NCBI RefSeq assembly: GCF_001547895.1
Contig: NZ_AP014627.1
Coordinates: forward strand, 1,801,501-1,865,500
Source of the DNA: Pseudomonas sp. Os17
GTDB taxonomy: Bacteria > Pseudomonadota > Gammaproteobacteria > Pseudomonadales > Pseudomonadaceae
Length of the DNA: 64,000 nt
Direction: 5' to 3'
Part shown: positions 1 to 64,000 of the stretch, piece after piece
How positions within the stretch are numbered: the first letter of the stretch is position 1
How the letters are laid out: every line of letters begins with the position of its first letter
Position numbers and translations under genes: made by a program
The notes under the pieces: model-generated
Databases searched by the model: none
What the model saw: only the letters and a program-made list of their open reading frames with translations
Told to the model about the DNA's origin: nothing

Positions 1-432
1 GGCGTCGATCCTCGCTATCTGGTGGCCCAGGCCGCGCTGGAAACCGGTTGGGGCAAATCGGTGATGCGCCAGCAGGATGGCACCAGCAGTCACAACCTGT
101 TCGGCATCAAGGCCGGCAAGAGCTGGCAGGGTGCTCAGGCCCGGGCGATCACCAGTGAGTTCCGCAATGGGCAGATGGTCAAGGAGACGGCGGCGTTCCG
201 TTCCTACGATTCCTATCAGGACAGCTTCCACGATCTGGTGACCTTGTTGCAGAGCAACAATCGCTATCAAGAAGTGCTGAAGGTGGCCGATAAACCAGAA
301 CAGTTTGTTCGCGAGTTGCAAAAAGCCGGGTATGCAACGGACCCGGATTACGCTAGCAAGATTTCGCAGATAGCCAAGCAGATGAAGAACTACCAGAACT
401 ACGCTGCGGCGGGCGTTTCCACGAATTTATAA
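1..432 (+). CDS. flgJ: Peptidoglycan hydrolase FlgJ, C-terminal part (5' end outside window)
   Basis: The frame is open from base 1 and ends at TAA 430-432, giving 143 visible residues. They form a glucosaminidase/muramidase-type domain: GVDPRYLVAQAALETGWG places the catalytic Glu near the start of the visible part, followed by NLFGIKAG and the FRSYDSYQDSFHDLV segment typical of FlgJ. The enzyme cuts peptidoglycan so the rod can pass through the periplasm. The N-terminal rod-capping domain must lie upstream of the window. flgK starts 10 bp after the stop, as in other Pseudomonas flg operons. Identity is secure from the domain plus the flgK-flgL neighbours. Confidence 0.93.
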   Translation, partial: GVDPRYLVAQAALETGWGKSVMRQQDGTSSHNLFGIKAGKSWQGAQARAITSEFRNGQMVKETAAFRSYDSYQDSFHDLVTLLQSNNRYQEVLKVADKPEQFVRELQKAGYATDPDYASKISQIAKQMKNYQNYAAAGVSTNL

Positions 433-442
433 GGTCTGAATC

Positions 443-2494
443 ATGAGTTTGCTCAATATCGGGATGTCGGGGCTGGCCGCCAGCCAAACGTCGTTGATGA
501 CCACGGGTAACAACATTGCCAACGCCGACACCGCCGGGTACTCGCGCCAGCAGACCGTGCAGGGCACCAAGGCCTCCGCTCAATTCGGCAATGTCTTCAT
601 CGGCACCGGTACCACCCTGGCCGACGTGCGCCGGGTGTACAACAGCTTCCTCGATGCCCAGTTGCGCACCGCCACGTCCCTCAACAGTGACGTGGCCGCC
701 TACCAGGGCCAGATCAGCCCGATCGACCAGTTGCTGTCGGACAACGGCACCGGCATGAACGGCGCCCTGACCAAGTTCTTCGCCTCGCTGCAGAACCTCA
801 ACGCCAAGCCCACCGACGAGGCCTCCCGGCAGTTGCTGCTCAGCGACACTCAGGCCTTGAGCAACCGTTTCAATTCGGTGTCCAGCCAGCTCAACGAGCA
901 GAACAGCAACATCAATGGCAACCTGGCGAGCATGGCGGACCAGGTCAACAAGCTGGCCAACACCGTGGCTCAGCTCAACCAGAAGATTTCCGAGCTGTCG
1001 ACCAACGGCAACGGCATGCCCAACGATCTGTTGGATGCCCGTAATGAAACCGTGCGTCAGCTTTCGACGTTTATCGGGGTTCAGGTATCGGAGCGCGGTT
1101 CGAGCCTCGATCTGTACCTGGGCAGCGGTCAGCCACTGGTGATGGGCAACTCTGCCAACACCCTGGAAGTGGTGCAGGGCAAGAATGATCCGACCCGCTC
1201 CATGCTGCAGATCAACCGGGGTACCAGTACCGCGGACATCACCAACGTCACCACGGGTGGCGAGATCGGCGGCCTGTTGCGCTATCGCAGCGAAGTGCTG
1301 GACCCGGCCATGAATGAACTGGGGCGCGTGGCCCTGGTGGTAGCCGACCAGATGAACAGCCAGATGGCCCAGGGCATCGACAAGAACGGTGAATTCGGCG
1401 GCAACCTGTTCAACGACATCAACAGCCTCAGGATGATCAGTCAGCGCAGCATGGCCAGCGCGACCAACAGCGCCGGTTCGGGCAACTTCAATGTGACGAT
1501 CAAGGACACCGGCAAGCTGAGCACCAGTGACTACACGGTGACCTTCAGCAGTGCCACCGATTACAGCGTCAAGCGTTCCGATGGCTCCGACCTGGGTAGC
1601 TTCAGCACGACCACCAGCCCGGCGCCGGTGATCGACGGCTTCTCGCTGAACCTCACTGGTACGGTGGCCGCCGGTGACAGCTTCAAGATCATCCCGACCC
1701 GCAATGCCGCAGCCACCATCCAGACGGAAATGACCGACTCCAAGCGCCTGGCTCTGGCCGCGCCGTTGAAGGCCGAGCTGGGTGCCGGGGTCAAGAGCTC
1801 CCTGAGCATTTCTTCGCAGCCGTCCCTGGCGGTGCCGATCGACAACTACGATGTAGCCAGCAAGCTGGAGATGCAGACCGCTCTCAAGAACTCCGGCCCG
1901 GTCAAGGTGGTGTTCAACGCGGCGTCCGGCGGCAGCCAGACATACGATTACTTTGACGCCAAGGGCACCAAGATGGGCAGCGGCTCCATCGTGCCGGGGC
2001 AGAGCAACGTCCTGAACCTGCAAGTCAATATGCTCGATGCCAGCGGCAACCCGATCACCGACGGCGGCACGCCACCCGTGACCAAGACCTTCACGGTGCA
2101 AATGACCGTTGCCGGTTCGCCCAACGCCGGTGACAACATGAGCATCTCGGTGAATGGCGCCGGTTCTTCCGATAACCGCAACGGCCTGGCGTTGTCGGGC
2201 CTGCAGACCAAACAGACCGTGGACACCGGTTCGGCGAGCAAGGGCATCACCCTGGTGGATGCCTACGGCAAGCTGATCGAGAACGTCGGCGCCAAGGCCA
2301 GCCAGGCCAAGCTCGACACCGCGGCCAACGGTTCCATCCTGGCCAACGCCAAGGGTGCCCGGGACTCGCTGTCCGGGGTCAACCTGGATGATGAGACCGG
2401 CAACCTGGTCAAGTTTCAGCAGTACTACACCGCGTCTTCGCAGATCATCAAGGCTGCGCAGGAAACCTTCAGCACGCTGATCAACAGCCTTTAA
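443..2494 (+). CDS. flgK: Flagellar hook-associated protein 1 (FlgK/HAP1)
   Basis: A 683-residue axial protein that joins hook to filament with FlgL. The N-terminus MSLLNIGMSGLAASQ, followed by a NNIANADTAGYSRQ segment, is the conserved rod/hook/HAP signature. The C-terminus (about residues 645-683) is the conserved D0 helix with the VKFQQYYTASSQII pattern. The middle is Ser/Thr/Gly-rich and variable, as expected for surface-exposed domains. It is longer than the enterobacterial protein (about 550 residues), which is common in Pseudomonas. It is exported by the flagellar type III system, so no signal peptide is expected. It sits 10 bp after flgJ and 13 bp before flgL, so the three are co-transcribed. 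Confidence 0.97.
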   Translation: MSLLNIGMSGLAASQTSLMTTGNNIANADTAGYSRQQTVQGTKASAQFGNVFIGTGTTLADVRRVYNSFLDAQLRTATSLNSDVAAYQGQISPIDQLLSDNGTGMNGALTKFFASLQNLNAKPTDEASRQLLLSDTQALSNRFNSVSSQLNEQNSNINGNLASMADQVNKLANTVAQLNQKISELSTNGNGMPNDLLDARNETVRQLSTFIGVQVSERGSSLDLYLGSGQPLVMGNSANTLEVVQGKNDPTRSMLQINRGTSTADITNVTTGGEIGGLLRYRSEVLDPAMNELGRVALVVADQMNSQMAQGIDKNGEFGGNLFNDINSLRMISQRSMASATNSAGSGNFNVTIKDTGKLSTSDYTVTFSSATDYSVKRSDGSDLGSFSTTTSPAPVIDGFSLNLTGTVAAGDSFKIIPTRNAAATIQTEMTDSKRLALAAPLKAELGAGVKSSLSISSQPSLAVPIDNYDVASKLEMQTALKNSGPVKVVFNAASGGSQTYDYFDAKGTKMGSGSIVPGQSNVLNLQVNMLDASGNPITDGGTPPVTKTFTVQMTVAGSPNAGDNMSISVNGAGSSDNRNGLALSGLQTKQTVDTGSASKGITLVDAYGKLIENVGAKASQAKLDTAANGSILANAKGARDSLSGVNLDDETGNLVKFQQYYTASSQIIKAAQETFSTLINSL

Positions 2495-2507
2495 GGAGTC
2501 GTAGCCC

Positions 2508-4076
2508 ATGCGCATTTCCACCGCCCAGTATTACGAGACTTCGGCTGCCAACTATCAGAAGAACTTCTCCAACGCGATCAAGAGCGGCGAAGAAGCCAGC
2601 AGCCTGGTCCGGGTCAAGACCGCCGCCGACGATCCGGTGGGCGCTGCCCGTCTGCTGCAATTGGGTCAGCAGGCTTCCCTGCTTGATCAGTACAAAGCCA
2701 ACAGCAACTCGATCAAGGCTTCCCTGGGCCAGGCCGAGTCGGTGATGACCAGCATCAACAACGTCCTGGACCGCGCCAAGCAACTGGCCGTCGGCGCGGG
2801 CAGCGCCGGTTACACCGATGCCGACCGCCAGGCCAATGCTGCCGAGCTGGGGCAGATCGAAGAGCAACTGCTGAGCCTGATGAACTCTCAGGACGAAAAC
2901 GGCAAGTACCTGTTCGGTGGTTCCAAGGACGACGTTCCGCCGTTCAGCCGCAACTCCGATGGCACCTACAGCTACAACGGTGACCAGAGCAGCCTGAAAT
3001 TGCCGGTGGGCGACACCATGATGATGGCCGCCAACAGCACCGGTTGGGATGTGTTCCAGCAGGCGCTCAACACCAGTCGTAGTCAGGTCACCATGACCTC
3101 GCCGGCGGTGGATGATGGACGGGTTTCCCTGTCCAATGGCCAGATGAGCAACAGTGGCGCCTACAACAGCCAGTTCCGCGCTGGCGAGCCTTATACCGTG
3201 TCGTTCGTCAGCGGTACCCAGTTGCAGATCCTCGATGGCAGCGGCAACGATGTGACCGCCGAGGCCAGCAAGGGTGGCGTGGTCGGTACTTCGCCGAATC
3301 AGACGGTGAGTTTCCGGGGTATCGATCTGAACCTGAACGTCAATCTCAAGTCCGGCGATGTCGCCAACACGGTGCTGCCGGGCCATAGCTTCACCCTGGC
3401 GTCGAAGCCGGACACCTTCAACGTTGCGCGTTCTCCGGGCAACCCGAGCATGACTCAGGTTTCAGCCACCAGCGTGACTGACCCGGTGGCCTACAACTCG
3501 ACGTTCCCGAGCGGTAACGCGGTGCTCAAGTTCACCAGCGCCACCAACTTCGACCTGTATGCCGCGCCGCTGACGGCCGACAGCAAGCCAGTGTCTTCAG
3601 GGGTGGTCGGTCCGGGCAATATTGCCACTGCGGCAGGTGTGAGCTTCACCCTGACGGGCGCTCCGTCGCCGGCCGCCAACGATCAGTTCAGCGTGGCGGT
3701 CAACACTCACGAAACCCAGAATATCCTGGACACCGTGAGTCAGTTGAAAAACGCCTTGAACACACCCACCGACGGTAACGTCCTGGCGACCCAGAAGCAG
3801 TTGGCCGACCTCGCCTCGGGCATGGCCAACCTGGCCAGTGGTGTCGATCAGCTGTCCATCGGCATCAGCTCCATCGGTGGTCGTGGCTCGGCGTTGGCCA
3901 CCCAGAACGAAATCAACGAAAGTCTGGCGGCAGCCAACGTCACCACGCGTTCGGCCATCAGTGATTCCGATCCGGCCGAAGTCATGACCCGTCTGACCCT
4001 GCAGCAGACCATGTTGCAGGCCTCGCAGTTGGCCTTCAGCAAGATCACTCAACTCGGCCTGTTCAACAAGGTCTGA
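2508..4076 (+). CDS. flgL: Flagellar hook-associated protein 3 (FlgL/HAP3)
   Basis: A 522-residue flagellin-like junction protein. The N-terminus MRISTAQYYETSAANYQKN and the AADDPVGAARLLQL segment match the flagellin/FlgL D0-D1 family. The C-terminal helix ends with LTLQQTMLQASQLAFSKITQ. Residues of about 190-400 form a large Ser/Thr/Val-rich insert, so the protein is clearly longer than enteric FlgL (about 320 residues). A GGAGTCG ribosome site lies just before the ATG. It is the last gene of the flg run: a strong hairpin follows the stop and the next gene is a glycosyltransferase. Confidence 0.96.
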   Translation: MRISTAQYYETSAANYQKNFSNAIKSGEEASSLVRVKTAADDPVGAARLLQLGQQASLLDQYKANSNSIKASLGQAESVMTSINNVLDRAKQLAVGAGSAGYTDADRQANAAELGQIEEQLLSLMNSQDENGKYLFGGSKDDVPPFSRNSDGTYSYNGDQSSLKLPVGDTMMMAANSTGWDVFQQALNTSRSQVTMTSPAVDDGRVSLSNGQMSNSGAYNSQFRAGEPYTVSFVSGTQLQILDGSGNDVTAEASKGGVVGTSPNQTVSFRGIDLNLNVNLKSGDVANTVLPGHSFTLASKPDTFNVARSPGNPSMTQVSATSVTDPVAYNSTFPSGNAVLKFTSATNFDLYAAPLTADSKPVSSGVVGPGNIATAAGVSFTLTGAPSPAANDQFSVAVNTHETQNILDTVSQLKNALNTPTDGNVLATQKQLADLASGMANLASGVDQLSIGISSIGGRGSALATQNEINESLAAANVTTRSAISDSDPAEVMTRLTLQQTMLQASQLAFSKITQLGLFNKV

Positions 4077-4082
4077 GTACAA

Positions 4083-4107
4083 GGCGTTCGAGCCCGTCTC
4101 GAACGCC
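4083..4107 (+). terminator. Hairpin after flgL (possible terminator)
   Basis: Bases 4083-4092 and 4098-4107 are a perfect 10-bp inverted repeat (GGCGTTCGAG/CTCGAACGCC) with a 5-nt loop, starting 6 bp after the flgL stop. No T tract follows directly; a T6 run is 25 bp further on. A second 8-bp stem (4150-4157 with 4167-4174, one G-U pair) lies between this hairpin and the glycosyltransferase start. The position fits the end of the flg operon, but intrinsic termination is not certain without the T tract. Confidence 0.45.
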
Positions 4108-4196
4108 GTGATCGTCGAGCCGTCAGCCGTCTTTTTTAAGCGGTCCTGCAGCCCTGGTCTTTCTGGCCGGGGCTCGCCGCTCGAGAGTTTGCAACC

Positions 4197-7100
4197 GTGA
4201 ACCAAGCCCCTCTAGTCAGCATCGTCATCCCCGCCTTCAACCCGCGTTTCTTCAGTCAGGCTCTGGACAGTGCCCTGGCGCAGACCTACCAGCCCCTGGA
4301 AATCGTCATTTGCGACGACAGTGCCGACGATCAGATCCAGCGTATCGTCGAAGCCATTGTCGAGCCTGCACATCCTGTGCGCTATCTGCGCAACCCGCAG
4401 CGCCTGGGCCTGCAGAAGAACGTCCTGCGCTGTGTTGAAGAGGCGCGTGGCGAGCTGATCAAGGTGTTATGTGATGACGATCGGCTGTTTGCGCCCAGCA
4501 TCGCCCTGCAGGCACCGGTGCTGATCGACAATCCGGATATCAACCTGGTGTGCGCACTACGGGTCTTCAGTGACGCCGGGAATTTCATCCTGCCGCCGCG
4601 GGTCGACAACTGCCGTTTTACCTACAACGATGCCGTGCTCAAGGGCGAGGATATGCTGGCGATCCTCGAGAGCACGCCGCGCAATTTCCTCGGCAACTTC
4701 AGCTCGGCGCTGATGCGTCGTGCCGATGTGCTGGAGCTGCTGCCGGCATTGATCCAGGAGGGTGCCGGTTTTGTAGCGCTGCTGGATTTCGCTCTGTTCA
4801 TCTGCCTGATGCGCCGTGGCAATCTCGCGGCGTTGGTGACGGTGCTCAGTTGCGAGCGCCTGTACCCGGGGCGCCTGAGCGCGACTCCGGAAATGCTCAA
4901 GCAGGCACGTAGTGAGTGGGAGTGGCTGGTGCAGATGCTGGCCGCACGCAGTGGCGAGTCGGCGCCGGCGGCAGGCTGGGTGCGCTATGTCGATATGGCT
5001 CGGGAGGCCGAGCAGCCGCGTAACTGGCAGGAGCTGTGCGTGACCCGGGTGCTGGGCAACCGCAGTACCGTGGTCGATGGCCGGGTCGGTGGCGAGAGCA
5101 TCAGTTACGAGGATTTCTATCGGGAGTGGCTGTCGGTACGCAAGTTTTCGGCGGTGGAGCAGCGGCTGATGCCTCAGCGCATCGACAGCTGGCCGCGGCG
5201 GGTGCAACTGGTGCCGGTGGTCCTTGACTTTGAGGGCGATGGCGAGGCACTTGCTCGGACTCTGGACAGCATTGATGGTCAGTTGTTCGCGCCTGCCGCG
5301 GTGCTGGTGTTGTCGGTGGGCGAAGAGCAGGTGCGTGATCGGGTTCTGCATCAGTCTCTGCGAGGCGACTGGGTGCAGCAGCTCAATGAGCTGGTGCCGC
5401 AGTTGGAAGGTTGCGACTGGTTCTATCTGCTGCAGGCTGGTGATCGCCTGCAGGAGTCGGCACTGTTGATCCTTGCCGAGCGCATCGCCAATACCCCGGC
5501 CATGTTCTGTGCCTACAGCGATGAAGGCGCGTTGGTAGAGGGTGAGTCGTCGGAGCCGGTGTTCAAGCCCGACTTCAACCTCGACCTGATGCGCTCCTAT
5601 CCCTATGTCGGTCGCGCCCTGGCTTTTTCTCGCGAGCGTTTCATGGCCGAGGGCGGTTTCGACCCGGTCCGTGGCGAGCTGGCGCCCCAGGATCTGCTGT
5701 GGCGGATGGTGGAGGCGGCCGGGCCGCAGACCATCGAGCACATTGCCGATATCCAGCTGGAGTCCGAGTTCAGCTTCGCCCAGTGGTTGTCCCGCCCTCA
5801 GGTGATCGAGGCCAGTGAAGGGCTGGTGGCGGCGCATTTGCAGCGCATCGGCGTGGAGCACCGGATTGTTCATGATGATCTGCCGCTGCTCAACCGCATT
5901 GATTACCTGCATGCTAGCCGACCGTTGGTGTCGATCATCCTGCCGTGCGGTGACTCCCTGGCGACCCTGCAGCGCTGTGTGGAAAGCCTGATCGAGCAGA
6001 CGGCCTACAACCACTATGAAATTGTGCTGATGGATGCCGGCAGTCGCGACCCGGCCATGGCCGACTGGCTGACAGCCATGGCCCAGTTGGGTGGTGCCAT
6101 GCTGCGAGTTCTGCCTTATGTCGGTCCGCACAGCCATGCTGCGCTGATCAACAGTGCGGCGAGCCAGGCGCGTGGCGACTACCTTTTGCTGCTCAGCCCG
6201 AGGGCGCTTATCTGCAGTGGCGACTGGCTGGATGAGCTGCTTAATCAGGCCCAGCGTCCGGAGGTGGGCGTGGTGGGGGCACGGATCCTGGCGACTGATG
6301 GTTCCATTCTCCATGCCGGTCAGGTGCTGGGTATGGCTGGGCCTGTGAGTTCGCCTTTTGTCGGCGAAGCCATGGACGCCAGGGGCTACATGCAACGACT
6401 GCAAGTGGTACAGAACTGGAGTGCGGTCAGTGACGATTGCCTGATGGTGCGCAAGGAGGTCTTTGCCAGCCTGGGCGGCCTGGATGAGCAGGCCTTCGCC
6501 GGCGAATTGGGGGCGACCGATCTGTGTCTGCGGGTCGATCGCAATGGCTATCTGGTGGTCTGGACGCCTCATGCCACCCTGATGCTGCGACCAGCATCGC
6601 CTGCCGTTGACGACAGCGAGCGCCAGCTGGTCCGCGAGGCCGAGCAGGAGCGCTTCTATCAGCAGTGGATGGCGAAGATCGCTCGCGATCCGGCCTATAA
6701 CCCGGCCCTTAGCCTGGGCTATTCCAGCTTCAGTCTGGAACCTTCCTTGCGCAACAACTGGAATCCGTTCTGCAGTCGCGCGTTGCCCTTGATCCTCGGC
6801 TTGCCGGTCAACAGTTCCGCGGTCGGGCATTACCGGGTCACAGGTCCCCTGGCGGCACTGGAAGAAGCGGGGCGGGTGATTGCCCGGGTGGCCTACGAGT
6901 CGCCGTCCACGGTGGATATCGAGCGCCTGTCGCCGGATACCATCATCCTGCAGTGCCGCTATAGCGAAGGGGCGGCCAGTGACATTCTGCGGATGAAAAA
7001 ATATTCCAGCGCCCTGCGGGTCTTCGAGCTCGACGACTACATCGTCAGTGCGCCGAAGAAAAACACCCACGCTCGGAACAAGCCGGTGAACACCGAGCAG

Positions 7101-7769
7101 ATGCTGCGTGAAGGCATCGGCTTGTGCGATCGGGTGGTGGTGACCACCCAGCCACTGGCAGACGCCCTGTCGAGCATGCACAGCGACATCCGCGTGGTGC
7201 CCAACATGCTGGCGCTGGACCCCTGGGCCAGCTTGACCAGTCGTCGTGGTACCTCCAGCAAGCCTCGGGTGGGTTGGGGTGGTGGCACCAGCCATACCGG
7301 CGACCTGGAGATCATCGCCGAGGTGGTGCGCGAGCTGGCGAACGAGGTCGAGTGGGTATTCTTTGGCATGTGCCCTGACGACTTGCGTCCTTACGTACAC
7401 GAATTTCACTCGCTCACCAGCCTGCAAAGCTATCCGTTCAAGCTGGCCAGCCTGAACCTGGATCTGGCGCTGGCGCCGCTGGAGTTTCATATCTTCAACG
7501 ATTGCAAGAGCAACCTGCGGCTCCTGGAGTACGGTGCCTGCGGTTATCCGGTGATCTGCACCGACACTGAGGCCTATCGCGGTTTCCTGCCTTGCACCAA
7601 GGTCCGCAGCAACAGCACCGAGGAATGGTTGCAGGCGATCCGCATGCACCTTTCCGACCCGGCAGCCAGCTACCGCATGGGCGATGAGCTGCGAGAAGCG
7701 GTGCATCGCGACTTCATGCTGCGTGACGATAACCTGCGGCATTGGCTGTGGGGATGGTTGGCGGACTGA
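4197..7769 (+). CDS. Large multidomain glycosyltransferase, probable flagellin glycosyltransferase (Fgt1/FgtA-like)
   Basis: A 1190-residue cytoplasmic protein starting at GTG. Residues of about 5-240 are a GT-A (family 2) domain: VSIVIPAFNP, then an LCDDDR metal/nucleotide motif near residue 91. Residues of about 330-550 look like a degenerate second GT2 fold. A third GT2 domain starts near residue 575 (PLVSIILPCGDS). From about residue 853 there is a GT-B type domain with a nucleotide-sugar-binding stretch CKSNLRLLEYGACGYPVICTD near residue 1100. The location beside flgL, and the size, match the Fgt1/FgtA flagellin glycosyltransferases of P. syringae and P. aeruginosa. The prediction is that it builds a glycan on flagellin; donor and acceptor are inferred. 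Its third domain is paralogous to the end of the 971-residue protein at 14395. Confidence 0.82.
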   Translation: MNQAPLVSIVIPAFNPRFFSQALDSALAQTYQPLEIVICDDSADDQIQRIVEAIVEPAHPVRYLRNPQRLGLQKNVLRCVEEARGELIKVLCDDDRLFAPSIALQAPVLIDNPDINLVCALRVFSDAGNFILPPRVDNCRFTYNDAVLKGEDMLAILESTPRNFLGNFSSALMRRADVLELLPALIQEGAGFVALLDFALFICLMRRGNLAALVTVLSCERLYPGRLSATPEMLKQARSEWEWLVQMLAARSGESAPAAGWVRYVDMAREAEQPRNWQELCVTRVLGNRSTVVDGRVGGESISYEDFYREWLSVRKFSAVEQRLMPQRIDSWPRRVQLVPVVLDFEGDGEALARTLDSIDGQLFAPAAVLVLSVGEEQVRDRVLHQSLRGDWVQQLNELVPQLEGCDWFYLLQAGDRLQESALLILAERIANTPAMFCAYSDEGALVEGESSEPVFKPDFNLDLMRSYPYVGRALAFSRERFMAEGGFDPVRGELAPQDLLWRMVEAAGPQTIEHIADIQLESEFSFAQWLSRPQVIEASEGLVAAHLQRIGVEHRIVHDDLPLLNRIDYLHASRPLVSIILPCGDSLATLQRCVESLIEQTAYNHYEIVLMDAGSRDPAMADWLTAMAQLGGAMLRVLPYVGPHSHAALINSAASQARGDYLLLLSPRALICSGDWLDELLNQAQRPEVGVVGARILATDGSILHAGQVLGMAGPVSSPFVGEAMDARGYMQRLQVVQNWSAVSDDCLMVRKEVFASLGGLDEQAFAGELGATDLCLRVDRNGYLVVWTPHATLMLRPASPAVDDSERQLVREAEQERFYQQWMAKIARDPAYNPALSLGYSSFSLEPSLRNNWNPFCSRALPLILGLPVNSSAVGHYRVTGPLAALEEAGRVIARVAYESPSTVDIERLSPDTIILQCRYSEGAASDILRMKKYSSALRVFELDDYIVSAPKKNTHARNKPVNTEQMLREGIGLCDRVVVTTQPLADALSSMHSDIRVVPNMLALDPWASLTSRRGTSSKPRVGWGGGTSHTGDLEIIAEVVRELANEVEWVFFGMCPDDLRPYVHEFHSLTSLQSYPFKLASLNLDLALAPLEFHIFNDCKSNLRLLEYGACGYPVICTDTEAYRGFLPCTKVRSNSTEEWLQAIRMHLSDPAASYRMGDELREAVHRDFMLRDDNLRHWLWGWLAD

Positions 7770-7778
7770 TCCAATCTT

Positions 7779-7805
7779 GGCCGGTGATGCCCACCGTCAC
7801 CGGCC
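7779..7805 (+). terminator. Hairpin after the large glycosyltransferase gene
   Basis: A perfect 9-bp stem (GGCCGGTGA at 7779-7787, TCACCGGCC at 7797-7805) with a 9-nt loop starts 10 bp after the stop codon. There is no T tract, so it may be a weak terminator or an RNA-stability hairpin. The 254-bp gap 7770-8023 otherwise holds a candidate -24/-12 promoter and no convincing ORF. Confidence 0.4.
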
Positions 7806-7869
7806 GCCTCTCTGGGCAAGCATCACTCGAGTGACTGTCCTTGCGGCCTTCTGCGTTGCCTGCACGCAA

Positions 7870-7886
7870 TTGGCGCACTTCCTGCA
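7870..7886 (+). promoter_or_regulatory. Candidate sigma-54 promoter upstream of rfbF
   Basis: TTGGCGCAC followed by CTGCA gives GG (7872-7873), N10, GC (7884-7885), which is the required -24/-12 spacing. The -24 element matches TTGGCAC except A to G; the -12 element is CTGC instead of TTGC. It lies 138 bp before rfbF. It is weaker than the fleS, fliE, fliK, fliL and flhA elements in this window and could be chance in GC-rich DNA. Confidence 0.35.
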
Positions 7887-8023
7887 AGTCCCCAGTAAAT
7901 CGCCATAAATCCTTCACTGCGGCGCGGTGCAAGGGACCCTTGGGTTGCGATGAATGATCTGCATCTGGCGCCGCGCCAGCCCTGAATGGGCTGACCTGGC
8001 CCACGAAGAGCAAGAGGACAGCG

Positions 8024-8797
8024 ATGAAGGCCGTAATTCTGGCAGGTGGACTGGGAACGCGAATCAGCGAAGAGTCCCACCTCAAGCCCAAGCCCATGAT
8101 CGAGATCGGTGGCAAGCCAATTCTTTGGCACATCATGAAGCAGTATTCCGCCCACGGGATTCATGACTTCGTGATTTGCCTGGGCTACAAGGGCTACGCG
8201 ATCAAGGACTTCTTTGCCAACTACTTCCTGCACACCTCGGATGTGACCTTCGACATGCGCAACAACCGCATGGACGTGCATCAGAACTACAGCGAGCCCT
8301 GGAGCGTGACGCTGATCGACACCGGCGAGGAAACCATGACTGGTGGGCGCCTGCGCCGTGCCGGGCGCTATCTGCAGGATGAAGAGGCGTTCTGCTTTAC
8401 CTACGGCGATGGTGTGTCAGACCTGAACATCGGCGCCCTGGTGGATTTTCACCAGGCCCACGGCAAGCTGGCCACCGTGACCGCGGTGCAGCCGCCAGGC
8501 CGCTATGGCGCCCTGGATCGCAAGGGCGATCAGGTCCTGGGGTTCACTGAGAAACCCCGTGGCGACGGCGGCTGGATCAACGGCGGGTTCTTCGTGTTGT
8601 CGCCCAAGGTGCTGTCTTACATCGATGGCGACAGCACCACCTGGGAAGCCGAGCCGCTGATCCAGTTGGCCAAGGATCATCAGCTGAGTGCCTACGAGCA
8701 CTCGGGTTTCTGGCAGTCCATGGACACCCTGCGCGACAAGAACCATCTGGAACAGCTCTGGCAAAGCGGGGAGGCCCCGTGGAAGCAGTGGGACTGA
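8024..8797 (+). CDS. rfbF: Glucose-1-phosphate cytidylyltransferase
   Basis: A 257-residue nucleotidyltransferase. It makes CDP-glucose from CTP and glucose-1-phosphate, the first step to CDP-6-deoxyhexoses. The N-terminus has the signature [18 protein letters not shown] followed by [19 protein letters not shown] (nucleotide and sugar-phosphate binding), and the length is typical of Rfb[12 protein letters not shown] near residue 127 is the metal-binding region of this family. The 3' end overlaps the GTG start of rfbG by 19 bp, so the two are coupled. It opens a run of eight tightly packed sugar and glycosylation genes. Confidence 0.93.
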
Positions 8798-9861
8798 GTC
8801 CGGAGTTCTGGCGCGGCAAGCGGGTCCTGCTGACCGGCCATACCGGCTTCAAGGGCAGTTGGCTGAGCCTGTGGCTGCAAAGCCTGGGCGCAGAGGTCAG
8901 CGGTTTCGCCCTGGATCCGGGGACCGAGCCAAGCCTGTTCGAGCTGGCCCGGGTGGCCGAGGGGATTGACGATCATCGTGGCGACCTGCGGGACCTGGGC
9001 AGCCTGCTGGAGCTGATCGCCCAGGTCGAGCCGGAAATCGTCCTGCACCTGGCGGCCCAGCCCCTGGTGCGCGAGGCTTACCGTGATCCGCTGGGGACCT
9101 ACTCAAGCAACGTCATGGGCACCCTCAACCTGTTGGAAGCGATCCGTCAGGTCGGTGGGGTGCGCGCCTGCGTCCTGGTGACTACCGACAAGGTCTACGC
9201 CAATCAGGAATGGCTGTGGCCCTACCGGGAAAACGAACCCCTGGGTGGTCATGATCCCTACAGCAGCAGCAAGGCCTGTTGCGAGCTGCTGGCCCAGTCC
9301 TATGCCTCCTCGTTCTTTGCCGCCGAGCGTTACGCCGAGCACGGCCTGGCCCTGGCCACGGCCCGCGCCGGCAATGTGCTGGGCGGGGGCGACTTCGCGC
9401 CCGAGCGGCTGATTCCCGATGTGCTCAGGGCCTGGTCCGCCGATGAACCTGTAACCCTGCGCTTCCCCCAGGCGGTGCGCCCCTGGCAGCACGCCCTGGA
9501 GCCGTTGGCCGGCTACCTGCAGCTGGCGGCTGGTTTGTATGAGCAAGGTCCGCAATACGCGGGGGCATGGAACTTCGGTCCCGGCGAGCAAGACATGTGC
9601 AGCGTCGGTGACGTGGTGGGGCTGCTGGCCCGGCACTGGCCCGAAGCCCCGGGGCTGCGGATCGAGCCCAGCGAGTTGCACGAAGCCGGTCTGTTGCGCC
9701 TGGACAGCAGTCGTGCGCGACAGCTGTTGGGCTGGATGCCCCGCTGGACCCTGGAGCAATGCCTGGTGCAAACCCTGGACTGGCACCTGGCCTGGAAAAG
9801 CGGAGCGGACATGCGCGCCGTGACCCTCGGGCAGTTGAACCTGTATCGGGGGGCGCTGTGA
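8779..9861 (+). CDS. rfbG: CDP-glucose 4,6-dehydratase
   Basis: A 360-residue extended SDR enzyme that converts CDP-glucose to CDP-4-keto-6-deoxyglucose. The N-terminal Rossmann motif is [14 protein letters not shown], which is characteristic of Rfb[10 protein letters not shown] and [11 protein letters not shown] (the YxxxK catalytic pair) follow in the middle of the protein. The start is GTG at 8779, inside the end of rfbF; GTG 8788 is an alternative. It ends in a TGTGA overlap with the epimerase gene. The product is the branch point for the methyl-branched and epimerised deoxysugars implied by the next genes. Confidence 0.93.
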
Positions 9862-10418
9862 GCGAGTTCCAGGTGCTGGCGCTGCCCTTGGCCGGGTTGT
9901 TTGAGGTGCGCCACAAACGTTTCGAGGATCAGCGCGGACATTTTTCCCGATTGTTCTGCGAGGGCAGCCTGAGTGCCTTTGGCCAGCCTTTCCATATCCG
10001 TCAGATCAACCATTCCTGCACCCGCGAGCGCGGCAGCGTGCGCGGTCTGCACTACCAGACCGCGGCCCGACCCGAAGCCAAGCTCATCACTTGCCTGCGC
10101 GGTGAGGTCTGGGACGTGGCAGTGGACCTGCGCCCCGAGTCGCCGACCTTTCTGCATTGGCATGCCGAGCACCTGCGCGGCGGCGACGGCCGCAGCCTGT
10201 TGTTGCCGGCAGGCTTCGCCCATGGTTTCCAGACCCTGAGCGAGGATGCCGAACTGCTCTATCTGCACAGCGCCGACTACGCCCCGGAGCACGAGGCCGG
10301 GTTGTCGGTGCTGGACCCGCGCCTGGCGATCAACTGGCCGCTGCCTGTCAATAATCTGTCGACCCGGGATGCCAGCCACCCCTTGCTCGATGCCGCTTTC
10401 GCTGGAGTGAGTCTATGA
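9858..10418 (+). CDS. dTDP-4-dehydrorhamnose 3,5-epimerase (RmlC/RfbC)-family protein
   Basis: A 186-residue cupin-fold sugar epimerase. FEDQRGHFSRLF near residue 17, then CTRERGSVRGLHYQ with the catalytic-region His, and LLPAGFAHGFQTLSE near residue 115 are hallmarks of the RmlC family. The frame is open upstream, but GTG 9858 overlaps the rfbG stop (GTGA) and begins at the family's natural start, so I chose it. In this operon the substrate is probably a CDP-4-keto-6-deoxyhexose and not the dTDP sugar; that is inferred from the neighbouring rfbF and rfbG. It overlaps the next gene by 4 bp. Confidence 0.85.
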   Translation: MSEFQVLALPLAGLFEVRHKRFEDQRGHFSRLFCEGSLSAFGQPFHIRQINHSCTRERGSVRGLHYQTAARPEAKLITCLRGEVWDVAVDLRPESPTFLHWHAEHLRGGDGRSLLLPAGFAHGFQTLSEDAELLYLHSADYAPEHEAGLSVLDPRLAINWPLPVNNLSTRDASHPLLDAAFAGVSL

Positions 10419-11641
10419 ATTGCCGCGGTTGTGGCGCATGCCTGAGCCTGCCTCTGATCGACCTGGGCACCTCGCCGCCGTCCAACGCCTATCTGCGTGC
10501 CGGGCAGTTGGATCAGGCCGAGCAATGGGTGCCGCTCAAGGTCCAGGTGTGCCAGCAATGCTGGCTGGTGCAGACCGAGGACTACACCCGCGCCGACCAC
10601 CTGTTCGACGCCGACTACGCCTATTTCAGCTCGTTTTCCAGCACCTGGCTGCAGCATGCCCGGGACTACGTGGCGCAGATGGTCGAGCGTTTCGGCCTGG
10701 ATGCCCAGAGCCGGGTAGTGGAGGTGGCGGCGAATGATGGCTACTTGTTGCAGTACGTGGCCCAGCGTGACATCCCTTGCCTTGGGGTCGAGCCGACTCG
10801 CAGTACCGCCCAGGCGGCGCGGGACAAGGGGCTGCTGATCCGTGAGTCGTTCTTCGGCCGCGATACCGCCGCGCAGTTGCTGGCGGAGGGTTGGGCCGCC
10901 GACCTGATGGCGGCCAACAATGTGCTGGCCCATGTGCCGGACATCAACGACTTCCTCTGTGGTTTTGCCGCCTTGCTCAAGCCCACGGGCGTGGCGACTT
11001 TCGAGTTCCCCCAACTGCTGACCCTGATGGCCGGGCAGCAGTTCGATACCCTGTACCACGAGCACTATTCCTACCTGTCGCTGACCGCGGTCCAGGGTCT
11101 GTGCCAGCGCAACGGCCTGGAAATCTTCGATGTCGAAACCCTGTCGACCCATGGCGGTTCGCTGCGGGTGTTCGTGCAGCGTGTCGATGGCCAGCGCCGT
11201 CCCGTACTGGACAGCGTGGCGCGTCAGTTGCGGCTGGAACAGCAGGCCGGGGTGAACACACCCGGGTACTACCAGACCCTGGCGCCGGCCGCCGAGCGGA
11301 TCAAGCACGAGCTGCTGCGCTTCCTGCTCCAGGCCAAGGCCGAAGGCAAGCGCGTGGTGGGTTATGGCGCGGCGGCCAAGGGCAATACCTTGCTCAATTA
11401 CGCCGGGGTCAAGCCCGACCTGTTGGCCTGGGTTGCCGATGCCAGCCCGCACAAGCAGGGCAAGTACCTGCCGGGCAGCCGGATCCCGGTGGTCGCGCCC
11501 GAGCGCATCGATCAGGAGCGTCCGGACTATGTGCTGGTACTGCCGTGGAACCTGCTGGACGAAGTCAGCGAGCAATTGGCCCAGGTACGGCAATGGGGCG
11601 GGCGCTTCGTGATCGCGGTGCCCGAGTTGAAGCTGCTGTGA
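10415..11641 (+). CDS. SAM-dependent sugar C-methyltransferase (zinc-binding N-terminal domain)
   Basis: A 408-residue three-part protein. An N-terminal zinc-binding module has CRGCGAC at residues 3-9 and CQQCW near residue 47. A class I methyltransferase core follows, with VVEVAANDGYLLQYV near residue 100. A C-terminal domain carries VVGYGAAAKGNTLLNYAGV near residue 313. This layout is that of NDP-hexose C-methyltransferases (TylCIII/TcaB9-like), which methylate C-3 of a 4-keto sugar. Its place after rfbF, rfbG and an epimerase suggests it acts on a CDP-4-keto-6-deoxyhexose. The exact carbon methylated cannot be read from the sequence. It overlaps both neighbours by about 4 bp. Confidence 0.82.
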   Translation: MNCRGCGACLSLPLIDLGTSPPSNAYLRAGQLDQAEQWVPLKVQVCQQCWLVQTEDYTRADHLFDADYAYFSSFSSTWLQHARDYVAQMVERFGLDAQSRVVEVAANDGYLLQYVAQRDIPCLGVEPTRSTAQAARDKGLLIRESFFGRDTAAQLLAEGWAADLMAANNVLAHVPDINDFLCGFAALLKPTGVATFEFPQLLTLMAGQQFDTLYHEHYSYLSLTAVQGLCQRNGLEIFDVETLSTHGGSLRVFVQRVDGQRRPVLDSVARQLRLEQQAGVNTPGYYQTLAPAAERIKHELLRFLLQAKAEGKRVVGYGAAAKGNTLLNYAGVKPDLLAWVADASPHKQGKYLPGSRIPVVAPERIDQERPDYVLVLPWNLLDEVSEQLAQVRQWGGRFVIAVPELKLL

Positions 11642-11646
11642 AGGGC

Positions 11647-12504
11647 ATGACGGTGCTGGTCACCGGCGCCACCGGCTTTGTCGGTCGGCATCTGGTCGCG
11701 GCCTTGCTGGCCCGGGGATGCCGCGTGCGTGCGCTGGCGCGGGATGCGGACAAGGCGCGGCAGTTGCCCTGGTTCGACGCGGTGGAGTTTCGCGCCCTGG
11801 ACGTGCACGCCCCGCAGCTCGATGTCGCGGCCTTGGTGGAAGGCGTCGATGCCTTGGCCCATCTGGCCTGGCCGGGGCTGCCCAACTATCAGGCACTGTT
11901 TCATCTGGAACACAACCTGATGGCCGACTACCGCTTTATCAAGGCCGTGGTCGAGGCCGGGGTGAGCCAGGTGCTGGTCACCGGCACCTGCTTCGAGTAC
12001 GGCATGCAGAGCGGGCCGCTGGGTGAAGAGATCGAGGCGCGCCCGAGCAATCCCTACGGTTTGGCCAAGCACAGCCTGCACCTGTTTCTGCAAGCCCTGC
12101 AGCAGCAGCTGCCCTTCAGTTTGCAGTGGGCACGGCTGTTCTACCTGCATGGCCCGGGGCAGAACCCCAAGAGCCTGCTGGCGGCGCTGGACCGAGCGAT
12201 CGATGCCGGTGACGAGGTTTTCAATATGTCCGGCGGCGAACAACTGCGGGACTACCTGGCCATCGAGGCCGCCGCCGGCCACCTGGCGGCGCTGCTCGAC
12301 CAGCGCGGATTTTCCGGAGTGGTCAATTGCTCCAGTGGTCGGCCGGTATCCGTGCGCTCCCTGGTGGAGCAGCGTATCGCTCAGCGCGGTGCGGCGATCC
12401 GCCTGAACCTGGGGCATTACCCGTACCCGGACTACGAACCCATGGCGTTCTGGGGCTTGAACCAGCGCCTGCTGCACATAACAGGAGCCGAACATGGCGC
12501 ATGA
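11647..12504 (+). CDS. NAD-dependent sugar epimerase/reductase (SDR family)
   Basis: A 285-residue extended short-chain dehydrogenase. The Rossmann motif VLVTGATGFVGRHLVAALL is at the N-terminus. LVTGTCFEYG, then NPYGLAKHSLHLFLQ with the YxxxK pair near residues 137-141, marks the active site. It is most likely the 4-ketoreductase or epimerase that finishes the deoxysugar made by the upstream enzymes. ATG 11647 has GAAGG very close upstream; GTG 11638, overlapping the previous stop, is an alternative adding three residues. The 3' end overlaps the next gene by 11 bp. Confidence 0.8.
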   Translation: MTVLVTGATGFVGRHLVAALLARGCRVRALARDADKARQLPWFDAVEFRALDVHAPQLDVAALVEGVDALAHLAWPGLPNYQALFHLEHNLMADYRFIKAVVEAGVSQVLVTGTCFEYGMQSGPLGEEIEARPSNPYGLAKHSLHLFLQALQQQLPFSLQWARLFYLHGPGQNPKSLLAALDRAIDAGDEVFNMSGGEQLRDYLAIEAAAGHLAALLDQRGFSGVVNCSSGRPVSVRSLVEQRIAQRGAAIRLNLGHYPYPDYEPMAFWGLNQRLLHITGAEHGA

Positions 12505-13564
12505 GTTGTATCGGGTCGCCGATTTGCCGGTGCTGCAGAACCGCACCTTCGCCGATGCCCAGAGTGCCCGTGCCTCGGCGTCTGCGGATATCGTGCTGGT
12601 GCAGGACCTGCAGAGCGGGCTGATCTTCAATCAGGCCTTCGATGCCGACAAGCTCAGCTACGACAGCGACTATCAGAACGAGCAGGCTCACTCGGCGCAG
12701 TTCCAGCAGCACCTGATGGACGTGGAGGGCATCATCGCCCGCCACTTCAAGGGGCGTGAGCTGATCGAGGTCGGTTGCGGCAAGGGCTATTTCCTCGAGC
12801 TGCTGCGCAGCGAGGGCTATGCCATCACCGGCATCGACCCGGCCTATGAGGGGACCAATCCCGAGGTGATCAAGGCGCCGTTCACCCGTGGCCTGGGGCT
12901 GGCGGCCGAGGCCATCGTGCTGCGTCATGTGCTGGAGCATATTGCCGACCCGCTGGCCTTTCTGGCAGAGATTGCCGATGCCAACCAGGGTGGGCAGATC
13001 TACATCGAAGTGCCGTGTTTCGACTGGATCCTTGAGCATCGCGCCTGGTTCGATGTGTTCTATGAGCACGTCAATTACTTCCGTCTCCAAGACCTGCAGC
13101 GCATGTTCGGCACAGTGCATGAAGCCGGGCATCTGTTTGGCGGCCAGTACCTGTACGTGGTGGCGGACCTGGGCAGCTTGCAGTCGGCGTTGCCGGCGCC
13201 GCTGCAGCCGTTGCGGATGCCGGCGGATTTCACCGCCAGCATCGAGTGTGCCAAGCGCATCATCCAGTCGGCGCCGCACACCGCCGCCGGGATCTGGGGC
13301 GCCTCTTCCAAGGGCGTGATCTATTCGCTGTTCCTGCAGCGTGCCGGTGTCGCAGTGGATCAGGTCGTCGATATCAACCCGGCCAAACAGGGCCGCTACC
13401 TGCCGCTCAGCGGCATGCGCGTGTCCTCGCCCCAGGAAGCCATGGAGGCTCTGCCGGCGGGCGCCAACCTGTTCGTGATGAATTCCAACTACCTCGAAGA
13501 AATCAAGCGCATGACCGACGGCCGTTACGTCTATCACGCCGTCGATAGCGCTTCGTTCAGCTAA
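12494..13564 (+). CDS. SAM-dependent methyltransferase with C-methyltransferase C-terminal domain
   Basis: A 356-residue protein. The methyltransferase core has LIEVGCGKGYFLELL near residue 89 and a motif VLRHVLEHIADP near residue 140. The C-terminal part, IWGASSKGVIYSLFLQ near residue 270 and then INPAKQGRYLPLSG, matches the C-terminal domain of the 408-residue protein at 10415. The N-terminal zinc module is degenerate or absent. It therefore looks like a second, divergent sugar C-methyltransferase in the same operon. Substrate unknown. GGAG lies 7 bp before the ATG. Confidence 0.78.
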   Translation: MAHELYRVADLPVLQNRTFADAQSARASASADIVLVQDLQSGLIFNQAFDADKLSYDSDYQNEQAHSAQFQQHLMDVEGIIARHFKGRELIEVGCGKGYFLELLRSEGYAITGIDPAYEGTNPEVIKAPFTRGLGLAAEAIVLRHVLEHIADPLAFLAEIADANQGGQIYIEVPCFDWILEHRAWFDVFYEHVNYFRLQDLQRMFGTVHEAGHLFGGQYLYVVADLGSLQSALPAPLQPLRMPADFTASIECAKRIIQSAPHTAAGIWGASSKGVIYSLFLQRAGVAVDQVVDINPAKQGRYLPLSGMRVSSPQEAMEALPAGANLFVMNSNYLEEIKRMTDGRYVYHAVDSASFS

Positions 13565-13584
13565 TTTGCCATTGAGAACCGAAT

Positions 13585-14322
13585 ATGACCGAGCACAACG
13601 TCATTCAAGCCTTTGAACAAGAATGCCAGGCGCAGATCAGCGCCCAGGGCCAGGATGAAAAGCTCAAGGGCCTGGCCCGCGATTTTTTCAATGAGTCCGC
13701 GGCGCACAAGTACAGCTATCACTTTTCCTGGATGGGCCGGCCGATCATCCAGCTGCCCCAGGACATGATGGCGATGCAGGAGATCATCTGGCGGGTCAAG
13801 CCGGACTTGGTGATCGAATGCGGCATCGCCCATGGCGGTTCGATCATCTACTACGCCTCGCTGCTGGAGCTGCAGGGCCATGGCGAAGTGCTGGGCATCG
13901 ACCTGGATATCCGCCCGCACAACCGCGAAGCCATCGAGCAGCATCCGATGAGCAAGCGCATCCGCATGATCGAAGGTTCGAGCATCGATCCGGCCATTGC
14001 CGAGCAGGTGCGGGCCGCGGCGGCGGGCAAGAAGGTGATCCTGGTCCTGGACTCCAACCACACCCACGAGCACGTGCTCGAAGAGCTGCGCCTGTATGCG
14101 CCGCTGGTGTCGGTCGACAGCTACTGCGTGGTCATGGACACCGTGGTCGAGGACATGCCGCCGGAGTTCTTCCCGGACCGTCCGTGGGGCCCGGGCGACA
14201 ACCCGAAAACCGCGGTCTGGGCCTATCTGGAGGAGAACCGCGATTTCGAGATCGACTACCAGATGCAGAACAAGTTGCTGATCACCGTGGCACCGGACGG
14301 TTACCTGCGTCGGGTTCGTTAA
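13585..14322 (+). CDS. Cephalosporin hydroxylase (CmcI)-family methyltransferase
   Basis: A 245-residue protein of the CmcI/rhamnosyl O-methyltransferase family. VKPDLVIECGIAHGGSIIYYASL near residue 71 is the SAM-binding region, and VILVLDSNHTHEHVLEELRLY near residue 152 with EFFPDRPWGPGDNPKTAV near residue 193 are family-typical. Members in bacterial cell-surface sugar loci O-methylate deoxyhexoses. Here it probably caps or decorates the flagellin glycan; this is inferred from the context. It lies 20 bp after the previous gene. Confidence 0.78.
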   Translation: MTEHNVIQAFEQECQAQISAQGQDEKLKGLARDFFNESAAHKYSYHFSWMGRPIIQLPQDMMAMQEIIWRVKPDLVIECGIAHGGSIIYYASLLELQGHGEVLGIDLDIRPHNREAIEQHPMSKRIRMIEGSSIDPAIAEQVRAAAAGKKVILVLDSNHTHEHVLEELRLYAPLVSVDSYCVVMDTVVEDMPPEFFPDRPWGPGDNPKTAVWAYLEENRDFEIDYQMQNKLLITVAPDGYLRRVR

Positions 14323-14394
14323 CTATCAATGGTTGCAGGTTTAAGGCGTTTGGCCGGTTGTGGGGAAGTACCTATGTGGGTTGGAGACAAAGCA

Positions 14395-17310
14395 ATGAAT
14401 GACAAAGCACCCCTGAGTGAGCGTTTCACCCTTGTGCTGCTGTCCCACAACCGCAAAGCGTTCATGCGGCGCACCTTGCAGTATTACAGCACCTATCCGT
14501 GCTCGATCCTGGTACTGGATTCGTCGCTGGAGGCGGACGAGTCGCTGTCGCAACTCTACCCTCGGGTCGACTACCGGCATCTGCCGCAGTTCGGCTACAA
14601 GGGCTTGCAGGACAAGCTGACCTACGGCATGAGCCTGGTGACTACGCCCTACATGGCGTTCGCTGCTGATGACGATTTTCTCCTCCATGATGCGCTGACC
14701 AGCTCCCTGGAGTTTCTTGAGGCCCATCCCGACTACGGACTGTGCCACGGCTACGGGATGATGTACCTGGCCCGGGCTTCGGAAACCAATTACTACCGCC
14801 GTGATCGCCGGGTCATGGAGGACTATGGCGCCGATGATGCCCAGGACCGGGTGATGAATTTCATGGGGCATTTCCTGCCGCCGTTCTATGCGGTGACCCG
14901 CACCGACCTGCTGCGCCAGTGGTATGAGCTGTTGCCACCGGGGGTGAGTTTCGAATGGCAGGAAATCGGTCACTCCTTCTTCCTGCTGGCTTGTGCCAAG
15001 GCGCGGATCCTGCCGATTCCGTTTGCCGTGCGCGAGGCCAACTACGGGGCCTCGGAGCACAACACCAATGTGCTGACGGTGCTGACCTACAAGGACGCGC
15101 AATCGGTGGCCCAGCGTGAGGCGTTCGCCGAATTCCTCGCCTCGCTGCCCACCGGTTTCAGTGACCGGGACCCCGAGCAGGTGAAGCAGATCGCCCTGGA
15201 CAGTTTCACCGCCATGGCCGACTGCCTGCTCAGCGGACGCTCCCTCAAGGGGACGGCGATCTTTCGTTCGGCCTGGGTCGAGGTTGGAGCCGAGCCGGTA
15301 CGCTCCTTCGGTCCCGAGCAGTTCGTCGAGATGCCGTTCTACAACCAGCCGATGTTCGATCTGCTGACTGAGTTGGAATTCCTCATGCACGCCATGCCCA
15401 CCGGGCGCCTGCAGCTCAAGGAGCTGGAGGGCGTGTTGCTGCGTCAGGAAGAGTTGATGCGGGTCCATCCCAATGACACGCCGCAAAGCCTGCGCGCCCG
15501 GTTGTGGGAAGCGCTGACCCTGAACCTGTTCAACCGCGAGGTGGTCAAGCGCCTGGCGGAGTCGATGCAGGACAGCGAAGAGCCCGAGGAGGCGCGCAAG
15601 CTGCAGGCCTGGGCCGAGCGCCTGGCGTCGGTGCCAGGGGTAGACAGTCGTGCCCTGTTCGACGCGACCGAGTCGGGACGCTTGCTCAAATGGCTCGAGG
15701 CCCGTACTCCGGAGCCGGCACAACTGAGTGCCATCGCTGCGCACCTGGCGCGTCATGCCGGAGGCCCGCAGGTGCAGATCCTGTTGCTGGACCTGGACGC
15801 TGATCTGGTCAAGTTGCAGGCTACGCTCGACAGTCTGCTGGCCGGCCATTACAAGGCGTTCAAACTGGTGGTGTTCACCACGGGCGAGCTGCCGGCCACC
15901 ACCACGGCCCAGGACACCTTGCACTTCATCAAAGTCACGGAAAACAACTACGTCGAGCGCATCAATCAGGCCATGGCCCAGTCTCGCGCCGACTGGGTGT
16001 TGTTGGCCGAGGCCGGTGATCAGTTCACCGCCAGCGGCCTGCTGCGGGCGAGCCTGGAGTTGCTCGGCGCCGAAGGTATTCGGGCTGTGGCCATGGACGA
16101 GATCCAGCGCCGTGCCGATGCCACCTTGACTTCAGTGTTCCGCCCCGGGGTCAACCTCGATCAATTGCAAGGCACGCCGGCGCTGATGGCCCGGCATTGG
16201 CTGCTGGACCGCGAGACGGTGCTGCGGGCCGGTGGTTTCTCCCGAGAACTCAAACAGGCGCTGGAGCTGGACCTGCTGCTGCGCCTGATCCAGGACGGCG
16301 GTCTGGCCGGCCTGGCCCACCTGGCCGAGCCATTGTTGATTTGTCAGGCCCCTGGGGACAAGGCAGAGACCGAAGAGCGGCAGGTGCTGACCCGGCACCT
16401 GGCCGCACGAGGTTATCGCGCTCAGGTTGGCTCAGCGCAGCCGGGCACTTACCAGATCGAGTATCAGCACGCCGAGCGACCGCTGGTATCGATCATTCTG
16501 CCCAGCCAGGACAATTTCGCCGAGTTGCAACGCTGCCTGGTCAGCGTCCTGCAGCGCACCCGCTACCAGCGCTATGAAGTGCTGATCGCCGAAAACCACA
16601 GTCAGAGTGCCGAGCTCGACAGTTGGCTGACCAGCCTTGAAGGCCGCGGCGAGCGTATTCGTGTGTTGCGCAGCGACCGGCGCCTGAGCGCTTCGGCCTT
16701 GTTCAACATGGCTTGCCGGGAAGCACGGGGCGAGTACCTGGTGCTGCTCTCGGCCGAGGGTGAAGTGGTCAACGCCAACTGGATCGAGAGTCTGCTCAAC
16801 CAGGCCCAGCGTCCGGAAGTCGGGATTGTCGGCGCCAAGCTGGTGAACGAGAGGGGCATGACCACTCAGGCCGGCCTGATCCTGGGCTTCGACGGCCACC
16901 TGGGCGCCGCCTTCGCCGGCGAGGCCAAGGACGCGGCGGGCTACATGAACAGCCTGTGGGTGGAGAAGAACTACTCGGCGGTGTCCGGTGCCTGCCTGAT
17001 GATCGCCAAGGCGCTGTTCGAGGCGGTGGGCGGACTGGACGAAGAGCATTTCGACCAAGCCTTCGCCGATGTCGACCTGTGCCTGAAAGTCGCCGATGCC
17101 GGTTACCTCACGGTGCTGACGCCCCAGGCCCAGGTGCAGCATCCGGGGACTTTGCCGCAACACCCGCAGGCGGCCGCGGCGCTGCAAGACAAATGGGCGG
17201 CGCGCTTTGCCCAGGATAGTGCCTATAACCAGAACCTGGCGTTGAGCGGCAAGGGCTTTGTCCTGGTTGCAGCGGCACCTGTAGATTGGCTGCAGATATT
17301 TTCCCATTGA
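14395..17310 (+). CDS. Second large multidomain glycosyltransferase (Fgt2-like)
   Basis: A 971-residue cytoplasmic protein. Residues of about 8-320 are a TIGR00180-type glycosyltransferase: FTLVLLSHNRKAFMRRTL, then MAFAADDDFLLHDALT with a DDD motif near residue 90. The middle (about 440-690) resembles a degenerate GT2 fold. Residues of about 695-925 form a GT2 domain (PLVSIILPSQDN) that is clearly paralogous to the third domain of the 1190-residue enzyme: both contain LLNQAQRPEVG and a similar GEA..A.GYM stretch. I chose ATG 14395 because GGAG sits 8 bp upstream; ATG 14374 and 14329 are in frame but lack as good a site. Likely second transferase for the flagellin glycan. Confidence 0.8.
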   Translation: MNDKAPLSERFTLVLLSHNRKAFMRRTLQYYSTYPCSILVLDSSLEADESLSQLYPRVDYRHLPQFGYKGLQDKLTYGMSLVTTPYMAFAADDDFLLHDALTSSLEFLEAHPDYGLCHGYGMMYLARASETNYYRRDRRVMEDYGADDAQDRVMNFMGHFLPPFYAVTRTDLLRQWYELLPPGVSFEWQEIGHSFFLLACAKARILPIPFAVREANYGASEHNTNVLTVLTYKDAQSVAQREAFAEFLASLPTGFSDRDPEQVKQIALDSFTAMADCLLSGRSLKGTAIFRSAWVEVGAEPVRSFGPEQFVEMPFYNQPMFDLLTELEFLMHAMPTGRLQLKELEGVLLRQEELMRVHPNDTPQSLRARLWEALTLNLFNREVVKRLAESMQDSEEPEEARKLQAWAERLASVPGVDSRALFDATESGRLLKWLEARTPEPAQLSAIAAHLARHAGGPQVQILLLDLDADLVKLQATLDSLLAGHYKAFKLVVFTTGELPATTTAQDTLHFIKVTENNYVERINQAMAQSRADWVLLAEAGDQFTASGLLRASLELLGAEGIRAVAMDEIQRRADATLTSVFRPGVNLDQLQGTPALMARHWLLDRETVLRAGGFSRELKQALELDLLLRLIQDGGLAGLAHLAEPLLICQAPGDKAETEERQVLTRHLAARGYRAQVGSAQPGTYQIEYQHAERPLVSIILPSQDNFAELQRCLVSVLQRTRYQRYEVLIAENHSQSAELDSWLTSLEGRGERIRVLRSDRRLSASALFNMACREARGEYLVLLSAEGEVVNANWIESLLNQAQRPEVGIVGAKLVNERGMTTQAGLILGFDGHLGAAFAGEAKDAAGYMNSLWVEKNYSAVSGACLMIAKALFEAVGGLDEEHFDQAFADVDLCLKVADAGYLTVLTPQAQVQHPGTLPQHPQAAAALQDKWAARFAQDSAYNQNLALSGKGFVLVAAAPVDWLQIFSH

Positions 17311-17333
17311 TCGCTGTTTCTAAGGATTCAAGC

Positions 17334-17408
17334 ATGCTCAGTCGCCCATTGGTTGCGCGCTTGGCGTATCAGCGCCTAACGCCTGCTTGCAGAAGGAGTG
17401 GATCATGA
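17334..17408 (+). CDS. Possible 24-residue small ORF upstream of pseC
   Basis: ATG 17334 follows AAGGA with 7-bp spacing and runs 24 codons to TGA 17406-17408, which overlaps the ATG of pseC at 17405. The predicted peptide is basic, begins MLSRPLVARLAYQ and has no recognised domain. It may be a translated coupling peptide or just a chance ORF. The arrangement is repeated in the next gap (18578-18688), which makes it more notable. Confidence 0.25.
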   Translation: MLSRPLVARLAYQRLTPACRRSGS

Positions 17409-18574
17409 TGCCCTACCGGATTCCCTATGGTTGCCAGAGCATCAATCAGGCTGACATCGATGCAGTGGTGCAGGTGCTCCAGTCTCCCTGGCTGACCCAG
17501 GGGCCGACTGTCGAGCGTTTTGAGCGGGCTCTGGCCGATTACTGCCAGGCAGGGCACGCCGTTGCGGTGTGCAATGCCACGGCCGCGCTGCATATCGCCT
17601 GCCTGGCGGCGGGGCTGGGACAGGGCGATGTTCTCTGGACCAGCCCCAATACCTTTGTCGCCTCGGCTAATTGCGCGCGTTACTGTGGCGCGCAAGTGGA
17701 CTTTGTCGACATCGATCCGCATACCTGGAACATGGATGCGGATCTGTTGGCGCAAAAGCTCGAGAACGCCGAACGTAATGGCACTTTGCCGAAGGTGGTG
17801 GTGGCTGTCGCGTTTGCCGGGCAGAGTGCCAATTTGCGGGTTATCGCCCAGCTTGCCGATCGTTATGGCTTTGTCTTGATCGAAGATGCGGCGCACGCCG
17901 TGGGGGCTTCGTATCTGGGGCGTCCCGTGGGCTCCGGAGCCCATGCGACGATGACTATCTTCAGTTTTCACCCGGTGAAGATCATCACCAGCGCCGAAGG
18001 CGGGATGGTGCTGACCAACAGGCCGGAGTTGGCTGAGCGCCTGCGACGCTTGCGCAGTCATGGCATCAGCAGTGATCCGGCGCTGATGCAGGTCCCGGAA
18101 AAGGGCCTGTGGTATTACCAGCAGCTTGAGCTGGGATTCAACTACCGGATGACCGATCTGCACGCGGCGCTCGGACTCTCGCAGATGGCCAGGCTCGACG
18201 AGTTCGTGGCCCGGCGTCGTGAGCTGGCGGCACGCTATCAAGTGCTGTTGGCCGACTTGCCACTGACCTTGCCGGTGGCGCAGGAAGGTGCCGACTCTGC
18301 CTGGCATCTGTATGTGGTGCGCCTGGATCTGAGTCGTATCCAGCTGACACAGAAGCAGGTATTCGAGCAGTTGCGTGCAGCGGGCCTGGGGGTGAATCTG
18401 CACTACATCCCGGTGCACCTGCAGCCGTATTACCAGGAGCAAGGTTTTGCCGAGGGAGATTTCCCTGAGGCAGAACGCTATTTCCTCGAAGCCCTTAGTC
18501 TGCCCCTGTTCCCCGAATTGACCGATGAGCTGCAGGATGAAGTGGTGGCGCACCTGCAACGGATTCTGGAGTGA
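17405..18574 (+). CDS. pseC: UDP-4-amino-4,6-dideoxy-N-acetyl-beta-L-altrosamine transaminase
   Basis: A 389-residue DegT/DnrJ/EryC1 family PLP enzyme. It performs the second step of pseudaminic acid synthesis, aminating the C-4 keto group made by PseB. VCNATAALHIACLAAGLG near residue 55 binds the cofactor phosphate, LIEDAAHAVGASYLG near residue 158 holds the Asp that contacts the pyridine, and FSFHPVKIITSAEGG near residue 185 contains the Schiff-base Lys. GFNYRMTDLHAALG near residue 240 is family-typical. AAGGAG lies 6 bp before ATG 17405; ATG 17408 is also possible. pseF, pseG/H and pseI follow, but no pseB is found in the window. Confidence 0.92.
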   Translation: MMPYRIPYGCQSINQADIDAVVQVLQSPWLTQGPTVERFERALADYCQAGHAVAVCNATAALHIACLAAGLGQGDVLWTSPNTFVASANCARYCGAQVDFVDIDPHTWNMDADLLAQKLENAERNGTLPKVVVAVAFAGQSANLRVIAQLADRYGFVLIEDAAHAVGASYLGRPVGSGAHATMTIFSFHPVKIITSAEGGMVLTNRPELAERLRRLRSHGISSDPALMQVPEKGLWYYQQLELGFNYRMTDLHAALGLSQMARLDEFVARRRELAARYQVLLADLPLTLPVAQEGADSAWHLYVVRLDLSRIQLTQKQVFEQLRAAGLGVNLHYIPVHLQPYYQEQGFAEGDFPEAERYFLEALSLPLFPELTDELQDEVVAHLQRILE

Positions 18575-18577
18575 ACG

Positions 18578-18688
18578 ATGTTCGTGAGGGCTATTTTCGG
18601 GGGCGTGTTACAAGGCACCGAGACTGTTGCTGTTCGCCCAGGTTGTGTGCCTGAGATCGGTGTTTGCAATGTGGAGAGACACCGGTGA
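18578..18688 (+). CDS. Possible 36-residue small ORF between pseC and pseF
   Basis: ATG 18578 begins 4 nt after the pseC stop, with GGAG 6 nt upstream. It runs 36 codons to TGA 18686-18688, overlapping the GTG start of pseF (18685) by 4 nt. The peptide begins MFVRAIFGGVLQGTE and has no recognised domain or clear membrane segment. It fills the whole 110-bp gap in an otherwise tightly packed operon. It may be a small protein, a coupling leader, or coincidence. Confidence 0.33.
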   Translation: MFVRAIFGGVLQGTETVAVRPGCVPEIGVCNVERHR

Positions 18689-19392
18689 GTTGCGTGGCGT
18701 TGATTCCAGCCCGAGGCGGCAGCAAGCGTATTGCCCGCAAGAACCTCAAGGCCTTCGATGGCGTGCCGATGCTCGCGCGCTCCATCGACAAGGCGCTGAG
18801 CTGCGGGTTGTTCCGGCAGGTGGTGGTCAGTACCGATGACCCCGAGATCGCGGAGCTGGCGCTCGCCTGTGGGGCCGAGGTGCCCTTCATCCGGCCGCCG
18901 GCCCTGGCGGATGACTTCACTGGCACTGCGGCGGTGATTGTCCATGCCTTGCAGGCGTTGCGGGAACAGGGGCGGGAATACGAGTACGCCTGTTGCATCT
19001 ATGCCACGGCGCCCTTGCTGCAGGCACGTTATCTGCGTCAGGGGCTGGAGATGTTGATGCGACGCCCGGACAAGGGATTCGCCTTTTCGGTGTGCGGTTT
19101 CGGCTTTCCCGTGCAGCGGGCGTTGATCCTCGATGAGCAAGGGGCGCTCGATGCGCTGTATCCGCAGTTTCGTCAAAGCCGCTCCCAGGATCTGCCCGCG
19201 GCCTATCAGGATGCGGCGCAGTTCTATTGGGGCCGGAGCCAGGCCTGGCTGCAGGGCGAGGTGCTGTTCTCGCCTCGCAGCCTGCCGGTGATCCTGCCCC
19301 GGCATCTGGTGCAGGACATCGATACCGAAGAGGACTGGCGCCGCGCTGAATACCTGTATGCCGCGCTCAAGGCCGGGGGAGAGCTGGAGTGA
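18685..19392 (+). CDS. pseF: Pseudaminic acid cytidylyltransferase
   Basis: A 235-residue CMP-sugar synthetase that activates pseudaminic acid with CTP, the last step before transfer. The N-terminal signature is VALIPARGGSKRIARKN (nucleotide binding). VVVSTDDPEIAELA near residue 47 and DAAQFYWG near residue 174 are family-typical. I chose GTG 18685 because the conserved domain starts there and GGAG lies 9 bp upstream; an upstream ATG at 18664 would add seven unlikely residues. The stop overlaps the pseG start (GTGA). Confidence 0.92.
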   Translation: MSCVALIPARGGSKRIARKNLKAFDGVPMLARSIDKALSCGLFRQVVVSTDDPEIAELALACGAEVPFIRPPALADDFTGTAAVIVHALQALREQGREYEYACCIYATAPLLQARYLRQGLEMLMRRPDKGFAFSVCGFGFPVQRALILDEQGALDALYPQFRQSRSQDLPAAYQDAAQFYWGRSQAWLQGEVLFSPRSLPVILPRHLVQDIDTEEDWRRAEYLYAALKAGGELE

Positions 19393-20894
19393 GGCTGCTG
19401 ATCCGCGCCGACGCCTCGCCGGCCATCGGCAGTGGCCATGTGGCTCGCTGCCTGACCCTGGCCCAGGAGCTGCGCCGCCAGGGCGCCAGCGTGGCATTCG
19501 CCTGTCGGCGTCTGCCCGGGCATCGCCTGGAGGCGCTGCAGGCCGAGGGGTTCCAGACCTTTGAATTGCCGGATCGCTATGCCGACGAGCATCCCGAACT
19601 GGGGATCGAGACGCCCTTGCCCTGGCAGGCGGACATCGCCGCATTGCAGCAGGCGCTGGCCACTCAAGCAGCCTTCGATTGGGTGCTGGTGGACCATTAC
19701 GGCCTTGATCATCAATGGCAGAGTGCGGCTCGGCAGTGGGCGCCGAGGATCGCCGCCATCGACGATCTGGCCAACCGCAGGCATGCCGTGGACCTGTTGC
19801 TGGACCAGAATTTCAGCGGCAGCGCCCAGGCCTATGCCGGGTTGCATGACGAGCGCTGCCGGACCCTGTTCGGCCCGCATTTCGCCTTGCTGCGCGAAGA
19901 GTTCCGACGTCCCGCGGTCCCGATTCGTCCCCAGCCGCGGCGGATGCTGGTGAACTTCGGTGGCTTCGATGCCGCCGGTCAGACCCATAAGGCGATGTTG
20001 GCGCTGGCGGATTTCCATCAGTTGCAGGTGGATTTCGTCGCCGGCAGCGGCAACCCGGACTGGCAGGCCATGCAGGCCCTGGCCGCCGAGCGGCCGCACT
20101 GGCGCCTGCACAGCTATGTGAAGAATTTTGCCGCTCTGCTGGCCGAGGCCGATCTGTGCCTGGGCGCCGGGGGCGGTACCAGTTGGGAGCGCGCGGTGCT
20201 GGGTGTGCCCACGCTGTGCATCACCGTGGCCGGCAACCAGGAGCTCAATGCGCGCTTGCTGGCCGAAACCGGTGCCCACTTGTATCTGGGGCCTTGTGAG
20301 CAGGTCAGTGTGGAGCAGGTGCGTCAGGCGGTGAGCCTGCTGCTGGACAATCCATGGTTGCGTCAGAGCCTGGCCCGGCGGGCCCGTGAACTGGTGGATG
20401 GCCGTGGCGTGCAACGCGTGGCAGCGGCTTTGTTCACCGCCGCGCTGCGCTTGCGTCCGGCGACCCTGGATGATGCCCGCCTGCTGTTCGACGGGCGCAA
20501 TGCCGAGCTTGTCCGGTGTTGGTCACAGCAGCCCGGGACGCTTGAGTGGCCGGACCATCTGCGCTGGCTGGAGGCTTGTCTGAAGGATCCGCAGCGTTTG
20601 TTGCTGATTGCGCAAGTGCCCGAGGGGCCGGTGGGGGTGCTGCGCTATGACCGCCAAGGCGTGCAGGCCGAGGTGTCGATCTACCTGTTTGCCGAGCGCC
20701 TGGGCCTGGGCTGGGGGGCTGCGTTGCTGGAGCAGGGCGAGGCATGCCTGATGCGCCATTGGCCCGATGTGCAACGCCTGGGGGCCCGTGTGTTGGCAGA
20801 AAACCAGGTTTCACTGGCGTTGTTTCGCCGCGCCGGCTACCGCCAGGCACCCTGCGAATTCACCCGTGTATTGAAGGAATCTCTGGATGACTAG
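19389..20894 (+). CDS. pseG: Bifunctional PseG (UDP-sugar hydrolase) - PseH (N-acetyltransferase) fusion
   Basis: A 501-residue protein, about 150 longer than ordinary PseG. Residues 1-345 are PseG, which releases UDP from UDP-2,4-diacetamido-2,4,6-trideoxy-beta-L-altrose. IRADASPAIGSGHVARCL includes His17, the catalytic base known in C. jejuni PseG, and GAGGGTSWERAVLGVP near residue 260 is the UDP-binding region. Residues of about 350-501 are a GNAT acetyltransferase: RLRPATLDDARLLFDGRNA, then LGLGWGAALLEQGE (acetyl-CoA loop) and NQVSLALFRRAGYRQ. This is the size and type of PseH, which acetylates N-4. The two activities are the third and fourth pathway steps, so the fusion is functionally sensible. 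The start is GTG. Confidence 0.9.
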   Translation: MRLLIRADASPAIGSGHVARCLTLAQELRRQGASVAFACRRLPGHRLEALQAEGFQTFELPDRYADEHPELGIETPLPWQADIAALQQALATQAAFDWVLVDHYGLDHQWQSAARQWAPRIAAIDDLANRRHAVDLLLDQNFSGSAQAYAGLHDERCRTLFGPHFALLREEFRRPAVPIRPQPRRMLVNFGGFDAAGQTHKAMLALADFHQLQVDFVAGSGNPDWQAMQALAAERPHWRLHSYVKNFAALLAEADLCLGAGGGTSWERAVLGVPTLCITVAGNQELNARLLAETGAHLYLGPCEQVSVEQVRQAVSLLLDNPWLRQSLARRARELVDGRGVQRVAAALFTAALRLRPATLDDARLLFDGRNAELVRCWSQQPGTLEWPDHLRWLEACLKDPQRLLLIAQVPEGPVGVLRYDRQGVQAEVSIYLFAERLGLGWGAALLEQGEACLMRHWPDVQRLGARVLAENQVSLALFRRAGYRQAPCEFTRVLKESLDD

Positions 20895-21939
20895 TTTCAA
20901 GATCGGCTCGCGCTCTGTAGGCGCCGGTGCGGCGCCGCTGATCATCGCCGAGATGAGCGGCAACCATAATCAGTCGCTGGAGGTGGCCCTGCAGATCGTC
21001 GAGGCCGCGGCCCGGGCCGGTGCCCATGCCCTGAAGTTGCAGACCTACACCGCCGATACCATGACCCTGGATCTGGATCAGGGCGAGTTCTTCATCAAGG
21101 ACCCGGACAGTCTCTGGGCCGGTTCATCCCTCTATGACCTTTATCAACGCGCCCATACGCCCTGGGAGTGGCACGCGCCGATCTTCGCCCGGGCGCGGGA
21201 GCTGGGCATGCTGGCGTTTTCCACTCCGTTCGACGAGAGCGCGGTGGATTTTCTCGAGAGCCTCGACGTCCCGGCCTACAAGATCGCCAGTTTTGAAAAC
21301 ACCGACCTGCCCTTGATTCGTCGGGTCGCCGCCACCGGCAAGCCGCTGATCATCTCCACCGGCATGGCCAGCATCGCCGAGCTGGACGAAAGTGTCCGGG
21401 CCGCGCGCCAGGCCGGTTGCCGGGATCTGGTGCTGCTCAAGTGCACCAGCACCTATCCGGCATCACCGGCCAACAGCAACCTGCTGACCATTCCCCACCT
21501 GCGGGAGCTGTTCGGCTGTGAAGTGGGGCTGTCCGACCACAGCATGGGGGTTGGCGTATCGGTGGCGGCGGTGGCCCTGGGAGCGACGGTGATCGAAAAG
21601 CACTTCACCCTGGACCGTTCGGCCGGTGGGGTCGACGCCAGTTTTTCCCTGGAGCCGGGGGAGTTGGCCAGTCTGGTGGTAGAGACCGAGCGTGCCTGGC
21701 AAGCCATGGGGCAGGTGCGCTATGGCGCTACCCAGGCGGAAAAGCAGTCGCTGATGTACCGCCGGTCGCTGTATGTCACCCGGGACATGCAGGCCGGAGA
21801 GCTGTTCAGCGCCGACAACCTGCGGGCGATCCGTCCCGGGCTGGGGCTGGCTCCCAAGCACTACGACGCGCTGCTCGGCCGCCGCGCGCGGAAGGTACTC
21901 AAGCGCGGCACCGCACTGGACTGGGCATTCGTCGAATAG
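20887..21939 (+). CDS. pseI: Pseudaminic acid synthase
   Basis: A 350-residue NeuB-family enzyme that condenses the diacetamido-altrose with phosphoenolpyruvate to give pseudaminic acid. PLIIAEMSGNHNQSLE near residue 18 and HALKLQTYTADTMTLD near residue 46 are the PEP-binding strands. STGMASIAELDESV near residue 158, LLKCTSTYPA near residue 182 and LSDHSMGVGVSVAAVALGA near residue 218 are typical. A C-terminal SAF (antifreeze-like) domain runs from about residue 290 to the end. The start overlaps the pseG/H stop by 8 bp. It closes the tightly coupled pse run; a 231-bp gap follows. Confidence 0.93.
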   Translation: MTSFKIGSRSVGAGAAPLIIAEMSGNHNQSLEVALQIVEAAARAGAHALKLQTYTADTMTLDLDQGEFFIKDPDSLWAGSSLYDLYQRAHTPWEWHAPIFARARELGMLAFSTPFDESAVDFLESLDVPAYKIASFENTDLPLIRRVAATGKPLIISTGMASIAELDESVRAARQAGCRDLVLLKCTSTYPASPANSNLLTIPHLRELFGCEVGLSDHSMGVGVSVAAVALGATVIEKHFTLDRSAGGVDASFSLEPGELASLVVETERAWQAMGQVRYGATQAEKQSLMYRRSLYVTRDMQAGELFSADNLRAIRPGLGLAPKHYDALLGRRARKVLKRGTALDWAFVE

Positions 21940-22115
21940 GCCTTTGTGTAGCTGATTCGGCAAAATGGCGTGACCTGTGAGTCATAACGTGCATCTTCAC
22001 TGTATTGTATTGCCCGGGAAGATGGCGCCAGCCCTGCGTGACAGGACCCGTGATAGCCCTTTGTTCTTCCCGATGCCGTTGTGTTCGGCGCAAGTATCTG
22101 TGTTTCTTTCGGCAG

Positions 22116-22140
22116 CCCCTGCTCAGTGACTGAGCGGGGG
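22116..22140 (+). terminator. GC-rich hairpin upstream of the FabH-like gene
   Basis: CCCCTGCTCA (22116-22125) pairs with TGAGCGGGGG (22131-22140), ten pairs with one G-U, around a GTGAC loop. No T tract follows. It lies 30 bp before the FabH-like start, so it could attenuate or protect the mRNA as well as terminate pse transcripts. The rest of the gap 21940-22170 shows no ORF and only a weak -24/-12 look-alike at 22024-22037. Confidence 0.4.
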
Positions 22141-22170
22141 TATTGAGCTGTTTATTATTGGGAAGCCGTA

Positions 22171-23097
22171 ATGATTGGCATAAAAAGCATTGCGAGCTAC
22201 GTGCCTGTAGCCGGCGTGGACAATTACGCACAAGGTGCAAAATTCGCCAAGGATGAAGACTTCATCCTGGGCAAGATCGGTTCTGCTTTTCTGCCGCGCA
22301 AAGACGCCGGGCAAGAGACTTCCGATCTGTGTGTCGAAGCGGTCAATGCCCTGTTCGCCAGTAACCCGGAGCTCAAGCGCGAAGCCATCGACGTATTGAT
22401 CGTGGTCACCCAGAACGGAGACGAGGAAGGGTTGCCCCACACCGCCGCGATCGTGCAGGACAAATTGGGCCTGCCGACTACCGTCGCGGCTTTCGATATC
22501 TCCCTGGGCTGTTCCGGGTATGTCTACGGTATCTATGCCATCAAGGGCTTCATGGAAGCTGCGGGCCTGAAAAACGGCCTGTTGGTCACCGCCGATCCCT
22601 ATTCGAAGATCGTCGATCCCGAAGATCGCAACACCACCATGCTGTTCGGCGATGCCGCCACTGCCACCTGGCTGGGCGAGGGCGCGACCTGGCAGTTGGG
22701 CAAGGCCAAGTTCGGCACCGACGGTTCCGGCGCTCCGCACCTGAAGGTCAGCGATGGCGTGTTCTTCATGAACGGTCGTCAGGTGTTCAACTTCGCGTTG
22801 CTCAAGGTGCCGGCGCATCTGCATGAGTTGCTGGCCGAGTCGGGCTTGCAGCCGGACGATATCGATGCGTTCTGCATTCACCAGGGCAGTGCGGCCATTG
22901 TCGACGCCGTGGCCCGGCGCTTTGAGGGCGATCCGGACAAGTTCATCAAGGACATGGTGGAAACCGGTAATACGGTTTCCTCGAGCATTCCGCTGTTGCT
23001 GGAAAAACACATGTTCGATTCCAGCTGGAAGCGCGTGGCCTTGAGTGGCTTTGGCGTTGGCCTGTCCTGGGGCTCGGCGATCATCTATCGCGCCTGA
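22171..23097 (+). CDS. 3-oxoacyl-ACP synthase III (FabH)-like protein of the flagellin glycosylation locus
   Basis: A 308-residue thiolase-fold condensing enzyme. The FabH-type triad is complete: Cys114 in FDISLGCSGYVYG, His237 in FCIHQGS and Asn267 in VETGNTVSSSIPLLL. FabH homologues occur beside flagellin glycosyltransferases in P. syringae (the orf3 position), where an acyl group decorates the flagellin sugar. A role in making an acyl group for the glycan is therefore likely here; its acyl-CoA, acceptor and carrier are unknown. It is a separate unit, followed directly by a strong terminator. Confidence 0.85.
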   Translation: MIGIKSIASYVPVAGVDNYAQGAKFAKDEDFILGKIGSAFLPRKDAGQETSDLCVEAVNALFASNPELKREAIDVLIVVTQNGDEEGLPHTAAIVQDKLGLPTTVAAFDISLGCSGYVYGIYAIKGFMEAAGLKNGLLVTADPYSKIVDPEDRNTTMLFGDAATATWLGEGATWQLGKAKFGTDGSGAPHLKVSDGVFFMNGRQVFNFALLKVPAHLHELLAESGLQPDDIDAFCIHQGSAAIVDAVARRFEGDPDKFIKDMVETGNTVSSSIPLLLEKHMFDSSWKRVALSGFGVGLSWGSAIIYRA

Positions 23098-23120
23098 GTT
23101 CCCGTTCCCGGCGGTACATG

Positions 23121-23156
23121 TAGCGCTCAAGGTGTAATCTTGAGCGCTATTTTTTT
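23121..23156 (+). terminator. Rho-independent terminator after the FabH-like gene
   Basis: A perfect 11-bp stem (TAGCGCTCAAG at 23121-23131, CTTGAGCGCTA at 23139-23149) with a 7-nt loop is followed by T7 (23150-23156). It lies 23 bp after the FabH-like stop and 23 bp before maf, so maf needs its own promoter or readthrough. Confidence 0.9.
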
Positions 23157-23179
23157 GCGCGAGTGATAGGCGAGGCAGC

Positions 23180-24466
23180 ATGAGCGATAGCTTGGAACAC
23201 AATGCCCAGGTACTGAGGGAGCGCTGGCCGGCGCTGCTGGAGCGGCTGTTGGCTGAGGACAGTGCCGTATTGCAGGCGGATCTGGTGGAAGGCCTGGGGT
23301 CGACCCTGAGCGTCGCCGGTATCCAGCTCACCAGCCGTCATGATCGCACTCGCGAGGCTCGTACTCAGGCGGCCAGTCTGCCCGAGGCGCCTGTCCTGCA
23401 TCTGTATGGCTGCGGCCTGGGGGATCTGCAACTGGCGTTGCTTGAGCGACCGGGGCTGACGCGACTTTACGTGCATATTCTCAACGGCGCGCTGTTCAAG
23501 CTGGTGCTGCAGTTGCTCGATCAGCAGTTCTGGTTGGCCGATCCGCGGGTCGAGCTGCTCTACGCCGGCGACCTGTCGGAGATTCAGCTGCCATTCTTTG
23601 CCCTGCCGTCCGAGTTGGTGCTGGCCGATGATTACAGCGCGAAGATTCGCGACCGATTGGTCAGTGAGACTCATGTGACGTTCAACAACCGCCTGTTCAC
23701 CGAGGAGGCGGGTGTCGCCGAGCGCCTGGCTGCCGTCGAGCCGTGGGTGCGGGCTGATGCCGATGTCGCCGAGTTGTTTGGCCGCGATAGCGGGCGCGAG
23801 GTTTTTGTGATCGCGACCGGTCCGAGCCTGGAGCAGCATTTTGCAGCCTTGCGGGCATTGCGCGAACGGCCGCAACGACCGTTGCTGATCTGTGTCGACA
23901 CCGCGTATCAGCCCCTGCAGCGCCACGGCATTCAGCCGGATGTGGTGGTGAGTATCGATCAGCGTATTTCCAGCCGGCATCTTCCGGCTCAGGACAGTGC
24001 CAGCACGACCCTCGTGTACATGCCTCTGGCGGATCCGCGGGTGCTTGAAGGCTGGCAGGGGCCACGTTACGTCGCTTACTCGGCCAGCCCGGTCTTTGCG
24101 TCTTTGCGTCAGCGATGGCCTAAGGCGCAGTTGCATGCCGGAGGCAGCGTGATCCATCCCGCGGTGGACCTGGCGGTGAAGATGGGAGGGCGGCGGATCA
24201 CGTTGTTCGGTGCGGATTTTGCCTTTCCGATGGATCGAACCCATGCCGGCTGGCAGGACGGCGACCTGGGGCCGCAACTCAAGGCCGCCAAGCATTGGGT
24301 GCTGGACGGCAACGGGCAGCGAGTCAAGACCCAGCTCAATTTCCGCAGCTACCTGTGCGAGTTGGAGCGCTACATCCAGAGTCAGCCCGAGGTCAGGTTT
24401 TTCAATACCAGTCGCAGCGGCGCCATGATCGCGGGCACCACCTTCCATGAGGATTTTGTCCAATGA
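23180..24466 (+). CDS. Motility accessory factor (Maf/DUF115) family flagellin glycosyltransferase
   Basis: A 428-residue protein. The MAF/DUF115 core begins near residue 205 with REVFVIATGPSLEQHF, then LLICVDTAYQPLQRHGIQPDVVVSIDQ, and GGSVIHPAVDLAVKMGGRRITLFGADF near residue 320. Maf proteins transfer nonulosonic acids such as pseudaminic acid to Ser/Thr of flagellin. The pse genes immediately upstream give the matching donor, and fliC downstream the acceptor. It is shorter than typical Campylobacter Maf proteins (about 600 residues or more), having a compact N-terminal part. It overlaps the next gene by 4 bp (ATGA). Confidence 0.85.
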   Translation: MSDSLEHNAQVLRERWPALLERLLAEDSAVLQADLVEGLGSTLSVAGIQLTSRHDRTREARTQAASLPEAPVLHLYGCGLGDLQLALLERPGLTRLYVHILNGALFKLVLQLLDQQFWLADPRVELLYAGDLSEIQLPFFALPSELVLADDYSAKIRDRLVSETHVTFNNRLFTEEAGVAERLAAVEPWVRADADVAELFGRDSGREVFVIATGPSLEQHFAALRALRERPQRPLLICVDTAYQPLQRHGIQPDVVVSIDQRISSRHLPAQDSASTTLVYMPLADPRVLEGWQGPRYVAYSASPVFASLRQRWPKAQLHAGGSVIHPAVDLAVKMGGRRITLFGADFAFPMDRTHAGWQDGDLGPQLKAAKHWVLDGNGQRVKTQLNFRSYLCELERYIQSQPEVRFFNTSRSGAMIAGTTFHEDFVQ

Positions 24467-24732
24467 GCCGGCTTGAGTCTCTGATCGCCCGTGCCCGGGA
24501 GGTTGCCGATCTGTTCCGCCTGGGACGGGAGGTCGAAGCGGCGGTGAACATGATCGAGCTGTTCGACCCGGTGCAAGGCCTGGTCGATGTTGCCCCTCTG
24601 GCGGTTCAGCAGGAGTGGTCCGGGTTGCTGAGTCTGATGCTCAAGTGTCAGGAGGCGCAGGATTGGCTGGGCCTGGCCGACTACCTGGAGTACGAGTTGG
24701 TGGAGTGGCTGTCCATGGCATTTGGAGATTGA
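24463..24732 (+). CDS. Small acidic protein of unknown function, coupled to maf
   Basis: An 89-residue acidic, Leu-rich and probably all-helical protein (MSRLESLIARAREVADLFR at the start, LEYELVEWLSMAFGD at the end). There is no signal peptide or membrane segment and I do not recognise a domain. Its ATG overlaps the maf stop (ATGA), so the two are translated together, and a terminator follows. A helper or partner of Maf or flagellin is a reasonable guess from position only. Confidence 0.72.
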   Translation: MSRLESLIARAREVADLFRLGREVEAAVNMIELFDPVQGLVDVAPLAVQQEWSGLLSLMLKCQEAQDWLGLADYLEYELVEWLSMAFGD

Positions 24733-24790
24733 GGATTAGGCGCATCAGGCGGGTTTTGGTGGGGTTTTTCTGGCGTCATTTTTTAGTTGG

Positions 24791-24814
24791 ACAAGGGTTT
24801 AACCCCTTGTTTTT
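24791..24814 (+). terminator. Rho-independent terminator after the maf operon
   Basis: ACAAGGG (24791-24797) pairs with CCCTTGT (24804-24810) around TTTAAC, followed by T4. An overlapping alternative stem exists: CCCCTTG (24803-24809) can instead pair with CAAGGGG (24815-24821) around T5. It isolates maf and the 89-residue gene from fliC. Confidence 0.72.
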
Positions 24815-24856
24815 CAAGGGGTGGCAGGGTGATGGCAAATATTTTTGAAAAAGCCC

Positions 24857-24883
24857 TAAAGCAACTTGCATTACCGACGATAA
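24857..24883 (+). promoter_or_regulatory. Sigma-28 (FliA) promoter of fliC
   Basis: TAAA (24857-24860), 15-bp spacer, GACGATAA (24876-24883). This matches TAAA-N15-GCCGATAA with one mismatch in the -10 element. It lies 82 bp upstream of the fliC ATG with a clear AACGAGGAATT ribosome site in between. It fits the known FliA dependence of flagellin genes; fliA itself is at 53225. Confidence 0.9.
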
Positions 24884-24964
24884 CTATTACGAAGGTTCTC
24901 TAGGCCATTACCCGGCGGTTGCCAGGGCCGGAAGCCGCAGTACCCAACCAACGAGGAATTCGTC

Positions 24965-25816
24965 ATGGCTTTAACAGTAAACACTAACGTCACGTCGTTG
25001 AACGTTCAGAAGAACCTGAACCGCGCTTCCGACGCTCTGTCGACTTCGATGACTCGCCTGTCTTCCGGCCTGAAAATCAACAGTGCAAAAGACGACGCCG
25101 CCGGCCTGCAGATCGCTACCCGTATGACCTCGCAGATCCGTGGTCAGACCATGGCAATCAAAAACGCCAACGACGGTATCTCCATCGCCCAGACCGCTGA
25201 AGGCGCGATGCAAGAGTCCACCAACATCCTGCAGCGTATGCGTGAACTGGCAGTTCAGTCGCGAAACGACTCCAACGGTACTCAAGACCGTGTTGCTCTG
25301 AACAAAGAATTTGCTCAGATGTCGGACGAGCTGACTCGTATCGCCAAGTCGACCAACCTGAACGGCAAGAACCTGATCGACGGTACTGCTGGCACCATGA
25401 CCTTCCAGGTAGGTTCCAACACTGGCGCTACCAACCAGATCACCATCACTTTGGCCAGCGGCTTCGACGCTGCAACCCTGAGCGTGGGTTCGGCGACCAT
25501 CGCCATCACCGGTACTGACAGCACCACTGCTGAAGCCAGCACCAAAGCTGCAATGGACGCTATCGACAAGGCGCTGCAGACCATCAACTCCAGCCGTGCC
25601 GACCTCGGTGCTGCCCAGAACCGTCTGACCAGCACCATCTCCAACCTGCAGAACATCAACGAAAACGCCAGTGCTGCACTGGGTCGCGTACAAGATACCG
25701 ACTTCGCTGCTGAAACTGCCCAGCTGACCAAGCAGCAGACTCTGCAACAAGCTTCGACCGCAGTTCTGGCCCAGGCCAACCAACTGCCGTCCGCTGTACT
25801 GAAACTGCTTCAGTAA
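24965..25816 (+). CDS. fliC: Flagellin
   Basis: A 283-residue filament subunit. The N-terminal D0/D1 region (MALTVNTNVTSLNVQKNL) and the C-terminal D1/D0 region (AQLTKQQTLQQASTAVLAQ to the end) are well conserved. The surface-exposed middle, about residues 140-195, is short and rich in Thr, Ser and Ala, so this is a compact flagellin. Those Thr/Ser residues are the likely O-glycosylation targets of the upstream enzymes. Residues 30-51 correspond to the flg22 epitope region (RLSSGLKINSAKDDAAGL core). Codon use is less GC-extreme than in neighbours, as expected for a very highly expressed gene. It has its own sigma-28 promoter and terminator. Confidence 0.98.
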   Translation: MALTVNTNVTSLNVQKNLNRASDALSTSMTRLSSGLKINSAKDDAAGLQIATRMTSQIRGQTMAIKNANDGISIAQTAEGAMQESTNILQRMRELAVQSRNDSNGTQDRVALNKEFAQMSDELTRIAKSTNLNGKNLIDGTAGTMTFQVGSNTGATNQITITLASGFDAATLSVGSATIAITGTDSTTAEASTKAAMDAIDKALQTINSSRADLGAAQNRLTSTISNLQNINENASAALGRVQDTDFAAETAQLTKQQTLQQASTAVLAQANQLPSAVLKLLQ

Positions 25817-25833
25817 TAGCTGGCTAAGCTTTG

Positions 25834-25870
25834 GCGGGGGAGTGCGCTGGTCGTGCTCTCTCGCTTTTTT
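25834..25870 (+). terminator. Rho-independent terminator after fliC
   Basis: A 13-bp stem (25834-25846 with 25852-25864, including four G-U pairs), 5-nt loop, then T6 at 25865-25870. It begins 18 bp after the fliC stop and ends just before flaG, so flaG is probably expressed by readthrough at a lower level than flagellin. Confidence 0.85.
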
Positions 25871-25889
25871 ACTTTAAGAGGTGATGGAC

Positions 25890-26261
25890 ATGGATATGAG
25901 CGTGAAGCTGAACTTGTCTTATCCAACGGCCAAGCCGGTAACGCCAGTTGCTGACAAGCCCGTGGAGAAGCCTCGAGAGGTGGTGCCTGCTGTGGTTGAA
26001 ACTGCTAGCCATGACGGCAAGAAAGATGCGCAGGCTGAGCAAGATAAGTTGAAGATGGCCGTTCAGGAAATCGAGAAATTCGTCCAGTCGGTCAAGCGTA
26101 ACCTGGAGTTCTCGATCGACGAGCCCTCCGGTCAGGTTGTGGTCAAGGTCATTGCCAGTGATTCGGGTGAGGTGGTTCGTCAGATCCCCAACGAGGAAGT
26201 GCTGAGATTGGCCAATAGCTTGAATGACGCCAGCAGTCTGCTGTTTAGCGCGAAAGTCTGA
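25890..26261 (+). CDS. flaG: FlaG family protein
   Basis: A 123-residue protein. The C-terminal half, from about residue 55 (VQEIEKFVQSVKRNLEFSIDE, then SGQVVVKVIASDSGEVVRQIPNEEVLRLA), is the FlaG domain. The N-terminal half is Pro/Lys/Val-rich and disordered. FlaG influences filament length or assembly in Pseudomonas and Vibrio polar flagella. Several in-frame starts are close together (GTG 25881, ATG 25884, 25890, 25896). I chose 25890 because the AAGAGGTG ribosome site is then 6-9 bp away. It lies between fliC and fliD, the usual place. Confidence 0.92.
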   Translation: MDMSVKLNLSYPTAKPVTPVADKPVEKPREVVPAVVETASHDGKKDAQAEQDKLKMAVQEIEKFVQSVKRNLEFSIDEPSGQVVVKVIASDSGEVVRQIPNEEVLRLANSLNDASSLLFSAKV

Positions 26262-26343
26262 TAGCTGGCATGAAATTTGTTGCTATGTTCTTTTGGACGT
26301 TGTAGTGGTCAAAAGATCGGCGGCACACTGAAGGGAGAAACAC

Positions 26344-27783
26344 ATGGCAAGTCCAATTCTACCGGGTACCGGTCTGGGTTCCGGCCTCGATACCGGTGCT
26401 ATCGTCAAGGCGTTGGTTGCGGCTGACAAAGCGGCCAAGCAGGGTCAGATCGACCGTGCAACTACCAACAACAGCGCGAGTATCTCCGGTATCGGAACCT
26501 TGCAATCGCTGTTGTCGACTTTTCAGAGCACCCTGTCGGTCACAGGGCTCGGAAGCTCGGTCAATCCTTCCTTTGCCGGTTTTGCGGCGACCTCCACCGA
26601 CAGTAAAATCGTGGATGCCACAGCCGACAACTATGCGGTGGCTGGCAAGTACACTGTTGAGGTGACCGATCTTGCAACTTCGTCAAAAGTGGCCAGTAAG
26701 GCTTTTGCCGGAGGAAATACCAGTGCCATTCCGAGTGGTACGTTGAACATCACTCAAAATGGCATTAACTATCCGCTGACAATCGGCGCGAATGCGACAT
26801 TGCAGTCGGTGCGTGACTCGATCAATGCCGACTCCAAGATGGCCATGTCCGGAATCAGTGCCAACATTGTGACTGACTCGTTCGGTTCGCGTCTGGTGAT
26901 CGGCTCTGACAAGACCGGTGCGGGCTCTGATATTTCTGTCAGTGGTATCGCTGGGTTGGAAGTTGATGGCACCCAGTCTATGGGGACTGGAGCCGCCGCT
27001 TCGGGCAACATTGGTGGGGTGGCCAGGGATGCGGTTTTTAGTATCGATGGCATGCAACTGACCAGCAAGACCAACACCGTCACTCAGGCTGTTTCCGGTC
27101 TCAAGCTCAACTTGTTGGCCAAGACCGATAAGCCGATCACTATCACCGTTGCGACCAATACTGAAGGTCTGAAGACTTCAATTCAGAAGTTTGTCGATGC
27201 CTATAACGCTGTGGCCAATGGTATTTCGACCCTGACTAAGCCCTCTTTGGATGACAATGGCAAGCTGACGGTCCCGGCTCAGTTGACCGGTGACGCTCTG
27301 CCTCGTTCGATTCTGGCGGCCATTCGTGAGCCGTTGTCACAGGTTGGGGCGGGCGACAAGCTCACCGTCCTGGCGCAGTTGGGGATTACCACCAACCAGA
27401 AGACTGGTGCGCTGGATTTCGACGATAAAAAATTCACTGTCGCCATGACCGATAAGAAGCTTGGTGGCGAAGTGCAGAAGCTGTTTTCGGGCGACGGCAC
27501 CAATCCGGGGTTGCTCGATCGCATGACTTCCGCTATCAAGCCGTTCACTCAGGGTGTAGGCAGCATGACCGAGGGGATTCTGACCACTCGGACCAAGACT
27601 CTGGATATCACCAAGAAAAAGCTCAGCGATCAACAGGATGCTTTGGATCGTCGAGTGGCAACACTGACGGCAGTACTGACCAAGAAGTACAACGACATGG
27701 ATACTCTGGTGGGCAAGTTGAAGGCCACCGCCAGTAACATCACGTCGATGTTCGAAGCGTTGAACGCACAAAAGAAAGGTTAA
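26344..27783 (+). CDS. fliD: Flagellar filament capping protein FliD (HAP2)
   Basis: A 479-residue cap protein that promotes flagellin polymerisation at the tip and contributes to mucin adhesion in P. aeruginosa. The N-terminus ILPGTGLGSGLDTGAIVKALVAADKA is the FliD_N domain. The C-terminal domain from about residue 235 includes IQKFVDAYNAVANGISTL and ends in a coiled-coil (KTLDITKKKLSDQQDALDRR and after). GGGAG lies 8 bp before ATG. The 82-bp gap to flaG has no good -24/-12 or sigma-28 site that I can see. A strong terminator follows. Confidence 0.97.
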   Translation: MASPILPGTGLGSGLDTGAIVKALVAADKAAKQGQIDRATTNNSASISGIGTLQSLLSTFQSTLSVTGLGSSVNPSFAGFAATSTDSKIVDATADNYAVAGKYTVEVTDLATSSKVASKAFAGGNTSAIPSGTLNITQNGINYPLTIGANATLQSVRDSINADSKMAMSGISANIVTDSFGSRLVIGSDKTGAGSDISVSGIAGLEVDGTQSMGTGAAASGNIGGVARDAVFSIDGMQLTSKTNTVTQAVSGLKLNLLAKTDKPITITVATNTEGLKTSIQKFVDAYNAVANGISTLTKPSLDDNGKLTVPAQLTGDALPRSILAAIREPLSQVGAGDKLTVLAQLGITTNQKTGALDFDDKKFTVAMTDKKLGGEVQKLFSGDGTNPGLLDRMTSAIKPFTQGVGSMTEGILTTRTKTLDITKKKLSDQQDALDRRVATLTAVLTKKYNDMDTLVGKLKATASNITSMFEALNAQKKG

Positions 27784-27799
27784 TATCTGGCCTGTGCCC

Positions 27800-27835
27800 A
27801 AAGCCCGGCAGCGTTTTTCAACGCTCCGGGCTTTT
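27800..27835 (+). terminator. Rho-independent terminator after fliD
   Basis: AAAGCCCGG-c-AGCGTT pairs with AACGCT-c-CGGGCTTT around TTTC, followed by further T residues. It begins 17 bp after the fliD stop and separates fliD from fliS. Confidence 0.85.
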
Positions 27836-27845
27836 GTATTTGGCC

Positions 27846-27872
27846 TAAAGTTTTTTGACGTTGCGTCGATAC
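27846..27872 (+). promoter_or_regulatory. Sigma-28 (FliA) promoter of fliS-fliT
   Basis: TAAAGTTT (27846-27853), N11, GTCGATAC (27865-27872). The -35 element is a perfect match and the -10 element matches six of eight positions of GCCGATAA; the TAAA-N15 spacing is exact. It is 40 bp upstream of fliS and just downstream of the fliD terminator, so fliS-fliT can be transcribed separately as late genes. Confidence 0.78.
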
Positions 27873-27911
27873 AATGCTTATACGAACCCTTGAGTTTTGA
27901 AGAGGTATCAC

Positions 27912-28307
27912 ATGAATCCGATGTTAGCCCTTCGGCAGTATCAGAAGGTCGGTGCGCAGGCGCAGACCTCCGAAGCCAGTCCACATCGTCTGGTGCAGAT
28001 GTTGATGGAAGGCGGCCTGGATCGTATCGCTCAGGCCAAGGGTGCGATGGAGCGCAAGGATATCGCCAACAAGGGCGTGTTCATCAGCAAGGCCATTGGC
28101 ATTATCGGTGGCTTGCGTGAGGGCCTGGACCTGGAAAACTCCATGGATACTCTGGGGGATCTGGACAGTCTTTATACCTACATGATGAAGCGTCTGACTG
28201 AAGCCAATATCAAGACTGATCCGAAGATCCTTGATGAGGTTGCTGGTCTGCTGCGTACGGTCAAAGAGGGCTGGGATGCCATCGCTGCGCCGGGTCCGCA
28301 GTTCTGA
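27912..28307 (+). CDS. fliS: Flagellar export chaperone FliS
   Basis: A 131-residue helical chaperone that binds the flagellin C-terminus in the cytosol and prevents early polymerisation. The N-terminus MNPMLALRQYQKVGAQAQTSEASPHRLVQMLMEGGLDRI is typical of the family; the LVQMLMEGGLDR segment lies in the first flagellin-binding helix. ATG 27912 follows an AGAGG ribosome site by 6 bp. fliT follows after 11 bp. Confidence 0.96.
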   Translation: MNPMLALRQYQKVGAQAQTSEASPHRLVQMLMEGGLDRIAQAKGAMERKDIANKGVFISKAIGIIGGLREGLDLENSMDTLGDLDSLYTYMMKRLTEANIKTDPKILDEVAGLLRTVKEGWDAIAAPGPQF

Positions 28308-28318
28308 GGAGGAACACC

Positions 28319-28615
28319 ATGAGCGCTGTCCTGCAACGTATCGAAGAAACCCGCGAGGCATTGGTCGACGCCCTTGCTGAGCGCAATTGGCAAGCCATTG
28401 GTGAGTTGGATCTGGCTTGTCGTTCGTGCATGGAGGACGTGCTCAGCGAAGCTCAGGTCGATGAGGTCGCTTTGCGTGACAATCTGGAGGAGTTGTTGGG
28501 GGTTTACCGACAGCTGCTTGAGGTGGCGACCGGCGAGCGTCAGGCGATAGTCGACGAGATGTCGCAGATCACTCAAGCGCAGAGCGCGGCAAAGGTTTAC
28601 CATTTGTTCGGTTAA
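28319..28615 (+). CDS. fliT: FliT-type flagellar chaperone
   Basis: A 98-residue helical protein immediately after fliS, with GAGGA 6 bp before the ATG. Length, position and all-helical character (LQRIEETREALVDALAERNW, then LRDNLEELLGVYRQLLEVA) match the small FliT or FliT-like proteins that act as chaperones for FliD. Sequence conservation in this family is low, so the assignment rests mainly on context. Last gene of the fliS unit. Confidence 0.8.
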   Translation: MSAVLQRIEETREALVDALAERNWQAIGELDLACRSCMEDVLSEAQVDEVALRDNLEELLGVYRQLLEVATGERQAIVDEMSQITQAQSAAKVYHLFG

Positions 28616-28640
28616 TGTTGAGTTAATCCGAACGTTGCGC

Positions 28641-28678
28641 GCCATAAATTTGACTGTGCACGCATTTTTGACTTAACT
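28641..28678 (+). promoter_or_regulatory. Candidate fleQ promoter with overlapping FleQ-box-like sequence
   Basis: TTGACT (28650-28655), 17-bp spacer, TTAACT (28673-28678) form a plausible sigma-70 promoter, 109 bp before fleQ. The sequence at 28641-28654, GCCATAAATTTGAC, agrees at 10 of 13 defined positions with the published FleQ-binding consensus GTCaNTAAAtTGAC and overlaps the -35 element. Downstream, two small stems (AGGCA/TGCCT and TGCCC/GGGCA) lie in the leader. In P. aeruginosa fleQ is sigma-70 dependent, which fits. Confidence 0.4.
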
Positions 28679-28786
28679 AGTGGCTGTTTTCAGATTTCAG
28701 GCGTCTATAAGGCAGAAAATGCCTACAAGCGCGTCTAGCTTGCCCCTTATTCTGGGCATTGAGTTGACTAGGGAAGTTGCTATTGC

Positions 28787-30262
28787 ATGTGGCGTGAAAC
28801 CAAAATTCTGCTGATCGATGACGATAGCGTGCGCCGCCGCGACCTGGCGGTGATTTTAAATTTTCTCGGCGAAGAAAATTTACCCTGCGGTAGCCATGAC
28901 TGGCAGCAGGCTGTCGGCTCTTTGTCGTCAAGTCGTGAAGTAATTTGCGTCCTCATTGGGACCGTAAATGCTCCGGGCGCGCTTCTGGGTCTGCTAAAGA
29001 CACTCTCAACCTGGGATGAGTTCCTTCCGGTTTTGCTAATGGGCGAAAATTCTTCCATTGATTTGCCGGAAGACCAGCGGCGTCGAGTGCTTTCCACCCT
29101 GGAAATGCCGCCCAGCTACAGCAAGTTGCTTGATTCCCTGCACCGCGCCCAGGTCTATCGTGAAATGTACGATCAGGCCCGCGAGCGCGGCCGTCATCGC
29201 GAGCCCAACCTGTTCCGTAGCCTGGTAGGCACCAGTCGCGCAATCCAGCACGTGCGGCAGATGATGCAGCAGGTCGCGGATACCGACGCCAGTGTGTTGA
29301 TCCTTGGGGAGTCGGGAACCGGCAAGGAAGTGGTGGCGCGCAATCTGCACTATCACTCCAAGCGCCGTGATGCGCCTTTCGTTCCGGTCAATTGCGGAGC
29401 CATCCCTGCCGAGCTGTTGGAAAGCGAATTGTTCGGTCACGAGAAGGGGGCTTTCACCGGGGCCATTACCAGTCGCGCCGGTCGCTTCGAATTGGCCAAT
29501 GGCGGCACTCTGTTCCTCGATGAAATTGGCGATATGCCATTGCCGATGCAGGTCAAGCTGCTGCGGGTGCTGCAGGAGCGGACCTTCGAGCGTGTGGGGA
29601 GCAACAAGACCCAGGGTGTCGATGTGCGGATCATTGCCGCCACCCACAAAAACCTGGAAAGCATGATCGAGGTCGGGACCTTCCGTGAGGATTTGTACTA
29701 CCGCCTCAACGTGTTCCCTATCGAGATGGCGCCGCTGCGCGAGCGGGTGGAAGATATTCCGCTGCTGATGAATGAATTGATTTCGCGCATGGAGCACGAG
29801 AAGCGCGGTTCGATTCGTTTCAATTCCGCCGCCATCATGTCGCTGTGCAGGCATGGCTGGCCGGGCAACGTCCGAGAGCTGGCCAACCTGGTGGAGCGCA
29901 TGGCGATCATGCATCCATACGGGGTGATCGGTGTGGTCGAGCTGCCCAAGAAGTTCCGCTACGTCGATGATGAAGACGAGCAGCTGGTGGATAGCTTGCG
30001 TAGCGATCTGGAAGAGCGGGTAGCGATCAATGGTCATGCCCCGGACTTCGCCGCCACCGCCATGTTGCCGCCGGAAGGCCTGGACCTGAAGGATTACCTC
30101 GGTAGCCTGGAGCAGGGGTTGATCCAGCAAGCCCTGGACGACGCCAATGGCATCGTGGCGCGTGCCGCCGAGCGTCTGCGCATCCGTCGCACGACGCTGG
30201 TGGAGAAGATGCGCAAGTACGGCATGAGCCGTCGTGAAGGTGATGAACAGGCGGATGATTGA
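28787..30262 (+). CDS. fleQ: Flagellar master regulator FleQ (sigma-54 activator, c-di-GMP responsive)
   Basis: A 491-residue enhancer-binding protein. Residues of about 1-120 are an atypical receiver-like domain ([20 protein letters not shown]). The AAA+ domain has Walker A GESGTGKE near residue 175, the sigma-54 contact motif GAFTGA near residue 221 and Walker [12 protein letters not shown] near residue 241. The C-terminal helix-turn-helix ends with [21 protein letters not shown]. FleQ activates the class II flagellar genes and, with FleN and c-di-GMP, controls biofilm genes. FleN is encoded at 52398. Monocistronic; fleS has its own sigma-54 promoter. Confidence 0.97.
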
Positions 30263-30269
30263 CGCCTGT

Positions 30270-30303
30270 TTTTCAAGTCGTTGAAAACTGGGTGGTTTTT
30301 TTT
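30270..30303 (+). terminator. Possible terminator after fleQ
   Basis: TTTTCAA (30270-30276) pairs perfectly with TTGAAAA (30281-30287) around GTCG; a T-rich run follows at about 30295-30303 after a 7-nt spacer. The stem is A/T-rich and short, so it is probably a weak terminator. It overlaps the start of the fleS promoter region. Confidence 0.4.
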
Positions 30304-30319
30304 AGGCACGGGTATTGCT
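30303..30319 (+). promoter_or_regulatory. Sigma-54 promoter of fleSR
   Basis: TAGGCACG-GGTA-TTGCT: GG at 30305-30306, N10, GC at 30317-30318. It matches the TTGGCACG-N4-TTGCT consensus at all core positions and lies 54 bp before fleS. It agrees with the known FleQ/RpoN control of fleSR in Pseudomonas. Confidence 0.88.
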
Positions 30320-30372
30320 AAGTCTCTTGTAACGTTCCGTTTAACTGACGGTCAGCCAAGCGAGAGAGCACG

Positions 30373-31584
30373 ATGCCCCAAGCCGCCCAGATGTCTCCTG
30401 TCCCCGATGCGCCGGGGCCATCGTCGTCCGTAGAGCAGGCAAGCCGGCAGGGTCTTGAGCAGGCCTTCGCCTTGTTCAACCAGATGTCGAGCCAACTTAC
30501 TGACTCCTACAGCATGCTTGAGGCCAGGGTGACCGAGCTCAAGGGCGAGTTGGCCGTGGTCAGCGCCCAGCGCATGCAGGAGCTGGCGGAAAAAGAGCGT
30601 CTGGCCAACCGTCTGCAGAACCTTCTCGACCTGTTGCCGGGCGGCGTTATCGTCATCGATGGCCAGGGTATCGTCAGTGAAGCCAACCCGGCGGCCTGTG
30701 ATCTTTTAGGTTTGCCTCTGGAAGGGGAGTTGTGGCGCAACATCATTGCCCGCAGCTTTGCGCCCCGCGAGGACGACGGTCATGAAATTTCCCTGCGCGA
30801 CGGTCGGCGCCTGTCGATTGCTACCCGTTCGCTGGATGCCGAGCCCGGGCAACTGGTGTTGCTCAACGACTTGACTGAAACCCGTCATCTGCAGGATCAA
30901 CTGGCTCGTCACGAGCGCCTGTCCTCCCTGGGCAAGATGGTCGCCTCCCTGGCACACCAGATTCGCACCCCTCTTTCGGCAGCCTTGCTGTATGCCAGCC
31001 ACCTCACCGAACAGGAGTTGCCAGTGGCCACTCATCAGCGTTTCGCTGGGCGGCTCAAAGAGCGCTTGCATGAGCTGGAGCATCAGGTGCGCGACATGCT
31101 GGTATTCGCCCGTGGCGAATTGCCCTTGACCGATCGCCTGTCCCCCAAGTCGCTGCTGCAGTCGTTGCAGGCCGCGGCCCAGACCCATGTCCAGGACGTT
31201 GCCGTGCGCTGGCAGTGTGACAGTCATCAAGGGGAGTTGCTGTGCAACCGCGACACCCTGGTCGGCGCCTTGCTCAATCTGATCGAAAACGCCGTGCAGG
31301 CCAGTGCTGGCGCGGCGCGACTCAAGGTGCATCTGTATACCCGGGGTGACAGCCTCAGGTTGTGTATCAGTGACAGTGGCAGCGGAATTGACGCTGCGGT
31401 TCTGGAGCGCTTGGGCGAGCCGTTTTTCACCACCAAGGCCAACGGCACCGGGCTCGGCCTGACGGTGGTCAAGGCGGTGGCCCGGGCTCATCAGGGAGAA
31501 TTATCCCTGCGTTCGCGTCCTGGGCGCGGTACTTGTGCGCTGGTGACACTGCCTCTGTTCTCCAGTGCTCATGGAGTGGAGTGA
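30373..31584 (+). CDS. fleS: Sensor histidine kinase FleS
   Basis: A 403-residue soluble kinase with no membrane segment. A PAS domain lies at about residues 70-175 (LLDLLPGGVIVIDGQGIVSEAN). The dimerisation/phosphoacceptor segment is VASLAHQIRTPLSAALLYASHL, with the His near residue 196. The ATPase domain has N-box LIENAVQASAG near residue 302 and G-boxes DSGSGID and GTGLGLTVVKAV. It phosphorylates FleR to switch on class III (hook-basal body) genes. fleR follows with a ribosome site inside the fleS end. Confidence 0.95.
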   Translation: MPQAAQMSPVPDAPGPSSSVEQASRQGLEQAFALFNQMSSQLTDSYSMLEARVTELKGELAVVSAQRMQELAEKERLANRLQNLLDLLPGGVIVIDGQGIVSEANPAACDLLGLPLEGELWRNIIARSFAPREDDGHEISLRDGRRLSIATRSLDAEPGQLVLLNDLTETRHLQDQLARHERLSSLGKMVASLAHQIRTPLSAALLYASHLTEQELPVATHQRFAGRLKERLHELEHQVRDMLVFARGELPLTDRLSPKSLLQSLQAAAQTHVQDVAVRWQCDSHQGELLCNRDTLVGALLNLIENAVQASAGAARLKVHLYTRGDSLRLCISDSGSGIDAAVLERLGEPFFTTKANGTGLGLTVVKAVARAHQGELSLRSRPGRGTCALVTLPLFSSAHGVE

Positions 31585-31589
31585 AGTTA

Positions 31590-32996
31590 ATGGCAATCAA
31601 GGTTCTACTGGTTGAAGACGATCGTGCTTTGCGCGAGGCCCTTGCAGATACCCTGCTGCTGGCCGGTCATGACTACAAGGCGGTTGGCAGCGCGGAAGAG
31701 GCGCTGGAAGCGGTAGCCGTCGAGTCCTTCAGCCTGGTGGTCAGCGATGTGAACATGCCGGGTATGGATGGCCATCAGTTGCTGGGGCTGTTGCGTGCCC
31801 GGCAACCGCAATTGCCGGTGTTGCTGATGACCGCCCACGGCGCCGTCGAGCGTGCCGTGGAGGCCATGCGCCAGGGGGCTGCCGATTATCTGGTCAAGCC
31901 CTTCGAGCCCAAGGCGTTGCTGGAACTGGTGGCTCGTCATGCCCTAGGCTGCCTGGGGGCGGCTGACGGGGAAGGGCCGGTGGCTTTCGAGCCGGCCAGT
32001 GCCCAGTTGCTGGAGTTGGCCGCGCGCGTGGCTCGCAGTGATTCCACGGTGCTGATCTCCGGCGAGTCCGGCACTGGCAAGGAAGTGCTGGCGCGCTATA
32101 TCCATCAGCATTCCCATCGGGCCAGCCAGCCGTTCATTGCCATCAACTGCGCAGCGATTCCCGACAACATGCTTGAAGCCACCCTGTTCGGGCATGAGAA
32201 AGGATCCTTTACCGGTGCCATTGCGGCCCAGCCCGGCAAGTTCGAGCAGGCCGATGGCGGCACCATTCTTCTGGATGAAATCTCCGAAATGCCCCTGGGG
32301 CTGCAGGCCAAGTTGCTGCGGGTCTTGCAGGAGCGCGAGGTGGAGCGGGTCGGCGCCCGCAAGCCCATCACCCTGGATATCCGGGTGGTGGCCACCACCA
32401 ACCGCGATCTGGCGGGGGAGGTGGCGGCCGGGCGCTTCCGTGAGGATTTGTACTATCGCCTGTCGGTCTTTCCCCTGGCATGGCGCCCGCTGCGCGAGCG
32501 GACCGCCGATATCCTGCCGCTGGCCGAGCGATTGTTGGCCAAGCACGTCAATAAAATGAAGCATGCCGCCGCCAGACTCTCTGCCGAGGCTCAGGCCTGC
32601 CTGCTGGCCTATCCCTGGCCGGGCAACGTTCGCGAACTGGACAACGCCTTGCAGCGAGCCCTGATCCTGCAGCAAGGGGGGTTGATCCAGCCGGAGGACT
32701 TCTGTCTGGCCGGGCCGGTTGCCTGTGCGCCGCTGCCGGCCTTGCCGGTGGCCGGTCAGTCGGCGCCGCGCGGTCTGGTCAATGCCGGGGAGGGTGCGCC
32801 CCAGGAGTCGGGCGGCCTGGGCGACGATCTACGGCGTCGGGAATTCCAGATGATCATCGATACCTTGCGTTCCGAGCGCGGGCGGCGCAAGGAGGCGGCG
32901 GAGCGATTGGGGATCAGTCCGCGCACCCTGCGTTACAAGTTGGCGCAGATGCGTGACGCCGGAATGGATGTCGAAGCCTATCTGTTTGCCACTTGA
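31590..32996 (+). CDS. fleR: Two-component response regulator FleR (sigma-54 activator)
   Basis: A 468-residue NtrC-type regulator. The receiver domain has LLVEDDRALREALAD at the start and the phosphoacceptor Asp in LVVSDVNMPGMDG near residue 53. The AAA+ domain has Walker A GESGTGKE near residue 157, and a sigma-54 loop that reads GSFTGA (near residue 204) in place of the usual GAFTGA. The C-terminal helix-turn-helix is KEAAERLGISPRTLRYKLAQM. I chose ATG 31590 at the natural domain start; GTG 31581 overlaps the fleS stop and is an alternative. It activates class III flagellar operons. Confidence 0.95.
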   Translation: MAIKVLLVEDDRALREALADTLLLAGHDYKAVGSAEEALEAVAVESFSLVVSDVNMPGMDGHQLLGLLRARQPQLPVLLMTAHGAVERAVEAMRQGAADYLVKPFEPKALLELVARHALGCLGAADGEGPVAFEPASAQLLELAARVARSDSTVLISGESGTGKEVLARYIHQHSHRASQPFIAINCAAIPDNMLEATLFGHEKGSFTGAIAAQPGKFEQADGGTILLDEISEMPLGLQAKLLRVLQEREVERVGARKPITLDIRVVATTNRDLAGEVAAGRFREDLYYRLSVFPLAWRPLRERTADILPLAERLLAKHVNKMKHAAARLSAEAQACLLAYPWPGNVRELDNALQRALILQQGGLIQPEDFCLAGPVACAPLPALPVAGQSAPRGLVNAGEGAPQESGGLGDDLRRREFQMIIDTLRSERGRRKEAAERLGISPRTLRYKLAQMRDAGMDVEAYLFAT

Positions 32997-33009
32997 TCGT
33001 TCATGGACG

Positions 33010-33028
33010 AAGCCTCGGACAGGCTTTT
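33010..33028 (+). terminator. Weak terminator-like hairpin after fleR
   Basis: AAGCCT (33010-33015) pairs with AGGCTT (33021-33026) around CGGAC and is followed by only two more T residues. Position suits the end of fleSR, 14 bp after the stop, but the short stem and short T run make it weak. Confidence 0.4.
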
Positions 33029-33048
33029 GTCGCGCAAGGCCATGGAGC

Positions 33049-33064
33049 TGGCACCCTTGTTGCT
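33049..33064 (+). promoter_or_regulatory. Sigma-54 promoter of the fliE operon
   Basis: TGGCACCCTTGTTGCT: GG at 33050-33051, N10, GC at 33062-33063. A near-perfect TGGCAC-N5-TTGC element, 62 bp before fliE. It should drive fliE to fliJ under FleQ/RpoN control, as known for P. aeruginosa fliE. Confidence 0.9.
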
Positions 33065-33125
33065 AACACCTCACTAACCGCACAGTGAGTGTCAAAAAAT
33101 TGCGGGTCGTCAGAGAGAGTAGACC

Positions 33126-33452
33126 ATGAGCCAAGGTGTTGAATTTAATCGGTTGATGCTGGATATGCGGGCCATGCAGATGGACGCGATGTCGCAGCCT
33201 AAATCCGCCGCAGTGGCAGAAGTCGGCGGCAGTAGCTTCGCTGACATGCTTGGTCAGGCCGTGAACAAGGTCAATGACACTCAGCAGGCTTCCAATCAGC
33301 TGGCCAGCGCTTTTGAAATTGGTAAAAGCGGCGTCGACCTGACTGACGTGATGATTTCCTCGCAAAAGGCCAGCGTGTCTTTTCAAGCTTTGACCCAGGT
33401 GCGCAACAAGCTGGTTCAAGCGTATCAAGACATCATGCAGATGCCGGTTTAA
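33126..33452 (+). CDS. fliE: Flagellar hook-basal body complex protein FliE
   Basis: A 108-residue protein that connects the MS ring to the rod and is the first substrate of the export gate. The C-terminal half is conserved: [27 protein letters not shown], then [39 protein letters not shown]. The N-terminal 35 residues are variable. First gene of a long operon with fliF-fliG-fliH-fliI-fliJ; fliF starts 15 bp later. Confidence 0.96.
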
Positions 33453-33467
33453 GGACGAGATTGAGTC

Positions 33468-35255
33468 ATGGCAGAAGCAGTCGCCGATAACGTACCGGCC
33501 AAGGCCACCCCGATAGACGGTAAACCGCCGCTGTTCGGTCTGTCCTTCCTGGAAAACCTGTCCCAGATGACCATGCTGCGTCAGGTTGGCCTGTTGGTAG
33601 GCCTGGCCGCCAGCGTGGCGATCGGCTTTGCCGTGGTGCTGTGGTCGCAGCAGCCCGATTACCGGCCGCTGTACGGCAGCCTGGCCGGTATGGATGCCAA
33701 GCAGGTCATGGATACCCTGGCTTCTGCCGACATTCCTTATACCGTCGAGCCTAATTCCGGTGCCTTGCTGGTCAAGGCCGATGATCTGTCCCGAGCTCGC
33801 ATGAAGCTGGCTGCCGCTGGCGTGGCGCCGGGAGACGGTAACGTCGGCTTCGAGATCCTCGATAAGGACCAGGGCCTGGGTACCAGCCAGTTCATGGAAG
33901 CGACCCGCTATCGTCGCGGCCTGGAAGGCGAGCTGGCCCGGACCATCTCCAGCCTAAACAACGTCAAGGGCGCCCGCGTGCACCTGGCGATTCCGAAAAG
34001 CTCGGTGTTCGTCCGCGACGAGCGCAAGCCCAGCGCATCGGTACTGGTAGAGCTGTACTCCGGTCGCTCTCTGGAGCCGGGTCAGGTCATGGCCATCGTC
34101 AACCTGGTGGCCACCAGCGTTCCTGAGCTGAGCAAGTCCCAAGTCACCGTGGTCGACCAGAAGGGCAACCTGCTCTCCGATCAGGCGGAAAACTCCGCAT
34201 TGACCATGGCCGGCAAACAGTTCGATTACAGCCGTCGCCTGGAAAGCATGCTGACCCAGCGGGTGCACAACATTCTGCAGCCGGTGCTGGGCAACGATCG
34301 CTATAAGGCTGAAGTCTCGGCAGATGTCGACTTCAGCGCGGTGGAGTCCACTTCCGAGCAGTTCAACCCCGATCAGCCGGCCCTGCGCAGCGAGCAATCG
34401 GTCAACGAACAGCGCTCCAGCAGCAATGGCCCGCAAGGCGTGCCGGGTGCTCTGAGCAACCAACCGCCGTCACCGGCGTCGGCGCCGCAAACCACTGGGG
34501 GCGCGACTGCCTCTGCGGGCATGGTGCAACCCGGCCAGCCGCTGCTGGATGCCAATGGCCAACAGGTCATGGATCCGGCCACCGGTCAGCCGATGCTGGC
34601 ACCTTACCCGGCGGACAAGCGTCAACAATCCACCAAGAACTTCGAGCTCGATCGCTCCATCAGCCACACCAAGCAGCAGCAGGGTCGGGTCAATCGCCTG
34701 TCGGTAGCGGTGGTGGTGGACGATCAGGTCAAGGTCAATCCGGCCAATGGCGAAACCACCCGTGCTCCCTGGAGCGCCGACGAATTGGCGCGGTTCACCC
34801 GACTGGTGCAGGACGCGGTAGGTTTCGATGCCAGCCGTGGCGACAGCGTCAGTGTGATCAACGTGCCATTCTCCGCCGAGCGTGGAGAAGCGGTCGCCGA
34901 TATTCCGTTCTATTCGCAACCTTGGTTCTGGGACATCGTCAAGCAGGTCCTGGGCGTGCTGTTCATCCTGGTGCTGGTGTTCGGTGTCCTGCGTCCGGTG
35001 CTCAACAACATCACCGGCGGTGGCAAAGACAAGCAATTGGCAGGTCTTGGCAGTGATGTCGAACTGGGCGGCATGGGCGGCCTGGATGGCGAGTTGGCCA
35101 ACGATCGCGTCAGCCTCGGTGGTCCGCAAAGCATCCTGCTGCCGAGCCCGAGCGAGGGCTATGACGCTCAGTTGAACGCAATCAAGAGTCTGGTGGCTGA
35201 AGACCCGGGTCGTGTGGCTCAGGTCGTGAAAGAGTGGATTAACGCAGATGAGTGA
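33468..35255 (+). CDS. fliF: Flagellar MS-ring protein FliF
   Basis: A 595-residue inner-membrane ring protein. TM1 lies at about residues 45-63 (VGLLVGLAASVAIGFAVVLW) and TM2 at about residues 484-507 (IVKQVLGVLFILVLVFGVLRP). The periplasmic region between them contains the ring-building motifs (LASADIPYTVEPNSGALLV; RRGLEGELARTISSLNNVKGARVHLAIP) and a Pro/Ser/Gln-rich loop at about residues 305-375. The C-terminal tail (VAEDPGRVAQVVKEWINADE) binds FliG. It overlaps fliG by 8 bp. Confidence 0.97.
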   Translation: MAEAVADNVPAKATPIDGKPPLFGLSFLENLSQMTMLRQVGLLVGLAASVAIGFAVVLWSQQPDYRPLYGSLAGMDAKQVMDTLASADIPYTVEPNSGALLVKADDLSRARMKLAAAGVAPGDGNVGFEILDKDQGLGTSQFMEATRYRRGLEGELARTISSLNNVKGARVHLAIPKSSVFVRDERKPSASVLVELYSGRSLEPGQVMAIVNLVATSVPELSKSQVTVVDQKGNLLSDQAENSALTMAGKQFDYSRRLESMLTQRVHNILQPVLGNDRYKAEVSADVDFSAVESTSEQFNPDQPALRSEQSVNEQRSSSNGPQGVPGALSNQPPSPASAPQTTGGATASAGMVQPGQPLLDANGQQVMDPATGQPMLAPYPADKRQQSTKNFELDRSISHTKQQQGRVNRLSVAVVVDDQVKVNPANGETTRAPWSADELARFTRLVQDAVGFDASRGDSVSVINVPFSAERGEAVADIPFYSQPWFWDIVKQVLGVLFILVLVFGVLRPVLNNITGGGKDKQLAGLGSDVELGGMGGLDGELANDRVSLGGPQSILLPSPSEGYDAQLNAIKSLVAEDPGRVAQVVKEWINADE

Positions 35256-36267
35256 TAACCGAGCCGCTACCGCCAAACTGACCCGGGTCGACAAAGCCGC
35301 GATTCTGCTGCTGTCCCTGGGGTCCACCGATGCCGCGCAGGTGCTGCGCCACATGGGGCCCAAAGAGGTCCAGCGTGTGGGTGTGGCCATGGCGCAGATG
35401 GGCAACGTGCACCGCGAGCAGGTCGAGCAGGTGATGAGCGAGTTCGTCGACATCGTCGGCGATCAGACCAGCCTGGGCGTGGGGTCCGATGACTACGTGC
35501 GCAAAATGCTCACCCAGGCCCTGGGCGAAGACAAGGCCAACGGCCTGATCGACCGCATCCTGCTGGGTGGCAACACCAGCGGCCTGGACAGCCTGAAGTG
35601 GATGGAGCCCCGGGCGGTGGCGGACGTGATTCGTTACGAGCACCCGCAGATCCAGGCGATCGTCGTCGCCTATCTGGATCCGGATCAAGCCGGTGAAGTG
35701 CTGGGCAACTTCGACCACAAGGCGCGACTGGATATCATCTTGCGGGTTTCCTCGCTCAATACCGTGCAGCCGGCGGCGCTCAAAGAGCTGAACCAGATTC
35801 TCGAGAAGCAGTTCTCCGGTAACTCCAACGCCTCCCGTACCACTTTGGGCGGTATCAAGCGTGCGGCCGACATCATGAACTTCCTCGACAGCTCGATCGA
35901 AGGCCAGTTGATGGATTCGATCCGCGAAGTCGACGAAGACCTGTCCGGCCAGATCGAAGATCTGATGTTCGTGTTCAACAACCTGGCCGATGTCGACGAT
36001 CGCGGCATTCAGGCGCTGTTGCGCGAAGTGTCTTCCGACGTGCTGGTGCTGGCCCTCAAGGGGTCGGACGAAGGGGTCAAGGAAAAGATCTTCAAGAACA
36101 TGTCCAAACGTGCGGCGGAGCTGCTGCGCGACGATCTGGAAGCCAAGGGGCCGGTTCGCGTCAGCGACGTGGAAACGGCGCAGAAGGAAATCCTCACCAT
36201 TGCCCGCCGTATGGCCGAAGCCGGAGAGATCGTTCTCGGCGGGAAGGGCGGCGAAGAAATGATCTAA
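35248..36267 (+). CDS. fliG: Flagellar motor switch protein FliG
   Basis: A 339-residue C-ring protein that transmits torque from the MotAB/MotCD stators and sets rotation direction. The N-terminal domain (KAAILLLSLGSTDAAQVLRHMGPKEVQRV) binds FliF. The middle domain contains the FliM-binding YEHPQ motif (YEHPQIQAIVVAYLD near residue 130). The C-terminal domain contains the charged torque helix around residues 275-310 (LKGSDEGVKEKIFKNMSKRA, then DDLEAKGPVRVSDVE). Length is typical. Confidence 0.97.
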   Translation: MSDNRAATAKLTRVDKAAILLLSLGSTDAAQVLRHMGPKEVQRVGVAMAQMGNVHREQVEQVMSEFVDIVGDQTSLGVGSDDYVRKMLTQALGEDKANGLIDRILLGGNTSGLDSLKWMEPRAVADVIRYEHPQIQAIVVAYLDPDQAGEVLGNFDHKARLDIILRVSSLNTVQPAALKELNQILEKQFSGNSNASRTTLGGIKRAADIMNFLDSSIEGQLMDSIREVDEDLSGQIEDLMFVFNNLADVDDRGIQALLREVSSDVLVLALKGSDEGVKEKIFKNMSKRAAELLRDDLEAKGPVRVSDVETAQKEILTIARRMAEAGEIVLGGKGGEEMI

Positions 36268-36276
36268 GGTCGCTTT

Positions 36277-37113
36277 ATGTCGTCCAGCAGTGATGAGTCC
36301 CACAGCGAACTGATTCGCGCCCGGGACGTCGAGGGTTTTGACGTCTGGGCGCTGCCCAGTTTCGATCCCGAGCCGCCCGAGCCGGAGCCGGAGCCTGAAG
36401 AGATTCCGGAAGAGATCGAGGAAGTGCCGCTGGAGGAAGTCCAGCCGCTGACCCTTGAAGAGCTCGAGAGCATTCGTCAGGAAGCCTATAACGAAGGTTT
36501 TGCCACCGGCGAGAAAGAAGGCTTCCACAGCACTACGCTCAAGGTCCGGCAGGAAGCTGAAGTCGCTCTGGTCGCCAAGTTGCAGGCCCTCGAGCAACTG
36601 ATGGTCAACCTGTTCGAGCCGATTGCCGAGCAGGACATGCAGATCGAGAAAACCCTGGTGGAACTGGTCAAGCATGTCGCCCGTGAGGTGATCCAGCGTG
36701 AATTGGCGATGGATTCCAGCCAGATCGAGCACGTCATGCGCGAAGCCCTCAAGCTGCTGCCCCTGGGTGTCGGCAATGTGCGTCTCTACGTCAATCCGCA
36801 GGACTTCGAGCAGGTCAAGAGCCTGCGCGAGCGGCATGAGGAAAGCTGGCGCATCGTCGAAGACGAGGCACTGCTGCCTGGCGGCTGTCGGGTCGAAACC
36901 GAGCACAGTCGCATCGATGCCAGCGTCGAAACCCGCATTACCCAAGCCATGGATCAATTGTTCGATCGGATGCACGAGCAGTCGCTGCACCCGGGCGCTG
37001 CGGACCTGAGCCTGGATCTGGGGCCGCGGACGCCGTCGGTGGCGGATATCGATCCCGAGCAATCTTTCGTCACCGAGCACCCCGAGCCTGCGGAAGCCGC
37101 TGATGCGCCTTGA
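36277..37113 (+). CDS. fliH: Flagellar assembly protein FliH
   Basis: A 278-residue regulator (stator) of the export ATPase FliI. Residues of about 28-60 are a strongly acidic, Pro/Glu-rich stretch ([19 protein letters not shown]). Residues 65-105 contain GxxxG-like spacing ([17 protein letters not shown]), the hallmark of FliH. The C-terminal half ([29 protein letters not shown]) is the FliI-binding domain. It overlaps fliI by 11 bp. Confidence 0.93.
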
Positions 37114-38461
37114 ACGCACCAGTTTCGGCAAGCGTCTGGGGAGCTACGCCGAGGCCGTCAAGCTGCCTGGTCAGCCCATCCTGGAGGGGCGTCTGCTGCG
37201 CATGGTCGGCCTGACCCTGGAAGCGGAAGGATTGCGTGCCGCCATGGGCACTCGTTGCCTGGTGATCAACGATGACAGCTATCACCCGGTCCAAGTCGAG
37301 GCCGAGGTCATGGGGTTCTCCGGAGGCAAGGTGTTCCTGATGCCGGTGGGCAGTGTCGCCGGGATTGCGCCGGGTGCCCGGGTGGTGCCTCAGGCCGACA
37401 CCGGGCGCCTGCCCATGGGCATGAGCATGCTCGGACGCGTGCTGGATGGCGCCGGTCGGGCGCTGGACGGCAAGGGCTCCATGCGCGCCGAAGACTGGGT
37501 GCCGATGGATGGTCCAACCATCAACCCCCTCAAGCGCGATCCCATCAGTCAGCCGCTGGATGTGGGGATTCGCAGCATCAACGGTTTATTGACGGTGGGG
37601 CGCGGCCAGCGTCTTGGCCTGTTCGCCGGTACCGGTGTGGGCAAGAGTGTGCTGCTGGGGATGATGACCCGCTTCACCGAGGCCGACATTATCGTGGTCG
37701 GGCTGATCGGTGAGCGGGGGCGTGAGGTCAAGGAGTTCATCGAACACATCCTGGGCGAAGAAGGCCTCAAGCGTTCGGTGGTGGTGGCTTCGCCGGCGGA
37801 CGACGCGCCGCTGATGCGGTTGCGGGCGGCAATGTACTGCACGCGGATCGCCGAATATTTTCGCGACAAGGGCAAGAATGTCCTGTTGCTGATGGATTCC
37901 CTGACTCGTTTCGCCCAGGCACAGCGGGAAATCGCCCTGGCCATTGGCGAGCCGCCCGCCACCAAGGGTTATCCGCCTTCGGTGTTCGCCAAGCTGCCCA
38001 AGCTGGTGGAGCGGGCCGGTAACGCCGAGGCCGGCGGTGGTTCGATCACGGCCTTCTACACCGTGCTGTCGGAGGGCGATGACCAGCAGGATCCTATCGC
38101 CGACTCGGCCCGAGGCGTGCTCGACGGGCATATCGTGCTGTCCCGGCGCCTGGCGGAGGAAGGGCATTATCCCGCCATCGACATCGAAGCCTCCATCAGC
38201 CGGGTCATGCCGGCGGTGATCAGCCCCGACAACATGGCGCGGGCCCAGTACTTCAAGCAGTTGTGGTCGCGTTATCAGCAGGCGCGGGATCTGATCAGCG
38301 TCGGCGCCTACGTGGCAGGCGGTGATCGCGACACCGACACGGCGATTTCCCTGCAGCCGGCCATGGTTGCCTACCTGCGCCAGGGGCTGAACGACAACGT
38401 CAGCCTGGGCCACAGCCAAACCCATCTGGAGATGCTTTTCGCTCCGGCGGCGGGCGGTTAA
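37103..38461 (+). CDS. fliI: Flagellum-specific ATP synthase FliI
   Basis: A 452-residue export ATPase, homologous to the F1 beta subunit. Walker A is [15 protein letters not shown] near residue 173, Walker B is [23 protein letters not shown] near residue 256, and [25 protein letters not shown] is the family signature downstream. It hexamerises under the export gate, with FliH and FliJ encoded on either side. Start ATG inside the end of fliH. Confidence 0.97.
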
Positions 38462-38467
38462 CCGGCC

Positions 38468-38917
38468 ATGGCCGATAGCCGTGCGGCGCGCCTGGCGCCG
38501 GTGGTGGACATGGCTGAAAGCGCCGAGCGTACCGCTGCCCAGCGCCTGGAGTACTTCCATGGCCAGGTGCGCGTGGCCGAGAGCAAGCTGGGGGATCTGG
38601 AGCGCTTTCGCGGCGATTACCAGGAGCAGTGGGTCGAGCGCGGCAAGCTGGGCGTCAGCGGTCACTGGCTGATGAACTACCAGTACTTTCTCAGTCAGTT
38701 GGACACGGCGGTGGCCCAGCAGCGGCAAAGCCTGGCCTGGCATCAGAACAACCTCGATCGCGCGCGGGAGGCCTGGCAGCAGGCTTATGCCCGGGTGGAA
38801 GGGCTGCGCAAGCTGGTGCAGCGCTACATTGACGAGGCTCGGGCGCTTGAGGACAAGCGCGAACAGAAGTTGCTGGATGAACTTTCCCAGCGTCTGCCCC
38901 GTCAGAATCCCTACTGA
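38468..38917 (+). CDS. fliJ: Flagellar export protein FliJ
   Basis: A 149-residue coiled-coil protein: two long helices at about residues 12-70 and 80-140 (VRVAESKLGDLERFRGDYQEQ; RQSLAWHQNNLDRAREAWQQAYARVEGL). FliJ is the stalk-like factor in the FliI ring and escorts export chaperones. It begins 6 bp after fliI and ends the fliE-fliJ set; an 87-bp gap to hsbA follows, in which I see no clear promoter. Confidence 0.93.
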   Translation: MADSRAARLAPVVDMAESAERTAAQRLEYFHGQVRVAESKLGDLERFRGDYQEQWVERGKLGVSGHWLMNYQYFLSQLDTAVAQQRQSLAWHQNNLDRAREAWQQAYARVEGLRKLVQRYIDEARALEDKREQKLLDELSQRLPRQNPY

Positions 38918-39004
38918 TTGCGCTCATTTTTCGTCTGCAGGTTGTTCGTCTGCCCGGTGGGTGCTAAACCTTTTAAACGTCGTCAATGACAAGGAAGCAG
39001 TCAC

Positions 39005-39310
39005 ATGTCGGTCGTTACAGAAATATCCCCGGACGGTCAGAAACTCACGATCTCCATCCGTGGGCGCTTTGATTTCGGGCGTCATCAGGAGTTTCGCGAA
39101 TCCTATGAGCGGCTCAATCGGACACCGGAGTCCATCGTGGTGGATCTCAAGGAAGCCACCTACCTCGACAGCTCTGCCCTGGGCATGCTGCTACTGCTGC
39201 GTGACCATGCCGGCGGTGACAATGCCGATGTCCGGGTGATCAACAGCAACTCGGATGTGCGCAAGATTCTCGCCATCTCCAATTTCGACAAGCTTTTCGA
39301 TATCAGTTGA
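39005..39310 (+). CDS. hsbA: Anti-anti-sigma factor HsbA (STAS domain)
   Basis: A 101-residue single STAS-domain protein. The conserved phosphoacceptor loop is YLDSSALGMLLLLRDH, with Ser56 at the position of the P. aeruginosa HsbA phosphosite. In P. aeruginosa HsbA is switched by HsbR and then binds either the anti-sigma factor FlgM or the diguanylate cyclase HsbD, linking motility with c-di-GMP. The partner genes hsbR and hptB follow directly, so the same relay is predicted here. AAGGAAG lies before the ATG. The hsbR frame starts at or just after its stop. Confidence 0.87.
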   Translation: MSVVTEISPDGQKLTISIRGRFDFGRHQEFRESYERLNRTPESIVVDLKEATYLDSSALGMLLLLRDHAGGDNADVRVINSNSDVRKILAISNFDKLFDIS

Positions 39311-39324
39311 GCGGGCTGCGCTCG

Positions 39325-41022
39325 ATGGCCGAGCCCCTGTGTGTGCTGATTGCCGAAGATGGCGCGGCGGATCGTCTGCTGCTGTCCGGCATTATCCGGC
39401 GCCAGGGGCATCAGGTACTGGTGGCCGGCAATGGCGCCGAGGCCCTGGCGCTGTTCGAGCAGCAGCGGCCACAGATCGTGCTGATGGATGCGCTGATGCC
39501 GGTGATGGACGGCTTCGAGGCGGCGCGGCGGATCAAGGCCCTGGCGGGCGAGACCCTGGTACCGATCATCTTTCTGACCTCCCTGAGTGAGAGCGAGGCG
39601 CTCGCCCGTTGTCTGGAGGCGGGCGGCGACGACTTTCTGGCCAAGCCTTACAACCCGGTCATCCTGGGCGCCAAGATCAACGCCATGGATCGATTGCGCC
39701 GCCTGCAGGAAACCGTGCTGGCCCAGCGCGATCAGATCACCCGTCACCACGATTACCTGCTCAACGAGCAGCGAGTGGCCAAGGCGGTGTTCGACAAGGT
39801 GGCCCACTCCGGCTGCCTGGATGCGCCGAACATCCGCTATCTGCAATCGCCTTATGCGCTGTTCAACGGCGATCTGTTGCTGGCGGCCTATACCCCGGCG
39901 GGGGACATGCATGTGCTGCTGGGGGATTTCACCGGGCACGGATTGCCTGCGGCCGTCGGGGCGATGCCTCTGGCCGAAGTGTTCTATGGCATGACCGCCA
40001 AGGGCTACGGTTTGCCGGAAACCCTGCGGGAGATGAACGCCAAGCTCAAGCGCATCCTGCCGGTGGACATGTTTTGTTGCGCGACCCTGTTGTGCCTGAG
40101 CTACCAGCGACGGTCGGTGGAGGTGTGGAACGGCGGCATGCCCGAGGGCTACCTGTATCGCCATGCCGGTGATGCGCGCACGCCCCTGGTGGCGCGGCAT
40201 CTGCCCCTTGGCATATTGAGTGCCGAGGCGTTCGAGGATCGTACCGAGGTGTTCTCCATGATGCCCGGAGATCGGGTGTTCCTGCTGTCCGACGGGGTGA
40301 TCGACACCTGCAATGCCGAGGAGGAGCTGTTTGGCGTGGAACGACTGCATCGGGTGTTCGCCGCCAACCGCCAGCCGGAGCGACTGTTCGAGGAGGTCCA
40401 GCAGGCCCTGGAGAGCTTTGGCGGCAGTGCCCGGGACGATGTGAGCATGGTCGAGGTCGGGTTGCCGGAGTTTCCCAGGTTGACGCCGCCAGCCCCGGTG
40501 TACTCCGACAGCGGCCAGTCCTGTCCACTGGATTGGTCGTTGAGCTTCGAGTTTCGCGCGGCCACCCTCAAGCGCTTCAATCCGCTGCCATACCTGTTGC
40601 AACTGCTGCTTGAAGTGCATGGCCTGCGCTCCCAGAGCGGGGCTCTTTACAGTGTCCTGGCCGAGCTCTATTCCAATGCTCTGGAGCATGGAGTGCTCAA
40701 GCTCGACTCCCGGCTCAAGCGCGATGCCGAGGGGTTTACCCGCTACTACCGCGAGCGTGCGACGCGGCTGGAGCAGTTGCAGGAAGGGTTTGTCCGGGTG
40801 CACCTGCAGGTACAGCCGCTGGAGGCGGGAGGGCGTCTGGTGGTGCGGGTCGAAGACAGTGGCGAGGGCTTTGATGTGGCGGCCGTTCTGGCCCGTCCCA
40901 ACGATGCCGGACGGTTTTCGGGGCGTGGCGTCAGCCTGATCCGACAGATGAGCCGCGAGGCTCTGTGGTCGGACGATGGGCGCAGTGTCTGCGTGGAGTT
41001 TTCCTGGGACGCTCTGGCATAA
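39325..41022 (+). CDS. hsbR: Fused response regulator / PP2C phosphatase HsbR
   Basis: A 565-residue protein. The receiver domain has LIAEDGAADRLLL and phosphoacceptor Asp55 in IVLMDALMPVMDG. The PP2C/SpoIIE-type phosphatase domain lies at about residues 190-390 (DMHVLLGDFTGHGLPAAVGAMPLAEVF, then FLLSDGVIDTCNAEEELFG). A C-terminal HATPase (anti-sigma kinase-like) domain spans about residues 420-565 (LAELYSNALEHGVLKLDSRLK; VEDSGEGFD). It dephosphorylates or phosphorylates HsbA depending on signalling through HptB. ATG 39325 is chosen; TTG 39307, overlapping the hsbA stop, is an alternative adding six residues. Confidence 0.88.
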   Translation: MAEPLCVLIAEDGAADRLLLSGIIRRQGHQVLVAGNGAEALALFEQQRPQIVLMDALMPVMDGFEAARRIKALAGETLVPIIFLTSLSESEALARCLEAGGDDFLAKPYNPVILGAKINAMDRLRRLQETVLAQRDQITRHHDYLLNEQRVAKAVFDKVAHSGCLDAPNIRYLQSPYALFNGDLLLAAYTPAGDMHVLLGDFTGHGLPAAVGAMPLAEVFYGMTAKGYGLPETLREMNAKLKRILPVDMFCCATLLCLSYQRRSVEVWNGGMPEGYLYRHAGDARTPLVARHLPLGILSAEAFEDRTEVFSMMPGDRVFLLSDGVIDTCNAEEELFGVERLHRVFAANRQPERLFEEVQQALESFGGSARDDVSMVEVGLPEFPRLTPPAPVYSDSGQSCPLDWSLSFEFRAATLKRFNPLPYLLQLLLEVHGLRSQSGALYSVLAELYSNALEHGVLKLDSRLKRDAEGFTRYYRERATRLEQLQEGFVRVHLQVQPLEAGGRLVVRVEDSGEGFDVAAVLARPNDAGRFSGRGVSLIRQMSREALWSDDGRSVCVEFSWDALA

Positions 41023-41053
41023 TCCCGAAGTTTCTTGATCAAGGAGTGAACAA

Positions 41054-41398
41054 GTGGCTGAGATCCATCTGGACCACACGGTGCTCAATGCATTGCAGGA
41101 AGTCATGGAGGATGAATACCCCGTCCTGCTGGACACGTTCGTCTGCGATTCCGAGGAGCGGGTGCGGTTGTTGCACCAGTCCGAGGACGCTCTGCAACTG
41201 GTGGCCACCGCTCACAGCCTCAAGGGCAGCAGCAGCAACATGGGGGCCATCCGCCTGGCGGAACTCTGCCATGAGCTGGAGTTGCGGGCCGGGCAGTCCG
41301 CCACTGACGGCATAGCTCGCCTGGTAGGGGAGATTGATGGCGAGTTCGCCATTGTCCGGCGCTTGTGCGAGCAGGAACTGCAGCGCTTTCACTGTTGA
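41054..41398 (+). CDS. hptB: Histidine phosphotransfer protein HptB
   Basis: A 114-residue Hpt-domain protein. The phosphoacceptor region is VATAHSLKGSSSNMGAIRLAELCHELE, with the His at residue 54 from the GTG start. It passes phosphate from hybrid sensor kinases to HsbR. The start is GTG 41054 with AGGAGTG 8 bp upstream. It closes the hsbA-hsbR-hptB module; a sigma-54 promoter for fliK follows. Confidence 0.87.
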   Translation: MAEIHLDHTVLNALQEVMEDEYPVLLDTFVCDSEERVRLLHQSEDALQLVATAHSLKGSSSNMGAIRLAELCHELELRAGQSATDGIARLVGEIDGEFAIVRRLCEQELQRFHC

Positions 41399-41427
41399 GC
41401 AATATTTTTTCAGCGGGTTGACGAAAC

Positions 41428-41443
41428 TGGCTCGACCTTTGCA
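41428..41443 (+). promoter_or_regulatory. Sigma-54 promoter of fliK
   Basis: TGGCTCGACCTTTGCA: GG at 41429-41430, N10, GC at 41441-41442. It matches TGGCACG-N4-TTGCA except for one base, and lies 51 bp before fliK. Confidence 0.82.
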
Positions 41444-41493
41444 ATAAAGTTTCCCGACTGTACCTACGATCCCCGTGCAGCGGAGACTGTCCC

Positions 41494-42921
41494 ATGGCTG
41501 TTACCCCTAATACGCTTCTTCAGGCCACCGCTCAGGCCAGCGCTAAGTCCAAGACTCAAGCGACTCCTGCCAGCCCCCTGGCAAGCGTTGCCGAGCCTGG
41601 TGACAAGGCGTCCAGCTTCGCCCAGCTCTATGCCAAGGAGGCCCAGAGCCAGCCGCTGAGCAAGTCGCCGACCTTTGCCGACAACTCGCCCAGGCCGGTG
41701 CGTGACAAGGGCGCCGACAATAGTCCAAAGAAAGATGTCGCCAGCAATCAGTCTGCCGCGTCGCAGCCCGTGGTTGCCGATAGCGGCAAATCCTTGCCTG
41801 CCGACAAGTCGACGAGCAGCGACAGCAAAACGGCCAGCGCCGCCAGTGACGACAGTAAGCCGGCCGACAGCAAGTCGGCTGATAGCCAGTCGGTCGATAA
41901 CTCCCAGGCCGATGCTTCGGTAAATCCGGCACCGCTGGACCCTGGTCTGTTGCCGGCCATCCAGCCCCAGCCTCAGGTTGCCGAAGTGCCGCCGGTGGCA
42001 GCGCCGCAACCTCAGGTTGAAGTGCCCGTGGTGGTGCCGGCAGTGGTGGCCGCGGCAGTGCCGGCGGTGGCCCCTGCGGCCGAGCCGCCCAAGGCCGTGT
42101 TCGACCCCGAGGCCGATCCTCTGGATGCCATGCCGGCAGTGCGCCTGGCCATGGAGCAGGGCGGTCACGTCTCGGCTTCCAGTCAGTCTCAGCCTAAGGC
42201 CGCACCGGCGAGCGCCAATACTGAGGGTCAGTTGGCGTCGGTGCAGAATTTCGCCAATGCCATGGTCGGCATGTTGGAGCAGCAGGCCGGCAAAGGCGGT
42301 ACTGAGCAAGGCGGTGAAAAGGCCTTCACCGGTCTGATTGCCGATGGCCTGAAAGACCTCAAGGGGGCTTCCAGCGATACCCGGGTGGATGATTTCGCCA
42401 ATCGCCTGGCGGCTCTGACTCAGGCGGCAACGCCCAAGACCGCCAACGCGGTGCCGGTCAACCAGCCCCTGGCCATGCACCAGAGCGGCTGGACCGATGA
42501 AGTGGTCAACCGGGTGATGTACCTGTCCAGTGCCAACCTCAAGTCGGCGGACATCCAGTTGCAGCCTGCGGAGCTGGGGCGCCTGGATATTCGCGTGCAC
42601 ATGATCCCCGACCAGCAGACCCAGGTGACCTTCATGAGTGCCCATGCCGGCGTCCGCGAAGCCCTGGAGGGGCAGATGCACCGCATGCGGGACATGTTCA
42701 ACCAGCAGGGGCTGGGGCAGGTGGACGTCAACGTATCCGATCAGTCCCGCGGCTGGCAGGGGCAGGAGCAGGCCCAGCAGGAACAGGCCCGTCGCAGTGG
42801 CTCCAGCACCCGTGGCACAAGCCTGGACGGTGGCGACGAAGAGTTGCCCCATGGCGTGGCTGAAGTGGCCGCGCCCGTGCAGACGGTCATTGGTACCAGC
42901 GCGGTCGACTATTACGCTTGA
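41494..42921 (+). CDS. fliK: Flagellar hook-length control protein FliK
   Basis: A 475-residue molecular ruler and export-specificity switch. Residues of about 15-230 are a disordered Ser/Ala/Pro/Asp-rich stretch. The C-terminal domain, about residues 325-430, is conserved: VMYLSSANLKSADIQLQPAELGRLDIRVHM, then FMSAHAGVREALEGQMHRMRDMFNQQGLG. This domain contacts FlhB, encoded at 47342. The protein is exported. It has its own sigma-54 promoter. Confidence 0.94.
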   Translation: MAVTPNTLLQATAQASAKSKTQATPASPLASVAEPGDKASSFAQLYAKEAQSQPLSKSPTFADNSPRPVRDKGADNSPKKDVASNQSAASQPVVADSGKSLPADKSTSSDSKTASAASDDSKPADSKSADSQSVDNSQADASVNPAPLDPGLLPAIQPQPQVAEVPPVAAPQPQVEVPVVVPAVVAAAVPAVAPAAEPPKAVFDPEADPLDAMPAVRLAMEQGGHVSASSQSQPKAAPASANTEGQLASVQNFANAMVGMLEQQAGKGGTEQGGEKAFTGLIADGLKDLKGASSDTRVDDFANRLAALTQAATPKTANAVPVNQPLAMHQSGWTDEVVNRVMYLSSANLKSADIQLQPAELGRLDIRVHMIPDQQTQVTFMSAHAGVREALEGQMHRMRDMFNQQGLGQVDVNVSDQSRGWQGQEQAQQEQARRSGSSTRGTSLDGGDEELPHGVAEVAAPVQTVIGTSAVDYYA

Positions 42922-43008
42922 TTGAGTGACAAAGGGGTCGTGGCGATCCGCTCGCCATGGCCCTTGCTTCTCCCTCCCCGCAGCTCATCCCCGCATTCCA
43001 GACAAATC

Positions 43009-43024
43009 TGGCATAACACTTGCT
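43009..43024 (+). promoter_or_regulatory. Sigma-54 promoter of the fliL operon
   Basis: TGGCATAACACTTGCT: GG at 43010-43011, N10, GC at 43022-43023. Good match to TGGCACG-N4-TTGCT, 51 bp before fliL. It should drive fliL-fliM-fliN-fliO-fliP-fliQ-fliR-flhB. The upstream part of this 153-bp gap holds a small GGCGA/TCGCC hairpin. Confidence 0.83.
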
Positions 43025-43074
43025 CTTGCCTTGCCGTGCGACTGTGAACCCCCGAATAGTGACGGATTATTGGC

Positions 43075-43575
43075 ATGGCGAAGAGCGAAGCAGCAGAGAA
43101 ACCCACCGCAGGGAAAAGCAAACTCAAGCTTATCCTCTTGATTGTCCTGGCGTTGTTGCTGGCCATCGGCCTGTCGGTCGGCGCCACCTGGTATTTCATG
43201 CACAGCTCCCAGAGCAAGCCCGCCCCGGCCGCGGAAACCGCCAGCAATGTCAAGCCGGCGGCGATCTACGAGCCCATGGCTCCGGCCTTTGTCGCCAACT
43301 ACACGCAGAATGGCCGGCAGCGCTACATGCAGGTGAGCATTACCCTGCTGGCGCGCAACCAGGCCGATCTGGATGCGCTGAAAGTGCACATGCCGGTGAT
43401 CCGCAACAACCTGGTAATGCTTTTCTCCGGACAGAATTTCGACACCCTGGCGACTCCGGTCGGTCAGGAAATGCTCCGCCAGAAGGCTACGGCCAGCGTC
43501 CAGGAAGTGGCGCAGAAAGAGGTGGGCAAAGTGGTGGTCGAGCAGTTGCTCTTTACTAACTTCGTACTGCAGTAG
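43075..43575 (+). CDS. fliL: Flagellar basal body-associated protein FliL
   Basis: A 166-residue single-pass inner membrane protein. A short basic N-terminus (MAKSEAAEKPTAGKSKLK) precedes the TM at about residues 20-41 (LILLIVLALLLAIGLSVGATWYF). The periplasmic domain (about 60-166) has the FliL pattern AFVANYTQNGRQRYMQVSITLLARNQADLDAL. FliL surrounds and supports the stator. First gene of the operon. Confidence 0.94.
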   Translation: MAKSEAAEKPTAGKSKLKLILLIVLALLLAIGLSVGATWYFMHSSQSKPAPAAETASNVKPAAIYEPMAPAFVANYTQNGRQRYMQVSITLLARNQADLDALKVHMPVIRNNLVMLFSGQNFDTLATPVGQEMLRQKATASVQEVAQKEVGKVVVEQLLFTNFVLQ

Positions 43576-43584
43576 GAACACGAC

Positions 43585-44553
43585 ATGGCCGTGCAGGACC
43601 TGCTGTCCCAGGATGAGATCGACGCACTGTTGCATGGTGTCGACGACGGTCTGGTACAGACCGAACACGCTGCCGAACCCGGCAGTGTCAAAAGCTACGA
43701 CCTGACCAGCCAGGATCGCATCGTCCGCGGACGCATGCCGACCCTGGAAATGATCAACGAGCGTTTCGCCCGCTATACAAGGATCAGCATGTTCAACATG
43801 CTGCGTCGTTCCGCCGATGTGGCGGTAGGTGGCGTGCAGGTCATGAAGTTCGGTGAGTACGTGCACTCGCTGTACGTGCCCACCAGCCTCAACCTGGTGA
43901 AGATCAAGCCGCTGCGTGGCACGGCGCTGTTCATTCTCGACGCCAAGCTGGTGTTCAAGCTGGTGGACAACTTCTTCGGTGGCGACGGCCGTCACGCCAA
44001 GATCGAAGGGCGTGAATTCACCCCGACCGAGCTGCGGGTGGTGCGCATGGTGCTGGAGCAGGCCTTCGTCGATCTGAAGGAAGCCTGGCAGGCGATCATG
44101 CCGGTCAACTTCGAGTACATAAACTCCGAAGTGAACCCGGCCATGGCCAACATCGTCGGTCCCAGCGAGGCCATCGTGGTGTCGACCTTCCATATCGAAC
44201 TCGATGGCGGTGGCGGCGACCTGCACGTGACCATGCCGTACTCGATGATCGAGCCGATCCGGGAAATGCTCGACGCCGGCTTCCAGTCCGACCTGGACGA
44301 CCAGGACGAGCGCTGGAGCAAGGCCCTGCGCGAGGACGTGCTGGATGTGGCCGTACCGCTGAGCGCCACCGTGGCTCGTCGTCAGTTGCGCCTGCGGGAC
44401 ATCCTGCACATGCAGCCGGGCGATGTGATCCCGGTGGAGCTGCCGGAAGACATGATCATGCGCGCCAACGGCGTACCGTCGTTCAAGGTCAAGCTGGGTT
44501 CCCACAAGGGCAACCTGGCGCTGCAAGTGATCGAGCCGATCGAGCGCCGTTGA
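43585..44553 (+). CDS. fliM: Flagellar motor switch protein FliM
   Basis: A 322-residue C-ring protein. The N-terminal CheY-P docking peptide is present: LLSQDEIDALLHGVDDG at residues 6-22. The CheC-like middle domain runs about 45-230, with MFNMLRRSADVAVGGVQ. The C-terminal SpoA/FliN-like domain covers about 245-320 (DVAVPLSATVARRQLRLRDILHMQPGDVIPVE). It lies 9 bp after fliL. Confidence 0.97.
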   Translation: MAVQDLLSQDEIDALLHGVDDGLVQTEHAAEPGSVKSYDLTSQDRIVRGRMPTLEMINERFARYTRISMFNMLRRSADVAVGGVQVMKFGEYVHSLYVPTSLNLVKIKPLRGTALFILDAKLVFKLVDNFFGGDGRHAKIEGREFTPTELRVVRMVLEQAFVDLKEAWQAIMPVNFEYINSEVNPAMANIVGPSEAIVVSTFHIELDGGGGDLHVTMPYSMIEPIREMLDAGFQSDLDDQDERWSKALREDVLDVAVPLSATVARRQLRLRDILHMQPGDVIPVELPEDMIMRANGVPSFKVKLGSHKGNLALQVIEPIERR

Positions 44554-44608
44554 GCGGCGCTCCAACCTGTTTGCTGTTCAATGAATTTTTGCCCGTCGAG
44601 GACCCATG

Positions 44609-45070
44609 ATGGCTGACGAAATTAACTCCCAGGACGACCAGGCACTGGCCGACGAATGGGCTGCTGCACTGGAAGAAACCGGTGATGCCGGTCAAGCGGA
44701 TATCGACGCTCTGTTGGCGGCCGATGCTGGGGCGGCGTCAAGTTCCGGGCGTTTGCAGATGGAAGAGTTCGGCAGCGTGCCCAAGAGTCACGAGCCGGTC
44801 ACTCTGGATGGCCCCAACCTGGATGTGATTCTCGACATTCCGGTGTCGATCTCCATGGAAGTGGGCAGCACCGATATCAACATCCGCAACCTGTTGCAGC
44901 TCAACCAGGGTTCGGTGATCGAGCTTGACCGCCTGGCCGGCGAGCCGCTGGACGTGCTGGTCAACGGCACCCTGATCGCACACGGCGAAGTGGTGGTGGT
45001 CAACGAAAAGTTCGGCATTCGCCTGACCGACGTGATCAGCCCCAGCGAACGCATCAAGAAGCTGCGCTAA
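44609..45070 (+). CDS. fliN: Flagellar motor switch protein FliN
   Basis: A 153-residue C-ring protein. The conserved SpoA domain spans about residues 70-150: LDVILDIPVSISMEVGSTDINIRNLLQLNQGSVIELDRLAGEPLDVLVNG, here broken by no unusual changes. The N-terminal 60 residues are acidic and variable. Two ATGs are adjacent (44606, 44609); the second gives better spacing to CGAGGA. The stop abuts the GTG start of fliO. Confidence 0.95.
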   Translation: MADEINSQDDQALADEWAAALEETGDAGQADIDALLAADAGAASSSGRLQMEEFGSVPKSHEPVTLDGPNLDVILDIPVSISMEVGSTDINIRNLLQLNQGSVIELDRLAGEPLDVLVNGTLIAHGEVVVVNEKFGIRLTDVISPSERIKKLR

Positions 45071-45508
45071 GTGAACAAGCTGCCTGGCGTTGTGCTCGGT
45101 TTGCCTCTGAGCGCCCTGGCTGCGGAGCCGGTGGCGAGTGCCGCGGCTGCAGCGCCCGCAGTGGGCAGCGTCAGTGGCCAGCTGACCCAGCTGGTGCTGG
45201 GGCTACTGCTGGTGATTGGGCTGATCTTCTTCCTCGCCTGGCTGTTGCGCCGGGTGCAGCAGGCCGGTCCTGCGGGCAAGGGCCAGGTGATCGAACTGAT
45301 CGGCTCCCGCGCATTGGGGCCGCGGGATCGCCTGGTGCTGGTGCAGGTGGGCAATGAGCAGGTTCTGCTGGGCCTGACCCCGGGCACCATCACTGCGTTG
45401 CATGTACTCAAAGAGCCGGTGCAGGTGCCCAGTGCCGAGCAGGCGACGCCCGAGTTCGCCCAGCGCCTGATGGAGCTGTTGGGCAAGGATCAGAAGGATA
45501 AGAAGTAA
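45071..45508 (+). CDS. fliO: Flagellar biosynthetic protein FliO
   Basis: A 145-residue membrane protein that helps assemble FliP. A cleavable-type leader ([17 protein letters not shown]) is followed by a TM at about residues 37-57 ([26 protein letters not shown]). The cytoplasmic part has [36 protein letters not shown] start directly after the fliN stop; TAATG overlap with fliP. Confidence 0.93.
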
Positions 45509-46257
45509 TGCCGTTGCGCATCATCTTGACGTTGGCACTGATGTTGGCGGCGCCACTGGCGCTGGCCGCCGACCCGTTGTCGATCCCGGCGATCACCCTT
45601 GGCACCAACGCCAGCGGCCAGCAGGAATACTCGGTCAGCCTGCAGATTCTGCTGATCATGACCGCGCTGAGCTTCATCCCGGCGTTCGTCATGCTGATGA
45701 CCAGCTTTACCCGGATCATCATTGTCTTCTCGATCCTGCGTCAGGCCCTGGGCCTGCAGCAGACCCCATCGAACCAGATCCTCACCGGCATGGCGCTGTT
45801 CCTCACCATGTTCATCATGGCGCCGGTATTCGATCGGGTGAATCAGGATGCCTTGCAGCCCTACCTGGCGGAAAAACTCACCGCCCAGGATGCGGTGGCC
45901 AAGGCGCAGGTGCCGATCAAGGACTTCATGCTGGCGCAGACCCGCAGCAGTGACCTGGAGCTGTTCATGCGCCTGTCCAAGCGCACCGACATCGCCAGTC
46001 CCGACCAGGCGCCGCTGACCATTCTGGTGCCGGCCTTCGTCACCTCCGAGCTCAAGACCGCGTTCCAGATCGGCTTCATGATCTTCATCCCGTTCCTGAT
46101 CATCGACCTGGTGGTGGCCAGTGTGCTGATGGCGATGGGGATGATGATGCTCTCGCCGCTGATCATTTCCCTGCCGTTCAAGATCATGCTGTTCGTTCTG
46201 GTGGACGGCTGGGCATTGATCATCGGCACCTTGGCGGGCAGTTTCGGCGGTGTCTAA
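45508..46257 (+). CDS. fliP: Flagellar export gate protein FliP
   Basis: A 249-residue polytopic protein with a signal peptide ([19 protein letters not shown]). TM segments lie near residues 45-75 ([25 protein letters not shown]) and at 185-245 ([33 protein letters not shown]), the latter being the FliP family signature. Five FliP, four FliQ and one FliR form the export pore. ATG overlaps the fliO stop. Confidence 0.97.
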
Positions 46258-46281
46258 AACCTTGTTAGCGGGTACTCGACA

Positions 46282-46551
46282 ATGACTCCTGAAGTCGCGG
46301 TAGACCTGTTTCGCGAAGCGCTCTGGCTGACCACCATGATGGTGGCGGTGCTGGTGGTGCCCAGCCTGCTGGTGGGCTTGATGGTGGCCATGTTCCAGGC
46401 GGCCACCCAGATCAACGAGCAGACCCTGAGCTTTCTGCCGCGCCTGCTGGTGATGCTGGTGACCCTGATCGTCGCCGGCCCCTGGCTGGTGCAAACCTTC
46501 ATGGAATACATCCGTCAGTTGTACGGCAGTATTCCTCAGCTGATCGGCTGA
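46282..46551 (+). CDS. fliQ: Flagellar export gate protein FliQ
   Basis: An 89-residue protein with two TM helices (about 16-38 and 50-72). VDLFREALWLTTMMVAVLVVPSLLVGLMVAMFQAATQINEQTLSFLPRLL shows the typical pattern, with the VAMFQAATQINEQTLSF loop as family signature. It is a subunit of the FliPQR core, and fliR follows after 4 bp. Confidence 0.96.
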   Translation: MTPEVAVDLFREALWLTTMMVAVLVVPSLLVGLMVAMFQAATQINEQTLSFLPRLLVMLVTLIVAGPWLVQTFMEYIRQLYGSIPQLIG

Positions 46552-46555
46552 GCCG

Positions 46556-47338
46556 ATGTCCCTGCTGGCGTTGACCGACACCCAGATCAGTACCTGGGTG
46601 GCGAGCTTCATGCTGCCGCTGTTCCGGGTCACTTCGCTGCTGATGGTGATGCCGATCTTCGGTACCACCCTGGTGCCGCGTCGCGTGCGTCTGTACTTCG
46701 CCCTGGCGATTACCGTGGTCATCGCTCCGGGCCTACCGCCCATGCCCGAGGTGCATGCCCTGGACCTCAGCGGCCTGCTGCTGATTGCCGAGCAGATCCT
46801 GATCGGCGCGGTGCTGGGCTTCTCGCTGCAGTTGTTCTTCCAGTCCTTCGTGGTTGCCGGGCAGATCGTGGCGATCCAGATGGGCATGGGCTTCGCCTCC
46901 ATGGTCGACCCCACCAACGGCGTGTCGGTGGCGGTGATCGGGCAGTTCTTCACCATGCTGGTGAGCTTGCTGTTCCTGGCCATGAACGGCCATCTGGTGG
47001 TGTTCGAGGTACTCACCGAGAGCTTTACCACGCTGCCTGTTGGGGGCGGCCTGATGGTCAATCACTACTGGGAGCTGGCGGGCAAGCTGGGCTGGGTGCT
47101 GGGGGCGGCGCTGCTGCTGGTGCTGCCGGCGATCACGGCCCTGCTGGTGGTCAACATCGCCTTTGGCGTGATGACCCGGGCGGCGCCGCAGTTGAACATC
47201 TTCTCCATCGGTTTCCCGCTGACCCTGGTGCTGGGCATGGCCATCGTCTGGATCAGCCTGGCCGACATTCTCAACCAGTATCAACCGCTGGCCTCCGAGG
47301 CCCTGCAGTTCTTACGCGAACTGGCAAAGGCGCGCTGA
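46556..47338 (+). CDS. fliR: Flagellar export gate protein FliR
   Basis: A 260-residue polytopic protein with about six TM helices. ASFMLPLFRVTSLLMVMPIFG near the start and QMGMGFASMVDPTNG near residue 107 are family signatures. It caps the FliP-FliQ helical pore and contacts FlhB. It lies 4 bp after fliQ and 3 bp before flhB. Confidence 0.96.
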   Translation: MSLLALTDTQISTWVASFMLPLFRVTSLLMVMPIFGTTLVPRRVRLYFALAITVVIAPGLPPMPEVHALDLSGLLLIAEQILIGAVLGFSLQLFFQSFVVAGQIVAIQMGMGFASMVDPTNGVSVAVIGQFFTMLVSLLFLAMNGHLVVFEVLTESFTTLPVGGGLMVNHYWELAGKLGWVLGAALLLVLPAITALLVVNIAFGVMTRAAPQLNIFSIGFPLTLVLGMAIVWISLADILNQYQPLASEALQFLRELAKAR

Positions 47339-47341
47339 GCC

Positions 47342-48517
47342 ATGGCCGAGAGCGAAAGCGGTCAGGACAAGACAGAAGACCCCACGGAGAAGCGCAAGAA
47401 GGACTCCCGGGAAAAGGGCGAGATCGCTCGTTCCAAGGAGCTCAATACCCTGGCGATCATGTTGGCGGGGGCGGGCGGTCTGCTGGTGTATGGCGGTGGC
47501 CTGGCCCAGGACCTGCTGGAAATCATGCGCCTGAATTTTTCCTTGCCCCGGGAGGTGCTGCTCAGCCCGGGAGCCATGGGGCAGTACCTGCTGCACTCGG
47601 GCAAGATCGCCATCCTGGCGGTGCAGCCGGTGCTTTTGACCTTGCTGCTGGCGGCCATCATCGGTCCGATTTCCCTGGGGGGCTGGCTGTTCGCGGGCAA
47701 GAGCCTGGCGCCCAAGTTCAGTCGGATGAACCCGGCCGCCGGCCTCAAGCGGATGTTTGCCTTCTCGGCGGTGATCGAATTGCTCAAGGCCCTGGCCAAG
47801 TTCGGTCTGGTGCTGTTCGTGGCGCTTTCGGTGTTGTCGTCGGACATTGACGACCTGCTGCGGATCGCCCACGAACCCCTCGAGCTGGCGATCATCCACA
47901 GCGTCCAGGTGGTGGGCTGGAGTACCTTGTGGATGGCGTGCGGGCTGATCCTGATCGCCGCGGTGGATGTGCCGGTGCAGATGTATCAGGCCCACAAGAA
48001 ACTGCTGATGACCAAGCAGGAAGTGCGTGACGAGCACAAGGATCAGGAGGGGCGGCCCGAGGTCAAGCAGCGGATTCGCCAGACTCAGCGCGAGATGTCC
48101 CAGCGGCGGATGATGGCCGCGATTCCCGAGGCCGACGTGGTCATCACCAACCCGACCCACTACGCCGTGGCTCTCAAGTACGACGCCGAGAAGGGCGGGG
48201 CGCCAGTGCTGCTGGCCAAGGGCAGCGATTTTCTGGCCTTGAAGATCCGCGAAATTGCCGTGGCCCATGAAGTGATGCTGCTGGAATCCCCGGCGCTGGC
48301 GCGTTCGATCTACTACTCCACCGAACTTGAGGAAGAGATCCCGGCGGGCCTGTACCTGGCGGTGGCTCAGGTCCTGGCCTACGTCTACCAGATCCGTCAG
48401 CATCGCGCGGGCAAGGGCAAGCGCCCCGATCCGCTCAAGGATCTGCCGATTCCGCCAGACTTGCGGCGTGACACGTCCGGCAAGCAATCCCCCGGCGGCC
48501 CGGTGGAGCCTCTCTAG
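47342..48517 (+). CDS. flhB: Flagellar export switch protein FlhB
   Basis: A 391-residue protein: a charged N-terminus (SGQDKTEDPTEKRKKDSREKGEIARSKEL), four TM helices at about residues 35-210, and a cytoplasmic domain. The autocleavage site NPTH starts at residue 270 (VITNPTHYAVALKYD). Cleavage there, triggered with FliK, changes export from hook to filament substrates. The C-terminal tail is slightly extended and Pro/Gly-rich. Last gene of the fliL operon. Confidence 0.97.
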   Translation: MAESESGQDKTEDPTEKRKKDSREKGEIARSKELNTLAIMLAGAGGLLVYGGGLAQDLLEIMRLNFSLPREVLLSPGAMGQYLLHSGKIAILAVQPVLLTLLLAAIIGPISLGGWLFAGKSLAPKFSRMNPAAGLKRMFAFSAVIELLKALAKFGLVLFVALSVLSSDIDDLLRIAHEPLELAIIHSVQVVGWSTLWMACGLILIAAVDVPVQMYQAHKKLLMTKQEVRDEHKDQEGRPEVKQRIRQTQREMSQRRMMAAIPEADVVITNPTHYAVALKYDAEKGGAPVLLAKGSDFLALKIREIAVAHEVMLLESPALARSIYYSTELEEEIPAGLYLAVAQVLAYVYQIRQHRAGKGKRPDPLKDLPIPPDLRRDTSGKQSPGGPVEPL

Positions 48518-48740
48518 GTACGGGTATCCAGGGGCGGGCATCGACCGGGCGCGGCTTTATCGGCGAACGGGACCTGATTCAGTCAGAAAAATGGCTAATT
48601 GCCATTATCTGGCCTTGTAACCCTGGCTCCTGCAGCTGACCTGCGTCGTCCCTCTTGCCCATGAGGGTGGCCTCGCGATCTTGTCCGTCGACACCCGGAT
48701 TCCTTCAGGTTCAGGGCGCGATCACGCTCTGCGGCAAAGT

Positions 48741-48757
48741 TGGAAGGCTTCTTGCAG
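48741..48757 (+). promoter_or_regulatory. Sigma-54 promoter of flhA
   Basis: TTGGAAGG-CTTC-TTGCA: GG at 48742-48743, N10, GC at 48754-48755, 61 bp before flhA. The TTGG and TTGCA cores are exact. The rest of the 298-bp gap 48518-48815 holds an ATGGC/GCCAT stem near 48591-48605 and no convincing gene. Confidence 0.82.
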
Positions 48758-48815
48758 TAGCAGCCCCGTGCCGCTTCAGGCGTCAAAAGTTTGCTTTACG
48801 GAACGGGGTAAATCG

Positions 48816-50945
48816 GTGGATCGCTCTCAGTTAATCAGCACGGCTCGCAGTAACCTGGCTGACCTCGGTCGAGGCAACCTGGGTGTACCGGTGCTGCTGT
48901 TGGTCATGCTGGCCATGATGATGCTGCCGGTGCCGGCGTTCCTGCTGGACGTGTTCTTCACCTTCAACATCGCCCTGTCGATCGTGGTCCTGCTGGTTTG
49001 CGTGTATGCCCTGCGGCCGTTGGACTTTGCCGTGTTCCCCACCATCCTGCTGGTGGCGACGCTGTTGCGTCTGGCGCTCAACGTGGCCTCGACCCGGGTG
49101 GTCATGCTTCACGGCCAGGAGGGCCATGCCGCCGCCGGTAAGGTGATCCAGGCCTTCGGTGAGGTGGTGATCGGCGGCAACTACGTGGTCGGTATCGTGG
49201 TCTTCGCGATCCTCATGATCATCAACTTCGTGGTCGTGACCAAGGGTGCCGGACGGATCTCCGAGGTGAGCGCACGCTTCACCCTGGATGCCATGCCCGG
49301 TAAGCAGATGGCCATCGACGCTGACTTGAACGCCGGCCTGATCGACCAGAACCAGGCCAAGCTGCGCCGTCTGGAAGTGGCCCAGGAGGCCGAGTTCTAC
49401 GGCTCCATGGACGGTGCCAGCAAGTTCGTCCGCGGTGACGCCATCGCCGGTCTGCTGATTCTCTTCATCAACCTGATCGGCGGCATGGCGGTCGGTATCT
49501 TCCAGCACAACATGAGCTTTGCCGATGCCGGCAAGGTTTACGCCTTGCTGACCATCGGTGACGGTTTGGTGGCGCAGTTGCCATCGCTGTTGCTGTCCAC
49601 CGCGGCGGCCATCATGGTCACCCGGGCTTCGGGTTCCGAAGAGATGGGCAAGCAGATCAACCGGCAGATGTTCGCCTCGCCCAAGGCGCTGGCGGTGGCG
49701 GCGGGGTTGATGGCGGTGATGGGGCTGGTGCCGGGCATGCCGCACTTCTCCTTCCTGAGCCTGGCGGCGGTGGCCGGCGGCGCGGCGTATCTGGTCTGGA
49801 GAAAGCAGAATCTGGTCAAGCTCAAGGCGCAGGAAGAGATCCAGCGTCAGCAGGATCTGCTGCCGTCTCCGGCCCGGGCCATGGAAACCAAGGAGCTGGG
49901 CTGGGACGACGTGACTCCGATCGACATGATCGGCCTGGAAGTGGGTTATCGCCTGATTCCCCTGGTGGATCGCAACCAGGGTGGGCAGTTGCTGGCGCGG
50001 ATCAAGGGGGTGCGCAAGAAGCTCTCCCAGGACCTGGGTTTCCTCATGCCCACCGTGCATATCCGCGACAACCTGGACCTGGCGCCCAGCGCCTATCGCC
50101 TGACGCTGATGGGGGTGATCCTGGCCGAGGCCGAGATCTACCCGGATCGCGAGCTGGCGATCAACCCGGGGCAGGTCTACGGCACCCTCAACGGCATTTC
50201 CGCCCGGGATCCGGCCTTCGGCCTGGAGGCGGTGTGGATCGAGATCAGCCAGCGGCCCCAGGCGCAGTCCCTGGGCTACACCGTGGTGGACGCCAGTACC
50301 GTGGTCGCCACCCACTTGAACCAGATTCTCTACAAGCACTCCAGCGAGCTGATCGGTCACGAGGAAGTGCAGCAACTGATGCAACTGCTGGCCAAGAGTT
50401 CGCCAAAGCTGGCGGAAGAACTGGTGCCGGGGGTGCTGTCGCTGTCACAACTGCTCAAGGTGTTGCAGGCGCTGCTGGCCGAACAGGTGCCGGTGCGGGA
50501 CATCCGCAGCATCGCCGAGGCCATCGCCAACAATGCCGCCAAGAGTCAAGATACTGCCGCTTTGGTCGCGGCGGTTCGCGTCGGACTGTCTCGTGCAATC
50601 GTCCAAAGCATTGTAGGCACTGAGTCTGAGCTGCCTGTGATCACCTTGGAGCCAAGGTTGGAACAAATTTTGCTCAGCAGTTTGCAGAAGGCAGGACAAG
50701 GCCAGGAAGAAGGCGTTCTGCTGGAGCCAAGCATGGCTGAGAAGCTGCAACGTTCGCTGATCGAAGCGGCGCAGCGTCAAGAGATGCAAGGTCAACCGGT
50801 GATTCTGTTGGTAGCGGGTCCGGTCCGCGCCATGCTTTCGCGGTTCGGGCGTCTCGCCGTTCCAGGTTTGCATGTGCTGGCGTACCAGGAAATTCCCGAC
50901 AACAAGCAAGTGACCATCGTTGCGACAGTAGGGCCCAACGGCTGA
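48816..50945 (+). CDS. flhA: Flagellar export protein FlhA
   Basis: A 709-residue export gate protein. About eight TM helices lie in residues 25-330 (GVPVLLLVMLAMMMLPVPAFLLDVFF; VVLLVCVYALRPLDFAVFPTILL with FHIPEP-type features ALNVASTRVVM). The C-terminal cytoplasmic domain, from about residue 360, docks chaperone-substrate complexes. GTG 48816 gives the expected length and has ACGGGGTAA upstream; the open frame extends further but without family similarity. It heads a flhA-flhF-fleN-fliA unit. Confidence 0.95.
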   Translation: MDRSQLISTARSNLADLGRGNLGVPVLLLVMLAMMMLPVPAFLLDVFFTFNIALSIVVLLVCVYALRPLDFAVFPTILLVATLLRLALNVASTRVVMLHGQEGHAAAGKVIQAFGEVVIGGNYVVGIVVFAILMIINFVVVTKGAGRISEVSARFTLDAMPGKQMAIDADLNAGLIDQNQAKLRRLEVAQEAEFYGSMDGASKFVRGDAIAGLLILFINLIGGMAVGIFQHNMSFADAGKVYALLTIGDGLVAQLPSLLLSTAAAIMVTRASGSEEMGKQINRQMFASPKALAVAAGLMAVMGLVPGMPHFSFLSLAAVAGGAAYLVWRKQNLVKLKAQEEIQRQQDLLPSPARAMETKELGWDDVTPIDMIGLEVGYRLIPLVDRNQGGQLLARIKGVRKKLSQDLGFLMPTVHIRDNLDLAPSAYRLTLMGVILAEAEIYPDRELAINPGQVYGTLNGISARDPAFGLEAVWIEISQRPQAQSLGYTVVDASTVVATHLNQILYKHSSELIGHEEVQQLMQLLAKSSPKLAEELVPGVLSLSQLLKVLQALLAEQVPVRDIRSIAEAIANNAAKSQDTAALVAAVRVGLSRAIVQSIVGTESELPVITLEPRLEQILLSSLQKAGQGQEEGVLLEPSMAEKLQRSLIEAAQRQEMQGQPVILLVAGPVRAMLSRFGRLAVPGLHVLAYQEIPDNKQVTIVATVGPNG

Positions 50946-50956
50946 GGTAGTGGGTT

Positions 50957-52279
50957 ATGCAAGTTAAGCGTTTTTTCGCCGCCGATATGCGTCAGGCCAT
51001 GAAACTGGTTCGTGATGAGTTGGGCGCTGAAGCTGCCATCATCGGCAACCGGCGGATTGCCGGCGGGGTCGAGCTGACGGCTGCCCTGGATTACAAGTTG
51101 TCGGCCCTGTCGCCACGGGTTCCGAACATGGAGCTTGAGGACGAGCTGCGCAAGACTCAGTCGCGGATCGTCACCGCCCAGGCCGAACTGAGCCTGCGGG
51201 GCGAGGGCGACAACGCCTCGATCACCAATCGCCAGCTGTTCGCCGGCCTGCCGCTGACCGCTGCCGAACCGCTGATCGAGCCGACCCTGACCGAGCGTCC
51301 GCGTCCGGCCCCGGCGCCAGTCGCACCGGCTGCGGATTCCCGCGCGCTGGACTCGATGCGTTTCGAGCTCAACGGCCTGCGCGAGCTGCTGGAAGTGCAG
51401 CTCGGTTCCCTGGCCTGGAGCCAATTGCAGGGCAGTCGCCCGGAGCAGGCCAACCTCTGGCGCCGTCTGCAGCGCATCGGCCTGTCCGGTCCGCTAGCCC
51501 GTGATCTGCTGGCATTGATCACCGATATCGACGAGCCGCGCCAGGCCTGGCGTATGCTGCTGGCGCACCTGGCGCGGATGATCCTGACGCCGGAAGTCGA
51601 GCCCCTGGAAGAAGGTGGCGTAATTGCCATGGTCGGCCCCGCCGGCATGGGCAAGACCACCACCCTGGCCAAGCTGGCCGCACGCTATGTACTCAAGTAC
51701 GGCGCACAGAACATTGCCCTGGTCAGCATGGACAGCTTCCGTATCGGCGCCCAGGAGCAGCTCAAGACGTTGGGGCGTATCCTCAATGTCTCGGTGACCC
51801 ATGTCGATCCTGGCCAATCCCTGGCCCAGGCGCTGGACCCGCTGCTGCGCAAGCGCGTGGTGCTGATCGACACCGCCGGCCTGCAGGCCAGCGACCCGGC
51901 ATTGCGCATGCAGCTGGAAAGCCTGGCCGGTCGCGGGATCCGCGCGAAGAACTATCTGGTGCTGGCGACCACCAGCCAGAAGCAGGTGCTGACCGCCGCC
52001 TACCACAGCTACAAGCGCTGCGGTCTGGCCGGTTGCATCCTGACTAAACTGGATGAAACAGCCAGTCTTGGCGAGGTCTTGAGCCTGGCCATCAGTCATG
52101 AATTGCCGGTCGCCTATCTGACCGACGGCCCGCGGATTCCTGACGATTTGCACCTGCCTCGCCGGCATCAGTTGGTGAGCCGCGCAGTGAGCGTGCAGAT
52201 GCAGGAAGAACCCAGCGAAGAAGCCATGGCCGACATGTTCGCTGACCTCTACCACAGCCCGACCAAGCGGGTCGGCTGA
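50957..52279 (+). CDS. flhF: Flagellar biosynthesis GTPase FlhF
   Basis: A 440-residue SRP-type GTPase that marks the cell pole for flagellum assembly. The N-terminal B domain (residues 1-150) starts MQVKRFFAADMRQAMKLVRDELG. The G domain has P-loop VGPAGMGKTTTLAKLAARY near residue 226, then MDSFRIGAQEQLKTLGRIL and VLIDTAGLQASD, and TKLDETASLGEVLSLA near residue 362. It works with FleN, encoded next, to give one or a few polar flagella. It lies 11 bp after flhA. Confidence 0.96.
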   Translation: MQVKRFFAADMRQAMKLVRDELGAEAAIIGNRRIAGGVELTAALDYKLSALSPRVPNMELEDELRKTQSRIVTAQAELSLRGEGDNASITNRQLFAGLPLTAAEPLIEPTLTERPRPAPAPVAPAADSRALDSMRFELNGLRELLEVQLGSLAWSQLQGSRPEQANLWRRLQRIGLSGPLARDLLALITDIDEPRQAWRMLLAHLARMILTPEVEPLEEGGVIAMVGPAGMGKTTTLAKLAARYVLKYGAQNIALVSMDSFRIGAQEQLKTLGRILNVSVTHVDPGQSLAQALDPLLRKRVVLIDTAGLQASDPALRMQLESLAGRGIRAKNYLVLATTSQKQVLTAAYHSYKRCGLAGCILTKLDETASLGEVLSLAISHELPVAYLTDGPRIPDDLHLPRRHQLVSRAVSVQMQEEPSEEAMADMFADLYHSPTKRVG

Positions 52280-52397
52280 GTTAGACATGAAAAGATTGCA
52301 GTGTATCTACATCGATGGTCTGCCATGCATTGTTCCAACGGTGAACGCGCAGCCAGTTATGTGGCCCCGTCTAAGTAAGACAAGGTAAAGAAAGAAC

Positions 52398-53228
52398 ATG
52401 GGCAGCATGCATCCCGTACAGGTGATTGCGGTGACCGGCGGCAAGGGTGGCGTCGGCAAGACTAATGTGTCAGTGAACTTGTCCCTGGCTCTGGCTGAGC
52501 TCGGCCGGCGGGTCTTGCTGCTGGACGCCGACTTGGGACTGGCCAACGTCGATGTCCTGCTGGGCCTGACACCCAAGCGCACCCTGGCGGATGTCATCGA
52601 AGGGCGCTGTGAGTTGCGCGATGTGCTGCTCCAGGGCCCCGGCGGTATCCGTATCGTCCCGGCCGCCTCCGGTACCCAAAGCATGGTGCACCTGAGTCCC
52701 GCCCAGCATGCCGGCCTGATCCAGGCCTTCAGCGACATCGGCGACAACCTCGATGTGCTGGTGATCGATACCGCTGCGGGTATTGGTGACTCGGTAGTCA
52801 GTTTTGTACGCGCGGCCCAGGAAGTGTTGCTGGTGGTCTGCGACGAACCGACTTCGATCACCGATGCCTATGCGCTGATCAAGTTGCTCAACCGCGACTA
52901 CGGCATGAACCGTTTCCGGGTCCTGGCCAACATGGCCCAAAGTCCTCAGGAAGGGCGCAACCTGTTTGCAAAATTGACCAAGGTCACGGATCGCTTTCTG
53001 GACGTAGCCTTACAATACGTCGGCGCAGTTCCCTACGACGAAAGCGTGCGCAAGGCCGTGCAAAAGCAGCGTGCGGTCTATGAAGCCTTTCCTCGTTCGA
53101 AGTGTGCATTGGCGTTCAAGGCCATCGCGCAAAAAGTCGATACCTGGCCGTTGCCGGCGAACCCACGCGGGCATCTGGAGTTTTTTGTCGAGCGCCTAGT
53201 GCATCAAACAGCGGGACCGGTGCTATGA
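52398..53228 (+). CDS. fleN: Flagellar number regulator FleN (FlhG), MinD-like ATPase
   Basis: A 276-residue ParA/MinD-family ATPase. The deviant Walker A is VTGGKGGVGKTNVSVNLSLAL at residues 12-32, and LLLDADLGLANVDVLLGL follows. Unlike most MinD relatives, the C-terminus ends without an obvious amphipathic targeting helix. FleN binds FleQ, inhibits its ATPase and limits flagellar number. ATG 52398 is chosen; ATG 52407 is also possible. A 118-bp gap separates it from flhF, with no clear promoter. It overlaps fliA by 4 bp. Confidence 0.96.
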   Translation: MGSMHPVQVIAVTGGKGGVGKTNVSVNLSLALAELGRRVLLLDADLGLANVDVLLGLTPKRTLADVIEGRCELRDVLLQGPGGIRIVPAASGTQSMVHLSPAQHAGLIQAFSDIGDNLDVLVIDTAAGIGDSVVSFVRAAQEVLLVVCDEPTSITDAYALIKLLNRDYGMNRFRVLANMAQSPQEGRNLFAKLTKVTDRFLDVALQYVGAVPYDESVRKAVQKQRAVYEAFPRSKCALAFKAIAQKVDTWPLPANPRGHLEFFVERLVHQTAGPVL

Positions 53229-53965
53229 CTGCCAGCGGCTACAACCTCTACAAGAAGTCGGCACGTGACAGCCAATATGAATTGATCGAGCGCTACGCGC
53301 CTCTGGTCAAGCGCATTGCCTATCACTTGCTGGCGCGGTTGCCGGCCAGTGTTCAGGTGGAAGACCTGATTCAGGCCGGAATGATCGGTTTGCTGGAAGT
53401 GTCGACCAAGTACGACGCGAGCAAGGGGGCGAGTTTCGAAACCTATGCGGGTATCCGTATCCGCGGGGCGATGCTCGACGAGGTTCGCAAAGGCGACTGG
53501 GCACCGCGTTCGGTGCACCGTAATACACGCATGGTCAGCGATGCCATTCGTGCAATTGAAGCTAAAACCGGTCGTGACGCTAAAGATCACGAAGTTGCGG
53601 CCGAACTTCAATTGAGTCTCGACGATTATTACGGGATTTTGAACGACACCTTGGGCAGCCGTCTGTTCAGTTTCGACGACCTGTTGCAGGACGGCGAACA
53701 TGAAGGGCTGCATGAGGATGGCGCCAGTGCTCATCTCGAGCCGTCACGGGACCTGGAGGATGAACGCTTCCAGGCTGCCTTGGCGGATGCGATTGCCAAT
53801 TTGCCGGAGCGCGAGCGACTGGTGTTGGCGCTGTACTACGACGAAGAACTGAATCTCAAGGAAATCGGTGAGGTCCTGGGGGTCAGCGAATCGCGGGTCA
53901 GCCAGTTACACAGCCAGTGCGCGGCCCGTTTGCGGGGGCGTTTGGGGGAGTGGCGAGCGCGCTGA
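53225..53965 (+). CDS. fliA: RNA polymerase sigma factor FliA (sigma-28)
   Basis: A 246-residue sigma-70 family factor for late flagellar genes. Region 2 has YAPLVKRIAYHLLARLPASVQVEDLIQAGMIGLLE, with SFETYAGIRIRGAMLDEVRKGDW at the -10 recognition part. Region 4 has LPERERLVLALYYDEELNLKEIGEVLGVSESRVSQLH. The matching promoters are at 24857 (fliC) and 27846 (fliS). ATG 53225 overlaps the fleN stop; upstream extension of the frame lies inside fleN and lacks similarity. Confidence 0.97.
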   Translation: MTASGYNLYKKSARDSQYELIERYAPLVKRIAYHLLARLPASVQVEDLIQAGMIGLLEVSTKYDASKGASFETYAGIRIRGAMLDEVRKGDWAPRSVHRNTRMVSDAIRAIEAKTGRDAKDHEVAAELQLSLDDYYGILNDTLGSRLFSFDDLLQDGEHEGLHEDGASAHLEPSRDLEDERFQAALADAIANLPERERLVLALYYDEELNLKEIGEVLGVSESRVSQLHSQCAARLRGRLGEWRAR

Positions 53966-53968
53966 CAG

Positions 53969-54020
53969 GCAGTGTGGGGACACTGCGATCGGGACCGGTA
54001 AGGCAAGCGCTGCGCCGGTC
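53969..54020 (+). terminator. Two hairpins after fliA
   Basis: First stem: GCAGTGT (53969-53975) with ACACTGC (53980-53986) around GGGG, perfect 7 bp. Second stem: GACCGG (53993-53998) with CCGGTC (54015-54020). Neither has a T tract, so factor-independent termination is uncertain, but both sit in the 165-bp gap between fliA and cheY. Confidence 0.4.
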
Positions 54021-54130
54021 TTGCAGTATGTGCTCCATGCAGTCGTTGTGTGTTATGCCGAATTGATTGAATGGCGCGTTCAGGTGCTGGATGCGTTTAA
54101 GACTGCTTGGAGGTCGAATTGGACAAGAAC

Positions 54131-54502
54131 ATGAAAATCCTCATCGTTGATGACTTTTCAACGATGCGGCGGATCATAAAAAACCTGTTGCGTGATCTGG
54201 GTTTCACCAACACGGTCGAGGCCGACGATGGCACTACCGCCATTCCGGTACTCAACAGCGGGAGCATCGACTTTCTGGTAACGGACTGGAACATGCCGGG
54301 CATGACCGGGATCGACCTGCTGCGCCACGTGCGTGCCGATGAAAAGCTCAAGCACCTGCCGGTGTTGATGGTGACTGCGGAAGCCAAGCGCGAGCAGATC
54401 ATCGAAGCTGCCCAGGCCGGCGTTAACGGCTATGTAGTCAAACCATTCACGGCTCAGGCGTTGAAAGAGAAGATCGAAAAGATCTTCGAACGCATCGGTT
54501 GA
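54131..54502 (+). CDS. cheY: Chemotaxis response regulator CheY
   Basis: A 123-residue single receiver domain. Acidic pocket Asp7-Asp8 ([18 protein letters not shown]), phosphoacceptor Asp52 in [13 protein letters not shown], the Thr in [13 protein letters not shown] and the Lys in [11 protein letters not shown] are all present. CheY-P binds FliM (43585) and changes rotation. ATG 54131 is the family-typical start. A very strong GGAGGT site lies 6 bp before TTG 54119, which would add four residues (LDKN), so initiation at TTG is possible. Confidence 0.96.
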
Positions 54503-54532
54503 TGTACGTAGCCATTCCGCCACGGGGGAGCT

Positions 54533-55321
54533 ATGGAGCATAACGAATCTTCACTGGGCGACTTTGAGTCGACCCTGAAAAAACATGCGCTGGAACTGGT
54601 CGAAAGCCTGGAAAAGGGCAAGTTCGGCGAAGCTGTGCAATTGATCCATGAGCTCAATCAGACCCGTGACCGCGGCCTGTATCAGGAAGTGGGCAAGCTC
54701 ACCCGCGAGTTGCATAGCGCGATCGTCAATTTCCAGATTGACCCGCACATGCCGCAAGCCGAGGAAGTTTCACAGATCACGGATGCCACTGAGCGCCTGT
54801 CCTATGTGGTCCGGCTCACGGAAGCCGCCGCCAACCGCACCATGGACCTGGTAGAGAGCAGCACCCCGCTGGTCAATGGCCTGAGCACTGAAGCCCAGGC
54901 CCTGAGCGCAGATTGGGGACGCTTCATGCGGCGCGAGGTCGGTGCTGAAGAGTTTCGCGAACTGGCGCGCCGGGTCGACAGTTTCCTGACGCGCAGCGAG
55001 CAGGAAACCCGCACCGTTTCCGGCCACCTTAACGACATTCTGCTGGCGCAGGATTACCAGGACCTGACCGGTCAGGTGATCAAGCGTGTGACCCAGTTGG
55101 TCACTGAAGTCGAAAGCAATCTGCTCAAACTTGTCTTGATGGCCAGCCAGGTCGATCGCTTCGCCGGTATCGAACATGACCGTGAATCGATCCTCGCGGA
55201 AAAAGATCCGCAAAAACATCTCGCCAAGGGTGAAGGTCCGCAGATTCATGCCGATAAACGGGAAGACGTTATGTCCGGTCAGGACGATGTAGACGATTTG
55301 CTTTCCAGCCTTGGATTCTAG
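54533..55321 (+). CDS. cheZ: Chemotaxis phosphatase CheZ
   Basis: A 262-residue helical phosphatase for CheY-P. The long hairpin helix contains LNDILLAQDYQDLTGQVIKRVTQLV near residue 168, with the catalytic Gln in DYQDLTGQ. The C-terminal CheY-binding helix DDVDDLLSSLGF is joined by a flexible, charged linker (about residues 215-250). GGGGGAGCT precedes the ATG. It lies between cheY and cheA. Confidence 0.96.
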   Translation: MEHNESSLGDFESTLKKHALELVESLEKGKFGEAVQLIHELNQTRDRGLYQEVGKLTRELHSAIVNFQIDPHMPQAEEVSQITDATERLSYVVRLTEAAANRTMDLVESSTPLVNGLSTEAQALSADWGRFMRREVGAEEFRELARRVDSFLTRSEQETRTVSGHLNDILLAQDYQDLTGQVIKRVTQLVTEVESNLLKLVLMASQVDRFAGIEHDRESILAEKDPQKHLAKGEGPQIHADKREDVMSGQDDVDDLLSSLGF

Positions 55322-55333
55322 GAGCACCCATTA

Positions 55334-57607
55334 ATGAGCTTCGGCGCCGATGAAGAGATCCTTCAGGATTTCCTGGTTGAGGCCGGCGAGATTCTAGAGC
55401 AACTGTCCGAACAACTGGTCGAGCTGGAAAGCCGACCGGACGATGCGGACCTGCTCAATGCAATTTTTCGCGGTTTTCACACTGTTAAAGGGGGCGCCGG
55501 CTTCCTCCAGCTCAATGAGCTGGTGGAGTGCTGCCACATCGCCGAGAACGTCTTCGACATCCTGCGCAAGGGTGAGCGACGGGTCGATTCGGAGCTGATG
55601 GACGTGGTGCTCGAGGCGCTGGACGCGGTGAACGGCATGTTCAGCCAGGTCCGTGAGCGCACCGAAATCACTGCTGCGACACCGGAACTGCTGGCCGCGT
55701 TGGCGCGTCTGGCCGAGCCTGCCGGTGCCGAACCTGCAGCGCCGGCGGTCGAAGAAGTGGCCGAAGTCGCTGCCGAGCCTGAGCCCGAGGCTGAGGCCCC
55801 ATCAGGGGATATCACCGATAACGAATTCGAACTCTTGCTCGACTCGCTGAATGCCGCCAAGGCCGACGCCGAGGCTGCGCCTGCTGCCGCACCGGTGGCC
55901 GAGGGCGAGCCTGCCAGCGATGAGATCACCGATGCCGAGTTCGAGTCCCTGCTGGACCAGCTGCATGGCAAGGGGCAGTTCGCTCCCGATGCCGTAGCTC
56001 CCGCAGCGCCTGCTGCTGCCGCTGGTGCTGCCGCGGCTGGCGACGAAATCACCGATGACGAATTTGAAGCCCTGTTGGACCAGTTGCATGGCAAGGGCAA
56101 CTTTGCCGTGGACGCACTGGAGTCAGCAGTGGCCGCGGTGCCTGCCGCGCAGGCGCCCAGCGCCGCAGCAGCCGGTAGCGACCTGATCACCGATCACGAA
56201 TTCGAATCCCTGCTGGATGAGCTGCACGGCAAGGGCAAGTTCTCTGAGGCCCCGGGTGCGGCGAAACCTGCAGCGGCAGTTGCCCCTGCTCCGGCTGCAG
56301 CAACCAGCGCCGCCGTCGCCAAACCCGTGGCCAAGAAGCCCGAAGCCAAGGCCGAAGCGCCGAAACCGGCTGCGGCTGCAGCGCCGGCACCGGCTCGTGC
56401 CGCAGCGGCGCCGCCAGCGGAAAAACCGGCCAGCGAAGCGGAAACCACGGTGCGGGTCGATACCGCGCGCCTGGACGAAATCATGAACATGGTCGGCGAG
56501 CTGGTGCTGGTGCGTAACCGTCTGGTGCGCCTGGGCCTGAACAGTGGCGACGAAGCCATGTCCAAGGCGGTGTCGAACCTGGACGTGGTGACTGCCGACC
56601 TGCAGACCGCGGTGATGAAGACCCGCATGCAGCCGATCAAGAAGGTGTTCGGGCGCTTCCCGCGTCTGGTTCGCGACCTGGCCCGGCAGCTCAAGAAAGA
56701 GATCAACCTGGAACTGGTGGGGGAAGAAACCGACCTCGACAAGAACCTGGTAGAGGCCCTGGCCGACCCGCTGGTGCACTTGGTGCGCAACGCGGTGGAC
56801 CACGGCATCGAATCGCCGGAAGAGCGCGAAGCCTCGGGCAAGGCCCGTGGCGGCAAAGTGGTGCTGGCGGCGGAGCAGGAAGGTGACCACATCCTCCTGT
56901 CGATTTCCGACGACGGCAAGGGCATGGACCCCAACGTTCTGCGAGCCATTGCCGTCAAGCGCGGCGTGATGGACAAGGACGCCGCCGACCGCCTGAGCGA
57001 CACCGAGTGCTACAACCTGATCTTCGCCCCGGGCTTCTCCACCAAGACCGAGATCTCCGACGTCTCCGGCCGGGGCGTGGGCATGGACGTGGTGAAGACC
57101 AAGATTTCCCAGCTCAATGGCTCGATCAACATCTACTCGACCAAGGGCCAGGGTTCGAAGATCGTCATCAAGGTGCCGTTGACCCTGGCGATCATGCCGA
57201 CCCTGATGGTGATGCTGGGCAACCAGGCGTTCGCCTTCCCGCTGGTCAACGTCAACGAAATCTTCCACCTCGACCTGTCCCGCACCAATGTGGTGGACGG
57301 CCAGGAAGTGGTGATCGTGCGTGACAAGGCATTGCCCCTGTTCTACCTCAAGCGCTGGCTGGTCAGTTCCGCCGCTCATGAAGAGCAGCGTGAAGGCCAC
57401 GTAGTGATCCTTTCGGTGGGCACCCAGCGGATCGGCTTTGTCGTCGATCAGTTGGTGGGCCAGGAAGAAGTGGTCATCAAGCCCTTGGGCAAAATGCTTC
57501 AGGGAACCCCAGGCATGTCCGGCGCCACCATTACCGGTGACGGCCGCATCGCTCTGATTCTCGATGTTCCGAGCATGCTCAAGCGTTACGCCGCACGGCG
57601 TATTTGA
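55334..57607 (+). CDS. cheA: Chemotaxis histidine kinase CheA with repeat-containing linker
   Basis: A 757-residue kinase. The P1 Hpt domain has His49 in [14 protein letters not shown]. Residues of about 130-370 are Ala/Pro/Glu-rich and contain four copies of an acidic-Leu motif, ITDxEFExLLDxLHGKGxF, starting at residues 160, 198, 239 and 285 (the first is degenerate at its end). I see no ordinary P2 CheY-binding domain. P3 dimerisation begins near 375 ([23 protein letters not shown]). The P4 ATPase has [13 protein letters not shown] and DDGKGMD. P5 is the CheW-like regulatory domain (about 610-757), ending with [21 protein letters not shown]. Confidence 0.96.
55811..56242 (+). repeat. Four tandem motif repeats within the CheA linker
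   Basis: Coding repeats of about 57 bp start at 55811, 55925, 56048 and 56186, with start-to-start distances of 114, 123 and 138 bp. Each encodes ITDxEFExLLDxL; copies 2-4 continue with HGKGxF. The spacers are Ala/Pro-rich. Copies 2-4 differ by conservative changes at the protein level and by many silent changes in DNA, which suggests selection on the peptide and not a recent DNA duplication. Confidence 0.9.
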
Positions 57608-57654
57608 TTCGGCGGGGAGGGGCGGTTGGCCTCGCCCCACCTAACGGAGTGTTT

Positions 57655-58770
57655 ATGGCAGTCAAAGTCCTGGTGGTGGACGATTCGGGTTTTTTCCGCC
57701 GCCGCGTCTCGGAAATTCTTTCAGCGGATTCGAATATCCAGGTCGTCGGTACGGCGACCAACGGTAAAGAGGCGATCGATCAGGCCCTGGCGCTCAAGCC
57801 GGACGTGATCACCATGGACTACGAGATGCCGATGATGGATGGCATCACCGCAGTACGGCATATCATGCAGCGCTGCCCGACGCCGGTCCTGATGTTCTCT
57901 TCCCTGACCCATGAAGGCGCTCGAGTGACCCTCGATGCGCTGGATGCCGGGGCCGTGGATTTCCTGCCGAAGAATTTCGAAGACATCTCGCGCAATCCCG
58001 AGAAGGTCAAGCAACTGCTGTGCGAGAAAGTCCACAGCATCTCGCGCAGCAATCGTCGTTTCAGCAGCTACAGCGCTCCGGCGCCGCAACCGGCTGCACC
58101 GGCTCCGACTCCGTCGAGCTTCGGCGGTGCGCGCCCGGCGCCAGCACCGGCTCCGGTCCGCGCTCCGGCAGCGGCTCCAGGTCCGGCATCGCCGGCGCCC
58201 AAGCGCAAGGCCTACAAGCTGGTGGCGATCGGTACGTCCACCGGTGGCCCGGTGGCCCTGCAGCGGGTCCTGACCCAGCTGCCGGCCAACTTCCCGGCCC
58301 CCATCGTGCTGATCCAGCACATGCCGGCGGCCTTCACCAAGGCCTTCGCCGAGCGTCTGGACAAGCTCTGCCGCATCAGCGTCAAGGAAGCCGAGGATGG
58401 CGACATCCTGCGTCCAGGCTTGGCGCTGCTGGCGCCGGGCGGCAAGCAGATGATGATCGACGGTCGTGGCGCGGTGAAGATTCTTCCTGGCGATGAGCGT
58501 CTGAACTACAAGCCGTGCGTGGACATCACCTTCGGTTCTGCGGCCAAGTCCTACAGCGACAAAGTTCTGGCGGTGGTCCTCACCGGCATGGGCGCCGACG
58601 GTCGCGAAGGCGCCCGCCTGCTCAAGCAGGGCGGCAGCGCGGTCTGGGCCCAGGATGAAGCCAGCTGCGTGATCTATGGCATGCCCATGGCCATCGTCAA
58701 AGCCAACCTGGCGGACGCGGTGTACAGCCTGGACGACATCGGCCGGCATCTGGTCGAGGCCTGTCTCTGA
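57655..58770 (+). CDS. cheB: Protein-glutamate methylesterase CheB
   Basis: A 371-residue protein. The receiver domain (residues 1-125) has phosphoacceptor Asp55 in [14 protein letters not shown] Pro/Ala-rich linker covers about 140-182. The methylesterase domain has the catalytic Ser in [17 protein letters not shown] near residue 193, His in [13 protein letters not shown] near residue 220 and Asp in [15 protein letters not shown] near residue 316. It demethylates chemoreceptors. ATG 57655 starts the domain; CGGAG is upstream. It overlaps motC by 1 bp (TGATG). Confidence 0.95.
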
Positions 58771-59510
58771 TGGATGTGCTCAGCCTAATCGGGATCATCA
58801 TGGCGTTTGTCGCCATCATCGGCGGCAACTACCTGGAAGGTGGTCACCTGTCGGCACTGGCCAACGGCCCGGCCGCACTGATCGTGCTCGGCGGCACTAT
58901 CGGTGCGGCCTTGCTGCAGTCGCCGTTGAGCGCTTTCAAGCGAGCCATGCAGATCCTGGTGTGGATCCTGTTTCCGCCGCGGGTCGATCTGCCCGGCGGC
59001 ATCGACCGGGTGGTCAACTGGAGTCTGACCGCGCGCAAGGAGGGCCTGCTGGGCCTGGAAGGCGTGGCCGATGCCGAGCCGGACACCTATTCGCGCAAGG
59101 GCCTGCAGCTGTTGGTGGACGGCGCCGAGCCGGAAGCCATCCGCAGCATCCTCGAGGTGGATTTCTACACCCAGGAAAGTCGTGATATCGAGGCCGCCAA
59201 GGTCTTCGAGAGCATGGGCGGCTATGCGCCGACCATCGGCATCATCGGTGCGGTCATGGGGCTGATCCACGTCATGGGCAACCTGGCCGATCCGTCGCAA
59301 CTGGGCAGCGGCATTGCCGTGGCGTTCGTCGCCACCATCTACGGGGTGGCCAGCGCCAACCTGGTGTTGCTGCCGATCGCCGCCAAGCTGAAGTCCATCG
59401 CCCTGCGCCAGTCCCGTTACCGGGAAATGCTGCTCGAAGGCATCCTGTCGATCGCCGAAGGCGAAAACCCCCGCTCCATCGAGTTGAAGCTGCAAGGCTT
59501 CATGGACTGA
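58770..59510 (+). CDS. motC: Flagellar stator protein MotC (MotA family)
   Basis: A 246-residue membrane protein with four TM helices: about 2-22 (VLSLIGIIMAFVAIIGGNYL), 33-50, 150-170 (GGYAPTIGIIGAVMGLIHVM) and 182-205 (GIAVAFVATIYGVASANLVLLPIA). The GGYAPTIGIIGAVMG segment is a MotA/PomA/MotC signature. With MotD it forms the second proton-type stator of Pseudomonas, associated with swarming. Cytoplasmic loop 2 is charged for FliG contact. Confidence 0.95.
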   Translation: MDVLSLIGIIMAFVAIIGGNYLEGGHLSALANGPAALIVLGGTIGAALLQSPLSAFKRAMQILVWILFPPRVDLPGGIDRVVNWSLTARKEGLLGLEGVADAEPDTYSRKGLQLLVDGAEPEAIRSILEVDFYTQESRDIEAAKVFESMGGYAPTIGIIGAVMGLIHVMGNLADPSQLGSGIAVAFVATIYGVASANLVLLPIAAKLKSIALRQSRYREMLLEGILSIAEGENPRSIELKLQGFMD

Positions 59511-59512
59511 CT

Positions 59513-60397
59513 ATGGCTCGTCGTCGCCAGCAAGAAGAACACGTCAACCACGAACGCTGGTTGGTTTCCTACGCCGACTTCATCACCCTGCTGTTCGCGT
59601 TTTTCGTGGTCATGTACTCGATCTCCTCGATCAACGAAGGCAAGTACAAGGTGATTTCCGAGGCGCTGATCGGGGTCTTTACCGACTCCGATCGCAGCCT
59701 CAAGTCGATTCCCATCGGTGATGAGCGGCCCAAGACCGTGACCCCGGCCAAGCCTCTGGTCAAGGACAGCGAGCAGACCGACGCCGGGATTTCCGCTGGC
59801 AGCGATCCGCTCAAGAGCATCGCCGATGACATCAGCGCGGCCTTTGGCGATCTGATCAGCTCGAACCAGATGACCGTGCGCGGCAACGAGTTGTGGGTGG
59901 AGATCGAACTCAACTCCAGCCTGTTGTTCGGCAGTGGCGACGCCATGCCCAGCGACCAGGCGTTCACCATCATCGACAAGGTGGCGAAGATCCTCAAACC
60001 CTTCGACAACCCGATCCATGTCGAAGGCTTCACCGACAATCAGCCGATCCAGACCGCGCAATACCCGACCAACTGGGAGCTGTCCTCGGCTCGCTCGGCG
60101 AGCATCGTGCGCATGTTGGCGATGCAGGGTGTCAATCCGGCGCGGATGGCCTCCGTGGGCTATGGCGAGTTCCAGCCGGTGGCCAACAACGCCACTGCCG
60201 AAGGCCGGGCACGCAATCGGCGGGTGGTGCTGGTTGTGTCGCGCAATCTCGATGTGCGGCGCAGCCTGACCGGCACCGGCACCGCCAATGCAACACCGGA
60301 TGCGGCACTCAAGCGTGCTGGCACACAAACTGCACCAACCCCGGTCAAAACGCCGGTACAGGGAAGCGCCGTCAATTCTCCGTCACCCGCTTTATAA
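59513..60397 (+). CDS. motD: Flagellar stator protein MotD (MotB family)
   Basis: A 294-residue protein. The single TM begins with the ion-binding Asp22 in VSYADFITLLFAFFVVMYSIS. The periplasmic OmpA-like peptidoglycan-binding domain covers about residues 150-250: IHVEGFTDNQPIQTAQYPTNWELSSARSASIVRML, broken here by no unusual residue, then RARNRRVVLVV. The tail is Thr/Pro/Ala-rich. It starts 2 bp after motC. Confidence 0.95.
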   Translation: MARRRQQEEHVNHERWLVSYADFITLLFAFFVVMYSISSINEGKYKVISEALIGVFTDSDRSLKSIPIGDERPKTVTPAKPLVKDSEQTDAGISAGSDPLKSIADDISAAFGDLISSNQMTVRGNELWVEIELNSSLLFGSGDAMPSDQAFTIIDKVAKILKPFDNPIHVEGFTDNQPIQTAQYPTNWELSSARSASIVRMLAMQGVNPARMASVGYGEFQPVANNATAEGRARNRRVVLVVSRNLDVRRSLTGTGTANATPDAALKRAGTQTAPTPVKTPVQGSAVNSPSPAL

Positions 60398-60447
60398 CTT
60401 AGCGCTATGTCTCGCCCTGCTGTGGCCGGGCGGGAGGAACCAACCGA

Positions 60448-61236
60448 ATGAGAGTCTGGGCAGTCGCCAATCAAAAGGGTGGTGTTGGTAAAACCACCAG
60501 TTCCATCGCTTTAGCCGGCTTGCTGGCCGAGGCGGGCAAGCGCGTGGTTGTGGTCGATCTCGACCCCCACGGTTCCATGACCAGCTACTTTGGCTACGAC
60601 CCGGACAGCCTGGAGCACAGCAGCTACGATCTGTTCCTGCACAAGGGCAACGTGCCCCAGGACCTGCCGGGCCAGCTGCTGCTGGGCACCAGCCATGAAC
60701 ACATTTCCCTGTTGCCGTCGAGCACCGCCCTGGCCACCCTCGAGCGCCAGTCGCCGGGGCAGAGCGGCCTGGGCCTGGTGATCGCCAAGAGCCTGGCGCA
60801 GCTGTGGCAGGATTTCGACTATGCGGTCATCGACAGCCCGCCGTTGCTCGGCGTGTTGATGGTCAACGCCCTGGCGGCCAGCCAGCAGTTGGTGATCCCG
60901 GTGCAGACCGAACACCTGGCGGTCAAGGGCCTGGAACGCATGGTCAACACCCTGGCGATGGTCAACCGCTCGCGCAAGCAGCCACTGCCGTTCACCATTG
61001 TGCCGACCCTGTTCGATCGACGGACCCAGGCGTCCCTGGGCACGCTGCGGATCCTGCGGGACAAGTTTCCCGACGAAATCTGGCAAGGCTACATCCCGGT
61101 GGATACCCGCCTGCGGGACGCCAGCCGGGCAGGGGTCACTCCTTCCCAGTTCGATGGCAAGAGTCGCGGCGTACTGGCCTACAAGGCCTTGCTCAAGCAC
61201 TTGCTGGCCCAGCAGCTCGTGGCGCAGGTGGCTTGA
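60448..61236 (+). CDS. parC: ParA-family ATPase ParC, chemotaxis array positioning
   Basis: A 262-residue ATPase with deviant Walker A VANQKGGVGKTTSSIALAGLL at residues 5-25 and VVVVDLDPHGSMTSYFG. The location between motD and a CheW-domain protein in a polar-flagellate che locus is the place of ParC, which in Vibrio and Pseudomonas places chemotaxis arrays at the cell pole and divides them between daughters. GGAGG lies 9 bp before the ATG. parP follows after a 72-bp gap. Confidence 0.87.
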   Translation: MRVWAVANQKGGVGKTTSSIALAGLLAEAGKRVVVVDLDPHGSMTSYFGYDPDSLEHSSYDLFLHKGNVPQDLPGQLLLGTSHEHISLLPSSTALATLERQSPGQSGLGLVIAKSLAQLWQDFDYAVIDSPPLLGVLMVNALAASQQLVIPVQTEHLAVKGLERMVNTLAMVNRSRKQPLPFTIVPTLFDRRTQASLGTLRILRDKFPDEIWQGYIPVDTRLRDASRAGVTPSQFDGKSRGVLAYKALLKHLLAQQLVAQVA

Positions 61237-61308
61237 CGTGAAGGCTTATTCAAGTCGCCCGACGGCCTGGCCGATAACCTCCACAGGTCACTGTGTCGAG
61301 GTTTTCGC

Positions 61309-62223
61309 GTGGGTATCCTTATGAACCGTCCTCTGGATATCAAGAGCCGGCCCCAACTGGCGCTGCAGTCGTACCTGGACGCTTTGCTGCAGGACGCCAC
61401 CGAAGAAGAACTGGCTCCGGAGCCTGCCGTTGCGGTTGCCGTCGAGGTCACGCCGCCAGCTCCGCTGGTCACGCCCGAGGCCGGCACTGAAGTGTTGGAC
61501 GAGTTCCAGGCAGCAGTGCTGGAAGAGCAGGCGCGGGATGCGCTGATTCAGCAGCAGGCGGCTCCCGTCGCCCGGGTGGCGGAGTCGATGCCGGCGCCGG
61601 CCATTCTGGAAGCACCGCCGCCGGTGCTGACTTCGATTTCCCCCGTGGTGCCGATGCTTCAGGCGCTGGTGCCGCCGGTGGTCGAAGTGCACCTGCCACC
61701 CAGCAATACACCGCCTCCGGTCACCGGCAGCGACCGTCCCAGCTGGGCGGCAGAGCCTTTCGAATGCCTGTTGTTCGATGTCGCCGGGCTGACCCTGGCG
61801 GTGCCGCTGGTGTGCCTGGGGTCGATCTATTCTTTGGCAGGGCAGGAACTGACGCCGCTGTTCGGTCAGCCGGAGTGGTTCCTCGGTATCCTGCCGAGCC
61901 AGGCCGGTAACCTGAAAGTGCTGGATACCGCCCGTTGGGTCATGCCGGATCGTTACCGTGATGATTTCCGCCAGGGCCTGCAGTACGTGATCTCGGTCCA
62001 GGGCTATGAGTGGGGGTTGGCGGTGCATCAGGTCAGCCGTTCGTTGCGCCTGGACCCCAACGAAATCAAGTGGCGCAGTCATCGTGGCCAACGCCCGTGG
62101 CTCGCCGGCACCGTGATCGAACACATGTGCGCCTTGCTCGACGTGGCCGAACTGGCGGAGTTGATCGCCACCGGTGGTGCCAAGCAGCTGGCTATCAGTC
62201 AAGCGGCCCACAAGCCGAAGTGA
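61309..62223 (+). CDS. parP: CheW-domain protein ParP
   Basis: A 304-residue protein. Residues of about 25-140 are rich in Glu, Pro, Ala and Val and are probably disordered. From about residue 145 a CheW-like/AIF domain follows: FECLLFDVAGLTLAVPLVCLGSIYSL, then GQPEWFLGILPSQAGNLKVLDTARWVM. Family ParP links ParC to CheA and receptors and keeps the array polar. GTG 61309 has GAGG 7 bp upstream and is preferred; ATG 61321 is in frame. cheW follows. Confidence 0.85.
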   Translation: MGILMNRPLDIKSRPQLALQSYLDALLQDATEEELAPEPAVAVAVEVTPPAPLVTPEAGTEVLDEFQAAVLEEQARDALIQQQAAPVARVAESMPAPAILEAPPPVLTSISPVVPMLQALVPPVVEVHLPPSNTPPPVTGSDRPSWAAEPFECLLFDVAGLTLAVPLVCLGSIYSLAGQELTPLFGQPEWFLGILPSQAGNLKVLDTARWVMPDRYRDDFRQGLQYVISVQGYEWGLAVHQVSRSLRLDPNEIKWRSHRGQRPWLAGTVIEHMCALLDVAELAELIATGGAKQLAISQAAHKPK

Positions 62224-62302
62224 AGCAAACACAGGCGGCGTCCGTTGGGCGCAGCCACACAGAACACACGCCGTTTTCAACGGTTTTTTGAGGGGTCAGG
62301 GT

Positions 62303-62785
62303 ATGAATAAGTCGTCGTCTGCACAGGGTTCCGAAGATCCGATCCTGCAATGGGTCACCTTCAAGCTGGATAACGAGTCCTACGGCATCAACGTGATGCG
62401 CGTCCAGGAAGTGCTGCGCTACACCGAGATCGCTCCGGTGCCGGGTGCTCCGAGCTACGTGCTGGGGATCATCAACCTGCGCGGCAATGTGGTCACCGTG
62501 ATCGATACCCGCCAGCGTTTCGGCCTGGTGCCCACCGAAGTCAATGACAACACCCGGATCGTCATCATCGAAGCCGACAAGCAAGTGGTCGGGATCATGG
62601 TCGACAGCGTGGCGGAAGTGGTTTACCTGCGTCAGTCGGAAGTCGAAACCGCACCGAATGTGGGTAACGAAGAGTCGGCCAAGTTCATTCAAGGCGTCTG
62701 CAACAAGAACGGCGAACTGCTGATTCTGGTCGAGCTGGACAAGATGATGAGCGAAGAGGAATGGTCGGAACTGGAGAGTATCTGA
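62303..62785 (+). CDS. cheW: Chemotaxis adaptor protein CheW
   Basis: A 160-residue coupling protein. The CheW fold covers about residues 14-155: WVTFKLDNESYGINVMRVQEVLRYTEIAPVPGAPSYVLGIINLRGNVVTVID contains the two conserved core stretches. It bridges receptors and CheA P5. ATG 62303 with AGGGGTCAGGG upstream is chosen; the frame is open further upstream but those residues are unrelated. The next gene starts directly at its stop. Confidence 0.96.
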   Translation: MNKSSSAQGSEDPILQWVTFKLDNESYGINVMRVQEVLRYTEIAPVPGAPSYVLGIINLRGNVVTVIDTRQRFGLVPTEVNDNTRIVIIEADKQVVGIMVDSVAEVVYLRQSEVETAPNVGNEESAKFIQGVCNKNGELLILVELDKMMSEEEWSELESI

Positions 62786-63178
62786 TTGATCCTCGAGGTA
62801 GCGGTGATTGTCCTGGCGATCCTCTGGGTCGCCACTGTGGCGCTGTTTCTGTCGTACACCCGCAATCAGCGGCAGATCGCCGCCCAGCAAGCCGAAGGCG
62901 ATGCTGTGCGCGATCAGCGGATCAAGGAGCTGGCCAAGCGTGTCGACCATTACCAGAACGGTACGGTGCGCATGGGCGAGGATCTGCATGAACTGCGGGC
63001 GGTGGTGGCGCCGTTGCCGGACAAACTGGCCCAGCTGGAGCAGCGCGACCCCTCCAGCCTGTCCTTCGCCCAGGCCGCGCGCCTGGTGGGCATGGGTGCC
63101 AGCGTCGACGAACTGACCCAGTCCTGCGGCCTGACCCAGGCCGAGGCGGAACTGGTCAGCAAGCTGCACAAAGGTTGA
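62786..63178 (+). CDS. DUF2802 membrane-anchored coiled-coil protein
   Basis: A 130-residue protein starting at TTG directly after the cheW stop. TM at about residues 3-24 (LEVAVIVLAILWVATVALFLSYTR). A coiled-coil follows (about 25-90: QIAAQQAEGDAVRDQRIKELAKRVDHY). The C-terminus (SFAQAARLVGMGASVDELTQSCGLTQAEAELVSKLHKG) is the DUF2802 helix-turn-helix-like motif. Conserved after cheW in Pseudomonas, function unknown; a membrane or pole-related role is only inferred from position. Confidence 0.85.
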   Translation: MILEVAVIVLAILWVATVALFLSYTRNQRQIAAQQAEGDAVRDQRIKELAKRVDHYQNGTVRMGEDLHELRAVVAPLPDKLAQLEQRDPSSLSFAQAARLVGMGASVDELTQSCGLTQAEAELVSKLHKG

Positions 63179-63188
63179 GCTTCAGCGG

Positions 63189-63245
63189 CAAGCTGCAAGC
63201 CGTCAGCTGCAAGTTTCCAGCTTGAAGCTTGCGGCTTACAGCTTG
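63189..63245. terminator. Long inverted repeat between convergent genes (bidirectional terminator)
   Basis: Arms of 25 bp at 63189-63213 and 63221-63245 pair at 21 of 25 positions around a 7-nt loop. It lies between the end of the DUF2802 gene and the minus-strand FlhB-like gene, whose stop codon (63236-63238) lies inside the right arm. Each arm also contains direct repeats of an AGCTGCAAG-like unit. It likely ends transcription from both sides. Confidence 0.72.
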
Positions 63246-63565
63246 TAGCTGCCCTCCGTGATGTCCTTCTCCTGTTCGACCTGTTGCGGATCATGTCCGG
63301 CCGGAAACTTGCCCTTGAGGTTCCAGGCGAAGGCGATGATTTCGGCAATGGTCCGGTACAGCTCCGGCGGAATGCTCTCGCCCAGTTCCAGGCGGGCCAG
63401 CAGCTTCACCAGTTCGGCGTTCTCATAGATCGGTACTTCATAGTCCCGAGCGATCTTCAGGATGGCTTGCGCCAGTTCATCGTCGCCCTTGGCGGTGAGG
63501 GTCGGCGCTTGCTGGCCGTCGTACTTGAGGGCAATGGCCTGGCGCGGTGGTGGAGAGTCTTTCAT
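63236..63565 (-). CDS. Stand-alone FlhB C-terminal-domain protein (FlhX-like)
   Basis: A 109-residue cytoplasmic protein equal to the end of FlhB: AIALKYDGQQAPTLTAKGDDELAQAILKIARDYEVPIYE aligns with the FlhB segment after NPTH, and IPPELYRTIAEIIAFAWNLKG with its last helix. No TM segments and no NPTH cleavage site. Similar short proteins exist in many bacteria and can substitute for the cleaved FlhB fragment. ATG 63565 overlaps the stop of the upstream FliK-like gene (ATGA). The open frame continues upstream but overlaps fliK-like coding sequence. Confidence 0.87.
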   Translation of the reverse strand: MKDSPPPRQAIALKYDGQQAPTLTAKGDDELAQAILKIARDYEVPIYENAELVKLLARLELGESIPPELYRTIAEIIAFAWNLKGKFPAGHDPQQVEQEKDITEGSYKL

Positions 63566-64000
63566 GCGGTTTCGTCGACCCAGCGTTGTTCCAATCGGGT
63601 TTGCGGACCCCGGGGCGGGATGCCCAGATGGCAGTCCAGATCGCCGACATCCAGTCCCGAGGCCAGCAGGCGTTCGCGCAGGTGGCCCAGGTGGCTCTCG
63701 ATCAGGCTTGCCGTGTAGGGCCGCTCGGCCCACAGCTGGCTGGACAGGCGCCCTTGAATCAGTTGCGCCTGGACCTGCAGCGGGCCTAGCGGGTCGAGAT
63801 CGAACGCCAGGTCGACCCGCCACAGCGCCTGCTTGGACGGACGCTCTTCACGCTTGTGCGAGGGTTCAGGTTCGGGATCCGGCGCTTCTTCCCGTTGCAG
63901 CTTGACCTGCAAGGGCACGATGTCCTGCAGGTTGCGCATGGGGATCTCCAACTGCCAGGTGGTCAGTTTTCGACCATCATCGGTCAGGCCGCTCTGTTCC
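63562..64000 (-). CDS. FliK-like protein, C-terminal part (5' end outside window)
   Basis: The visible 145 residues are open from the window edge to TGA at 63564-63562. TTWQLEIPMRNLQDIVPLQVKLQREE, then LWRVDLAFDLDPLGPLQVQAQLIQG and VESHLGHLRERLLASGLDVG-like sequence (here IESHLGHLRERLLASGLDVG) match the FliK C-terminal (Flg_hook) fold. The true FliK is at 41494, so this is a second member. It forms an overlapping pair with the FlhB-like gene. Its start is beyond 64000. Confidence 0.72.
   Translation of the reverse strand, partial: EQSGLTDDGRKLTTWQLEIPMRNLQDIVPLQVKLQREEAPDPEPEPSHKREERPSKQALWRVDLAFDLDPLGPLQVQAQLIQGRLSSQLWAERPYTASLIESHLGHLRERLLASGLDVGDLDCHLGIPPRGPQTRLEQRWVDETA

Follow-up and report, generated by a model that had tools for sequence, protein, structure and literature searches.

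The chemotaxis locus and the CheA linker

The window, by which we mean the whole stretch of 64,000 nucleotides that was analysed, holds a flagellar cluster with cheY, cheZ, cheA and cheB, a gene order of the F6-type setting. We take its CheA to belong to the F6 class, a label that comes from gene order and literature. The motif LVNVNEI at residues 637-643 of this CheA conflicts with the label, since the figure legend of one paper links this motif to the F7 class. The features on which the analysis is built are the following.

fliM, 43585-44553, plus strand: N-terminal peptide DLLSQDEIDALLHG, used as comparison motif
cheY, 54107-54502, plus strand: proposed partner of the CheA repeats (open reading frame list; Pfam)
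cheZ, 54533-55321, plus strand: C-terminal tail DDVDDLLSSLGF (open reading frame list; Pfam; tails of 84 CheZ compared)
cheA, 55334-57607, plus strand: 757 residues, P1, a long linker devoid of P2, then P3, P4 and P5 (open reading frame list; Pfam)
CheA repeat 1, 55805-55858, plus strand: residues 158-175, divergent, without HGKGxF tail; helix at 162-180 in a low-confidence model
CheA repeat 2, 55919-55972, plus strand: residues 196-213; dN/dS 0.021 for residues 196-216
CheA repeat 3, 56042-56095, plus strand: residues 237-254; dN/dS 0.058 for residues 237-257; sub-threshold SHOCT match
CheA repeat 4, 56180-56233, plus strand: residues 283-300; dN/dS 0.112 for residues 283-303
ParC-like ParA ATPase, 60448-61236, plus strand (open reading frame list; Pfam; alignment)
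ParP-like protein with C-terminal CheW-like domain, 61309-62223, plus strand: rival candidate partner of the repeats (open reading frame list; Pfam; alignment)

The same chemotaxis cluster also encodes a DUF2802 protein (62786-63178), directly 3' of cheW.

In the window CheA, Pfam recognised Hpt (residues 8-99), H-kinase_dim (residues 371-430), HATPase_c and CheW, and returned neither a P2 nor a CheY-binding match even at E<=1, which bears out an earlier note on this DNA in describing a CheA without an ordinary P2. P1 and P3 are joined by a linker of about 270 residues that is rich in Ala and Pro apart from four copies of I-T-x-x-E-F-E-x-L-L-D-x-L. The earlier note had read four copies of ITDxEFExLLDxL(HGKGxF) within 55811-56242; the four repeats are there, and the span opens at the I of repeat 1 and closes at the F of repeat 4, but the HGKGxF tail is absent from the divergent repeat 1. 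The latter is identical to each of the other repeats at 10/18 positions, and repeats 2-4 are identical among themselves at 14-16/18.

Conservation of the repeats and selection

The repeat pattern does not arise by chance, since a composition-shuffled linker would yield it 0.0006 times on average, and the 23,240 residues that lie beyond the first 450 of 86 CheA proteins contain it once. A strict form of the pattern, which undercounts the repeats, was applied to the nearest 120 of 7,984 homologues and found four times in 102 proteins, three times in 17 and twice in 1. The closest named homologues put the source near P. protegens and P. chlororaphis. A comparison of linkers across Pseudomonas CheA, suggested earlier as a check, upholds the array: with a looser pattern all 80 named Pseudomonas loci, which ranked highest among 551 relatives, carry four copies. 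Among at least 120 homologues listed by a profile search aimed at more distant relatives, all names given were Pseudomonas or genera split off from it.

Selection was analysed over 81 Pseudomonas sequences, with every second one entering the pairwise counts. The repeats have 83-95% identity, no gap cells and a dN/dS of 0.02-0.11, compared to 51-61% identity, 7-26% gap cells and a dN/dS of 0.16-0.28 for the spacers between them; P1 and P3 of the same sequences have a dN/dS of 0.026 and 0.041, respectively. Selection on the peptides is therefore much stronger than on the spacers: the repeats are under strong purifying selection and the spacers drift. The array is old rather than the product of a recent duplication, because codons for the same residue often differ between repeats and each position retains its own residues across Pseudomonas species. 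Recent duplication or gene conversion was accordingly rejected, repeats 2-4 sharing the same codon at just 9-10 of the 14-16 places where they have the same residue.

Distribution of the repeats across the class

CheA proteins were sought in the order (56 genomes, 40 with a match at E<=1e-60), in the class (185 genomes, 82 with a match at E<=1e-90) and in a sample of the phylum (200 genomes, 24 matches at E<=1e-105, all 24 inside the class). From the order and class matches 100 CheA regions were chosen, and F6-type was defined as at least 470 BLAST bits to the window CheA, a cut-off set after the data had been seen. It is passed by 91 CheA, 86 of which have an open reading frame of more than 560 residues (at least 650 in 81 of these); L186, L232, L234, L235 and L236 were left out as short or split. 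In L186, one in-frame stop within a repeat, real or an assembly error, interrupts cheA.

The repeats are not peculiar to Pseudomonas and are class-wide within this sample. One to five copies are present in 85/86 F6-type CheA (one copy in 8, two in 35, three in 32, four in 9, five in 1), and the single protein with a count of zero, L220, holds two degenerate copies. Nine CheA scored below the cut-off; among these L221 has one strict copy, L230 a variant and seven have none, so that without the score cut a strict copy is found in 86/95 CheA. The phylum search added 14 newly fetched CheA loci, all with 2-4 copies, the 2 of L295 coming from a locus that runs off its contig. One family accounts for L299, L301 and L302, which have three copies each, and inspection of the linkers of L299 and L301 by eye revealed no folded insert. 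The CheA of L198, with an open reading frame of 1073 residues and five repeats, has the longest linker seen; the maximum of 560 residues among 53 measured linkers is presumably its own. In L204 the gene order is cheZ-cheY-cheA rather than cheY-cheZ-cheA.

Absence of a P2 domain

A Pfam search of the N-terminal 440 residues of 87 F6-type CheA gave no P2 or CheY-binding match at E<=0.01 (0/87), with Hpt found in 85 and H-kinase_dim in 84 of the same proteins. The same library detects PF09078 in L228 and L237, two CheZ-linked CheA without any repeat, and is thus able to see a P2-type domain; the other Pfam P2 model is PF07194. A P2 too diverged for Pfam was considered and rejected, as a profile comparison of the 87 N-terminal parts with L228 aligned the P2 stretch to the repeats only at low confidence digits. 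A sequence search of the PDB with the CheA linker returned no match at E<=10.

Like the P2/CheY-binding domain (Pfam P2; PF09078), the repeats sit between P1 and P3, and the job proposed for them would be the same, CheY docking beside P1. P2 is, however, one folded domain, whereas the repeats are 1-5 short peptides in a low-complexity tether. Moreover, a Pfam P2 and repeats are both missing from five of the nine lower-scoring CheA (L224-L227 and L229). By eye, the linkers of L227 and L229 resemble a diverged folded domain and those of L224 and L226 do not; in L225 no linker was found. Since some CheA appear to do without either, the argument from P2 absence is weakened and a substitute need not be required. 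The portion of PMC10782961 available to us reports from a profile search that over half of CheA are without P2, that AlphaFold shows an unstructured stretch in its place and that P2 may simply be dispensable; a term search within that portion gave no mention of the repeats or of ParP.

In the accessible part of PMC11978298, the CheA of P. putida is treated as having a CheY-binding P2 by Pfam. The CheA of P. putida strain 31800 (L087 9001-11232) gave no P2 or CheY-binding match, and the domain-deletion construct of that paper, made in a different strain, may have removed the repeat linker.

Likeness to the CheY-binding peptides of FliM and CheZ

The logo of 219 repeats, partly imposed by the search pattern, reads [DE]-I-[TS]-[DE]-[DE]-E-F-[ED]-A-L-L-D-x-L-H-G-K-G. 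FliM of the window has the peptide QDEIDALLHG at residues 9-18, and LxQ[DE]EID[AT]LL recurs at the N-terminus of 30/30 FliM (the best 30 of 42 matches). The C-terminal tail of CheZ is likewise a CheY-binding peptide. After a PSSM scan of FliM N-termini had been abandoned as too strict, with the peptide mis-registered, likeness was scored with BLOSUM62. Repeat 3 and the FliM peptide score 31, a value reached by 45/5,000 shuffles and by 20/8,142 window 25-mers (taken from open reading frames of at least 150 residues in six frames, with cheA excluded and FliM's own 25-mers included). The resemblance to FliM proposed in the earlier note is therefore above chance but modest, not overwhelming. The looser resemblance to the CheZ tail VDDLLSSLGF that was proposed beside it did not stand, as 1,605/5,000 shuffles reach its score: the tail DDVDDLLSSLGF is acidic-hydrophobic as the repeats are, yet the likeness is at chance level.

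FliM and the repeats share [LI][ST]x[DE]E[IF][DE]ALL, with hydrophobic and acidic residues at reported CheY-contact positions. The register pairs I of the repeat with FliM L6, D with Q8, F with I11, E with D12, the two L with L14 and L15, and D with residue 16, and all seven FliM positions are among the CheY contacts tabulated in the part of PMC3774744 at hand, where a structure underlies the E. coli column and a docked model the Vibrio column. The reported contact positions are thus mostly matched in the repeats, in a comparison that excludes the upstream FliM contacts D3 and S4. At places where the search pattern was open or loose, D/E is present at the D12 place in 216/219 repeats and D/N/H at the 16 place in 215/219. 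At the Q8 place D/E is found in 216/219 repeats and Q in 1/219. In Caulobacter, according to an excerpt of PMC5677366, the CheY-like protein CleA no longer binds FliM in a two-hybrid assay when FliM carries the change ID57WA; this change falls at the 11/12 places of the register. The two peptides differ in that FliM has a single copy at its N-terminus, whereas the CheA motif is mostly in tandem, and in that I11 is replaced by F and Q8 by D/E in the CheA motif, which also carries a conserved xLHGxG tail. At the corresponding place FliM has nothing to match the HG(K)G that follows the repeat helix and is conserved for no evident reason.

Structure prediction

Two AlphaFold runs were made, both with 19 Pseudomonas alignment rows. 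For residues 1-310 of CheA alone the pTM was 0.24, P1 itself being poorly modelled; the model has helices at 162-180, 200-210, 241-251 and 287-297 with a block pLDDT of 60-82, in a linker mostly below 50. A folded alpha/beta P2 domain was looked for, and only isolated helices were seen in the low-confidence linker of this poor model. In the second run CheY, CheZ and CheA(1-310) were modelled as a single chain with stops read as Gly (pTM 0.24; CheY blocks at pLDDT 54-72). The repeats had a pLDDT of 51-65 in this chain compared to 60-82 in CheA alone, both models being poor. No docking signal was obtained from the fused chain, and the CheZ tail, its intended positive control, was likewise of low confidence (35-36). 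Because the control failed in this way and no coordinates were available, the fused run says nothing for or against docking.

The repeats and the ParC/ParP system

As its alternative, the earlier note had named docking of ParP or ParC, as by the LID of Vibrio CheA. According to the parts of PMC5706961 and PMC7534058 available to us, the LID of CheA lies after the regulator dock and before P3, is bound by the CheW-like domain of ParP and occurs only alongside ParC/ParP. The repeats, if they were a LID, would bind the CheW-like (AIF) domain of ParP and so link both CheA and the array to polar ParC. Their location before P3 and after the P1/P2 position agrees with that description, and parC and parP do lie in the same window cluster as cheA, as had been pointed out. 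ParC was found in 79/80 and ParP in 78/80 named Pseudomonas cheA loci, those missing one or both being two short stretches. Moreover, E-F-x-x-L-L is the only clearly conserved element of the linker, present in 53/53 ParP-bearing linkers (53 of 56 used; 3 dropped because their bounds were missing). When a separate LID motif was sought in these 53/56 linkers by masking the repeats, the commonest leftover k-mer occurred in 12/53, and the top 10 were 7 degenerate repeats and 3 Lys- or Glu-rich strings, so this candidate was discarded. With no other clearly conserved element in these linkers, a LID would have to coincide at least partly with the repeats or else show poor conservation. Copy number also points weakly this way, with a mean of 1.9 in 7 of 9 genomes without ParC/ParP (G009 and G225 excluded, L220 entered as 0) compared to 2.7 in 56 ParP-bearing CheA (p = 0.067).

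Against this, the LID is said to need ParC/ParP, yet repeats, or degenerate versions of them, persist in nine genomes in which neither ParC nor ParP was detected. The search for ParP by profile covered 22 genomes and that for ParC 21, each with G020 as positive control; the other genomes were mostly chosen for an apparent absence of ParP near cheA, and loci at contig ends were mostly not followed. The nine genomes (G018, G009, G056, G064, G076, G223, G225, G079 and G208) belong to eight families, are 91-100% complete and have, in this order, 2, 2, 4, 2, 1, 1, at least 1 (frame interrupted), 2 degenerate and 3 repeats. Best ParC scores split into 295-425 bits and at most 207 bits, with the nine genomes at 184-207; their best ParP matches reach at most 36 bits, the level of CheW, compared to about 52-61 bits for the weakest ParP beside a ParC. 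A very diverged ParP with a CheW-level score is possible in these genomes, and in G009 a distant ParA of 100 bits adjoins cheA. The repeats are not tied to the presence of ParC/ParP. They share with the LID the linker position before P3 and the usual company of ParC/ParP in the same cluster, and differ from it, as compared by description and not by sequence, in that the LID is reported as restricted to ParC/ParP species. Finally, a LID would leave the pattern of FliM contacts unexplained. Binding of ParP alone is thus weakened as a role for the repeats, and from sequence we consider it unlikely.

Three further observations concern the Par proteins. In G066, ParC and a weak ParP-like match adjoin a second CheA (C37:6446-7663), not the repeat-bearing CheA at C37:148040. 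A passage of PMC12410967 describes P. aeruginosa as without ParC/ParP-related genes, which contrasts with the counts given above for named Pseudomonas loci, PAO1 not being among them. The N-terminus of the window ParP has a conserved amphipathic peptide of YLDALL type (Y22, L26 and L27 in at least 90% of 22), which faintly resembles the CheA repeats and has ParC as its presumed partner.

Possible structural and dual roles

The repeats might instead be structural, as SHOCT-like helices that self-associate or contact P1 or P4 to regulate the kinase. The SHOCT consensus starts with an ITDEEFE-like helix. SHOCT matches occur at E<=0.01 in 66/87 CheA (best E 3.5e-10; their location on the repeats is assumed from the window), SHOCT is precomputed as a domain in many CheA homologues, and the low-confidence model has the repeats as isolated helices. 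Yet the window match (PF09851) scores 21.9 bits, under the 27-bit cut-off, and covers 14 residues (238-251), for which reason a SHOCT domain was rejected in the window CheA; furthermore, SHOCT is named for a C-terminal position, and the CheA repeats lie at residues 158-300 of 757. Such a role therefore strikes us as improbable. The SHOCT annotation in many CheA is probably a mis-annotation through the shared ITDEEFE helix start, the match in the window being repeat 3.

A dual use, with some copies engaged by CheY and one or several (the last, for instance) by ParP as well, and with copy number having risen alongside ParP, would suit the variation from 1 to 5 copies, the weak trend to fewer copies without ParP, and the dissimilarity of repeat 1 to repeats 2-4 with own residues held at each position among Pseudomonas, but seems quite improbable because that trend is not significant (p = 0.067) and no position-specific residue is linked to the presence of ParP.

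A proposed role in CheY docking

Taken together, these results favour CheY docking over binding of ParP alone, dual use and a structural role: the four repeats are probably, if by no means certainly, short linear motifs that dock CheY in place of the missing P2. CheY docking is the best-supported role because a Pfam P2 is absent from 87/87 F6-type CheA, repeats are present in 85/86, the FliM contacts are matched and the repeats are retained without ParC/ParP. Against it speak the modest likeness to FliM, the chance-level likeness to the CheZ tail, the mismatch at Q8 and the HG(K)G without a FliM counterpart. The earlier proposal of a multivalent CheY dock in place of P2 is partly supported: the lack of a Pfam P2, the array and the match at most FliM contact positions are shown, and we infer that the repeats bind CheY, which face they use, how phosphotransfer is affected and what copy number does.

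In the mechanism that we propose, each repeat would be an unfolded peptide that forms one short amphipathic helix on CheY, at the alpha4-beta5-alpha5 surface, the face that holds the FliM N-terminus. Docked CheY, and perhaps also the receiver of CheB, would be raised in local concentration beside phospho-P1, and several copies on a long Ala/Pro-rich tether would add avidity and retain a reservoir of CheY at the polar array. The FliM peptide prefers phosphorylated CheY, and this would make the repeats not ideal as a dock for the substrate. Extended further, an idea toward which we lean slightly less than away, the whole CheA class might dispense with P2 and dock CheY via tandem FliM-mimicking peptides; kinase and motor would then compete for the same CheY face, copy number (1-5) would tune the CheY or CheY-P held at the polar array, and ParP may share the tether.

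How CheA without P2 hold CheY is an open question, to which a conserved, countable motif offers a concrete, testable answer for one large class. Such a motif would also separate the CheY-docking from the ParP-binding role of the linker and would account for the co-localisation of CheY and CheA in Pseudomonas without P2. A search of titles and abstract openings in the open-access literature found no description of the CheA repeats, which the LID papers might contain.

On the side of CheY, nine FliM-facing positions were viewed in the window protein; eight are the same as in E. coli and the ninth has R in place of K. Over 85 CheY, I95, A99, Y106 and K119 are present in 85/85 and K91, V108 and K122 in at least 80; position 92 is R in 73/85 and K in 12, and position 90 is A in only 48. 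The face is thus largely kept, but FliM and CheZ demand it as well. The polar signals of CheA-CFP and CheY-EYFP coincide in P. aeruginosa, as stated in a section of PMC12410967, which fits a CheA array that holds CheY, by the repeats or by something else. The portion of PMC7184735 available to us reports three P2-facing residues at which the CheY serving F6 is unlike the CheY recruited to F7, a difference that fits a different dock.
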